From Acidobacteriota bacterium (lineage in GTDB: Bacteria; Acidobacteriota; Thermoanaerobaculia; Multivoradales; Multivoraceae): a stretch of 43,331 bases of DNA. Location of the stretch: assembly GCA_003388555.1 (NCBI GenBank), contig QQVD01000064.1, positions 1-43,331 on the forward strand, read 5' to 3'. Shown one piece after another: positions 1 to 43,331 of this stretch (position 1 is its first letter; every line of letters begins with the position of its first letter). Under the pieces are notes generated by a model. It saw only the letters and a list, made by a program, of their open reading frames with translations, searched no databases and was not told where the DNA came from. The position numbers and the translations under genes were made by a program.

Positions 1-75
1 CGCATCGACTGGGACCTGGTGCCGCTGCCCCGCGCCGGCGCCGAGGCCGAGAGCCTCGCCAGCGGACACCGCTGA
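1..75 (+). CDS. 3' end of an unidentified protein (partial)
   Basis: The first 75 bases read open in frame 1 and end in TGA, giving a 24-residue C-terminus that ends SLASGHR. Nearly every codon ends in G or C, as in the true genes of this window, so it is probably the tail of a real gene that starts to the left. A GC-rich hairpin follows the stop at once. The tail is too short to assign a family. Confidence 0.5.
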   Translation, partial: RIDWDLVPLPRAGAEAESLASGHR

Positions 76-88
76 GCCAGCGCCGGTC

Positions 89-113
89 GCTGCGGCGGCC
101 GGCCGCCCGCAGC
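89..113 (+). terminator. GC-rich hairpin between convergent genes
   Basis: The arms GCTGCGGCGGCC and GGCCGCCCGCAGC pair over about 12 bp with one bulged C. The hairpin begins 13 bases after the stop at 75 and lies before the convergent stop at 176. No T run follows, so an intrinsic terminator is possible but unproven. Confidence 0.35.
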
Positions 114-175
114 GGGCGCGGGCGCAGCGACGCAGCCGACGCCTGGGGCGGCCCCTAGGTGCCCCGGGAGGCGCG

Positions 176-1534
176 CTAGCCCAACGGCATGCGCTCGAGC
201 AGCAGAGTGGGAGCGCCGAAACATCCCGCCCGCGCCGGCACGAGCTCGAGGTCACGCCCCACCGCGCGCACCGCCTCGAGCAGCTGCGCCAGACCGATCT
301 CGAGGCCCACCGCACGCACCGGACGCACGGCGCGGCCGCGACGGATCTCGTAGCCGCTGGCCAGCAACCGGTGCGAAGGCTGGCGCGGATCCGAGCCCGA
401 CGGCGGGATCGGCGCCACGTGGTCGATGCGCACCAGGTAGATGCCGCGCACCACCGAGCCGACCAGGGCGGCCGGAGCGGTGCGCGGCGCCGGGGCGATG
501 CACAGGTGGGTCGGCGCGAAGGTCGGCGGCTGACGCCAGCTCGGACGCTGGCTCCAGCCCGCCGGAAAGCCCGGATCGGATCGATCGCCGACGGGGGCCG
601 GCCAGAGCGCGGCCGCCGCATCGAGCAGCACCCCGTCGCGCACCAGCACGGTGCGCCCACAGCGCCGACCCTCGCCGTCGTAGGCCGCGCGCAGCGGCCC
701 CGAGTCGAGGCGCGCGTCCTCGAGCAGGGTGACGCAGGGATCCACCCCGGAGAGCGCTCCCTGCCTCGCGAGCTGGCCGAGCTCGCGCCAGAGCAGTGAC
801 AGCAGCCGGCCGCCCACCTGCGGCGCCAGCACCACCTCGCAGCGATCGCGATCGAAGCGACCCGCTTCGCGGTCGAGCAGCAGCGAGCTGGCGACGCGAC
901 GCGCCACCGCCTGCGCCCTCAGCTCTCGCGCGAAGGGAGCCGCGACGTAGAGCCGGCTCATCAGATCTCCGAGGGCCGCCTCGACCAGCAGCGCCGCGGT
1001 GCGCAGCCGCCACTCGCGCACCTCGAGCTCGCTGCTGACCAGGCAGCACTCGGCGGCGCCGTCCTCGACCACGCAGCGCACAAGGCGAGCTCCCGGAGCC
1101 TCGCGCTGCAGCTCCCGCCGGATCGTCTCCAGCAGCGTGCTCGTCTCTCCGGGGCCGAGCAGCGGCTCGTCGAGCGAGCGCGGCCGCGGCGCCGCGGCGG
1201 CCCCCGCACCCGCATCCTCGGAGCGCAGCCGCAGCGGTCCTCCCGAAGCCGGAGGCCAGTCGGAGGGCGCCGCCTCCGGCGGCCCCGTGGCGGCGGCGAA
1301 GAAGCTCCCCGGCTCGCCACCGGCGCGCACCGCCCAACCCTGCTCGGCGGAGTTCGCCTCGTGGCGCACCGGACGCGATCCGGTCGGTGATCCGGCCGGT
1401 GAATCACGTGGTGACACGGCGGGCGATCCCTCGAGGCGGGTCGTCCTCGAACGGCTGCGCTTGCAGAACACCTCGACCTGCGAGCAGCCGGCGGCGGCGA
1501 CGCGTTCGTACAGCCGTGTCGCCGCGCTCAGCAC
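176..1534 (-). CDS. TldE/PmbA-family metalloprotease subunit
   Basis: This 452-residue protein is read as the PmbA/TldE partner of the TldD-like protein encoded just upstream on the same strand (91-bp gap). In other bacteria TldD and TldE form a heterodimeric protease that trims unfolded or modified peptides; only TldD carries the zinc site. Evidence is the gene pairing, an N-terminal segment resembling the PmbA start (VEVFCKRSRS, about residues 20-29), and a C-terminal half with the alternating strands of the family (for example EVVLAPQVGGRLL). No HExxxH motif is present, as expected for TldE. Oddity: residues 37-115 are a low-complexity Ser/Pro/Gly/Ala insertion that includes a tetrapeptide repeat. 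Sequence similarity is weak, so the assignment leans on context. Confidence 0.7.
   Translation of the reverse strand: MLSAATRLYERVAAAGCSQVEVFCKRSRSRTTRLEGSPAVSPRDSPAGSPTGSRPVRHEANSAEQGWAVRAGGEPGSFFAAATGPPEAAPSDWPPASGGPLRLRSEDAGAGAAAAPRPRSLDEPLLGPGETSTLLETIRRELQREAPGARLVRCVVEDGAAECCLVSSELEVREWRLRTAALLVEAALGDLMSRLYVAAPFARELRAQAVARRVASSLLLDREAGRFDRDRCEVVLAPQVGGRLLSLLWRELGQLARQGALSGVDPCVTLLEDARLDSGPLRAAYDGEGRRCGRTVLVRDGVLLDAAAALWPAPVGDRSDPGFPAGWSQRPSWRQPPTFAPTHLCIAPAPRTAPAALVGSVVRGIYLVRIDHVAPIPPSGSDPRQPSHRLLASGYEIRRGRAVRPVRAVGLEIGLAQLLEAVRAVGRDLELVPARAGCFGAPTLLLERMPLG
1379..1426 (-). repeat. Tetrapeptide (12-bp) repeat within tldE-like gene
   Basis: Residues 37-52 read SPAV-SPRD-SPAG-SPTG, a four-residue unit repeated four times. 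At DNA level it is a degenerate 12-bp repeat that keeps the reading frame. It lies in the low-complexity insertion near the N-terminus. Confidence 0.7.
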
Positions 1535-1625
1535 GGCGCGACTCCGCGGGCCGGCGGCGGGCGATGGGTGGCGCCTGCCGCTCCCGGCCCTTCACACCGG
1601 CGCACACGGGATGGGCGTCTCGATC

Positions 1626-3104
1626 TCACGCCCACGGCTCCACCTCGATCGCCTCGATCAGCACCCCCGGCGCCCGCGCCCAGACCGGCAGACGCTGGCC
1701 TCCCTTGGCGCACCAGCCGGCGCCCCCGGCACGCCGCTCGGCACCGACGGCGGCGATCGACGAGAGCACCGCGGCGGCGAGGCCGACGAGCTGCAGAGGA
1801 CCGTGCCGCTCGGCCAGACCGCCGCTGCCGATCGAGCGCGCGTGCGGCGCCAGCAGACGGATCCGGCCGCTCAGCGGGTCGAGCCGGCCGCCCGAGAGCT
1901 CGTCGACGTAGAGACCGCCGGTGGCGGCGGCGAGCATCGACTCGACGCTCTGCTCGCCGGCGAGCAGCTCGAGATGGCGCGAGCGCGGCAGCGGCAGGCA
2001 GTGGCGGTCGCCGCGCCAGCCGGCGCCGGGCTCGAGACCCTGCTCGCCGAGCGCCCAGGTGCGGTCGGCGATCGGCGCCTCGACGACGCCGCCGCGCAGC
2101 AGCCATCGCCGTTCGGTGGGCGATCCCTCGTCGTCGAAGGCGCGTGCGACCGTCGACGGCGCCGCCGAGGGATCGTCGAGCACGTCGACCATCGGGGCGG
2201 CGAAGGCGACGCCGCACGCCGCCGCGGGCGTGCCGGAGAGCGCCAGCAGATCGGCCTCCAGCGCGTGCGCCACCGCCTCGTGCAGCAGCACCGCCGTGGC
2301 GCCGGGCCCCAGCACCACCGGCCGCCGCCCCGCAGCAGGAGGAGGCGCACGGCGGGCATGGACCCAGGCGGCGAGGCGGCCGGCCGTCTCGCGCAGCGCC
2401 TGCTCGTCGAGCTGCAGCAACAGGGTGCCCCAGCTGCCCTGGCGCGAGCGCACCTCGAGCGCGTGGAAGCTCTCCAACTCGGCCGGCGCCGAGAGCATGG
2501 CGCTGACGCACTGCGACACCTTGTCGAAGCGCCGCAGCCGCAGCACGCAGTCGAACGCGACGCGCAGCCGCTCGAGCTCGGCGAGCAGCCTCGGCGGAAA
2601 GCTCCGCAGCGGCTGCCACACGTCCACGGCTCCCGACCCGCCAGCCGGCCAGGCGACCGCCAGCTCCTCGGGAGGGTGGATCGGCACCCGCGGCGCCACC
2701 CTGGCCACCTGGCGGCAGGCCTCGGCGAGCTCGCGGCCGCCGATCGCGTCGCGGCTGGCGAGCCAGCTTCCCTGCTCGACCAGACGCACCGCCAGACCCT
2801 CCTCGCGCAGCCGGGCGAGGCGCTCGTCGGACTCGTTCGTCGCCGGCGTTCCGTCGCCGTCGCCGTCGAATTCGTAGCGGCCGTCGCCGCTCTCGCCGGG
2901 CGGCGCCAGGGGCAGCCCTCGCGCCAGCGCCACCTCGAGCATCTCGGTGCGCTCGAAGTACGCATCGACCCATCCCGACGAGGTCTCCAGCCGCCCCAGC
3001 GCCCGCGCCACCGCGGCGGGGTCGGCGAGCAGCGACGGCGCGGCCGCAGCAGCCTCCAAGGCCGCGGCGCCCTCCTGCGCCGGTTTGCTCACCTCGCCCT
3101 CCAT
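1626..3104 (-). CDS. tldD: TldD-family zinc metalloprotease
   Basis: A 492-residue TldD homologue, close to the usual size of about 480. The zinc-site motif HEAVAH lies at residues 275-280 and is followed by the family's acidic ALEAD stretch. Downstream come the conserved [22 protein letters not shown] and IGSGG segments, and a [10 protein letters not shown] motif near the C-terminus that corresponds to CGKEGQ in TldD. The start chosen is the ATG at 3104 ([10 protein letters not shown]). The frame stays open upstream to 3548, but that stretch overlaps the divergent carboxylase gene and is Arg/Ser-rich shadow sequence. With the downstream TldE-like gene it should form the TldD/E protease. Substrates are unknown; no microcin or RiPP gene is nearby. 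Confidence 0.9.
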
Positions 3105-3205
3105 CCGTCGATTCTGGAGTGCGGCGCGCCGCGCCGCAACGACGCACCGGAAGGACCTGCCGGAACTGCACGAACCACCGGGCCGGCGACCGGCCGACGA
3201 CCGGG

Positions 3206-3229
3206 CCGACGCCGAGACCGACGCCGAGA
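3206..3229. repeat. 12-bp tandem duplication in divergent promoter region
   Basis: CCGACGCCGAGA occurs twice head to tail with no mismatch, in the 223-bp spacer between tldD and the carboxylase gene. A possible -10 for the plus-strand gene (TAGGAA, 3261-3266) lies downstream. I see no other feature in this spacer. Confidence 0.6.
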
Positions 3230-3327
3230 TCGACGCAACCGGCCCACCGCGGCCGTGTGATAGGAAATCGCTCCTGCAGGCATGCGGGTCGCCAGCCTCG
3301 TCGCCGGGTGTCCCGCAAGGAGAGCGC

Positions 3328-4887
3328 ATGAGCAGCCGATCGACCATCGACCCCCGGGCCGAGTTGCAGCGACGACTCGAGGCGGCACGCGCCGGAGGCG
3401 GCGAGGAACGCAAGAAACGCCAGCACGAGGCCGGCAAGCTCACCGCCCACGAACGGGTCGACCGGCTGCTCGACGCCGGCTCCTTCGTCGAGCTCGATGC
3501 CCTGGTGACGCACCGCTGCAACGACTTCGGCATCGACGACCAGCGCATCCCCGGCGACGGCGTGGTGTGCGGCTACGGCGCCGTCGACGGCCGCCTGGTC
3601 TACGTCTTCGCGCAGGACTTCACCGTCTTCGGCGGCACCCTCTCGGAGACCAACGCCCGCAAGATCTGCAAGGTGATGGACCTCGCGGTCGAGAACGGTG
3701 CGCCGGTGGTCGGGCTGAACGATTCGGGCGGCGCCCGCATCCAGGAGGGGGTCGCGTCGCTCGGCGGCTACGCCGACATCTTCCTGCGCAACACGCTGGC
3801 CAGCGGCGTGGTGCCACAGATCAGCGCCATCATGGGCCCGTGCGCCGGTGGCGCCGTCTACTCACCGGCGATCACCGACTTCGTCTTCATGGTCGAGGAC
3901 ACCAGCTACATGTTCGTCACCGGGCCCGACGTGGTGAAGACGGTGACCCAGGAGAGCGTCACCATGGAGGAGCTGGGAGGCGCCCGCACCCACGCGGCAC
4001 GCAGCGGCGTCTGCCACTTCTCCAGCCCCACCGATGCCTCGTGCATCCTGGCCATCCGGGATCTGCTCTCCTATCTTCCGGGCAACAACCTCGCCGACCC
4101 GCCGCGACGCAGCGCCGCTCCGCCGCTCGCCGATCCCCACACGCTCGACGAGCTGATCCCCGCCGACCCCAACAAGCCCTACGACATCAAGAAGCTGATC
4201 CGCGGCATCGTCGACGAGGGCAAGCTGCTCGAGGTGCACGCCGACTTCGCCAAGAACCTGGTGATCGGCTTCGCCCGCGTCGACGGCCGACCGGTCGGCG
4301 TGGTCGCCAACCAGCCCAACTACCTGGCCGGCGTGCTCGACATCGACGCCTCGGTCAAGGGAGCGCGCTTCGTGCGCTTCTGCGACGCCTTCAACATCCC
4401 CCTGGTCACCTTCGAGGACGTGCCGGGCTTCCTCCCCGGCACCCAGCAGGAGTACGGCGGCATCATCCGGCACGGTGCCAAGCTGCTCTACGCCTTCGCC
4501 GAGGCGACGGTGCCCAAGATCACCGTGATCACCCGCAAGGCTTACGGCGGCGCCTACTGCGTGATGGCGAGCAAGCACATCCGCACCGACCTCAACCTCG
4601 CCTATCCGACCGCGGAGATCGCGGTGATGGGTCCCGAGGGGGCGGTCAACATCCTCTACCGGAGAGAGCTCGCCAAGGCCGGAGAGGGGGCCGAGGCGCT
4701 GCGCGCCGAGCGGGTCGCAGAGTACCGCGAGAAGTTCTCCAACCCGTACGTGGCAGCGGAGCGCGGCTTCGTCGACGCGGTGATCCCGCCCAGCGAGACC
4801 CGCGAACAGATCGTCCGGGCGCTCGCCCAGCTGTCCGCCAAGCGGGCGACCAACCCGCCCAAGAAGCATGGCAACATCCCGCTCTGA
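3328..4887 (+). CDS. Acyl-CoA carboxylase carboxyltransferase (beta) subunit
   Basis: A 519-residue carboxyltransferase of the propionyl/acetyl-CoA carboxylase beta family (usual length about 510-530). It transfers CO2 from carboxybiotin to an acyl-CoA, giving methylmalonyl-CoA or malonyl-CoA in the cytoplasm. Visible hallmarks are [13 protein letters not shown] near the N-terminus, the first crotonase-like half with [11 protein letters not shown] and [11 protein letters not shown], and the second half with [31 protein letters not shown] and MGPEGAVNI. The ATG at 3328 has a clear AAGGAG eight bases upstream; longer in-frame extensions are not protein-like. No biotin carboxylase or carrier gene is in the window, so the partner must lie elsewhere. 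Propionyl-CoA is the likelier substrate, but sequence reading alone does not settle it. Confidence 0.93.
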
Positions 4888-4937
4888 CCGCAGGCGGGAC
4901 CGACGCGGTCGGAGCGCGATCTAGAGACACACGGAAC

Positions 4938-4988
4938 GGGGCGTCGGCGCGGCCCTGGGGGCGATGCTCCGTCGCCGGCCGACGCTCC
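4938..4988 (+). promoter_or_regulatory. Long stem-loop in the purE 5' leader
   Basis: GGGGCGTCGGC (4938-4948) pairs with GCCGACGCTCC (4978-4988) over 11 bp, with one G-U pair, enclosing a 29-nt loop. It sits between the carboxylase stop (4887) and the purE start (5015), about 12 bases before the purE ribosome site. No T run follows. It could be a terminator for the upstream gene or a leader structure controlling purE. Confidence 0.4.
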
Positions 4989-5014
4989 GAAAGCAACTCG
5001 GAAGGGGTTCGGCG

Positions 5015-5509
5015 ATGGGAGTGCGAGTCGGCATCGTGATGGGAAGCGATTCGGACTGGCCGGTGATGCGCGAGGCGCAGAAGATCTGCCAGCAGTTCGA
5101 GATCGAGTGCGAGGCGAGGGTGCTCTCGGCGCACCGCACCCCGGAGGCGACGGCAGAGTGGGCCGGAGGAGCCTCGGAGCGTGGCGTCGAGGTGCTGATC
5201 GCCGGAGCCGGCGGCGCCGCACACCTTCCCGGCGTCGTCGCCGCGAGCACGCTGCTGCCGGTGATCGGCGTGCCGATCGCCAACGGCCCGCTGCAGGGCT
5301 TCGACTCGCTGCTGGCGATCGTGCAGATGCCCAAGGGCATCCCGGTGGCGACGGTCGGCGTCGGCCGCGCCGACAACGCCGGCCTGCTCGCCATGCACAT
5401 CCTCGCGGTGTCCGACAGCACGGTGCGCGAACGCCTGGCCAGCTACCGCAAGGAGTTCCAGAAGAAGGTCGCCGCGGCCGACGAGCGGGTGCGCACCGGC
5501 CAGGTCTGA
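5015..5509 (+). CDS. purE: N5-carboxyaminoimidazole ribonucleotide mutase PurE
   Basis: A 164-residue PurE, the normal size. It isomerises N5-CAIR to CAIR in purine biosynthesis. The phosphate-binding GSDSDW lies at residues 10-15 and the catalytic SAHRTP at 38-43. GAGGAAHLPGVVA and the VPIANGPLQGFDSLL segment are also typical. The ATG at 5015 follows GGAAGGGG with normal spacing; the upstream in-frame Met at 4964 would add an atypical basic stretch inside the leader hairpin. No purK is adjacent, although PurE and PurK are often neighbours, so PurK is either elsewhere or not used. The next gene converges from the opposite strand. Confidence 0.95.
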   Translation: MGVRVGIVMGSDSDWPVMREAQKICQQFEIECEARVLSAHRTPEATAEWAGGASERGVEVLIAGAGGAAHLPGVVAASTLLPVIGVPIANGPLQGFDSLLAIVQMPKGIPVATVGVGRADNAGLLAMHILAVSDSTVRERLASYRKEFQKKVAAADERVRTGQV

Positions 5510-5559
5510 CCCAGGTACCGACCGATCACCGCCGCAGCCGGGAGCTCGATGCGCTCCGT

Positions 5560-5580
5560 CGCTGCGATGCCGCGGCAGCG
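5560..5580. terminator. Hairpin between convergent purE and serine-hydrolase-like gene
   Basis: CGCTGC and GCAGCG pair around a nine-base loop, just before the convergent stop at 5584. It has no T tract, so it is weak as an intrinsic terminator. Confidence 0.3.
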
Positions 5581-5583
5581 CGT

Positions 5584-7155
5584 TCAGTGGCCGCTGCGGC
5601 CGTCGTCGAGGGAACGCACCGGGACCTCCGACTCGCCCTCGCCGGCCGTCCCCGCGGCCGACACCTTGCGCCCGGTGCGACCGGCGTAGCGCAGCTCCCA
5701 CACGCCGCCGCCGCCGAGCGACATGTGGATCTCGCCGGGGCGCTCCAGCATGCGCAGGCCGCCGCGCACCGGGTACAGCACCGTGCTGGTGGCTCCCTCC
5801 CAGGGGAAGAAGCCGGCGGGGGCGTCGAGCACCAGCTGCTGGCCGCGCAGCGACAAGCCGAGATCGACCGCCGGCGCTGCCGCGGAGCCCTCGAAGCGGT
5901 AGGTGCCGACCATGCCGATGAGGCCCTCCACCTTGAGCGGCCGCGGCTGCAGCCGTTCCGGCTCGAGACCGCTCCAGCCGAACTCCTCGGCGACCGCGAG
6001 CAGGATCTCCGCCGCCAGCTCGTCGCCCCGCCCCGTAGTGGTCAGCACCGCCAGCGCGTCGCCGCTCGCAGGATGCGCCACGGCGAGGCCGTGCGCACTG
6101 CGGCGGCCGACCCAGGCCGCCTCGTCGCCGACCTGTACGCCCAGCTTCCAGCCGCCCAGGCCGGGCTCCTCGAGCTCGCGCCGCAGGCGCCGCGACAGCA
6201 GCGGCGGATGCGGCGCCTCGGTCGAGGCCTGCGCCTCCACGAGCGACGCCGCCAGCAGGGCCAGCCCTGCCGGAGTGCCCCACAGCCCACGCGCCGCCAG
6301 CGGTTGGGGATCGACCTCGATCGGCTCGCCGCCGATGCCGCGGCGCGCCGCACGGAGCGCTCCCTGCGGTGGGTCGGTCCAGGCGAGAGCGGGCTCGCCA
6401 CCGTGGCGTACGGCGAGCGGCTCGAGCACCAGCCGCTCGAAGGCGCCGACGAAGTCCGCCGGCTCCGAGGCTGCCGTCACCACGTCCTCGAGCAGCGCCC
6501 AGTTGGCCTCCGAGCGCTCGAAGCGGGTGCCCGGCTCGGTCGCCTGCCGGATCTCGGCCAGCAGCGTCTCGGCGCGCACGCCGAGGGGCTCGGCGGGGCG
6601 CAGGCCGGAGGTCTGGCCGAGCACCTGGCGCAGATCGACCGCCCGCGGCAGGCGACGCACCACGGCAGAGGAAGAGCGCGGGCGTAGATCCTCGTCGAGA
6701 CCGAGGGTGCCCTCGTCGACCAGGCGCAACGCCACCAGCGTGGCGCCGAGACTGCTCAGGTCGCCGAGCCAGAACCAGGTCTCGGGCTCGAGCTCGCGGC
6801 CGTCGGCGTCCTCGCCCCACACCCGCGTCCAGGCGGGCTGGCCGCGCCGCACCGCGGAGACCGCGAGACCCTCGACGGCGTAGTGCGCCATCCGCTCGCG
6901 CAGCCGGAACCGCGGCGCCGAGGCCGGGTCGGCGGGGTCGGCGTCGGCATCGGCGAGCACCACCGCCGGGCGCAGGTTGGCGAAGACGCGGTCGGCCGAC
7001 TGGCGGGCGGCACGCGGAGCGTCGCCGCCCCCGCCGCAGGCGATCGTGGCCAGCCAGCCGATCGCGGCGCCGCACGCGGCGATCCACCACCGGCCGTGCG
7101 GCGTGGTGCGCCCATCCCTGGGCCTACCCCTGAGGCGTGTGTTGGTCTCGGACAT
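5584..7155 (-). CDS. Beta-lactamase-fold lipoprotein lacking catalytic residues
   Basis: A 523-residue protein resembling class C beta-lactamase/serine-hydrolase (PF00144-type) proteins. A hydrophobic segment (about 22-39) ends in a lipobox-like TIAC, with Cys40 the likely lipidated residue. The family pattern runs through FWLGDLSSLGATLVALRLVDEG (127-149), a QTSGL segment (181-185) and FERSEANWALLE (212-223). Where active members have SxxK, this protein has D132-L-S-S135. Where they have YxN, it has R214-S-E216. Both catalytic motifs are therefore gone, although the surrounding fold-defining sequence is kept. The C-terminal third resembles the beta-rich extension seen in such proteins. It is probably a non-enzymatic envelope protein. 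The gene is single, convergent with purE and divergent from rpiB. Confidence 0.75.
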   Translation of the reverse strand: MSETNTRLRGRPRDGRTTPHGRWWIAACGAAIGWLATIACGGGGDAPRAARQSADRVFANLRPAVVLADADADPADPASAPRFRLRERMAHYAVEGLAVSAVRRGQPAWTRVWGEDADGRELEPETWFWLGDLSSLGATLVALRLVDEGTLGLDEDLRPRSSSAVVRRLPRAVDLRQVLGQTSGLRPAEPLGVRAETLLAEIRQATEPGTRFERSEANWALLEDVVTAASEPADFVGAFERLVLEPLAVRHGGEPALAWTDPPQGALRAARRGIGGEPIEVDPQPLAARGLWGTPAGLALLAASLVEAQASTEAPHPPLLSRRLRRELEEPGLGGWKLGVQVGDEAAWVGRRSAHGLAVAHPASGDALAVLTTTGRGDELAAEILLAVAEEFGWSGLEPERLQPRPLKVEGLIGMVGTYRFEGSAAAPAVDLGLSLRGQQLVLDAPAGFFPWEGATSTVLYPVRGGLRMLERPGEIHMSLGGGGVWELRYAGRTGRKVSAAGTAGEGESEVPVRSLDDGRSGH

Positions 7156-7328
7156 CCAGGATCCTCGTCGCCTGTCGGTGGATGATACGACCCCCCGGAG
7201 GGCCGGTGGTGCCGCCGCCGACGTCGCCTCCGGCCGACGACCCGCGGACGGCCCGCGGACGACCCGCGTTCCACCGCCCAGGTCCGTCCCGGCGGGCGCC
7301 GCCGCTCGCTCGGGTGGCGACGACGATC

Positions 7329-7342
7329 GGCGCTGCTACGCT
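7329..7342 (+). promoter_or_regulatory. Candidate extended -10 for rpiB
   Basis: TGCTACGCT (7334-7342) matches an extended -10 (TGnTAnnnT) and would give a leader of about 40 nt before the GTG at 7388. The 12-mer GGCGCTGCTACG (7329-7340) recurs exactly upstream of the VWA gene at 23471. The -35 region is weak. Confidence 0.4.
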
Positions 7343-7387
7343 GCGCGGAGCGAGGCCGAGAACACCATCCCCCCGGAGGACCCGAGC

Positions 7388-7876
7388 GTGACCGCGTCCA
7401 CTCCCGAGACCCCAGCCGCGACCGCTGCACGCCCCGACGGCGGATCCCTCCTCGTCGCCGCCGACCACGCCGGAGTCGAGCTCAAGCGGGCGGTGATCGA
7501 TCACCTGCGCCAGCGCGGGGTCGACGTCCGCGACCTCGGCCCGCACGACGAGACCTCGGTCGACTACCCGGACTACGCCCACACCCTCGCCGGCGCCCTG
7601 CACCAGGGCGAGGCCGGGCGCGGGGTGCTGATCTGCGGCACCGGGGTCGGCATGGCGATGTCGGCGAACCGCTGGCCGGGGGTGCGGGCGGTGAACTGCA
7701 GCGACGTCTACACCTGCAAGATGGCTCGGCTGCACAACGACGCCAACCTGCTGACGCTGGGGGCGCGGGTGGTCGGCCTGGGACTGGCGCTCGAGCTGGT
7801 CGACACCTTCCTCGACCAGCCGTTCGAGGGCGGTCGTCACCAGCGGCGGGTCGGCAAGATCGACCGCGCCGACTGA
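7388..7876 (+). CDS. rpiB: Ribose-5-phosphate isomerase B
   Basis: A 162-residue RpiB/LacAB-family sugar-phosphate isomerase that interconverts ribose-5-phosphate and ribulose-5-phosphate in the pentose phosphate pathway. The substrate-binding ADHAG has Asp26-His27. The catalytic Cys83 is in ICGTGVGM, His116 is in RLHNDAN, and the GGRHQRRV phosphate-binding stretch is near the end. The start is the GTG at 7388, supported by GGAGG nine bases upstream. No ATG is suitably placed, and the frame upstream is not protein-like. The N-terminus is about 18 residues longer than in E. coli RpiB. It is a single gene, 32 bp from the convergent folC stop. Confidence 0.95.
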   Translation: MTASTPETPAATAARPDGGSLLVAADHAGVELKRAVIDHLRQRGVDVRDLGPHDETSVDYPDYAHTLAGALHQGEAGRGVLICGTGVGMAMSANRWPGVRAVNCSDVYTCKMARLHNDANLLTLGARVVGLGLALELVDTFLDQPFEGGRHQRRVGKIDRAD

Positions 7877-7908
7877 CGGCCGGGACAACCGCCAGCGAGC
7901 CACCCGGG

Positions 7909-9378
7909 TCAGACGACCAGATCGACGGTGGCCGGCGGCACCTGGAAGCGCGCCCTGGCCTCGGCGCGCACCGCCCCGACCAGGTAGAGCGAGCCGGCGA
8001 CCACCACGAGACGCGGCTTGGTCGCGGCGCCGGCGGTGGACGCCACCGCAGCGTCCTCGCCCGGCTCGAGCGCCAGCTGCAGCGCCCGGCGCCAGTCGGC
8101 CTCGCCGTCAAGGCCCCGGCGGCGAGTCCAGAGCGGCGCCGCCAGCTCGCTCAGGCGGTCCAGCGGCAGGGTCCTCGGCCCTCCCGGCGGTTCGGTGAGC
8201 ACCGCCCGGTCGACCTGCGGCAGCAGAGCCTCCAGAGTCTCCTCGGCGCGCTTGCCGGCCAGGGTGCCGAAGAGCAGCACGATCTCCATCGACTCGGCCG
8301 TCGCGGCCTCGGCCGCCGCCAGGCCTTCGGCGCGCAGCAGGCGCAGGTGCGCCGCGAGCGAGCGGCCGCCGGCCGGGTTGTGGGCACCGTCCAGCAGCAG
8401 GGTCGTCGGCGCCGCGGTCGCACCGGCAGGCAGCTCGACCTGTTCGAGACGGCCGGGCCAACGCAGGGAACGTGTCGCCTCGACGACGGCGGCCTCCGGC
8501 ACGGGCCCGAAGCCGAGGTCGTCGAGGACCTCCGCCGCGCGCACGGCGAGCGCCACGTTGCCGGCCTGGTGCTCGCCGGTGAGTGCGCTGTCGAGGCGCC
8601 AACCGCGGCGCGGCGTGCCGAGCTGCAGCTCGAGCCGCTGCCGACCGCTGGCCAGGATCTCCACCGACACCGTCTCGCTGACGTCCTCGAGGCGGCTGCC
8701 GATCTCCGCCGCGCGCTGATCGAGCGCCGCGCGGACCTCGGGGTCGAGGCCCGAGCAGACCAGCACCGGACGGTCCCGGCGCATGATGCCGGCCTTCTCG
8801 CCGGCGATCTGCGCCGTGCGCGATCCGAGGTGCTCCTCGTGATCGATGGCGATGCCGGTGATCAGCGACAGCACCGGCTCGCACACGTTGGTCGCATCGA
8901 GTCGCCCCCCGAGGCCGACCTCGAGAACCGCGAGGTCGACCTGCTGGCGGGCGAACTCGAGCAGCGCCGCCGCGGTCATCGCCTCGAAGTAGGTCGGGGG
9001 CTCGCCGCTCGGTGTCGGCTGCTCGACGATCGTCCGCAGGTGCTCGCCGAGCCGCTCGCCGGCGATCGTGCGACCGTCGATCCGGATGCGCTCTTCGACG
9101 GTTTCGAGATGCGGCGAGAAGTAGGTGCCGACGCGCAGGCCGGAGTGGCGCAGGATGGCGCCGAGCAGGGCGGTCACCGAGCCCTTGCCGTTGGTGCCCG
9201 CGACCAGCACCGTCGGCCGCGCCAGGTGGGGCGAGCCCAGCGCCGCCAGCAGATCGCGGATGCGCTCGAGCCCGAGCTTCTGGCCCCACATCTCGAGCCG
9301 CTCGAGGATCTCGGCGGCGGTCGCCGGCGATGACGGCGAGGGTGGCGACTCGCCCGGCGGCGCGCTCCCAGGCTTCAC
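7909..9378 (-). CDS. folC: Folylpolyglutamate synthase/dihydrofolate synthase
   Basis: A 489-residue Mur-ligase-family enzyme that joins glutamate to dihydropteroate and/or to folates with ATP. The P-loop GTNGKGS is at residues 61-67, followed by the family's FSPHL and ERIRIDGR segments. LAVLEVGLGGRLDATN, IDHEEHLG (Mg/ATP site), AGEKAGI and LDGAHNPAG complete the FolC signature. The first 20 residues are Pro/Ser-rich. The ATG at 9378 overlaps the stop of the upstream GGDEF gene by four bases (ATGA), so the two are translationally coupled on the minus strand. Confidence 0.94.
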   Translation of the reverse strand: MKPGSAPPGESPPSPSSPATAAEILERLEMWGQKLGLERIRDLLAALGSPHLARPTVLVAGTNGKGSVTALLGAILRHSGLRVGTYFSPHLETVEERIRIDGRTIAGERLGEHLRTIVEQPTPSGEPPTYFEAMTAAALLEFARQQVDLAVLEVGLGGRLDATNVCEPVLSLITGIAIDHEEHLGSRTAQIAGEKAGIMRRDRPVLVCSGLDPEVRAALDQRAAEIGSRLEDVSETVSVEILASGRQRLELQLGTPRRGWRLDSALTGEHQAGNVALAVRAAEVLDDLGFGPVPEAAVVEATRSLRWPGRLEQVELPAGATAAPTTLLLDGAHNPAGGRSLAAHLRLLRAEGLAAAEAATAESMEIVLLFGTLAGKRAEETLEALLPQVDRAVLTEPPGGPRTLPLDRLSELAAPLWTRRRGLDGEADWRRALQLALEPGEDAAVASTAGAATKPRLVVVAGSLYLVGAVRAEARARFQVPPATVDLVV

Positions 9379-11309
9379 AGGAGGGGGACCTGTGAGGGTG
9401 CGGCCGGTTTCTCGCCCTGACTCTCAGCCTGACTCTCCCCCCGACTCTCGCCCGGCGTGCCCGGATCCTCCGCGCTCGCCGCTTCGGCGCCGGAGTCGGC
9501 GGACGGCGCACCGGGGTCGACCAGCTTGCCGCCCGGCGAGCGGAAGCGGCCGCCGCCGACCGCGAGCAGACTGCGATCGCGGCCGCTGGCCTTGGCCGCG
9601 TAGAGCGCCTCGTCGGCCATGCCCACCAGGTCCGAGGGCCCGCGCAGCAGCACCTCCGGAACACTGGCGCAGCCGCAGGAGATGGTCAGCCGCAGCGGCG
9701 CCGGGCCCGGCGCGGCCACTTGCCCGACGTCGGCGATGGGCAGCGGCGACGCGGCCACCGCCCGGCGCGCCCGCTCGGCCATCTCGAGCGCCGCGGATCC
9801 GTCGGCGGCGGTCAGCAGCAGGACGAACTCCTCGCCGCCGTATCGGCAGCAGAGATCCTCCTCGCGCATCGCCTGCGCCAGCAGGTTGGCGACGTGCAGC
9901 AGGGCGCGATCGCCGACCTGGTGGCCGTATCGATCGTTGACGCTCTTGAAGTGGTCGACGTCGAGGAGCACGACGGCGAGCGGTTCCCCGAGCTCGCGCG
10001 CGTCGCGCCAGCGCCGCTCGATCTCGTCATCGAAGATGGCGCGTCGCGGCAGCCCGGTGAGGCGATCGAAGCGCGCCTCGCGGGCCAGGATCGAACGCTC
10101 GAGCAACGCCGAGACCTGCTCGCCGAGATGGTCGAGGACCTCGAGACCGCGCGAGTCCTGACGCCGCGGATCGCACCACAGATGCAGCGTGCCGAGCAGG
10201 GTGTCGCCGCTCTCGAGGACCCGCGAGGCGCGGATCCATTCGCGGCGACGGTGGATCCCCGGCCGCGGCGGCGGATGGCGTGGAGGCGCCGCCGGCGAGG
10301 AGCGGGGAGGATGGCCGCGACGCGCCGACCACACACCCGGGGCAGGGCCGGCGAGATCGAGCTGCAGGTAGTCGAAGTCGATCAGCCGGCCGATCTCCTC
10401 GATCGCCGACTCCACCAGGTCGAGTTGGCGGCGGCCGGGCGAGCCGAGACGGCGCGGCGCCGAGCCGATCGCATCGAGCACGCTGAGGCGCGTCGTCAGA
10501 TGCGCGGTGAGTCGCTGCTGGGCGCTGAGCGCCAGCGCGAGTCCCGCCACCAGACCCACCAGCACGACGAGGCCGAAGCCGGCCAGCAGCGAGTCGCGGA
10601 GAGCGGCCGCGGGTGGCGCCGCCTCGTCGGAGGCCACCGCGGCACCACCGCCCAGGCCGAGCCAGATCAGGCCACCGAGCAGGAAGCAGGCGCCGTCGGC
10701 CAGCGGACCACGAGGCAGCCTCGCCCCTTCACGATGGCTCGAGCGCGCGATCGTCTCGTGCAGCAGCAGCGCCGCCGCCAGCACCGCGGCAGCCGCGGCG
10801 AGCGCCGCAGCGGGATCGATCGGCCTCATCGCCACCCAGCCGGCCGCCGACGCCGCCACCGCGACGTTCAGCACGTCGTGCAGCCGCCGCCGCGGCAGCC
10901 GGCGCTCGGGGGGAGCGTCGGGGAATCGGCCCTCGAGCAGCAGCACGACGCGATCGCTGATCGCGCTCGCCAGCGCCGCGAGGATCGCCGCTCCGAGCAC
11001 TCCGGCGATCGCCGCCAGCGCCGGCAGGAAGGCGGCGGCCAGGCCGAGGTGGCCCCGCTCTCCCAGACGCAGGGTGCCGGCCGCCGCGGCGGCCAGGCAC
11101 AGCAGCAGGCCGAGCAGCGCCGGGACCGGCTCCGGCAGCTCCAGGACCAGCACGATCCACGCCGCGGCGACGAGCTGCAGGGCGAGCAGCAGCCGCGGCG
11201 CCCAGGCCTGGGCCGGCGGCAGCCAGCGCCGGCGACGGGCGACGCCGCGCCGCAGGCCCTCGACGGTCGCGATCCAGGGTGACGATCGGGAGGTCATGCC
11301 GGTTAACAT
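9375..11309 (-). CDS. Membrane-bound diguanylate cyclase (GGDEF)
   Basis: A 644-residue protein that should make cyclic di-GMP from two GTP. The N-terminal half has several hydrophobic membrane spans (about residues 35-290). A region of roughly 290-425 looks GAF-like (FDYLQLDL, LLGTLHLWCD). The C-terminal GGDEF domain has FDRLTGLPRR, DVDHFKSVND and an intact active motif, GGEEF, at 491-495. The inhibitory-site RxxD (R482-E-E-D485) lies five residues before it, so product feedback inhibition is likely. The last 60 residues are low complexity and include a tetrapeptide repeat. The start at 11309 follows AGGGGGAA; the nearby ATG at 11297 is an alternative. The gene is coupled to folC and divergent from mglB. 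Confidence 0.92.
   Translation of the reverse strand: MLTGMTSRSSPWIATVEGLRRGVARRRRWLPPAQAWAPRLLLALQLVAAAWIVLVLELPEPVPALLGLLLCLAAAAAGTLRLGERGHLGLAAAFLPALAAIAGVLGAAILAALASAISDRVVLLLEGRFPDAPPERRLPRRRLHDVLNVAVAASAAGWVAMRPIDPAAALAAAAAVLAAALLLHETIARSSHREGARLPRGPLADGACFLLGGLIWLGLGGGAAVASDEAAPPAAALRDSLLAGFGLVVLVGLVAGLALALSAQQRLTAHLTTRLSVLDAIGSAPRRLGSPGRRQLDLVESAIEEIGRLIDFDYLQLDLAGPAPGVWSARRGHPPRSSPAAPPRHPPPRPGIHRRREWIRASRVLESGDTLLGTLHLWCDPRRQDSRGLEVLDHLGEQVSALLERSILAREARFDRLTGLPRRAIFDDEIERRWRDARELGEPLAVVLLDVDHFKSVNDRYGHQVGDRALLHVANLLAQAMREEDLCCRYGGEEFVLLLTAADGSAALEMAERARRAVAASPLPIADVGQVAAPGPAPLRLTISCGCASVPEVLLRGPSDLVGMADEALYAAKASGRDRSLLAVGGGRFRSPGGKLVDPGAPSADSGAEAASAEDPGTPGESRGESQAESQGEKPAAPSQVPLL
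9414..9449 (-). repeat. Tetrapeptide (12-bp) repeat at the GGDEF protein C-terminus
   Basis: ESRG-ESQA-ESQG is encoded by three in-frame 12-bp units, each starting GAGAGTC. It lies in the disordered tail after the GGDEF domain. Confidence 0.7.
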
Positions 11310-11338
11310 TCTCGCCGATTCCCCCTAAGCTGGACCGA

Positions 11339-11352
11339 ACGGACGCGTCCGT
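11339..11352. promoter_or_regulatory. 14-bp perfect palindrome in divergent intergenic region
   Basis: ACGGACGCGTCCGT is its own reverse complement. It sits 30 bp upstream of the GGDEF start (11309) and about 27 bp before the candidate mglB -10. Its placement suits an operator for a dimeric regulator acting on either or both divergent genes. No factor can be named. Confidence 0.45.
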
Positions 11353-11378
11353 GGTGTGCAGGCGGCGTCCCTTTTCCA

Positions 11379-11384
11379 TACAAT
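11379..11384 (+). promoter_or_regulatory. Candidate -10 box for mglBA
   Basis: TACAAT lies in a locally AT-richer stretch of the otherwise GC-rich 158-bp spacer. It would start a leader of about 75 nt before mglB. The -35 at 17-18 bp is poor. Confidence 0.45.
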
Positions 11385-11467
11385 CCCTGATGGTTTCGAC
11401 GGGTGACGACGTCCGCCCGGGCCGCGGGGGGACGTCTGCGCTCGTTGTGGGGGAGTGAGGAAGCTGC

Positions 11468-11965
11468 ATGGTCACCGACCTCGTCATCTACAAAGAGGAG
11501 TACGACCGTCTCGAGGACGTCCTGCGACGTCTGCGGGCGGACTCCAACGCCCGTGCGATCTTCCTGATCGACAAGAACGGGCAGCAGATCGCGGCCTCCG
11601 GTGAGCTCGACCAGTTCGACACCACCTCGCTGGCCTCCCTGACCGCCGGCAACGTCGCGGCCACCGACGGTCTCGCGAAGCTGATCGGCGAGCGTGAGTT
11701 CTCGGTCCTCTTCCACGAAGGCAAGCAGGATCACATCCACATCTCGATCGTCGGCAAGCGGGCGATCCTGCTGGTGATCTTCGACGACCGCTCCTCCCTC
11801 GGGCTGGTCCGTCTGCGAGTGAAGCGGGCGAGTGGCGACATGGAGAGCATCTTCGATCGCATGACGTCGAAGGCATCCGAGGCGCTCGAGGATGTCTCGG
11901 CGAGTCGATCGAGCCCGTTCTCGGAGATCACCGACGAAGACATCGACGCGCTGTTCAGCGAGTGA
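11468..11965 (+). CDS. mglB: MglB-like Roadblock/LC7 protein
   Basis: A 165-residue Roadblock/LC7 protein. The domain spans about residues 8-130: an N-terminal helix (YKEEYDRLEDVLRRL), strands IFLIDKNGQQIAAS and HIHISIVGKRAILLVIFD, and the RSSLGLVRLRVKRA helix start. An acidic 35-residue tail ends EITDEDIDALFSE. In Myxococcus, MglB is the GTPase-activating partner of the polarity GTPase MglA and is encoded just before it. The same order holds here, with mglA starting 146 bp downstream. Motility and polarity are the known roles in other bacteria; here the target is an inference. Confidence 0.88.
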   Translation: MVTDLVIYKEEYDRLEDVLRRLRADSNARAIFLIDKNGQQIAASGELDQFDTTSLASLTAGNVAATDGLAKLIGEREFSVLFHEGKQDHIHISIVGKRAILLVIFDDRSSLGLVRLRVKRASGDMESIFDRMTSKASEALEDVSASRSSPFSEITDEDIDALFSE

Positions 11966-12111
11966 CGCGCGGAGCGGACCTGGCCGGGCCCCTGGCTCCG
12001 GACGCGGAGCCGCCGGACCGCAGCACGGCCTTACCGCGAGCACGCCGCGTCGGCATCTGCTCCTCCCCTGCCTGACTCTTCTCCCTCCGCCGCGGCGCGG
12101 GGGCTCTCACG

Positions 12112-12696
12112 ATGACCTTCATCAACTACGCCAGCAAAGAGATCAACTGCAAGATCGTGTACTACGGGCCGGGGCTTGGCGGCAAGACCTCGAACCTGCA
12201 GTACATCTACGAGAAGACCTCGGCCGACTCGAAGGGCAAGATGATCTCGCTCGCCACCGAGGCCGATCGCACCCTGTTCTTCGACTTCCTGCCGCTCGAT
12301 CTCGGCACGGTGCGCGGTTTCACGACCCGCTTCCACCTCTACACGGTGCCCGGCCAGGTCTTCTACGACGCCTCGCGCAAGCTGATCCTCAAGGGCGTCG
12401 ACGGCGTCGTGTTCGTCGCCGACAGCCAGGTCGAGCGCATGGACGCCAACATCGAGTCGATCCGCAACCTGCAGGAGAACCTCGAGGAGCACGGCTTCGA
12501 CCTCAAGCAGATCCCCTACGCGCTGCAGTTCAACAAGCGCGACCTGGCGAACATCGTGCCCTCGGACCAGATGTACCGCACCCTCAACTTCAAGCGCGAA
12601 CCGACCTTCGAGGCGGTCGCCACCCAGGGCCTCGGCGTCTTCGACACCCTGCGTGCGGTCGCCAAGCTCATCCTCAAGGACCTCAGTCGCGGCTGA
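12112..12696 (+). CDS. mglA: MglA-like small Ras-type GTPase
   Basis: A 194-residue GTPase, the usual MglA size. The P-loop GPGLGGKT is at residues 19-26. The switch II region starts TVPGQ, with Thr78 where Ras-like proteins have Asp, which is the MglA hallmark. The guanine-specifying NKRD is at 141-144. It has no signal or membrane segment, so it is cytosolic and cycles to the membrane or pole through nucleotide state. It follows mglB, consistent with one transcript. A TPR-like gene lies downstream. The ATG at 12112 is well placed for the family ([19 protein letters not shown]). Confidence 0.95.
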
Positions 12697-12919
12697 GTCT
12701 CCGAGAAGGGCCGGCCACGACGCGGGCCTTGGCCCAACCCGGCGGCGATGGCGCCGCGGCGCAGCACGGCGGCCGCCACGATCCGAGCACAGGTCGAGGC
12801 GTACGACGCGCCGCGACGGTTCCTGGCGGCGCGACCGACCCGTCGATCCCGACTGCGCGCCGAGCTCCGCATCTCCCGCCCAGCCAGATCCCGCCGCAGC
12901 CCAGACGACGAACCCGACC

Positions 12920-12947
12920 CATCGACCATCGACCACAGACCATCGAC
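12920..12947. repeat. Heptanucleotide tandem repeat before the TPR-like gene
   Basis: Four 7-bp units read ATCGACC, ATCGACC, ACAGACC, ATCGACC. They lie in the 287-bp spacer between mglA and the gene at 12984, ending about 24 bases before its ribosome site (AAGGAG). The rest of this spacer shows no gene or clear promoter. Confidence 0.7.
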
Positions 12948-12983
12948 CACCGAGATCGAAAACGGCTCAAGGAGAATCCACAG

Positions 12984-13499
12984 ATGGCCAAGAAAGCCAA
13001 CACCAACGAATACGTCGATCCCGCCATCGGCGCCTACGAGCAGGGCCTGAAGGCCTTCTTCGGCGGCAAGTTCGACAAGGCGGCGAAGCATTTCGAGGAG
13101 GTCCAGGAGGCGGCCGAGCAGACCGATCTCGTCGCCCGCGCGCGCACCTTCGCGAACGCGTCACTGCAGCGACTCGAAGACCCGGTCGAGACCGACGACC
13201 CGTTCCTCGAGGCGGTGGTGGCCAAGAACCGCGGCGATCTCGAGACCGCGATGGACCTGTGCACGCGCGGCGGCCGCAAGGGCAAGGACGAGCGCTTCGC
13301 CTATCTCGCCGCCTCGGTCGAGGCCCTGCGCGAGAACCATGCCGACGCGGTCTCGATGCTGCAGCAGGCCATCGAGCTGCATCCCGAGAACCGCATCCAC
13401 GCGCAGCACGACCCCGACTTCGACGCCCTGCGCGAAGTCGACGAGTTCCGCGCCGTGGTCTACTCGAGTGGCGACTCCGACGACGAGCCGGACGCCTGA
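12984..13499 (+). CDS. TPR-like soluble protein
   Basis: A 171-residue soluble protein. It has helical pairs with TPR spacing: AIGAYEQGLKAFFGGKFDKAA (about 12-32), a middle pair (DPFLEAVVAKNRGDLETAM) and a third (FAYLAASVEALRENHADAV). It then reads AIELHPENRI and ends in the DPDFDALREVDEF pattern common at the end of TPR arrays. The last residues are acidic. It has no catalytic motif, so a protein-binding role is likely. The ATG at 12984 follows AAGGAG. It lies 287 bp after mglA on the same strand; whether it works with MglA/B is open. Confidence 0.8.
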   Translation: MAKKANTNEYVDPAIGAYEQGLKAFFGGKFDKAAKHFEEVQEAAEQTDLVARARTFANASLQRLEDPVETDDPFLEAVVAKNRGDLETAMDLCTRGGRKGKDERFAYLAASVEALRENHADAVSMLQQAIELHPENRIHAQHDPDFDALREVDEFRAVVYSSGDSDDEPDA

Positions 13500-13608
13500 T
13501 CGCAGACCTCCAGCCACCGGCCCCGCCGCCCGCCCGCCCGGCGTCCGTGCACTGACCGTGGCGGCGGCGCCGGGATCGCACCGGCACGGATCGAGGAGAC
13601 CACCCGAC

Positions 13609-15069
13609 GTGAACCGCCGCATCGCCATCGTGCTCGCCGCCGGGCAGGGCACCCGCATGCGCTCGCAGCGCCCCAAGGTGCTGCACGAGATCTGCGGTCG
13701 GCCCAGCCTGGGCTGGGTGCTCGAGGCCTGCCGCGGCGCCGGCTGCGAGGCGATCCACGTGGTGGTCGGGGCCGGGGCGGAGCAGGTGCGCGGGGCGTTC
13801 CCCGACGCCGACCTGCACTGGATCGAGCAGCGCGAGCGGCGCGGCACCGGCCATGCGGTCCAGATCGCCTTCGCCAGCCTCGCCGAGCAGGGAGCGCTCG
13901 ACCAGGCGACCACGGCGCTGATCGTCTACGCCGACAACCCCCTGATGACCGCCGCCGGCCTGCAGCGGCTGGCCGAGGTCTCCGAGCGCGACTGGGCCTC
14001 GCTGGCGGTGGCGACGCTGGACGACCCGGGCGCTCTGGGCCGGGTGGAGCGCGACCGGGAGGGCCGCCTGCTCGGGCTGGTCGAGTTCGCCGACGCCACC
14101 GCCGAGCAGCGCGCCATCCGCCAGGTCAACGCCGGGCAGTACGCCATCCCGCTGGCCGGCTTCGCCCCCTACCTCGAGCGGCTCGAGCCCGGCAACGCGC
14201 AGGGCGAGCTCTACCTCACCGACGCCTTCGTGCACGCCGCCCGCGACGGCAGACCAGTGCGCTGCGTCGACCTCGAATCGCCGTCCGAGGCCTGGGGGAT
14301 CAACGATCGCAGCGACCTCGCCAAGGCGCATGCCGAGTTCAGGCGCCGCATCGTCGCCGACCTGCTGCGCAGCGGCGTCACCGTGCTCGATCCCGACCGC
14401 GTCACGATCGGACCGGACGTGCGCATCGCGCCCGACGTGGTGCTGCATCCGGGGGTGTGGATCGGCGGCGAGACCACCCTCGGCGCCGGATGCGTCGTGC
14501 ACCAGGGCGCCTGGCTGCGCGATGCGCACCTGGACGAGGGGGTCGAGGTGCACCCCTACTCGGTGCTCGACGGCGCCCGGGTCGGCGCCGGCTGCGCCAT
14601 CGGACCGTTCGCCCGGCTCAGGCCGGGCAGCGAGCTCGCCGAGCAGGTGCGCGTCGGCAACTTCGTCGAGGTCAAGAAGTCCCGGCTCGGCCGCGGCGCC
14701 AAGGCAAACCACCTCGCCTACGTCGGCGACGCGGAGGTGGGCGAGCGCACCAACATCGGTGCCGGGGTCGTCACCTGCAACTACGACGGTCACCGCAAGC
14801 ACCGTACCGAGATCGGCGACGACGCCTTCGTCGGCAGCGATACCATGCTGGTCGCGCCGGTTTCGGTGGGCAGCCGCTCGATCACCGGTGCCGGCTCGGT
14901 GATCACCGACGACGTGCCCGACGACTCGCTCGCCCTCGGCCGCGCCCGGCAGCGCAACCTCGTCGGCTGGACCCGGCGCAGCGCGGCCCAGGGAGAAGAG
15001 AAGGCCTCGTCGGAAGCGTCGCATCCGCCGCAGCGGGCGCAGACCGGCGAGCCGGAAGACGACCGATAG
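13609..15069 (+). CDS. glmU: Bifunctional GlmU (UDP-GlcNAc synthesis)
   Basis: A 486-residue GlmU. The N-terminal pyrophosphorylase domain has LAAGQGTRM at residues 9-17 and the PKVLHEI lysine segment. It makes UDP-GlcNAc from GlcNAc-1-P and UTP. The C-terminal left-handed beta-helix (about 265-470) acetylates glucosamine-1-P using acetyl-CoA and carries EVKKSRLGRGAKANHLAYVGD, GAGVVTCNYDGH and GAGSVITDDV. Both halves look intact. The start is the GTG at 13609, with GAGGAG ten bases upstream; upstream in-frame sequence belongs to the shadow of the previous gene. The last 30 residues are a charged tail. The product feeds peptidoglycan synthesis. Confidence 0.95.
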   Translation: MNRRIAIVLAAGQGTRMRSQRPKVLHEICGRPSLGWVLEACRGAGCEAIHVVVGAGAEQVRGAFPDADLHWIEQRERRGTGHAVQIAFASLAEQGALDQATTALIVYADNPLMTAAGLQRLAEVSERDWASLAVATLDDPGALGRVERDREGRLLGLVEFADATAEQRAIRQVNAGQYAIPLAGFAPYLERLEPGNAQGELYLTDAFVHAARDGRPVRCVDLESPSEAWGINDRSDLAKAHAEFRRRIVADLLRSGVTVLDPDRVTIGPDVRIAPDVVLHPGVWIGGETTLGAGCVVHQGAWLRDAHLDEGVEVHPYSVLDGARVGAGCAIGPFARLRPGSELAEQVRVGNFVEVKKSRLGRGAKANHLAYVGDAEVGERTNIGAGVVTCNYDGHRKHRTEIGDDAFVGSDTMLVAPVSVGSRSITGAGSVITDDVPDDSLALGRARQRNLVGWTRRSAAQGEEKASSEASHPPQRAQTGEPEDDR

Positions 15070-15240
15070 GCTCTGCCGGCGCAGTCGCCCGCCAAGAAGG
15101 GGTGGGGGCGCCGAAGCCACGAAGCCCGTCGACACCGCCGCGGCGCGCTCGCGACCGGCCGCGGTGGTGGTGGAGTCAGCGAGGTCGAGGCCGCAGTCGG
15201 CCGTCGCCGACCCGGTCTCCGACGAGACCTTCACCCGTCT

Positions 15241-15451
15241 TCCCTCTTCCGTTTCCCCTTATCTCTTTCTCTCTTCTCTTCTCTCCCCCATGACCCCTTC
15301 TGCTCTCCGTTCTCCCCCTTTTCCCTTTTCCCTCTTCCCTTTTCCCTTGTCCCTCTCCCCCAACCCCTGACCCCTCTCCCCCTGACCCCTTCTGCTCTCC
15401 CCCTGACCCCTTCCGCCCTCCGCCCCCTTTTCCCTCTTCCCTCTTCCCTCC
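15241..15451 (+). repeat. Polypyrimidine tract upstream of the helicase gene
   Basis: Within the 382-bp gap after glmU, bases 15241-15451 contain only 19 purines in 211 positions. The tract mixes TTTTCCCTCTTCCC-type runs with repeats of TGACCCC at 15291, 15368, 15383 and 15404. Two of these share the 18-mer TGACCCCTTCTGCTCTCC (15291 and 15383). It runs straight into the helicase ATG. The other strand is G-run rich. Bases 15070-15240 hold nothing I can recognise. Confidence 0.85.
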
Positions 15452-17827
15452 ATGGACCTGCCGAGACTCCTCAACCCGGAACAGATCGCCGCGGTCACCT
15501 TCGGCGACGGGCCGCAGCTGGTGCTCGCCGGCGCCGGCTCCGGCAAGACCCGGGTGATCACCCACCGCATCGCCTGGCTGATCGCCGAGCGCGGGGTGGA
15601 GCCGTACCGCATCGCCGCGGTGACCTTCACCAACAAGGCCGCCGGCGAGATGCGCGAGCGGGTGGATCGGCTGCTCGGCCTGCCCGAGGGGGCTCGCTCC
15701 GAGGTCTTCGTCGGCACCTTCCACCGCTTCGCGCTCCGCCTGCTGCGCCGCTACGGCGAACGGGTCGGCGTGTCGCCCGGCTTCAGCATCCTCGACACCC
15801 AGGACCAACTGGCGCTGATGAAGCGCGCCATCGAGGACGAGGACCTCGATCCCTCGACGGTGACGCCGCGCGCGGTGCTCAGCGCGGTCAGTGACGCCAA
15901 GAACCGGCTGATCGGCCCGGGTCGCTTCGCCAGCGAGGCCAGCGGCTTCTTCGAGACCCGCGCCGCGCGCGCCTTCCACCGCTACCAGAAGCTGCTGCGC
16001 CAGGCCAACGGTGTCGACTTCGACGACATGATCGCGCTCGCGGTGCAGCTGCTCGAGCAGGAGGAGGTGCTGCGCCAACGCATGCAGCGGCGCCTGCGCT
16101 ACCTGCTGGTCGACGAGTTCCAGGACACCAACTTCGCCCAGCTGCGTCTGGTCGAGCTGGCGATCGGTGCCGGCGGCAGCCTCACCGCCGTCGGCGACGA
16201 GGACCAGAGCATCTACCGCTGGCGCGGCGCCGAGCTCGACAACATCCTGCGCTTCGAGGATGCCTTCCCGGGCGCCACCGTGCACAAGCTGGAGCGCAAC
16301 TACCGGTCGACCCAGAACATCCTCGACGCGTCGGGCGCCCTGGTCTCCAACAACGAGCAGCGCCGCGGCAAGCGCCTGTGGACCGACCACGGGCCGGGGG
16401 AGCGGATCGCGCTGCACTACGCCGGCGACGAAGGCGACGAGGCGCGCTGGATCGCCGCCCGCATGCGCCAGCTGCACGACTCCTACACCTGGACCGAGAT
16501 GGCCATCCTGGTGCGCACCAACGCCCAGACACGCGCCCTCGAGGACGAGCTGCTGCGCCAGCGCATCCCTTACAGCCTGGTGGCCGGGGTGCGCTTCTAC
16601 GAGCGCGCCGAGATCAAGGACCTGGTCGCCTACCTGCGGGTGCTGCGCAACCCACGCGACAACCTGTCGCTGCGCCGCATCCTCAACCAGCCGCCGCGCG
16701 GCATCGGCAAGGCGACCGCCCAGGCCCTGTTCGAGGAGGCCGAGGCGATGGGGAGCGCGCTCTGGGACGCCCTGCGCTTCGCCCGCCTGCGCGGCGTCTC
16801 GCAGCGTGGGCGCAGCGCCCTGCTGCGCTTTCGCGAGCTGATCGAGCAGCTGCGCACCCTCGCCGCGACGCAGGACCTGCCGACGGTGCTGCAGGAGGTG
16901 ATCGAGGCCACCGGCTACGCGCGGCTGCTCAGCAAGGACGACGCCGACGCGCAGGCGCGGCTGGAGAACGTGCGCGAGTTCCTCTCGGCGGCGCAGGAGT
17001 TCAACGAGGACGCCGGCGCCACCGATCTGCCGGCGCTCGTCGGTTCGATCGGCGCCCTCGAGGCGCCGCCGCGCCGCGACCCCGATCCGGGGGACGACGA
17101 GGAGGACGGCGACGACGCCTCGCCGCTCGGCCCCGAGGAGGACTCCGATCCCCTCACCATGTTCCTCGACTACGTCTCCCTGGTCAGCGACATCGACGGC
17201 CTGCAGACCGACGCAGGAGTCTCGGTGATGACCCTGCACAGCGCCAAGGGGCTCGAGTTCCCGGTGGTCTTCGTCGCCGGTCTCGAGGACGGGCTGCTGC
17301 CTCACTTCAACTCGCAGGCGCCCGAAGAGCTCGAGGAGGAGCGCCGGCTGCTCTACGTCGGGATGACCCGCGCCGAACGGCGGCTGCATCTGACCAGCTG
17401 CTCGCGCCGCCGTATCGCCGGTCGCTACCAGGACCAGGAGCCGTCGCCCTTCCTGCCCGAGCTGCCCGAGGCCCAGCTGGAGATCACCGAGAGCGCCGCC
17501 CGGATGCCGCGCTACGACTCCCGTCTCACCGGGGTGCACTCCTTCTTCGGCGACCGCACGTCCGCGGCACCGGCGCCGCGCCCGACGCCGTCGAGCCTCG
17601 GCGTCGCCCCGGCGAGCGCTTCACGCGGTCGCACCTCGCCGCTGGCGCCCGCCCCCAACCCCGGCGTCGCGGTCAGGCCGCAGATGTCGGTGCGCCACCC
17701 CACCCTGGGCCGTGGCGTCGTGCTCGCGGTCGAGGGCGACGGCGACAGTGCCAAGATCACCGTCTTCTTCGATCGCAGCGGCAAGCGGCGGCTGCTCGCC
17801 AAGTACGCCGGGCTCGAGCCCGGCTGA
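15452..17827 (+). CDS. pcrA: UvrD/PcrA-type superfamily 1 DNA helicase
   Basis: A 791-residue 3'-5' helicase with the UvrD/PcrA layout. Walker A GAGSGKT is at 27-33, motif Ia is TFTNKAAGEMRER and motif II is DEFQDT at 221-226. Motif III is GDEDQSIYRWRGA, motif IV is ERNYRS, and motifs V and VI are VMTLHSAKGLEFPVVFVAG and RRLLYVGMTRAERRL. An acidic linker lies near 545-565. The C-terminal 45 residues (VRHPTLGRGVVLAVEGDG onwards) match the UvrD Tudor domain that contacts RNA polymerase. Roles of the family are nucleotide excision repair and removal of transcription or replication blocks. The ATG at 15452 gives the normal N-terminus (LNPEQIAAV), yet it has no Shine-Dalgarno sequence: the preceding 20 bases are all pyrimidine. 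Confidence 0.95.
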   Translation: MDLPRLLNPEQIAAVTFGDGPQLVLAGAGSGKTRVITHRIAWLIAERGVEPYRIAAVTFTNKAAGEMRERVDRLLGLPEGARSEVFVGTFHRFALRLLRRYGERVGVSPGFSILDTQDQLALMKRAIEDEDLDPSTVTPRAVLSAVSDAKNRLIGPGRFASEASGFFETRAARAFHRYQKLLRQANGVDFDDMIALAVQLLEQEEVLRQRMQRRLRYLLVDEFQDTNFAQLRLVELAIGAGGSLTAVGDEDQSIYRWRGAELDNILRFEDAFPGATVHKLERNYRSTQNILDASGALVSNNEQRRGKRLWTDHGPGERIALHYAGDEGDEARWIAARMRQLHDSYTWTEMAILVRTNAQTRALEDELLRQRIPYSLVAGVRFYERAEIKDLVAYLRVLRNPRDNLSLRRILNQPPRGIGKATAQALFEEAEAMGSALWDALRFARLRGVSQRGRSALLRFRELIEQLRTLAATQDLPTVLQEVIEATGYARLLSKDDADAQARLENVREFLSAAQEFNEDAGATDLPALVGSIGALEAPPRRDPDPGDDEEDGDDASPLGPEEDSDPLTMFLDYVSLVSDIDGLQTDAGVSVMTLHSAKGLEFPVVFVAGLEDGLLPHFNSQAPEELEEERRLLYVGMTRAERRLHLTSCSRRRIAGRYQDQEPSPFLPELPEAQLEITESAARMPRYDSRLTGVHSFFGDRTSAAPAPRPTPSSLGVAPASASRGRTSPLAPAPNPGVAVRPQMSVRHPTLGRGVVLAVEGDGDSAKITVFFDRSGKRRLLAKYAGLEPG

Positions 17828-17880
17828 GGCATCGCGTCGCTGCCGACACCCGTCCGCCACGTCCCCGCAAGGAGCCCCCG

Positions 17881-19305
17881 ATGAGCCCGCAGACCTCGTC
17901 CCATCCGCCGAGCGACCCCGGACGCCGCAGGGCCTGCCCGCCGTCCGCCGCCGGCTCCGCTCGCCTGGCCGCGATCGTGGCCGCGCTCGCCGGCCTGTGC
18001 ACTGGGGCCGCGTCGGCGGCCAGTGACGCCGCTGCGCTGCGCGCCGCGGTGGCGGAGTCGGCCGCCGCGATCGAGGACCGGGTGATCGCCTGGCGGCGTG
18101 ACATCCACCAGAACCCCGAGCTCGGCAACCGCGAGTTCCGCACCGCGGCCCTGGTCGCCGAGCACCTGCGTGCGACCGGGCTCGACGAGGTGCGCACCGG
18201 AATCGCCCACACCGGGGTGGTCGGAGTGCTGCGCGGCGCGCGGCCGGGACCGGTGGTCGCCCTGCGCGCCGACATGGACGCCCTGCCGGTGGAGGAGAAG
18301 GTCGACCTGCCCTTCGCCTCGCACGTCACCGCCGAGTACAACGGCCAGACGGTGCCGGTGATGCACGCCTGCGGCCACGACAACCACACCGCGATCCTGA
18401 TGGGCGTCGCCGAAGTGCTGGCGGGCCTGCGCCAGCAGCTGCCGGGCACGATGCTCTTCGTCTTCCAACCGGCCGAGGAGGGTCCGCCGGCGGGTGAGGA
18501 GGGCGGCGCCGCGATGATGCTCGCCGAAGGAGTCTTCGACGACCCGGCCCCCGAGGCGGTCTTCGGGCTGCACGTGGGCCCGGCGCCTCCCGGTCTGATC
18601 AGCTACCGCGAGCAGGGCGCGATGGCCGCCGCGGACGCGCTCGAGATCCGGGTCGTCGGTCGCCAGACCCACGGCTCCTCGCCTTGGCTCGGCGTCGACC
18701 CGATCATCGTCGCCGGCCAGATCCTGGTCGCGCTGCAGACGATCCCGTCGCGTCAGCTCGACATCACGGCCGCTCCGGCGGTGGTCACGATCGGCTCGAT
18801 CCACGGCGGCGTGCGCGGCAACATCATCCCCGACGACGTGGTGATGACCGGCACCATCCGCACCTTCGACACCGCGATGCGCGACGACCTGCTGCAGCGC
18901 ATCGAACGCACCGCGACGCGCATCGCGGAGGCGGCCGGCGCCGAGGCGACGGTGACCATCGATCCCTACGCGCCGGTGGTCTACAACCAGCCCGAGCTGG
19001 TGCGGCGCACCCTGCCGGCGCTGGTCTGGGCGGCGGGCGACGCGCGCAGGGTGGTCGAGTCGCCGCGCATCATGGGCTCCGAGGACTTCGCCTTCTTCCA
19101 GCAGCGGGTGCCGGGCTTCTACTTCATGCTCGGAGTAGCCAGGGCCGACGCCGCGCCGGGCGAGTCGGCGCCGAACCACTCGCCGTACTTCTACGCCAAC
19201 GAGGACGCGCTGATCGTCGGCGTGCGGGCGCTCGCCGCCGCGGCGACCGACTACCTGGTCGCCGCTGCGGGCGCCCAGGATGGCAGCGGAGGCGGCGACG
19301 ATTGA
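17881..19305 (+). CDS. Secreted M20-family amidohydrolase
   Basis: A 474-residue metal-dependent amidohydrolase of the M20 (amino-acid N-acyl hydrolase) family, with an N-terminal signal-like segment (hydrophobic AAIVAALAGLCTGAASA, about 30-46). Metal ligands are visible: HACGHD at 162-167 with the Cys164 and His166 type of binuclear site, the acidic pair Glu199-Glu200 in QPAEEG, FGLHVG, and SEDFAFF near the end. A dimerisation/lid domain lies between (about 245-360). It hydrolyses N-acyl amino acids or related amides, here probably in the periplasm. The ATG at 17881 has AAGGAG upstream. The stop overlaps the TTG start of the next gene, so the two are translationally coupled. Confidence 0.92.
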   Translation: MSPQTSSHPPSDPGRRRACPPSAAGSARLAAIVAALAGLCTGAASAASDAAALRAAVAESAAAIEDRVIAWRRDIHQNPELGNREFRTAALVAEHLRATGLDEVRTGIAHTGVVGVLRGARPGPVVALRADMDALPVEEKVDLPFASHVTAEYNGQTVPVMHACGHDNHTAILMGVAEVLAGLRQQLPGTMLFVFQPAEEGPPAGEEGGAAMMLAEGVFDDPAPEAVFGLHVGPAPPGLISYREQGAMAAADALEIRVVGRQTHGSSPWLGVDPIIVAGQILVALQTIPSRQLDITAAPAVVTIGSIHGGVRGNIIPDDVVMTGTIRTFDTAMRDDLLQRIERTATRIAEAAGAEATVTIDPYAPVVYNQPELVRRTLPALVWAAGDARRVVESPRIMGSEDFAFFQQRVPGFYFMLGVARADAAPGESAPNHSPYFYANEDALIVGVRALAAAATDYLVAAAGAQDGSGGGDD

Positions 19306-20294
19306 GCCCACCCGACGTCGCACCCGCCGACTGGGATCCGACCCGCTACCTCGACTTCGCCGGCGAGCGGTTGCGGCCGCTGCTCGACCTGCTGCACCGC
19401 GTGCCGCTGCGCCGGGCGGAGCGCATCGTCGACCTCGGCTGCGGCACCGGCGTCGCCCTCGCGCCGCTGGTGCGGCGCTTCCCGGCCGCTCGCATCGAAG
19501 CACTCGACAGCTCGGCGGCGATGCTCGAGCGGGCGCGCGCGCTGTGCCACGAGGATGCGGAGGGGGTCGGCCTGGCCGGCGCCGACATCCACCTCCAGCT
19601 GGCCGACATCGCTTCCTGGAGCGACGAAGAGAGCGACGACGGGCGCGACGGCGGCGGCCGCGCGTCGCAGCAGCCGCCGCGAGAGCAGCGAGAGCCCGGC
19701 TTCGACCTCGTCTTCTCCAACGCCGCCCTGCACTGGCTGGGGGGCCATCGCGAGCTGCTGCCGGCGCTGCTGCGCCGGGTCCGCCCGGGTGGCGTCCTGG
19801 CCATCCAGATGCCGAACAACTGGGCGGCGCCTTCCCACGCCGCGATGCGCCGGGTGCTGGCGACGCTCGGCACCCCTGCGGCGGCAGCGACCCTGGCCCG
19901 CCTCGAGCGCCGGCCGGTAAACGACGCCAGCGACTACGAGCGCTGGCTGGCGCCCCACTGCGCCCACCTCGACGTCTGGGAGAGCGAGTACCTGCAGCGC
20001 CTGCGCGCCGCGCCGGCCGGTGACCAGGGAGACGCTCCCGAGACGACCCGCTCGGCGGTCTTCGAGTGGGTGCGCAGCACGGCACTGCGGCCGGTGGAGG
20101 CGGCGCTGGCGCAGGACCCGGCGGCGTGGCGGACGTTCTGCGAGCGCTACGACGCGCTGCTGCGCCAGGCCTACCCGAGCCGCGACGACGGGATCACCCC
20201 GTTCCCGTTCCGCCGCCTCTTCCTGGTCGCGGTCCGCAGCGGAGGGTCGTCGGCGACGGACAGCGAGGGGCCTCGCGAGCCGCCGCGGCGATAG
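19302..20294 (+). CDS. SAM-dependent methyltransferase (Tam-like)
   Basis: A 330-residue class I methyltransferase resembling trans-aconitate methyltransferase. Motif I is DLGCGTG (44-50). The acidic motif II is EALDSSAAML, and FDLVFSNAALHWL is the Tam/UbiE-like motif that precedes the cap helix. The VRPGGVLAIQMPNN segment matches Tam closely. E. coli Tam is 252 residues; the extra length here includes a charged low-complexity insertion before motif III (SDEESDDGRDGGG...) and a longer C-terminus. The start is TTG at 19302, overlapping the M20 stop and preceded by GGAGG at a nine-base spacing. The substrate cannot be fixed from sequence; coupling to a peptidase is suggestive but no more. Confidence 0.8.
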   Translation: MSPPDVAPADWDPTRYLDFAGERLRPLLDLLHRVPLRRAERIVDLGCGTGVALAPLVRRFPAARIEALDSSAAMLERARALCHEDAEGVGLAGADIHLQLADIASWSDEESDDGRDGGGRASQQPPREQREPGFDLVFSNAALHWLGGHRELLPALLRRVRPGGVLAIQMPNNWAAPSHAAMRRVLATLGTPAAAATLARLERRPVNDASDYERWLAPHCAHLDVWESEYLQRLRAAPAGDQGDAPETTRSAVFEWVRSTALRPVEAALAQDPAAWRTFCERYDALLRQAYPSRDDGITPFPFRRLFLVAVRSGGSSATDSEGPREPPRR

Positions 20295-20385
20295 CATCCA
20301 CCGGATCGGGCACGAGACGTCCCCACCGCCGCAAGTCGCCGCAGGCCCGTCCGCTACCCGGCCCAGCACTCCAGGAGGCCACGAG

Positions 20386-21657
20386 ATGCACCACCGCACC
20401 GCGATCGAAGTACCCGCCGAACCCGGCCTCCGCCGACACGTGCCGCGACTGCTGCCGGTCGCCGTGCTCACGCTGGCGGCTTGCGCCGTGCAGTCCGACC
20501 CGGCCCAGATCGAGTTCCTCCTCCGGCAGCAGCTGATCGGCGCCCAGCCCGGCGACGTGATCGAGATCCCCGAGGGCACCTTCCGCTTCGACCGCAGCCT
20601 CACCCTGAGCGCCGACGGCGTCACCATCCGCGGCGCCGGCATGGACCGCACCATCCTCTCGTTCCAGGGCCAGCAGCAGGGCGCCGAGGGACTGCTGGTC
20701 AACGCCAGCGACTTCACCCTCGAGGACCTGGCGATCGAGGACACCGTCGGCGACGCGCTGAAGGTCAACGAGGGCCGCAACGTGGTGCTGCGACGGGTGC
20801 GGGCGGAGTGGACCGGCGGACCGAAGCGCGAGAACGGCGCCTACGGCCTCTACCCGGTGCAGGTGGAGAACCTCCTGGTCGAGGAGTGCGTCGCGATCGG
20901 CGCCTCCGACGCCGGCATCTACGTCGGGCAGTCGAAGAACGTCGTCGTGCGCAACAACCGCGCCGAGTACAACGTGGCCGGCATCGAGATCGAGAACACG
21001 ATCGGCGCCGACGTGTACGGCAACGTGGCGACGAACAACACCGGCGGCATCCTGGTCTTCAACATGCCCTCGATCCCGGTCGAGGGTCACAGCACCCGCG
21101 TCTACGGCAACACCGTCGCTGCGAACAACACCGCCAACTTCGCCCCCGAGGGCACCGCGGTCGCCAGCGTGCCGGCCGGCTCCGGAGTGGTGATCAACTC
21201 GAACGACCGGGTCGAGATCTTCGACAACGACATCCGCGACAACCAGACCGCCAACGTCATCATCGCCAGCTACTTCTCCACCGGCTACTACGGCGAGCGC
21301 GAGGAGGCGGAGGAGTACGACCCGTACCCCGAGACCCTCTACATCCACGGCAACCGTTTCTCCGGCGGCGGCGACGCGCCCGACGGCGAGGATCTCGAGC
21401 AGCTGCGCCTGGCCGCCTTCGGCGAGCAGGGGCGTCTGCCGCACATCATCTGGGACGGCTTCACCAACCCCGAGAAGCTCGAGGGCGAGTGGCTGGCGCC
21501 GGCCTACGCGCTCTGTGTCGGGCAGGAGGACGCGCAGCTGTTCGACGTCGACGGGCCGAACGGCTACGCCGCTCCACGCTTCGTCGAGGCGGCGAGCCGG
21601 TGCACGCACGAGCCGCTGCCGGCCGTGGAGCTGGCGCCGCCCCTGCCGCAGACCTGA
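20386..21657 (+). CDS. Parallel beta-helix lipoprotein (two-gene module, part 1)
   Basis: A 423-residue exported protein. A signal sequence ends in the lipobox LAAC, so it is probably lipidated. It starts with a pectate-lyase-like opening (GDVIEIPEGTFRFDRSLTLSADGVTIRGAG). About eight coils of a right-handed beta-helix follow, rich in Asn ladders (VVVRNNRAEYNV, DVYGNVATNNTGGILV, VEIFDNDIRDNQTANV). It matches what I know of the family described as a beta-helix protein that regularly occurs beside a second exported protein, and that partner type is the next gene (TGATG overlap). The function of that pair is, to my knowledge, unassigned. AGGAGG precedes the ATG at 20386. Confidence 0.85.
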   Translation: MHHRTAIEVPAEPGLRRHVPRLLPVAVLTLAACAVQSDPAQIEFLLRQQLIGAQPGDVIEIPEGTFRFDRSLTLSADGVTIRGAGMDRTILSFQGQQQGAEGLLVNASDFTLEDLAIEDTVGDALKVNEGRNVVLRRVRAEWTGGPKRENGAYGLYPVQVENLLVEECVAIGASDAGIYVGQSKNVVVRNNRAEYNVAGIEIENTIGADVYGNVATNNTGGILVFNMPSIPVEGHSTRVYGNTVAANNTANFAPEGTAVASVPAGSGVVINSNDRVEIFDNDIRDNQTANVIIASYFSTGYYGEREEAEEYDPYPETLYIHGNRFSGGGDAPDGEDLEQLRLAAFGEQGRLPHIIWDGFTNPEKLEGEWLAPAYALCVGQEDAQLFDVDGPNGYAAPRFVEAASRCTHEPLPAVELAPPLPQT

Positions 21658-22973
21658 TGCCCGGCGCCGATCCCCGCCGCGGCGGTGGCGCCGTTGCCGC
21701 GGCCGGGCTCCGCTGGCCTGCCGGCGTCACTGCTTCCGCTCTCGCCCTGGCGGTCGCTGTCGCCGGCGGCTGCGCCCGGCCGCCGCAGGGCGTGGTGTTC
21801 CACGCCGGCGAGGCCCCGGCGAAGCTCTCCCAGTGGAACCTCTTCACGCGCAGCGGCACTCGCCTGGTGCCTTCCCCGGGAGTGCTGCCCTACGAGCTCA
21901 ACTCGCCGCTCTTCTCCGACCACGCCCACAAGCTGCGCACGGTGTGGATGCCCGACGGCGTCGCGGCGCCGTACCACGACTCCGACGTCCTCGACCTGCC
22001 GGTCGGCACGGTGCTGAGCAAGACCTTCTACTACCCCCTGGCGAGCTCTTCGGAGGGCTCTGCGGAGGGCTCGGCGGAGGGCTCGGCGCGGAGCTCTGGC
22101 GCGGCGCTCGCGGTGCTGGCCTCGCGGCCCGGCGAGCCGGCCCCCTCACCGCTCGAGGATCTGGGCGCCGTCGTGCTGCTCGAGACCCGACTGCTGGTGC
22201 GCCACGCCGACGGCTGGGACGCGCTGCCCTACGTGTGGAACGCCGAGCAGACCGAGGCGCGGCTGACCATGGTCGGCGCCGCCTTCGATCTCGAGCTCGC
22301 GCCGACGACCACGGGCGGCGGGCCCGGTGGCACTGGCGCCGACGCCGAAGCCCTGCGCTACTTCGTGCCCGACCGCAACCAGTGCGGCGGCTGCCACGTC
22401 ACCGACCACTCCTCCGGCGCCCTGCAGCCGATCGGCATCCGCGCCCGCCACCTCGACCGCGCCGCACCGGCGTCGCCGGCAGCGCCGCCCGGCGCCGCGG
22501 ACCAGCTGACGCTGTGGCACCTCGAGGGCTATCTCGAAGGGCTGCCCGCGAGCGGGCGCGGCACACCCGCGGCGGTGTGGTGGGACACCGACCAGCCGCT
22601 CGAGAGCCGCGCCCGCGCCTACCTCGACATCAACTGCGCCCACTGCCACAACCCGGCCGGCGCCGCCGACACCTCGGGGCTGCTGCTCGACGCCGACGCC
22701 GGGCTCGAGGCGATGGGCCGCTGCAAGCCACCGATCGCGGCCGGGCGCGGCACCGGCGACAGGCGCTTCTCGATCGTGCCGGGAGATGCGGAGGCCTCGA
22801 TCCTGCTCTTCCGCATGCGCTCGAGGGACCCGGGAGTCGCGATGCCGGAGCTCGGCCGCTCCACCGTGCACCACGAGGGGGCGGCGCTGATCGCCGAGTG
22901 GATCGACTCGATGCAGGGTGACTGCGGTCACACCAGGGCCGGCGTCACCGGCACCCTGCGCACCGGCGGCTGA
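21657..22973 (+). CDS. Diheme cytochrome c lipoprotein (two-gene module, part 2)
   Basis: A 438-residue exported protein with a hydrophobic signal ending AGGC (Cys39, probably lipidated). Two haem-binding CxxCH motifs are present: C243-G-G-C-H247 and C327-A-H-C-H331. A likely axial Met396 lies in AMPELGRS. The N-terminal 230 residues are beta-rich and contain the conserved opening LPYELNSPLFSDHAHK with VWMPDG. This layout fits the uncharacterised HNE_0200/SO2930-type family of paired exported proteins. Its ATG overlaps the beta-helix gene stop, so the two are translated together. A 12-bp repeat at 22053-22088 adds the tract EGSA three times. It should act in electron transfer or redox chemistry on an unknown envelope substrate. 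Confidence 0.87.
   Translation: MPGADPRRGGGAVAAAGLRWPAGVTASALALAVAVAGGCARPPQGVVFHAGEAPAKLSQWNLFTRSGTRLVPSPGVLPYELNSPLFSDHAHKLRTVWMPDGVAAPYHDSDVLDLPVGTVLSKTFYYPLASSSEGSAEGSAEGSARSSGAALAVLASRPGEPAPSPLEDLGAVVLLETRLLVRHADGWDALPYVWNAEQTEARLTMVGAAFDLELAPTTTGGGPGGTGADAEALRYFVPDRNQCGGCHVTDHSSGALQPIGIRARHLDRAAPASPAAPPGAADQLTLWHLEGYLEGLPASGRGTPAAVWWDTDQPLESRARAYLDINCAHCHNPAGAADTSGLLLDADAGLEAMGRCKPPIAAGRGTGDRRFSIVPGDAEASILLFRMRSRDPGVAMPELGRSTVHHEGAALIAEWIDSMQGDCGHTRAGVTGTLRTGG
22053..22088 (+). repeat. Three tandem 12-bp units in the cytochrome gene
   Basis: GAGGGCTCTGCG, then GAGGGCTCGGCG twice, encode EGSA-EGSA-EGSA at residues 133-144. They keep the frame and differ at one base. Confidence 0.85.
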
Positions 22974-23003
22974 CCGCCCACACGAAGCGAGGAGACAGCC
23001 TCG

Positions 23004-23369
23004 ATGCCACGTCACGTCACCCAACCCACCATCGTCGCCGCCGCGGGCAACAAGCCGAAGACCATCGCCGAGCTCGTCGGCCGGCTGAACACCGGAGACG
23101 AGCAGGTCAGCGTCGCCCGCATGAGCTCTCCCGAAGGATGGGTCGAGCCCGGTCAGCGGCCGGCGTTCCGCGAGATCACGGTGGTCATCGCCGGCACGCT
23201 GCGGGTCGAGAGCGAGGAGGGCGCGATCGAGGTCGGCGCCGGTGAGGCGGTGATCAGCGAGCCCGGCGAGTGGGTGCGCTACAGCTCGCCGCGGGCCGGC
23301 GGCGCCGAGTACGTCGCCATCTGCCTGCCCGCCTTCTCGCCGCAGACCGTGCACCGCGACGACGACTGA
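23004..23369 (+). CDS. Small cupin-fold protein without metal-binding histidines
   Basis: A 121-residue single-domain cupin. The beta-barrel pattern is visible: PAFREITVVIAGTLRVES (cupin motif 1 region), IEVGAGEAVISEPGEWVRYSSP (turn and motif 2) and AEYVAICLPAFSPQTVHRDDD at the end. The His-x-His of motif 1 is missing (PAFRE instead), and motif 2 has Arg-Tyr where His is usual, so a standard metal site is unlikely. It has no signal peptide. GAGGAG precedes the ATG. It follows the cytochrome gene by 30 bp on the same strand and may be in that operon. Its role is unknown; ligand binding or sensing are options. Confidence 0.78.
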   Translation: MPRHVTQPTIVAAAGNKPKTIAELVGRLNTGDEQVSVARMSSPEGWVEPGQRPAFREITVVIAGTLRVESEEGAIEVGAGEAVISEPGEWVRYSSPRAGGAEYVAICLPAFSPQTVHRDDD

Positions 23370-23478
23370 ACGCCGCGCCCGACGCTCTGCGGCAAGGTCC
23401 GTCGTCCCGCCGTTCACCGCGCCGGCGCACGGCCTCCGACACCCGCGCCGACCCTCCCGGAGCGCGCCACGGCGCTGC

Positions 23479-23484
23479 TACGAT
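23479..23484 (+). promoter_or_regulatory. Candidate -10 close to the VWA gene start
   Basis: TACGAT within TGCTACGAT fits an extended -10. It lies nine bases before the ATG at 23493, so transcription from it would yield a nearly leaderless message. The preceding 12-mer (23471-23482) is identical to the one before rpiB. Confidence 0.35.
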
Positions 23485-23492
23485 CAAGGATC

Positions 23493-26156
23493 ATGCTGGC
23501 CGGCCCCGAGCGACCGGTCGCCGCGACGCCTCGCCTTCGTGCGGCGGTCCGGCGACCCCTCCGGCGCACCCCGTGGCGCTGGCGTTCGGCCTGCGCCCGT
23601 CTGCTGACCATCGCCGCGCTCGCCGGCGGTCCGCCGGCGGCGCTCGGGGCGACGTCGCCGGGCGCTTCTGCCAACGCCGAGCCCCAGACGAGGCCGCTCG
23701 CGGCGCGCCACCAGCACTTCCTCGAGCAGACCCGGCTGCTCGCCTCCGAGACCGAGCACCAGGTCTTTCTCGAGCTCAGCGAGGACTACCGCAGGGACGC
23801 TTTCGTGCGCCAGTTCTGGCGCGTCCGCGACCCCCATCCCGAGACGGCCCGCAACGAGTTCCGGGAAGCCTGGGAGGACAGTCACGAGCTGGCGCGCCAG
23901 CGCTACCCGGACGCCGAGGACGGCCGTCACCAGCTGATGGCGGTGCACGGCGAGCCGCGCCGCACCCTGCGCATCAGCTGCGAGCTGCTGCGGCCGCTCG
24001 AGCTCTGGCACTACGGAGCGCGGCCGAAGGTGGCGGAGCTGTGGGCGGTGCTGATGCGCCAGGGCGGTCGCTACCGGCTGTGGTCGCCGTCGCAGGGGCT
24101 GTTCGCACTCGCCGCCGGTCGCCTGCCGCTCGACGCCAACGAAGCGGCGGAGGCGGTGGCGAGCGCCTGCTCGCGCGGCGACGAGATCCTCACCGCCCTG
24201 GCACTCTCCCCCGACTGGGACTCCGTCGGGCTCACCGACCACCTGCGCCCCGGCGACGACGAATGGGCGCTGGCTCTGCGCAGTCGCTCGCTGGAGACCG
24301 AAGAGGGCGCCGACACCACGACCCTCGAGCCGCGCATCGAGTACATCGGGCGTCACCAGAGCCGCACCGTGGTCAAGGCGAGGCTGGCGATCCCGCGCTC
24401 GTCGATCCAGCTCGACGATCGCGCCACCGGCGGCGGCGTGGCGCGGCTGCTGCTCGACGGCGAGGTGGTGCGTGGCGACGACCTCTTCGAGACCTTCCGC
24501 TACCGCTTCGACCTGCCACTCGGCGAAGGCGTCGAAGACGGCGGCGATGGCGGTGGCGGAGCGCCCGACGACATCGTGCCGGTGGCCATCGAGAGGCTGC
24601 TGCGTCCCGGTCGCTATCGGCTGCGCCTGCGCGTGGCCGACCGGCTCGGCGACCACGCCTTCATCGCCGACCAGGAGCTCGACGTGCCGCGCTGGCGTCG
24701 GCCCGAGCCGAAGGACGGCGGCGTCGCCGATCGCCCGGTCGCGGTCGCCGGCATCCGTGGCGCCGAGGAACCCGGCCCGCTCGCCCCCGACATCCCCGGT
24801 TCCGAGAGCGACCCGGCGGCCGACGAGCCGAGCGTCAGGCTGAGCGTGCCGCGCGACGAGCTGCTCACCGGCAGGGTGCGGGTCGAGGCGTTCAGCTCCG
24901 GACCGGGGATCGCAAGGGTCGGCTTCGACCTCGACGGCAGGCGGCTGCTGACCAAGGCGAGCCCGCCCTACAGCGTCGAGATCGACATCGGGCGGGCGCC
25001 ACGGCGGCGCGAGCTGCGGGCCTACGCACTGGACGAAGCCGGCGCCGAGCTGGCCGAGGACAGCATCGTGCTCAACGCCGGTCCGAACAGCTTCTCGATC
25101 CGGCTCGTCGAGCCCCGCCGCGGCAGTGCGCCACGTGGTTCGGTGCGCGCCGTCGCCGAGGTCGACGTGCCGCCGCTCGAGAAGCTCGACCGGGTCGAGT
25201 TCTTCCTCAACGAGGAGCGTCTGGCGACGCTCTACCAACCGCCCTTCGTGCAGCCGCTCGAGGTGCCCGGGGATCTCGATCTCAGCTTCGTGCGCGCCGT
25301 CGCGGTGCTCGACGGTGGCGGCTTCGCCGAGGACATGGTGTTCCTCAACGCGCCCGACGAGGTCGAGTACCTCGACGTCGACTTCGTGCAGCTGTACGTC
25401 TCGGCCAGCGATCGCCGTGGCCGCCCGGTCACCGACCTGGCGCCCGAGGAGATCTCGGTGCGCGAGGACGGTCAGGCAGTCACCCTGCGCCGGATCGAAC
25501 CGGTGCGCGACCTGCCGATCCACGCCTGCGTGCTGCTCGACACCTCGATCTCGATGCAGGATCGGTTGCGCGAGGCGAGCAGCGCGGCGCTCTACTTCTT
25601 CGAGCGCGTGCTCAGCGAACGCGACCGTGCCTGCCTGGTGACCTTCAGCGACCACCACGATCTCGCGGTCGGCTTCACCTCCAGCATGGAGGTGCTGTCC
25701 GGCGGCGTCAGCGGCCTGGTCGCGGAGGGAGAGACGGCCCTCTACGACAGTCTGATCCACACCCTGTACTACTTCGGCGGCATCCGCGGCAAGCGCGCCC
25801 TGGTGCTGCTCTCCGACGGCGACGACTCGACCTCGGAGTACGACTTCGAGGAGGCGCTCGAGTTCGCCCGCCGCTCGGGCGTCGCGATCTACACCATCGG
25901 ACTGGCGATCGACAACCGGCAGATGGACGTGCGCGCTCGCCTCAACCGGCTGGCCCGCGAGACCGGCGGCGAGAGCTACTTCATCCACGAGGCCACCGAG
26001 CTGCGCCGGCTCTACACCGAGATCGAGGAGGAGCTGCGCTCGCAGTACCTGCTGGCCTATCAGTCGCCGGGCCAGGGGGAGGGCTACCGCGAGATCGAGG
26101 TCGAGGTGGCGCGCAAGGGCGTCAAGGCCCGCACTCTCCGTGGGTACTACCCGTGA
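23493..26156 (+). CDS. Secreted VWA-domain protein with degenerate GWxTD domain
   Basis: An 887-residue exported protein with an Arg-rich N-terminus and a hydrophobic stretch near 36-52. Residues about 70-176 follow the GWxTD-domain pattern (FW at 108-109, RDP at 112-114, NE at 121-122, a GEP turn and a closing LWHYG), but the GW-x-TD motif itself is absent. Residues about 470-660 look like beta-sandwich repeats. A C-terminal von Willebrand A domain (about 660-880) has a complete metal site: D683-T-S-I-S687, Thr748 and D775-G-D. VWA plus GWxTD proteins are a common expansion in Acidobacteriota and related phyla; their ligands are not known. A metal-dependent adhesion role is an inference. The ribosome site is weak (AAGGAT). 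Confidence 0.85.
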   Translation: MLAGPERPVAATPRLRAAVRRPLRRTPWRWRSACARLLTIAALAGGPPAALGATSPGASANAEPQTRPLAARHQHFLEQTRLLASETEHQVFLELSEDYRRDAFVRQFWRVRDPHPETARNEFREAWEDSHELARQRYPDAEDGRHQLMAVHGEPRRTLRISCELLRPLELWHYGARPKVAELWAVLMRQGGRYRLWSPSQGLFALAAGRLPLDANEAAEAVASACSRGDEILTALALSPDWDSVGLTDHLRPGDDEWALALRSRSLETEEGADTTTLEPRIEYIGRHQSRTVVKARLAIPRSSIQLDDRATGGGVARLLLDGEVVRGDDLFETFRYRFDLPLGEGVEDGGDGGGGAPDDIVPVAIERLLRPGRYRLRLRVADRLGDHAFIADQELDVPRWRRPEPKDGGVADRPVAVAGIRGAEEPGPLAPDIPGSESDPAADEPSVRLSVPRDELLTGRVRVEAFSSGPGIARVGFDLDGRRLLTKASPPYSVEIDIGRAPRRRELRAYALDEAGAELAEDSIVLNAGPNSFSIRLVEPRRGSAPRGSVRAVAEVDVPPLEKLDRVEFFLNEERLATLYQPPFVQPLEVPGDLDLSFVRAVAVLDGGGFAEDMVFLNAPDEVEYLDVDFVQLYVSASDRRGRPVTDLAPEEISVREDGQAVTLRRIEPVRDLPIHACVLLDTSISMQDRLREASSAALYFFERVLSERDRACLVTFSDHHDLAVGFTSSMEVLSGGVSGLVAEGETALYDSLIHTLYYFGGIRGKRALVLLSDGDDSTSEYDFEEALEFARRSGVAIYTIGLAIDNRQMDVRARLNRLARETGGESYFIHEATELRRLYTEIEEELRSQYLLAYQSPGQGEGYREIEVEVARKGVKARTLRGYYP

Positions 26157-26204
26157 GGCGCGCCGCGCCTCGGGATCCAGTGGCGGAGTGAAGGGCGTGG
26201 AGTC

Positions 26205-26849
26205 GTGAGAGGGGTTCCCCGTCTGGTGCTGGCGAGCGCCTCGCCGCGGCGGCGCGAGCTGCTCGAGATGCTGGCGCTCGACTTCGTCGTGCGCCCCGCC
26301 GACCTCGACGAGACGAGGCGGCGAGGCGAGGCGGCCGAGGCCTACGTGTCGCGCCTGGCGCGGGCCAAGGCGGCCCACCGCGTCGCCGCCGGCGAGTGCG
26401 TGCTGGCGGCCGACACCTCGGTGGTGCTCGGCGAGGAGATCCTCGGCAAGCCCAGGGATCGGGCCGAGGCCGAGACGATGGTGGGGCGCCTCGCGGGCCG
26501 CACCCACCGGGTGCTGACGGCGGTCGCCGTGGCGCACCAGCCGGCGCCCGGACGCGGCGGCGTCGCTCCGGAGCGGCAGGCGGCAGACGAGGTGGCCACC
26601 ACCGAGGTCACCTTCTGCACCATGACTCGACGCGAGATCTCCTGGTACGCCGGCACCGGCGAGGGTCTCGACAAGGCGGGGGCGTACGCGGTGCAGGGCA
26701 TCGGGGCGTTGTTCGTCGAGCGCCTGGTCGGCAACTACACCAACGTCGTCGGCCTGCCGCTGCCGGTTCTCGCCCGCTGCCTACGCCGCATCGGCCTCGA
26801 TCTGCTGACGTGGAGACACCCGGCGGTGGCGGTCGGAGCCGAACGCTAG
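26205..26849 (+). CDS. maf: Maf-type nucleoside triphosphate pyrophosphatase
   Basis: A 214-residue Maf protein that hydrolyses non-canonical or excess nucleotides (dTTP/UTP or modified bases) to the monophosphate. LASASPRRRELL starts the protein, followed by the metal site ADTSVVL and the KP pair (LGKPRDRAEAE). VTFCTMTRREISWYAGTGEGLDKAGAYAVQG and NYTNVVGLPL are the other Maf signatures. The pattern is closer to the YhdE-like subgroup than to YceF. The start is the GTG at 26205, with GGAG close upstream. A 19-residue loop (PAPGRGGVAPERQ...) lengthens it slightly. It is 48 bp after the VWA gene. Confidence 0.93.
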   Translation: MRGVPRLVLASASPRRRELLEMLALDFVVRPADLDETRRRGEAAEAYVSRLARAKAAHRVAAGECVLAADTSVVLGEEILGKPRDRAEAETMVGRLAGRTHRVLTAVAVAHQPAPGRGGVAPERQAADEVATTEVTFCTMTRREISWYAGTGEGLDKAGAYAVQGIGALFVERLVGNYTNVVGLPLPVLARCLRRIGLDLLTWRHPAVAVGAER

Positions 26850-27099
26850 GAGCTCGCGGTAGGGGCTCCGCCGAGCGCGAGGCTCGACTTCCCGGTGATA
26901 GCCTTCCGCCGGCTCCGCCGCCGGGCCTCTCCCGCGCGCCGCATGTTCGAGGCGCGCCGACGCAGCCCGTCGCGAGGGGGCCCCGAGCCGTGCGGAGCGG
27001 ACGCGCGAGGCGCGCACCCGACCGCAGGGCAGGGTGCCTGCCGACTCCGCGGATCCCCGGCAGCGTCGGTCTGCCATCTTCCACTGACAGGGGCCGACT

Positions 27100-27780
27100 G
27101 TGTCCTCACCTACATCAGATTCCGCCGCGACCTCCGCTGCGCCCACCATCCCTTCGATCGCCGAGGTCGCCGCCACCGTGGCCAGCCATCCGGTGATGGC
27201 CGTGGTACGCACCGGTACGACCGAAGAGGCGAGGTCGCAGTGTGAGCAGTTCCTCGCCGCCGGCATCCGCCTGCTCGAGATCACCTTTTCTGTGCCCGAC
27301 GCCGTCGAGCTCACCCGCGAGATGCTCCGCGAGGCGCCGCCCGAGGTGCACGTCGGCATGGGCACGGTGACCGACGCCGCCCGGGCCGAGCAGGCCGTCG
27401 CCGTCGGCGCCGCCTTCGTCGTCAGCCCCAACTGTTCGCCGGACGTCGCCCGTATCGCGCGCGGCGCGAGCCGCTACCTGGTCCTCGGCAGCCTGACACC
27501 GACCGAGATCGTGCATGCCCGCGAGCTCGGCGCCGACCTGGTCAAGGTCTATCCGCTGCCACCGGTCGGTGGGCCGCGCTACCTCGCCACCGTGCGGGGA
27601 CCCCTCTCCGACATCCCGATGCTCGCCGGCGGCGGCTTCGGCATCGAGGAGATCCCCGAGTACCGTGAAGCCGGCGCGATCGCGTTCGGCATCGGCGCAC
27701 CGCTGGTTGGCGAGGACGCCGACGCGACGCGTCGCCGGGTGCAGAGGGCGCTGGCGCTGGCCCGCGGAGGGGAGGCGTGA
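27100..27780 (+). CDS. KDPG/KHG-type 2-keto-3-deoxy aldolase
   Basis: A 226-residue class I aldolase of the KDPG/KHG (Eda) family, which cleaves 2-keto-3-deoxy-6-phosphogluconate to pyruvate and glyceraldehyde-3-phosphate. It has the Schiff-base lysine (Lys149 in DLVKVYP), the catalytic glutamate (Glu60 in LLEITFS), VGMGTV, FVVSPNCSPDV and AGGGF. E. coli Eda has FKFFPA where this has VKVYPL, and the Arg of the usual EVTLRT segment is Ser here, so a different phosphorylated or unphosphorylated keto-sugar acid is possible. The start is the GTG at 27100; the first 20 residues are a low-complexity extension. Its stop overlaps the start of the next gene (GTGA), so the two are coupled. Confidence 0.88.
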   Translation: MSSPTSDSAATSAAPTIPSIAEVAATVASHPVMAVVRTGTTEEARSQCEQFLAAGIRLLEITFSVPDAVELTREMLREAPPEVHVGMGTVTDAARAEQAVAVGAAFVVSPNCSPDVARIARGASRYLVLGSLTPTEIVHARELGADLVKVYPLPPVGGPRYLATVRGPLSDIPMLAGGGFGIEEIPEYREAGAIAFGIGAPLVGEDADATRRRVQRALALARGGEA

Positions 27781-28250
27781 GCGGCCCGGGGGTCACCGAG
27801 ACCACCTCGGGCGGCGGGCGCTCGGGCGGTGCCGGCGGATCGATCCGCAGCGAGCAGTGGCTGTTCGACCACCCGCCGGAGATCTTCGCCACCGATTCGC
27901 ACGGCAGCTTCGTGCTTCCCCTCGAACGCGGTGGCAAAGGGCTGATCGACACCTCGGCGTACGACGAGATGCGGGCCCTGGTCTCGATCTGGCATCCGTC
28001 GGAGAAGCACAGCATCGATCTCGACCGCGCCTACGTCGAGCTGCGCCTGGCGCTCGATCCCGAAGATCCGCACTGGGTGAAGGTGGCGGAGGTCGAGCCG
28101 GTGGTGCCACCGTCGAACCCCGGAGAGAGCTTCGACGGCTGGATCGTGCTGCCGGTGCTCGGCGCCCAGGCTCAGCTGCGGCTGTGCGGCACCGGCTTCG
28201 AGCCGCGTTCGCGGTTGCAGGTCCGCGCCAGCCTCTACCTCGTCGGCTGA
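27777..28250 (+). CDS. Conserved-looking protein of unknown function coupled to the aldolase
   Basis: A 157-residue protein I do not recognise. The first 25 residues are Gly/Ser-rich. The rest is compact and beta-rich, with segments DTSAYDEMRALVSIW, RAYVELRLAL and SFDGWIVLPVLGAQAQLRLCGTGFE. It has no signal peptide or membrane span. It starts with GTG overlapping the aldolase stop by four bases (GTGA), which implies translational coupling and related function, and codon use is normal for the window. A small carbohydrate- or ligand-binding protein would fit, but nothing proves it. Confidence 0.75.
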   Translation: MSGPGVTETTSGGGRSGGAGGSIRSEQWLFDHPPEIFATDSHGSFVLPLERGGKGLIDTSAYDEMRALVSIWHPSEKHSIDLDRAYVELRLALDPEDPHWVKVAEVEPVVPPSNPGESFDGWIVLPVLGAQAQLRLCGTGFEPRSRLQVRASLYLVG

Positions 28251-28357
28251 GCCGCTCCGTGGCGGCTGCCCGCGGCTGACGCCGCCGGCAGCCCCGTTCC
28301 AGAACCCACGTCCCCTTCGCGAGCCACGACCCGACCGCGGCCGACCCGAGGTCCCCG

Positions 28358-29605
28358 ATGCTAGATCGCCTCTCGCTGCTCCGCTCACTGGCCCGACCCG
28401 CCGACACCAGGATCGTCCTGCTGGTGCTCGACGGTCTGGGCGACCTGCGTGATGCGGCGAATCCGCGCACGCCGCTGCAGGCCGCGCGCACGCCCAATCT
28501 CGACGGTCTGACGCGGCGCGGCGCGCTCGGCCGGTTGGTTCCGGCGGGCACGGGAATCACTCCTGGCAGCGGGCCCGGGCACCTGGCGCTCTTCGGCTAC
28601 GACCCGCTGGCGCCGGGACACGACATCGGGCGCGGCGTGCTCGAGGCTCTCGGTCTCGGACTCGAGGTGGCGCCCGGCTGGATCGCCGCCCGCGGCAACT
28701 TCGCGACCCTGGCGGAGGACGGCACGATCGCCGATCGCCGCGCCGGCCGCATCCCCACCGCCGAAGGCGAGCGGCTGGTCGCGGCCTGGAACGAGCTGCT
28801 GCAGGAGGAGGCGACCGAGGGTCTCGAGATCCGGCTGCACGCCGGCGAGGGCTACCGCTTCGTGCTGCTGGCGCGCGACGCGAGCGGATCGGCCCCGCTC
28901 TCCTCCGACCTCGCCGACACCGATCCCCAGCGCACCGGAGTGCCGCCGCGCCGCCTCGAAGCCGCCGACGAGGGAGACGACGCCGCGCGGCGCACCGCCG
29001 CCCGCCTGCAACCCGTCGTCGATCGGCTCGGCGCCGCCCTCACCGGGGAGGAACGGGCGAGCGGCTTCACCCTGAGGGGCTTCTCCCGCATGCCCGACCT
29101 GCCCGGTTTCGGCGACCTCTACGGTCTGCGCGCCGGCGCCTTCGCCGGCTATCCGCTGTACCGCGGCGTCGCCTCGGCGTGCGGCATGTCGGTGCACGAA
29201 TGCGGCAAGCGCATCGCCGACCTGCTCGACGTCGTCGAACGGGAGTGGAACACACACGACTTCTTCTTCCTGCACGTCAAGCAGACGGATCAGGCCGGCG
29301 AGGACGGCGATCACGCCACCAAGCTGGCGGTGATCGAGGAGGTCGACGCGCAGCTGCCGCGGCTGCTCGAGCTGGCGCCCGACGTGGTGGCGGTGACCGG
29401 CGACCACTCGACGCCGGCGCCGATGCGCGCCCACAGCTGGCATCCGGTCCCTCTCCTGCTGCAAGGCCCGCTGTGCGACGTCGACGACTGCGACGCCTTC
29501 GACGAGGTACAGTGCGCCCGCGGCACTCTCGGCACCCTGCCGGCGGCCGAGCTGATGGGCCTGCTGCTGGCCAACGCCGGCAGGCTGAAGAAGTTCGGCG
29601 CCTGA
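28358..29605 (+). CDS. apgM: Archaeal-type cofactor-independent phosphoglycerate mutase
   Basis: A 415-residue phosphoglycerate mutase of the archaeal type (aPGAM), which interconverts 3- and 2-phosphoglycerate in glycolysis. Asp25 in LVLDGLGD is a metal ligand. The catalytic Ser71 is in PGSGPGHLALFGYDP. RGNFATL, the insert-domain segment GEGYRFVLL, HVKQTDQAGEDGD and VTGDHSTPAPMRAHSWHPVPL carry the remaining metal and phosphate residues of the alkaline-phosphatase-like fold. It resembles aPGAM/ThrH-like sequences found in Archaea and scattered bacteria rather than GpmI. The gene is the last of the plus-strand block and converges with the DUF1501 gene. Confidence 0.92.
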   Translation: MLDRLSLLRSLARPADTRIVLLVLDGLGDLRDAANPRTPLQAARTPNLDGLTRRGALGRLVPAGTGITPGSGPGHLALFGYDPLAPGHDIGRGVLEALGLGLEVAPGWIAARGNFATLAEDGTIADRRAGRIPTAEGERLVAAWNELLQEEATEGLEIRLHAGEGYRFVLLARDASGSAPLSSDLADTDPQRTGVPPRRLEAADEGDDAARRTAARLQPVVDRLGAALTGEERASGFTLRGFSRMPDLPGFGDLYGLRAGAFAGYPLYRGVASACGMSVHECGKRIADLLDVVEREWNTHDFFFLHVKQTDQAGEDGDHATKLAVIEEVDAQLPRLLELAPDVVAVTGDHSTPAPMRAHSWHPVPLLLQGPLCDVDDCDAFDEVQCARGTLGTLPAAELMGLLLANAGRLKKFGA

Positions 29606-29635
29606 GCCCGCCCGAGGAGGCGGCGAGAGGGCGGC

Positions 29636-29656
29636 GACGCCAACGACACGGGCGTC
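29636..29656. terminator. Short hairpin between convergent apgM and DUF1501 genes
   Basis: GACGCC and GGCGTC pair around a nine-base loop in the 68-bp convergent gap. The stem is only 6 bp and no T run follows. Confidence 0.25.
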
Positions 29657-29673
29657 ACCGGTGCTGCCGGCGC

Positions 29674-31008
29674 TCAGCCCCAGAGCACGTCGGCCGGGGC
29701 GCCGTACCAGCCGGGGAAGAGGAACTCGTCGTCGCGCACGCCGAAGACCTTGTCGGCAACGTCGCAGAGCACGGCGCGGAAGTCCGTCGTCACCGGCAGA
29801 TCGCGGCCGGCGAACAGCTCCTCGGGGCGCAGCTCGGGCAGGCTGCCGTGCACCCGGGCACCGTGCACGTTGCGCCCGAGCAGGAAGAGGCAGGAGCCGT
29901 GGCCGTGGTCGGTGCCGCCGGTGCCGTTCTCGGCCACGGTGCGGCCGAACTCGGTCATGGTCAGCACGGTGACGCGGTCGGCGAGGTCTCCGAGGTCCTC
30001 CCAGAAGGCCGCCAGCGACGCTGCGAGATCGCCGGCGCGAACGGCGAACGACCCCTGCTCGCGACCCTGCCGGATGTGGGTGTCCCAGCCTCCCGACTCG
30101 GCGAAGCCGATCCGCAGCCCGACCCCCTGGCGCAGCAGGAAGGCGATCTGCATCAGGCTCTGGGCGAGCGGAGACTTCGGGTAGCGGGCGGCACGGGCCG
30201 ACCGGTAGGCGGCCACCTCCTCGCTGCCGAGCAGGCGCAGCGAGTCGAAGAGCTCGGCTCCCCGGCTGCGCAGCAGTCCGTCGGGGCTGTCGCGGTAGAG
30301 CGCCTCGAGCGCCGCGCCGCCGGCCGCCGGCCGCGCCAGCTGGAAGCGCTGCAGGTCGGGTATCGCCAGCGCCGGCGCCGGCCCCTGCAGCGAGCGCGGC
30401 GCCATGCCGGTGAGCGAGACGGCGCCGAAGAGGGCCCGGTCGGCGCCGTTCGATCGCGCCAGGCGGTTGAGCCATCCGTCCTCGACTCCCTTGCGTCCAG
30501 GCGTCGCGGTCTCCATGAAGTCCTGGGCGTCGAAGTGCGAACGCGTCGGATGCGGCGATCCGCAGCCGTGCACCACCGCCATCTCGCCCCGCTGCCAGAT
30601 CGGCAGCAGCGGCGCCAGCGCCGGGTGCAGGGCGAATCCGTTGCCGAGGTCGAGCGGCGGCAGCTCACCGCGCCCCGGCGTCAGCAGCAGCGACGGTCGC
30701 GCGGCGCGCAGGAAGGAGTCGCCGAGCGGCTGTACAGCCATGAGCCCGTCCATCGCGCCGCGTAGGAAGACGACCACCAGAGCGCGGTCGGTGGCGTTGC
30801 GCGCGGTGCTGGCGCCGGCCATGCGTCCGAGGAAGCCGGCGCCGGTACCGATCCCGAAGAGTGTCAGCCCGGCGCCCTGAAGCAGGACCCGCCGGGTGGT
30901 CGAGGGAGCCGGTTCGTGGACCTCGCCGAGAGCTCGCCCGTCCGGCGCCTCGCCGCCACCCGGCGGTACGGCGTCGGGGCGAGCAGAGGATGAGCGCTGT
31001 CTAGACAC
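29674..31008 (-). CDS. DUF1501 family protein, probably Tat-exported
   Basis: A 444-residue DUF1501 protein (alkaline-phosphatase-superfamily-like, function unknown). The N-terminus has a twin-arginine signal: TTRRVLLQGAGLTLFGIG, with Arg39-Arg40 and a hydrophobic run. Family segments are ALVVVFLRGAMDGL, the GCGSPHPTRSHFDAQDFME loop, SGGWDTH, TMTEFGRTVAENGTGGTDHGHG and the LPVTTDFRAVLCDV segment near the end. It starts with GTG, seven bases after the stop of the DUF1800 gene, its usual partner. The two are very likely one operon acting outside the cytoplasm. No substrate is established for the pair. Confidence 0.92.
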   Translation of the reverse strand: MSRQRSSSARPDAVPPGGGEAPDGRALGEVHEPAPSTTRRVLLQGAGLTLFGIGTGAGFLGRMAGASTARNATDRALVVVFLRGAMDGLMAVQPLGDSFLRAARPSLLLTPGRGELPPLDLGNGFALHPALAPLLPIWQRGEMAVVHGCGSPHPTRSHFDAQDFMETATPGRKGVEDGWLNRLARSNGADRALFGAVSLTGMAPRSLQGPAPALAIPDLQRFQLARPAAGGAALEALYRDSPDGLLRSRGAELFDSLRLLGSEEVAAYRSARAARYPKSPLAQSLMQIAFLLRQGVGLRIGFAESGGWDTHIRQGREQGSFAVRAGDLAASLAAFWEDLGDLADRVTVLTMTEFGRTVAENGTGGTDHGHGSCLFLLGRNVHGARVHGSLPELRPEELFAGRDLPVTTDFRAVLCDVADKVFGVRDDEFLFPGWYGAPADVLWG

Positions 31009-31015
31009 GGCGCCG

Positions 31016-32887
<1,872 letters not shown>

Positions 32888-33183
32888 CTGCGGCGCCGAC
32901 CGCCCGGGTCCAGAGCGCCTGCCCTCAGGGCCGCGCCGGACGAGCTCGCGCCCCCTCGGTCCCTGCGGGTGTGGCGTCGCGAGCGCCAACGAGGCGCTGC
33001 CGCCACCGCGCCAGCCGGCGGCGCTTTCGCAGGACGGATCGCGGCGCCGCGGCCATCGACGCCACTCCGGGTCGAAGCGCTCTGGGCCCTCGCCGCCTCG
33101 CACGGCCCCGGCTCGCCGCGGTGGGCGCGGGCCACGGGCCCGCCGGCCGGCGACGCGCAGCGAGCGGCGCAGCGCCCGTGGGC

Positions 33184-33714
33184 TCAGCGGAAGCCGCGCC
33201 GCAGCTCCTGACGGAACTTCTTGTAGGTCTCTTCGTCGTGCAGACAGACGATCACCGTCTCCAGCTTGGTGCCACCCTGCAGGTAGCGGTGCACCTCGGT
33301 GAGCAGGATCCTGGCGCAGCGGGCCAGGGGGAAGCCATAGGCACCGGCGGAGATCGCCGGGATGGCGATCGACTTGAGGCCGTTGCGGTCGGCGAGCGCC
33401 AGGGACGAGCGCACCGCGGAGGCGAGCTTGCGATCCTCGTCGCCCTCGCCCTTCTTCGGACCGACGGCGTGGATCACCTGCTTGTGGGGCAGGTTGCCGG
33501 CTCCGGTCATCACCGCGGTGCCCACCGCGGCGCCCCCGATCCGCTCGCACTCCTCCTGGATGCTCTTGCCGCCCTTCTTCAGGATGGCCTTCGAGACGCC
33601 GCCGCCGCCCATCTTCAGATCCGGATTCGACGGATTGACGATGGCCTCGACGTCCATCTCGGTGATATCGCCCTCGACCAGGTCGAGCAGCGTGTCATTC
33701 ATCTTGACCGCCAA
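33184..33714 (-). CDS. Macro-domain protein (ADP-ribose/O-acetyl-ADP-ribose hydrolase type)
   Basis: A 176-residue single macro domain. It has VEGDITEMDVEAIVNPSN, then the GGGGVSKAILKKGG loop (phosphate/ribose binding), GTAVMTGAGNLPHKQVIHAVGP, and the IPAISAGAYGFPL strand-turn typical of MacroD/YmdB-like hydrolases. Such enzymes remove or deacetylate ADP-ribose derivatives. The start is TTG at 33714: AAGGAGAGG stands six bases before it, whereas the ATG at 33702 would be 18 bases away. It is probably a single gene on the minus strand with its own promoter region upstream. No ADP-ribosyltransferase is next to it. Confidence 0.9.
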   Translation of the reverse strand: MAVKMNDTLLDLVEGDITEMDVEAIVNPSNPDLKMGGGGVSKAILKKGGKSIQEECERIGGAAVGTAVMTGAGNLPHKQVIHAVGPKKGEGDEDRKLASAVRSSLALADRNGLKSIAIPAISAGAYGFPLARCARILLTEVHRYLQGGTKLETVIVCLHDEETYKKFRQELRRGFR

Positions 33715-33783
33715 CTTGATCCTCTCCTTACCGCCCTAGATGGCTGAGATCCCTCGTTCAGATTGCGGCGACAATGAACTGTC

Positions 33784-33811
33784 ATTTTATCTCAACGGCC
33801 CGCAAAGGGCC
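33784..33811 (-). promoter_or_regulatory. AT-rich promoter-like region upstream of the macro-domain gene
   Basis: The 246-bp spacer between the E1 stop and the macro gene has an unusually AT-rich stretch with TAAAAT on the minus strand (33789-33784), a possible -10. Just upstream lies a perfect hairpin, GGCCC-loop-GGGCC (33797-33811), which may end the E1 transcript. Both are pattern calls only. Confidence 0.35.
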
Positions 33812-33960
33812 ACGGGACGCGCGGTAGCGGCGTTCACACCACTCGCTCGTGGTGCCTCCCTGCACCCTCGCGTCACCTCGTTCGCTGCCGCCGCGCCGAC
33901 CCGCGGCCGGCCTCGACGCGGGCTCGACACCGGAGACCGTGCGACGCCGAACGGTGGGAA

Positions 33961-36120
33961 TCAGAAGCGCGTCAGCTGGCGCGCCGCCGCGGCGACCGAC
34001 TCGGCCGACGGGAGCAGCTCGCGCTCCAGGCTCTTGACGAAAGGCACCGGCGAATCCGGGTAGGTCACCCGCCGCACCGGCGCGTCGAGCCAGGCGAAGG
34101 CGCCGTCGGCGACGCGTGCGGCGATCTCGGCTCCGAAGCCGCCGGTGTACGGCGCCTCGTGCACGACGAGGACCCTTCCGGTGCGCCGGACCGACTGCAG
34201 AACCGTCTCTTCGTCGAGAGGAACCAGGCTGCGCAGGTCGATCACCTCGGCTTCGATCCCCTCGGCGGCGAGCGTGTCGGCGGCCTCGAGGCAGACGGCG
34301 ACGCTGGCTCCGTAGGCGACCAGAGTGAGGTCGTCGCCGCGGCGGCGGCACGCCGCCTGGCCGAGCGCTGCCGGAGGATGGTCTCCGACCGCGGTGCGCG
34401 CCCGCCGGTAGAGGAACTTGTGCTCGCAGAAGATGACCGGATTCGGATCTTCGATCGCGTCGCAGAGCAGGTGGTAGGCGTCGGCCGCGGTGGCCGGGCA
34501 GACGACCTTGAGACCCGCCGCGTGGGTGAACCAGGCCTCGGGGTTCTGCGAGTGGAAGGCACCGGCGCCGACACCTCCCCCCGACGGCAGCCGGATCACG
34601 ATCGGGCACGGGCGCTCGAAGCGGTACATCAGCTTGGCGGCGACGTTGACGATCTGGTTGAAGCCGCAGGAGACGAAGTCCGCGAACTGCATCTCGAGCA
34701 CCGGGACGTGTCCCAGCAACGCCGCGCCGATCGCCAGGCCGATGGTCCCGCTCTCGCTGATCGGTGTGTCGAGCACGCGGTCGGGCCAGCGCTCGTGCAG
34801 CCCCCTGGTGGTGCGGAACGGCCCCTCGAAGGCGCCGATGTCCTGACCCATCAGGTAGACGCGCTCGTCACTTCGCATCGCGTCGTGGAGCGCCTCGCGG
34901 ATCGCCTCGACGTAGGTGAGGTCCGGCGCCAGCGCCTGGCGCTCGATACGCAGCGCCCGCCCACCCGCCTGCGGCGGCGTCTCGTGGCTGGGGAAGTAGA
35001 CGGACCGCCGCGCCACCTCGGGTGCCGGCCCCGGCGCCGCCAGAGCGAAGTCCACCGCATCCTCGACCAGCTCGCTGATCCGCTCGTCGAGCGCCGCGAG
35101 GGCGGCCTCGTCGAGGACCCCCTCGGCGAGCAGCCGCCGGCGGTAGGTCGGCACGGGATCGGCGGCGAGGTAGGCGTCGAGCTCGTCGCGGGGGACCACC
35201 TTGAGCGAATCGTCGCCTTCCGCGTGGCCGCGCATGCGCCCGACGACGGCCTCGATCAGGGTCGGCCCGATCGCCGCCCGGGCCCGCTCCTCGGCCCGCC
35301 CCAGCGCCGCGGCCATCGCGTCGGGGTCGTTGCCGTCGACCGTCTCGCCGGCGATGCCGTAGCCGATCGCCCGGTCGCTCAGCCTCCTGGCCGCGTACTG
35401 GTCGCGCACCGGGGTCGAGAACGCGTAGCGGTTGTTCTCGATCACCAGGATCAGCGGTAGCCGCCAGACCGCGGCGAGATTGAGCGCCTCGTGGAAGTCT
35501 CCGGTCGAGGTGCCGCCGTCGCCGATGAAGTTGATCGCCAGTCCGCCCTCGCCACGGCGCTGCAGGTAGAAGGCACAGCCGGCGGCGACCGGGATCATCG
35601 ACCCCAGGTGGGAGATCATCCCGACGTGGCGCAGACGCTCTTCGGCATCGAAGTAGCCGTAGTGGAAGGAGCGCTCGATGCCTTCGCTGAAGCCGCCGGC
35701 GCGCCCCAGCAACTGGCAGGCGAGGCGGCGCAGCAGCTGCTGCGGCTGCGGCCAGCCCGGGCGCGGCGGCCGCGGCTCGGCCGCGAGCTGCGGGAAGGCG
35801 AGCTCGGGGTCGAGATAGTGCGCCAGGATCGCGCCGAGATCGCGGTGCAGCGTGCACAGCGCATCGCCCGGCCGCAGCACCATGCCGGACGGCACGGTGA
35901 CCGCCTCGTGGCCGATGGCGCTGTACCACTTGGCCAGTCTGCCGCCGAGGCGGAGCGCCTCGAAGCGCAGGTCGAAGGCGCGCGACAGGGCCATGTAGGC
36001 ATAGGTCCTACGGCGATCGCCGGCGAAGCTCGGCGACGGCGCGGGCCTCCTCTCCTCGACACCCAACAGGCCGGCTGCGGCGCCGCTCGCTCCGGCGCTC
36101 TCCACTTCGTCGTCTCGCAT
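33961..36120 (-). CDS. Fused alpha/beta E1 of a 2-oxoacid dehydrogenase
   Basis: A 719-residue single-chain E1 that joins the alpha and beta subunits of the branched-chain 2-oxoacid/pyruvate dehydrogenase type. The alpha half (about 35-355) has the thiamine-diphosphate motif GDG (190-192) to NN (219-220), and RMRGHAEGDD. A linker of about 40 residues leads to the beta half (about 395-719): TYVEAIREALHDAMRSDERV, GQDIGAFEGPFRTT, TPISESGTIGLAIGAAL, RLPSGGGVGAGAFHSQ and the C-terminal transketolase domain (LRSLVPLDEETVLQSV, VHEAPYTGGFG). It decarboxylates a 2-oxoacid and passes the acyl group to an E2 lipoyl protein. No E2 or E3 gene is in view. The ATG at 36120 follows GGAGGAG. Branched-chain 2-oxoacids are likelier than pyruvate, but unproven. 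Confidence 0.92.
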   Translation of the reverse strand: MRDDEVESAGASGAAAGLLGVEERRPAPSPSFAGDRRRTYAYMALSRAFDLRFEALRLGGRLAKWYSAIGHEAVTVPSGMVLRPGDALCTLHRDLGAILAHYLDPELAFPQLAAEPRPPRPGWPQPQQLLRRLACQLLGRAGGFSEGIERSFHYGYFDAEERLRHVGMISHLGSMIPVAAGCAFYLQRRGEGGLAINFIGDGGTSTGDFHEALNLAAVWRLPLILVIENNRYAFSTPVRDQYAARRLSDRAIGYGIAGETVDGNDPDAMAAALGRAEERARAAIGPTLIEAVVGRMRGHAEGDDSLKVVPRDELDAYLAADPVPTYRRRLLAEGVLDEAALAALDERISELVEDAVDFALAAPGPAPEVARRSVYFPSHETPPQAGGRALRIERQALAPDLTYVEAIREALHDAMRSDERVYLMGQDIGAFEGPFRTTRGLHERWPDRVLDTPISESGTIGLAIGAALLGHVPVLEMQFADFVSCGFNQIVNVAAKLMYRFERPCPIVIRLPSGGGVGAGAFHSQNPEAWFTHAAGLKVVCPATAADAYHLLCDAIEDPNPVIFCEHKFLYRRARTAVGDHPPAALGQAACRRRGDDLTLVAYGASVAVCLEAADTLAAEGIEAEVIDLRSLVPLDEETVLQSVRRTGRVLVVHEAPYTGGFGAEIAARVADGAFAWLDAPVRRVTYPDSPVPFVKSLERELLPSAESVAAAARQLTRF

Positions 36121-36180
36121 ACCGCCGAACTCCTCCGCCACCTGATCCACCACCGACGGCCCGCCGCCGCACGACCGCCT

Positions 36181-36202
36181 CGGGGCCGACACGGGGCCGA
36201 CA
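36181..36202. repeat. 11-bp tandem duplication upstream of the E1 gene
   Basis: CGGGGCCGACA is present twice head to tail in the 224-bp spacer between the kinase stop and the E1 start. It is exact, noncoding, and about 60 bp before the E1 start codon. Confidence 0.6.
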
Positions 36203-36254
36203 CGGGACCTCGGAGGATATCCCGCTCGACCACCGCACGGGCGAAGCGGGTAGT

Positions 36255-36286
36255 GGCTCAGAAAGTGAGCCGATACCGCGAAGCGG
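36255..36286 (-). terminator. Two adjacent hairpins downstream of the kinase gene
   Basis: On the minus strand, CCGC-TTC-GCGG (36286-36276) is followed by GGCTCA-CTTTC-TGAGCC (36271-36255). They lie 60-90 nt beyond the kinase stop at 36345 and ahead of the E1 gene. A transcript end or processing site is plausible, although no U run follows. Confidence 0.35.
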
Positions 36287-36344
36287 CCGCCGCGGTCCGA
36301 GGTGGACCGGGCAGCGTCCTCCCACGGTCGCGGCGGCCCAGTGG

Positions 36345-38276
36345 TCAGCGGCGGCCGGCGCCGAGGCGGCGTTCGAAGTGGGGGATGAGGCCGTGCTGCG
36401 GCGCGATCCTGCGCAGCACGTCGAGGGCCAGCCGTGCCTCCTCGAGTCGTCCCGCCTCGATCAGGGCGGCGATCGTCGCGGCGCCCTCCTTGGCCGACGC
36501 ATCGCGGGTCGCCCGCTCCTCGGCCTGCGAGATCTGCCTGAGGTAGCCACGCAGCTGCGGATGCGACGGGTCCTCGTTCTGAAGCTCGCGCGCCAGCTCG
36601 CGCGCGGCGGCCAGGGCTCCACGCTCCATCGCCTGCGGCAGCTCCTGCTCGATCTGGGCGATCTTCGCGTCTCGCGCCAGCTGGCGGCGCAGCTGGGCGA
36701 GGTCGCGACGGAACAGGTCGACCGCCACCTGTGGAGCGCCGAGCTCGGCGAGGCGATCGATCCCCGCCTCCGCATCGTCGAGGCTGCGGGCTTCGATCAG
36801 ATCGCGGATCGTCTGCTTCTGGCGGAGGATGACCTGATCCCGCTCCTGCGACCGCCTCCACTCCTCGATCTCGCCGGCCAGCTTGACGGCCAGCACCGGC
36901 TCCAGCTCCTGCACCTGCTGGTGCATCGCCCGCGCCTCTGCCAGCGCCTGCTGGATCTCGTGTTCCTCGAGCACCGGACGATCGGCGACCCGGCCGAGGT
37001 CGCGACGCACCCGATCGACCAGCTCCCGGGCGCGGCGGCCGCTGCTGGTCGTCTGATGCAGCGCCTCGAGCTGGCGTTCGAGCTCCTCGCGTTCGGGGTA
37101 GTCGGGATCGATCTCGAGCAGCGACTCGAGCGCGGCCCGCGCCATCGGCTCGTGCCGTGCCTGGAGGTACTGCTGCACCATCTCGCGCATCTGCAGCACC
37201 TGGATCTGGCGCTGGGTCGAGCGCACCTCGTCCAGCTCGGCCCGCATCTGCAGCACTCTCGGGTCGGCGGGGGCGAGATCGGAGAGCTCGTCGAGCAACG
37301 ACCGGGCATCGTCGAAGCGGCGCTGGCGCAGCGCCGTCGCCGCCGCCGCCAGCGGCTCGTCGATGTCGAACCGTGGCCGCGGTCGCGGCTGCCTGTTGCC
37401 GCCCGAGGCCAGCGCCTGCAGCGCTTCGCGGAACTCCGAAGCCGCCTGGAAGCGGGCCGAACGGTCGACCTGGAGCGCCCGCGCCAGGACGTCGCTCAGC
37501 TCCTGCGGTACTTCGACCTCGGAGCGCCCACGCAGAGGGTAGGCGCCCTGCTCGAAGCGGCGCTTGATGTCCGACGGCTGTCCGACGCGATCGAACGGCA
37601 GCTGCCCGCAGATCATGAAGTAGAGCACGATGCCGAAGCCGAAGACGTCGCTGAGGTGATCCGGTCGCACGCCCTCGACCAGCCCGACGTGCTCCGGCGA
37701 GCAGTAGTTGATCTTGCCGCCGACGGCGCCGTGGGGGTCTCCGCCCGGGGCGAGGATCTCGCGCAGATCGCCCGCCAGGCCCAGGTCGATGATCTTCATC
37801 CCCAGGTGCCCGCGGGCGTCGGTCGTGATCATCACGTTGTCGGGGCTGAGGTCGCGGTGCACGATGTGGGCGTGGTGGATCGCCTCGAGGCCGGAGAGGC
37901 CCTGCACCGCCAGCGGCACGGCGATCTCGATCGGGAACACTCCCTGGGTGCGCACCCACTGGTCGACGTCGCGCCCCTCGATCGACTCCCAGACCATGTA
38001 GAAGGAGCCGTCCGCGAGCCGCGAGTAGTCGTGCAACGTGGCGACCCGCGGGTGCTTGATCTGCGTCGCCAGCCGCGCCTCACGCTGGAAGCTCTCCGAC
38101 GCCTGGGCCGAGCTCGCCAGGTCGGCGCGCAGCAGCTTGATGACCCGCACCTCGTCGAGGTGCAGGTGGCGGACCCGGTACACCTCGCCCATGCCGCCGC
38201 CGCCGATCCGCGCCAGTACCTCGTACTTGCCGTCGAGCGTCGACCCCGGCCGCAGCTGGTTCGACTCGCTTGTCAC
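36345..38276 (-). CDS. Ser/Thr protein kinase with long helical C-terminus
   Basis: A 643-residue cytoplasmic kinase. The kinase domain spans about 15-290: glycine loop IGGGGMGEVYR (24-34), ATP lysine Lys47, helix-C Glu66, catalytic HRD (140-142) with Asn147, and DLG (164-166) in place of DFG. The catalytic loop reads HRDLSPDN, so the usual Lys of HRDLKPEN is Ser; this variant occurs in other bacterial kinases and need not abolish activity. Residues about 305-643 are charged helices with TPR or coiled-coil spacing (repeats of the type EAGRLEEARLALDVL). No membrane span or PASTA repeat is seen. The start is GTG at 38276. The gene begins 58 bp after ftsZ on the same strand. Confidence 0.93.
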   Translation of the reverse strand: MTSESNQLRPGSTLDGKYEVLARIGGGGMGEVYRVRHLHLDEVRVIKLLRADLASSAQASESFQREARLATQIKHPRVATLHDYSRLADGSFYMVWESIEGRDVDQWVRTQGVFPIEIAVPLAVQGLSGLEAIHHAHIVHRDLSPDNVMITTDARGHLGMKIIDLGLAGDLREILAPGGDPHGAVGGKINYCSPEHVGLVEGVRPDHLSDVFGFGIVLYFMICGQLPFDRVGQPSDIKRRFEQGAYPLRGRSEVEVPQELSDVLARALQVDRSARFQAASEFREALQALASGGNRQPRPRPRFDIDEPLAAAATALRQRRFDDARSLLDELSDLAPADPRVLQMRAELDEVRSTQRQIQVLQMREMVQQYLQARHEPMARAALESLLEIDPDYPEREELERQLEALHQTTSSGRRARELVDRVRRDLGRVADRPVLEEHEIQQALAEARAMHQQVQELEPVLAVKLAGEIEEWRRSQERDQVILRQKQTIRDLIEARSLDDAEAGIDRLAELGAPQVAVDLFRRDLAQLRRQLARDAKIAQIEQELPQAMERGALAAARELARELQNEDPSHPQLRGYLRQISQAEERATRDASAKEGAATIAALIEAGRLEEARLALDVLRRIAPQHGLIPHFERRLGAGRR

Positions 38277-38334
38277 CTGTCGATTTTCGCACGGATCGAG
38301 CCGCGCGACGCCCCCGTCACCTTGCGCCGATACC

Positions 38335-39747
38335 TCAGTCCATCTGCTTGCGGAGTACCGTCGGGATGTCGTAGTCGTCGACGTTGGACCAGTTCGGTCC
38401 GAACCCGCCGGGATCCTCGGGATGGGTGTGCGCGATCACCTTCTTGTAGAAGGGGACCTCCTCCTCGCGCGGCGCCGCCGGGCGCTCGGCACCGCGCCGC
38501 TCCTCCGCCGGCTCGGAGCGCTGGACGCGCTCCTGTCGCTCTGAGCGTTCGCCACGCTCCGCAGGCTCGTGGCGCTCGTACTCGGGCTCGCGAGGTTCGA
38601 TCCTGGAGGCCGCCGCGACGGTCGAGCGCGGCGCCTGCTCCTCCTCGCGCCGACGCGCCGCGACCGGCATCAGCGTCTCCCCCTCGGGCTCGCGGCGCGG
38701 CATCTCGAAGGTGGTGGAGCGGTGCTCGCGCTCGTCGCGTCGCTCGGACGGATCGCCGAATCCGGTGGCGATCACGGTCACCTTCATCTCGTCCTCCATG
38801 GTCTCGTCGACCACCAGGCCGGAGATGATGTTGGCGTCCGGATCGACCGCGTCGGAGATGGTGCGAGCCGCCTCCGCCACCTCGTGCAGGGTCAGGTTGT
38901 GGCCGCCGGTGATGTTGATCAGCACGCCCTGAGCGCCCTGGATCGAGGTGTCCTCGAGCAGCGGCGAGGAGATCGCCCGCTGCGCCGCCTCGAGGGCGCG
39001 GTTCTCTCCCTTGGCCAGGCCGGTTCCCATCAGTGCCATGCCCATGCCGGACATGATCGCCCGCACGTCGGCGAAGTCGGCGTTCACCTCACCCGGGATG
39101 GTGATCAGGTCGCTGATGCCCTGCACCGCCTGACGCAGGACGTCGTCGGCGATGACGAAGGCCTCGGAGAGCGGCGTGCCGCGATCGACGAAGCTGAGCA
39201 GGCGCTCGTTGGGGATCGCGATCACGGTGTCGACGACCTGACGCAGCTCCTCGATCCCCTGGTCGGCGATCTTCATCCGCCGCCGGCCCTCGAAGCCGAA
39301 GGGCTTGGTGACCACCGCCACGGTGAGGGCTCCGATCTCGGCAGCGAGCGAGGCGAGGATCGGCGCCCCACCGGTGCCCGTGCCGCCACCGAGGCCGGCG
39401 GTGAGGAAGACCATGTCGGCGCCCTCGAGCAGACCCAGGATCTCCTCGGTGTCCTCGAGCGCGGCCTTGCGTCCGACCTCCGGGTCGGCGCCGGCGCCGA
39501 GGCCGCGCGTGATCTGGCGACCGAGCTGCAGCTTGACCGGAGCCCGGCACTTGGTGAGCGCCTGCAGGTCGGTGTTGGCGGCGATGAACTCGATGCCGCG
39601 CACCTGTGCGTCGATCATCCGGTTGACCGCGTTGCCGCCGCCTCCGCCGACACCGATCACCTTGATCTTCGCCGGCGCCAGGCCGGGATCCTCGAGCGTG
39701 ATGGCGAGGCGCTCGTCCTCGGGATGCGGATCGTCGAAAAGGATCAT
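38335..39747 (-). CDS. ftsZ: Cell-division GTPase FtsZ
   Basis: A 470-residue tubulin-like GTPase that forms the division ring. [17 protein letters not shown], the tubulin signature GGGTGTG (120-126), [13 protein letters not shown] and the T7 catalytic loop NADFADV are intact. The globular domain ends near residue 335 (VTVIATGF). A charged Arg/Glu-rich linker follows, and the C-terminal peptide [14 protein letters not shown] matches the conserved tail that binds FtsA and other partners. The ATG at 39747 is preceded by AAGGAG; further upstream in-frame codons overlap ftsA. It lies 71 bp after ftsA and may also have its own promoter. Confidence 0.97.
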
Positions 39748-39768
39748 GGAGGCTCCTTGCTGTTCGGA

Positions 39769-39774
39769 ATTGTA
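39769..39774 (-). promoter_or_regulatory. Candidate -10 for ftsZ in the ftsA-ftsZ gap
   Basis: TACAAT on the minus strand, within GCTACAATT, lies 22-27 bases before the ftsZ ATG and leaves room for the AAGGAG ribosome site. It would allow ftsZ, and perhaps the kinase, to be expressed apart from ftsA. The -35 is poor. Confidence 0.4.
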
Positions 39775-39818
39775 GCGGCCGCAGCGGCCTCGCGAGCCCG
39801 CCTCGTCAGCGGTGCTGC

Positions 39819-41051
39819 TCAGAGCAGATCCGCGAACATGCCGCGCAGGCTGCCGAGCACCGAGCGCACGCTGAAGCCGGCTCCGGCGCGGCGTCCGAGG
39901 CTGTCCTCGGCCACCCGGCCGTAGCGCAGCAGGCCGGCGCAGGTCGCCCACGCGGGCGACTCGATGACGTGGGTGAGCCCGCGGTAGCTCTCGGGCACGC
40001 CGTAGCGCACCGCGGTGTTGAAGAGCATCTGAGCCAGCTCCAGCAGGCCGACCATCTGGGCGCCGCCGCCGGTCAGCACGACGTTGCGCACCTGGTCGTC
40101 GCGGCCGACCCTCACCAGATCGTCGTGGATCATCTGGAAAAGCTCCTCGGCCCGCGGCTGGAGGATCTGGCAGAGCTCGCGACGGCGCACCACCTGGGTG
40201 ATGCCGCCGCCGACCGACGGCACCGAGATGCCCTCCTCGTCCCCCACCAGGCTGTCGAGACAGGCGCCGCGCCTCAGCTTGAGGTTCTCGGCTTCGTCGA
40301 AGGGCGTGCGCAGCACCTGCGCCAGGTCGTTGGTGAAGTGACTGGCGCCGACGGGGCAGACGCCGCTGTGCTGGATCTCGCCATCGGCGAACATCCCGTA
40401 GCCGCTGGTGCCGGCGCCGAGGTCGATCAGCAGGGTGCCGAGCTCGCGCTCGTCGGGCCGCAGCACGGCGAATCCCGTCGCCAGCGGCTCGAAGACCAGC
40501 TCGCGCACCCGGATGCCGGCCTTGTTGACGCAGGCCAACAGGGTCTTGCTGCGTGTCAGGTGGCCGGTCACCAGGTGCATGGCCACCTCCAGCCGGCTGC
40601 CCGACATGCCGAGCGGCTCGACGATGCCACCCTGGTCGTCGACGATGAACTCCTGCGGGATGGCGTGCAGGATCTCGCGGTCCGACGGCAGCGCCGCCGA
40701 CTGTGCCGCTTCGAGCACCCGATCGATGTCGGCGCTGCGGATCTCACGATCCTTGCGGGTCACCGCGACCATGCCGCGCGAGTTGAAACTGCGCACGTCG
40801 AATCCGGCGACGCCGACGTAGGCGCTCTCGATCGCGTAGCCCGCCATCATCTCGGCCTCTTCGGCGGCATGGCGCAGCGACTCGACCGTGACGTCGACGT
40901 TGACGACGTTGCCACGCCGGGTGCCGCGATTCGGCGCGGTGCCCTGGCCGATGATCTCGATCTCACCGTCGTCGTCGCGTTTTCCGATCAGCACGCCGAT
41001 CTTCGACGAACCGATGTCGATCCCGACGAGGCACCTGTCTGGCTTGGGCAT
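39819..41051 (-). CDS. ftsA: Actin-like division protein FtsA
   Basis: A 410-residue actin-family ATPase that tethers FtsZ to the membrane. The ATP-site segments [14 protein letters not shown] (about 10-23) and [15 protein letters not shown] (phosphate 2), and the adenosine motif [13 protein letters not shown], are clear. The 1C subdomain typical of FtsA is present ([33 protein letters not shown]). The last residues, [17 protein letters not shown], form the amphipathic membrane-targeting helix. It starts three bases after the ftsQ stop, so ftsQ and ftsA are co-translated. Confidence 0.96.
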
Positions 41052-41054
41052 GAC

Positions 41055-41873
41055 TCAGCTCTCCTGCTTCTCGGCCGCCTGTGCCGGCTCGACAACGACC
41101 CTTCCCGCGAACCTGAGATCGACGGCCGCCGGCACCACGCCGCGTGCCACCAGCGGATTCCACAGCCGCTCGAACCGCTCGATCGCAGCGACCGGATCTC
41201 CCGGACCCAGCACGATCGGGAACTCCGCCGCCCGCAGATCGAGCCGCAGATCTCCGGTGGAGAGGATCTCGATCGCGTCGATGTGGCGACTGCCGCCTGC
41301 GGCGGGCCGTTCGGCGAGCCGCCGCGCCACCGCCAGCGCCCGCGCCCGCGACTCGCGAGCGGTCGAGCGGTCGGGCGAGCGCAGCACCAGCAGATCGCCG
41401 GCGCGGCGTCCGGCCAGCGGCGCGATCGTACGCCCCTCCTCGTCGACGAAGTACGCCTCCCCGAGCGAGCTGAGCTCCCACACCGCCACCGGACGCCGCT
41501 CGGCGACCTGCACCACGAGGCGATCCGGCAACCGCTTGTGCAGCGAGATCTCCCCGATCCAGGGGTCTTCGGCGAGGCGGGCGCGGACGCTCTCGAGGTC
41601 GAGCGTGAAGAGGTTGCTGCCCACCCAGCCGCCGAGGCGCTGTTCGACGACCTCGCGGCGCACTCCGGGACCCAGCTCGATCTCCAGATGGGCCAGGGCG
41701 AAGCGCGGCGACTGGCGCAGCCAGAGGGTGAAGGAGGCACACAGCAGCAGCACCAGGAGCGGACGGCTGAAGCGGCCGATCAGCACCAGCCACGGCCGCA
41801 CCCGGCGTCGTTTGGCCTCGAAGGGCAGGCGCAGGAAGGCGAAGGTTCGCTTCTGCTCGAGCTGGTAGCTCAT
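41055..41873 (-). CDS. ftsQ: Division protein FtsQ
   Basis: A 272-residue bitopic membrane protein of the divisome. A basic cytoplasmic tail is followed by one membrane segment (about 36-52), a POTRA domain (FALAHLEIELGPGVRREVVEQRL to RLVVQVAERRPVA, about 57-130) and a beta-domain. FtsQ links the early ring to FtsB/FtsL and the septal synthase. The ATG at 41873 overlaps the murC stop by four bases (ATGA). Neither murB nor ddl lies between murC and ftsQ, in contrast to many dcw clusters. Confidence 0.93.
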   Translation of the reverse strand: MSYQLEQKRTFAFLRLPFEAKRRRVRPWLVLIGRFSRPLLVLLLCASFTLWLRQSPRFALAHLEIELGPGVRREVVEQRLGGWVGSNLFTLDLESVRARLAEDPWIGEISLHKRLPDRLVVQVAERRPVAVWELSSLGEAYFVDEEGRTIAPLAGRRAGDLLVLRSPDRSTARESRARALAVARRLAERPAAGGSRHIDAIEILSTGDLRLDLRAAEFPIVLGPGDPVAAIERFERLWNPLVARGVVPAAVDLRFAGRVVVEPAQAAEKQES

Positions 41874-43279
41874 CGCTGCGCCTCCGTCGCCTGCGAGCCC
41901 ATCTCGGCCAGACGCTGACCCCAGCGATAGATGTCTCCGGCGCCCATGGTCATCACCACGTCCCCCTCGCCGATGCCCTCCTCGCGCAACCTCTCGACCA
42001 CCCCGTCGAGATCGCGACAGCGCTCGACGTTGCGGTGTCCGCTGTCGCGCGCGGCGTCGACCACCAGGTCACTCGAGACCCCGGCGACAGGTTGCTCGCG
42101 GGAGCCGTAGATGTCCGCCACCAGCGCCATGTCGGCGAGCAGCAGCGCACGGCCGAACTCGGCCGCCAGATCGCGCGTGCGCGAGTAGAGGTGCGGTTGG
42201 AAGACGGCGCAGACACGACCGGCGTAGACCTGGCGCACGGCGCGCAGCGTGGCAGTGACCTCGGTGGGATGGTGTGCGTAGTCGTCGACCACCGCGGCAC
42301 CTCGGAAGCTGCCCAGACGCTCGAAGCGTCGATGCACGCCGCCGAACTTCTCGATCGCCGCGGCGATCGCGGAGAGGTCGAGCTGCAGCGCACGCCCGAC
42401 CGCCACCGCGGCGAGCGTGTTGAGCACGTTGTGCTGGCCCGGCATCGGCACGAAGACCGGGCCGAGCTCGCCCTGCTCGGCGTGGCGAACGACGAACCGC
42501 GTGCCTTCACCGGAGTGCTCGAGCTGGACGGCGGTGAGCTCGGCCTGTGGCGACAGTCCGTAGGTGACCAGACGACGCTCGCCCAGACGGGGCAGGATCG
42601 ACTGCACCTGGGGGTCGTCGAGGCAGACGATCACCTGACCGAAGAAGGGAACCCGCTCGGCGAAGCGCACGAAGGCATCGTGGATCTCGTCGAGGTCGCG
42701 GTAGGTGTCGAGGTGGTCCTGATCGATGTTGGTGATCACCGCGATGATCGGCGCCAGGGTGAGGAAGCTGCGGTCGAACTCGTCGGCCTCGACCACCATG
42801 AAATCGCCGCGCCCGTGACGCGCCCCGGTTCCGGTGACCCGCAGTCGCCCACCGACGATGACCGTCGGATCGAGTCCCGCCTCGGTGAGCATGGTCCCGG
42901 TCAGCGACGTGGTGGTGGTCTTGCCGTGGGTGCCGGCGATGGCGATTCCGTACTTGAGCCGCATCAGCTCGGCGAGCATCTCGGCGCGGCGCACCGTGGC
43001 GATGCCGGCGCGACGTGCCGCCGCGACCTCGAGATTGCTCCCTTGCACCGCGGAGGAGAAGACCACCAGGTCGGCTCCCTCGACGTTCTCCTCGCGATGG
43101 CCGATGAACACCTCGGCGCCGAGCTCCTCGAGCCGACGCGTCGTCTCGCTGGCGACGAGATCGGAGCCTGAGACCTCGATCTCGTAGTCGAGCAGGATCT
43201 CGGCGATGCCGCTCATCCCGGCGCCGCCGACGCCGACGAAGTGCACCCGTCGCAGGCCGGTGAGCTGGTGGAAGATCAA
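41870..43279 (-). CDS. murC: UDP-N-acetylmuramate--L-alanine ligase MurC
   Basis: A 469-residue Mur ligase that adds L-alanine to UDP-MurNAc with ATP. The N-terminal nucleotide-binding HFVGVGGAGMSGIAEIL, the P-loop GTHGKTTT (116-123), VVEADEFDRSF, ITNIDQDHLD, GQHNVLN, and the C-terminal DDYAHHPTEV and FQPHLYSRT are all conserved. The start is the TTG at 43279, preceded by GGAGGGG; it gives an 11-residue lead before the HFVG motif. No ATG or GTG is in frame between there and the window edge, although the frame itself stays open. The TTG overlaps a TGA that may end the upstream gene. Confidence 0.96.
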   Translation of the reverse strand: MIFHQLTGLRRVHFVGVGGAGMSGIAEILLDYEIEVSGSDLVASETTRRLEELGAEVFIGHREENVEGADLVVFSSAVQGSNLEVAAARRAGIATVRRAEMLAELMRLKYGIAIAGTHGKTTTTSLTGTMLTEAGLDPTVIVGGRLRVTGTGARHGRGDFMVVEADEFDRSFLTLAPIIAVITNIDQDHLDTYRDLDEIHDAFVRFAERVPFFGQVIVCLDDPQVQSILPRLGERRLVTYGLSPQAELTAVQLEHSGEGTRFVVRHAEQGELGPVFVPMPGQHNVLNTLAAVAVGRALQLDLSAIAAAIEKFGGVHRRFERLGSFRGAAVVDDYAHHPTEVTATLRAVRQVYAGRVCAVFQPHLYSRTRDLAAEFGRALLLADMALVADIYGSREQPVAGVSSDLVVDAARDSGHRNVERCRDLDGVVERLREEGIGEGDVVMTMGAGDIYRWGQRLAEMGSQATEAQR

Positions 43280-43331
43280 GGGCCCGCCCCTCCAGCCGGC
43301 GCCGCCGGTGCCGTCGACGCGCCGACGATGT
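43276..43331 (-). CDS. Possible 3' end of murG (partial)
   Basis: A frame on the minus strand runs in from the right edge and stops with TGA at 43278-43276, overlapping the murC TTG by two bases. It encodes an Ala/Gly/Pro-rich tail ending AGGAGP. In the standard dcw order the gene before murC is murG, and coupled stop/start overlaps are typical there. The tail itself has no diagnostic motif, so this call rests on position. Confidence 0.35.
   Translation of the reverse strand, partial: IVGASTAPAAPAGGAGP

Follow-up and report, generated by a model that had tools for sequence, protein, structure and literature searches.

A paired beta-helix and di-haem cytochrome lipoprotein module of Acidobacteriota whose first haem domain weakly resembles cytochromes P460

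The closest described counterpart of the locus studied here is the TIGR03805/TIGR03806 pair of a beta-helix protein and a cytochrome, which has been catalogued before without a function; in the open-licence literature we found no paper on the function of this pair. On the helix side, right-handed beta-helices are found in the mannuronan C5-epimerases AlgE4/AlgE6, in AlgG and in PL6 lyases, and Asp-Pro-His is the catalytic motif of the alginate C5-epimerases (AlgG/AlgE). On the haem side, MauG, MbnH and the di-haem cytochrome c peroxidases combine one catalytic with one electron-transfer haem, and in cytochromes P460 a Lys cross-link and a distal carboxylate accompany NH2OH oxidation, according to passages of PMC11928373. 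Here we compare with these systems a gene pair from a 43,331-nucleotide stretch of acidobacterial DNA (the window), all features of which are given on the + strand. We put at roughly 0.4 the probability that the two genes encode one envelope-anchored, two-subunit oxidative enzyme, for which we infer the catalysis, the substrate, the complex and the localisation.

Organisation and recurrence of the gene pair

Gene 1 (20386..21657) is an open reading frame of 423 aa, preceded by a Shine-Dalgarno-like AGGAGG read from the sequence (20373..20378), and matches the NCBIfam profile TIGR03805 as a parallel beta-helix lipoprotein with 436.6 bits (E 4.6e-131; curated cut-off 141.5), the domain spanning residues 46-359 (20521..21462). 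Gene 2 (21657..22973), an open reading frame of 438 aa, matches the NCBIfam family TIGR03806, the SO2930 family of di-haem c-type cytochrome lipoproteins, with 337.1 bits (E 9.7e-101; curated cut-off 313.3). As both scores exceed the curated cut-offs, the family matches are not due to chance, and the profile search confirms the two families that an earlier note had named from the sequence. Gene 2 also scores marginally above the cut-off for Pfam PSCyt1 (22.2 against 22). The ATG of gene 2 lies at 21657 and its A is the final base of the gene 1 TGA, so that the overlap of stop and start described in the note can be read directly as a one-base overlap, TGATG (21655..21659). The lipoprotein-type signals described there are likewise present as lipobox-like sequence motifs, LAAC at residues 30-33 of gene 1 (20473..20484) and AGGC at residues 36-39 of gene 2 (21762..21773). 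Cys33 of gene 1 is present in 59/64 aligned rows, the rest being four gaps and one Phe. The cytochrome alignment contained 73 rows including the window protein, 66 of a pair type and 7 of a lone type, and Cys39 of gene 2 is present in 66/66 of the former and 0/7 of the latter. The window genes match the known pair in cut-offs, same-strand adjacency and lipoprotein-type signals and show no essential difference from it; what sets the window copy apart is a cytochrome stretch rich in Ser, Glu, Gly and Ala around residues 129-149.

The pair is recurrent, as the earlier note had stated. The cytochrome comes next after the helix in 90 of the 94 helix loci scoring above 100 bits, and of the remaining four, three are fusions and one lies at a contig end. 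Among 297 genomes of the phylum, TIGR03806 is found over its cut-off in 15, of which 13 belong to the window's own family, and all 15 have an adjacent helix. The helix exceeds its cut-off in 20 genomes of the phylum, of which 15 have the pair, four have only a fusion to a CCP/MauG-type domain and one has neither. The pair is found in many Proteobacteria (all 80 named loci kept) and also in Acidobacteriota. In the plasmid collection, helix-like proteins were found in seven records and a TIGR03806-like protein in one, with both present in one record.

The surroundings of the pair are less constant. The cupin just downstream, which had been suggested as a third member, exists as an open reading frame (23004-23369) with a weak Cupin_2 match (22.2 bits against a cut-off of 27.2). 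In the neighbourhood survey a cupin stood beside the pair in 1 of 102 sources, and phmmer at 1e-5 found no relative of it in the 101 other sources; we therefore rejected it as a member. Relatives of a TonB receptor occur at 22 of 113 loci, HupE at 7 and ActA at 7, and ATP-grasp/DUF2126 relatives at 9, namely in one acidobacterial genus and at 4/7 Pseudomonas loci. Because the neighbouring genes vary so widely by lineage, they indicate no shared pathway. Gene 1 shares 64% identity with helices of Gammaproteobacteria, against 43-45% with the second copy in its own genome, and it nests in a gammaproteobacterial clade (SH-aLRT 93 with and 96 without five long rows). Despite this placement, the AU test on a quick tree did not reject the 17 acidobacterial rows as one clade (p 0.33), and lateral gain of the window pair is thus not established.

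Folds and conserved residues of the two proteins

The AlphaFold model of gene 1 (mean pLDDT 92.9) has the same right-handed beta-helix fold as AlgE4/AlgE6, AlgG and the PL6 lyases, which are among its top PDB matches; AlgE4 aligns with a Z of 32.6 over 289 residues at 2.6 Å, and Pfam Beta_helix matches at E 5.5e-22. Unlike AlgE and AlgG, gene 1 lacks the DPH motif, which appears anywhere in only 1/64 helix rows, and in a weak alignment the DPHD of AlgG falls on Tyr156-Pro-Val-Gln. Gene 1 was therefore rejected as an alginate epimerase in spite of the matching fold. The fold is also that of NosD (7osf, Z 27.0), to whose profiles gene 1 matches weakly, but with 40.1 bits it falls well short of the curated TIGR04247 cut-off of 300, and its assignment as NosD was rejected. 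In the 64-row alignment, a helix stretch of high conservation (20842..20997) was observed; Tyr153, Asp175, Tyr179, Gln182, Ser183, Glu201, Glu203 and Asn204 are invariant in 64/64 rows and Tyr156 is kept in 63/64.

Gene 2 contains the two CxxCH motifs that had been noticed before, CGGCH for haem 1 at residues 243-247 (22383..22397) and CAHCH for haem 2 at residues 327-331 (22635..22649). A likely Met ligand had also been suggested, and as to the Met this holds, since Met396 (22842..22844) is invariant in 73/73 rows; we propose that haem 2 is ligated by His331 and by Met396 as its sixth ligand. The only His or Met residues invariant in 73/73 rows are the two CxxCH histidines and Met396, and the absence of any other fits a haem 1 that is open or cross-linked. 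This lack of a second invariant axial His or Met at haem 1 also argues against a pair that would serve solely as an outer-membrane electron-transfer module with a structural helix, which we consider improbable. Such a conduit would find support in SO2931 of Shewanella oneidensis if the Shewanella proteins form a pair of this kind: passages of PMC5357785 and PMC12175506 describe SO2931 as an outer-membrane cytochrome, di-haem according to the former, and where PMC4837345 tabulates c-type cytochromes, the outer-membrane/extracellular column includes SO_2930 as well as SO_2931.

The fold of the haem-1 domain was compared by structure and by profile, with the domain cut at residues 47-300 (21795..22556). 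Across 995 aligned PDB chains, the five best matches of this beta domain are all P460/c'-beta proteins (Z 5.3-7.2, the next being 3.0), and the best of them, 7s5o, has a Z of 7.2 over 132 residues at 3.7 Å, short of the mark of 8 that the tool itself sets. In hhalign, the domain aligned with P460 at a probability of 88.4 (E 2.8e-6), compared with 0.27 on reversal and 5.84 for the best of 30 shuffles; once the CxxCH region was removed, the probability was down at 14.8%, compared with 0.35 on reversal and at most 1.7 over 60 shuffles. Pfam P460 (PF16694) gave weak matches in 50/73 rows (best E 1.8e-5); ten rows inspected singly yielded eight PF16694 matches, all under the gathering cut-off of 27 bits, and for the window cytochrome none was listed at E 10. 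With the whole gene 2 model (mean pLDDT 86.4), Foldseek returned no PDB match at E <=0.001, and hmmsearch with the cytochrome against PDB chains gave matches at the haem-motif level only, with P460 not listed. These comparisons, new here, suggest that the predicted haem-1 domain resembles cytochromes P460/c'-beta, with a weak signal.

The apparent likeness extends to the CxxCH at the C-terminal end of the domain and to the lysine at the cross-link position. Through the P460 profile, Lys122 (22020..22022), invariant in 73/73 rows, aligns with NsP460 Lys106 (residue numbers counted by hand), the lysine that is cross-linked to the haem in cytochrome P460. Glu176-Thr177-Arg178 (22182..22190), each in 73/73 rows, coincide with the distal-carboxylate position of P460 or miss it by no more than two residues. 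Gene 2 differs from cytochromes P460/c'-beta in its below-cut-off Pfam score and in an extra domain with the second CxxCH and Met, and the pair-type cytochromes differ in their lipobox and constant beta-helix partner. The P460/c'-beta-like haem-1 domain with its Lys122 and Glu176 also favours a different reading, in which haem 1 would bind or turn over a small molecule as in c'-beta or P460, for gas or peroxide sensing or scavenging or for P460-type NH2OH/NO chemistry, with the helix as a scaffold or envelope anchor; in cytochromes P460 themselves, the Lys cross-link and the carboxylate are tied to NH2OH oxidation (passages of PMC11928373). We regard this reading as unlikely, given that the register at Glu176 could be off by two residues and that neither the conserved helix residues nor the CCP/MauG partner of the same helix elsewhere would be explained by it.

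Peroxidase-type partners of the helix and helices alone

In seven acidobacterial genomes, phmmer revealed the helix fused to a cytochrome-c-peroxidase/MauG-type di-haem domain; three of these fusions were scanned and matched PF03150 at E 2.7e-55 to 6e-53. In Ruegeria the helix lies within a cytochrome-CCP-TPR-helix operon. By sequence, the CCP/MauG-type di-haem domain is an alternative partner of the same helix family, which is new here, and the fusions strengthen the view of the earlier note that a helix like those of carbohydrate enzymes is joined to a redox protein. The homologues of MauG, MbnH and CCP are thus fused to the helix family of gene 1 in other Acidobacteriota, whereas gene 2 itself lacks PF03150: the MauG/CCP domain is not listed in its Pfam scan, and 5/73 rows list one, with a best E of 0.27.

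An alternative partner of this type would suit a maturation resembling that by MauG or MbnH, where the di-haem protein would use H2O2-driven chemistry to oxidise Tyr153, Tyr156 or Tyr179 of the helix to a protein-derived cofactor, leaving the helix as the working enzyme. The near-complete conservation of these tyrosines accords with it. In the fusion L051, moreover, a Tyr close to the C-terminus of this domain aligns with a peroxidase Met, in a column that we take to be the ligand position, and the same FY is found in 7/7 fusions. In six-coordinate haem, the ligation is Tyr-His in MauG and Met-His in peroxidases, as given in part of PMC6405878. Against maturation, the L051 domain is nearer to cytochrome c551 peroxidases (2.2e-55) than to MauG (1.7e-29), the three scanned fusions score under the MauG and MbnH curated cut-offs, and locus L053, with no di-haem neighbour on its short contig, still has Tyr153 and Tyr179. 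We hold this to be unlikely.

Helices alone were seen at L053, at G218/L167 and at L143 and L144, two plasmid loci of Bacteroidota, where no open reading frame of at least 90 aa with two CxxCH was found nearby in the DNA covered (less than 1 kb downstream of L053, 18 kb for G218/L167 and 16.6 kb for each plasmid locus). L053 retains most of the conserved helix residues, suggesting that such helices may function without a haem partner.

A proposed two-subunit oxidative enzyme

In the two-subunit enzyme that we favour, both proteins would be anchored in the envelope, probably at the outer membrane, with gene 2 as the redox subunit. Haem 1, with its distal side open or linked to Lys122, would be the catalytic haem in the P460/c'-beta-like domain and carry out a peroxide-type (or P460-type) oxidation, while haem 2 (His331, Met396) would exchange electrons with periplasmic carriers, a division of labour like that in MauG, MbnH and the di-haem peroxidases. 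The AlgE/AlgG-fold helix of gene 1 would bind and present the substrate through Tyr153, Tyr156, Asp175, Tyr179, Gln182, Glu201, Glu203 and Asn204, which may form one shared site. The substrate could be an envelope glycan or a similar ligand, or side chains of the helix itself; as the earlier note suggested, the pair may oxidise or sense an envelope polymer. A more specific form appears rather doubtful to us: an envelope oxidase whose catalytic haem, possibly cross-linked to a lysine, would sit in a P460 fold and be served by its own electron-transfer haem. This oxidase would have an alginate-epimerase-like beta-helix as partner or substrate and be replaced on the same helix by a MauG/CCP enzyme in other lineages.

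The P460-like haem and the natural fusions of helix and peroxidase make Lys122, Glu176, Met396 and the helix tyrosines testable. We know of no P460-type enzyme that works together with a macromolecule or acts on one; if this reading is true, the pair would be the first. P460-fold chemistry would then reach past small nitrogen compounds, and two different di-haem enzymes would serve one protein.

The gene pair, its recurrence and its surroundings

Gene 1 (20386-21657, + strand) encodes a TIGR03805 parallel beta-helix lipoprotein (NCBIfam, 436.6 bits; cut-off 141.5) and gene 2 (21657-22973, + strand) a TIGR03806 di-haem cytochrome (337.1 bits; cut-off 313.3), in agreement with the families that the earlier note had named. 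A single base in the sequence TGATG is common to the end of gene 1 and the start of gene 2, and AGGAGG lies seven bases upstream of the gene 1 ATG. Both products carry lipobox-like motifs, and the gene 2 product has CxxCH at residues 243-247 (haem 1) and 327-331 (haem 2) as well as Met396; the coupled pair had been described correctly in each of these details that we checked (overlap, lipoboxes, two CxxCH and one Met). Residues ~129-149 of gene 2 (22041-22103) form a Ser/Glu/Gly/Ala-rich, repeat-like segment that is modeled with low confidence and varies among relatives. Further downstream, 23493-26156 encodes a VWA protein with matches to TIGR03436 (acidobact_VWFA) and to GWxTD domains.

We searched 102 sources, consisting of the window, 20 stretches of related genomes, 80 named-genome loci and one plasmid record. 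The 80 named loci, all proteobacterial, are the top-ranking ones among at least 580 confirmed matches, so that this set is biased and its members are related. The helix was matched in 95 of the 102 sources, 94 of them above 100 bits, and the remaining locus (L053; 75 bits, without a cytochrome) was left out of the pairing count. By script, 88 of these 94 loci had a same-strand cytochrome gene beside that of the helix, and gene calls added L075 and L091, bringing the total to 90. The other four are a contig end (L063) and three fusions, in which the helix is joined to a di-haem domain (L051, L052 and L059). In a second sample, an even draw of 297 genomes from the window's phylum with at most seven candidates scored per genome, TIGR03806 exceeded its cut-off in 15 and TIGR03805 in 20. 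The helix stood beside the cytochrome in 15/15 of the former, which are not independent because 13 belong to the window's own family. The five other helix genomes comprise four with a fusion only (G028, G106, G329 and G357) and one with neither (G218), where no two-CxxCH ORF was found within the 18 kb examined. The TIGR03805/TIGR03806 pairing is real, and the recurrent two-gene pair proposed in the earlier note is borne out. Its suggested third member, the small cupin-like protein encoded at 23004-23369, is not, as a phmmer search (E 1e-5) found no relative in the 101 other sources, including near any other pair copy examined.

The same genome carries a second pair on another contig (L041:7443-18450) plus one TIGR03806-like gene without a helix. 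The window helix resembles gammaproteobacterial helices more closely than it does this second copy; lateral transfer of the window copy was not established (AU p 0.33 for 17 acidobacterial helices as one clade in a quick tree). Alternative-complex-III-like genes of the ActA/ActB type (a multihaem cytochrome and a large molybdopterin/FeS protein) lie near the second pair and near the pair of a related genus (L045-L050). L041 also has NrfD and an upstream arylesterase-like gene, and the related genus has SCO1. A cluster of the amidoligase type (DUF2126/transglutaminase, ATP-grasp and Alpha-E) is found close to the pair in a single genus of Acidobacteriota (L045, L046, L047, L049 and L050) and immediately adjoins it, on one side or the other, in four of seven Pseudomonas loci (L075, L077, L110 and L112); this proximity, seen in two lineages only, may be due to chance.

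An epimerase-like helix and a P460-like haem domain

The gene 1 model, which draws on 64 sequences, has a very high confidence (pLDDT 92.9). Its best PDB matches are the mannuronan C5-epimerases AlgE4/AlgE6 (Z 32.6, 289 residues, 2.6 Å, 21% identity), followed by other epimerases, lyases and polygalacturonases; the match to NosD has Z 27.0. While the helix fold is common to gene 1 and the AlgE/AlgG epimerases, their catalytic DPH motif is absent from gene 1 and appears anywhere in only 1/64 aligned sequences. In a weak HMMER alignment, the AlgG DPHD falls on Tyr156-Pro-Val-Gln; therefore, the epimerase Asp and His are apparently missing. Tyr153, Asp175, Tyr179, Gln182, Ser183, Glu201, Glu203 and Asn204 are invariant in 64/64 sequences, including three fusions and L053. 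One alternative for the pair is tyrosine maturation of the helix. According to PMC3584217, the TIGR03805-labelled Bcam1339 lies within a Burkholderia exopolysaccharide cluster, a context that weakly hints at glycans.

For gene 2, Foldseek found no PDB match at E 0.001 or better to the AlphaFold model, which draws on 73 sequences and has a mean pLDDT of 86.4. VIA-align against 995 chains ranked cytochromes c'-beta or P460 in all top five places, led by 7s5o (Z 7.2, 132 residues, 3.7 Å) and followed by Z 6.1, 5.9, 5.5 and 5.3, with the next row at 3.0; the tool cautions that Z <8 may reflect only a common arrangement. Because 7.2 is under this mark, we compared a profile of haem-1 domains (33 from the 73 sequences) with one of 17 acidobacterial PF16694 proteins. 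These 17 are what was kept from 30 loci after the exclusion of 9 in which a script detected no frame, 3 that yielded a wrong frame and 1 near-copy. With hhalign, the probability was 88.4% (E 2.8e-6) versus 0.27% for the reversed control and at most 5.84% for 30 column shuffles, and the alignment brings the G-T strand, GW and CxxCH into register. Without the CxxCH part, the probability dropped to 14.8%, compared with 0.35% for the reversed profile and a maximum of 1.7% among 60 shuffles, indicating that the haem motif carries much, not all, of the signal. The Pfam P460 model matched 50/73 sequences (best E 1.8e-5), the window cytochrome not among them, and the haem motif may account for some of these matches, given that families with CxxCH other than P460 matched as often. 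Among ten sequences viewed singly, eight had a P460 match, seven over strands outside CxxCH and one over CxxCH only. Taking fold, profile, Pfam and residue patterns together, we call the haem-1 domain P460-like, as judged from sequence and model, rather than a PF16694 member.

Lys122, Glu176, Thr177, Arg178, Trp187, Tyr192, Trp194 and Met396 are invariant in 73/73 sequences. Lys122 (GTxxxK) aligns with NsP460 Lys106, listed as the P460 cross-linking lysine in Table 2 of PMC11928373, and Glu176 or Arg178 falls at, or ≤2 residues from, the P460 distal-carboxylate position, in an uncertain register. Among His and Met residues, only Met396 and the histidines of the two CxxCH motifs are invariant; conservation of His329, which lies within the haem-2 motif, is complete only among the 66 pair-type sequences, 91% of which have His405. 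This pattern is consistent with His/Met ligation of haem 2 and with a haem 1 that is either open or Lys-linked. An electron conduit, or small-molecule chemistry or sensing by the pair, are further alternatives to an oxidase.

The same core residues are kept in seven lone TIGR03806-like proteins (L042, L054, L055, L056, L057, L058 and L060; E 1.1e-45 or better, below the cut-off), which are encoded without a helix. A single-CxxCH ORF adjoins six of the seven genes, three of these being Pfam Cytochrom_C. The lipobox Cys is present in 66/66 pair-type and 0/7 lone-type sequences; thus, the lipobox goes with the helix partner.

Alternative di-haem partners and a predicted envelope oxidase

Fusions occur in seven acidobacterial genomes (G028, G043, G049, G106, G329, G343 and G357; G343 also has a pair). 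In each, a single open frame, 772-818 codons long, encodes a di-haem domain at the N terminus followed by a TIGR03805 helix at the C terminus. The three of seven N-terminal domains scanned are PF03150 (E 2.7e-55 to 6e-53) and match MauG and MbnH models below curated cut-offs. Cytochrome c551 peroxidases are the closest relatives of the L051 fusion domain (2.2e-55), with MauG more distant (1.7e-29). This domain has a Tyr aligned with a peroxidase Met, at what we take to be a ligand position of the six-coordinate haem; the same FY is found in 7/7 fusions. According to PMC6405878, the ligands of this haem are Met-His in the peroxidases but Tyr-His in MauG. The annotated gene order in Ruegeria pomeroyi DSS-3 is c-type cytochrome, cytochrome c peroxidase, TPR protein and parallel beta-helix protein. 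Di-haem partners of two or more kinds are therefore associated with one helix family.

Helices without a di-haem partner also occur (L053, G218 and the Bacteroidota plasmid loci L143 and L144); no CxxCH ORF of ≥90 aa was found in 16.6 kb at L143 (Hymenobacter) or L144 (Persicobacter). What speaks most strongly against over-reading is the existence of such helices, one of which (L053, on a short contig) retains the conserved tyrosines and acids. Oxidative chemistry is favoured most by the observation that the TIGR03806 and PF03150-type proteins, neither of which matches the other's model, are partners of the same helix family. We tentatively predict, with a probability of about 0.4, that the pair would act as a two-subunit oxidase of the cell envelope.
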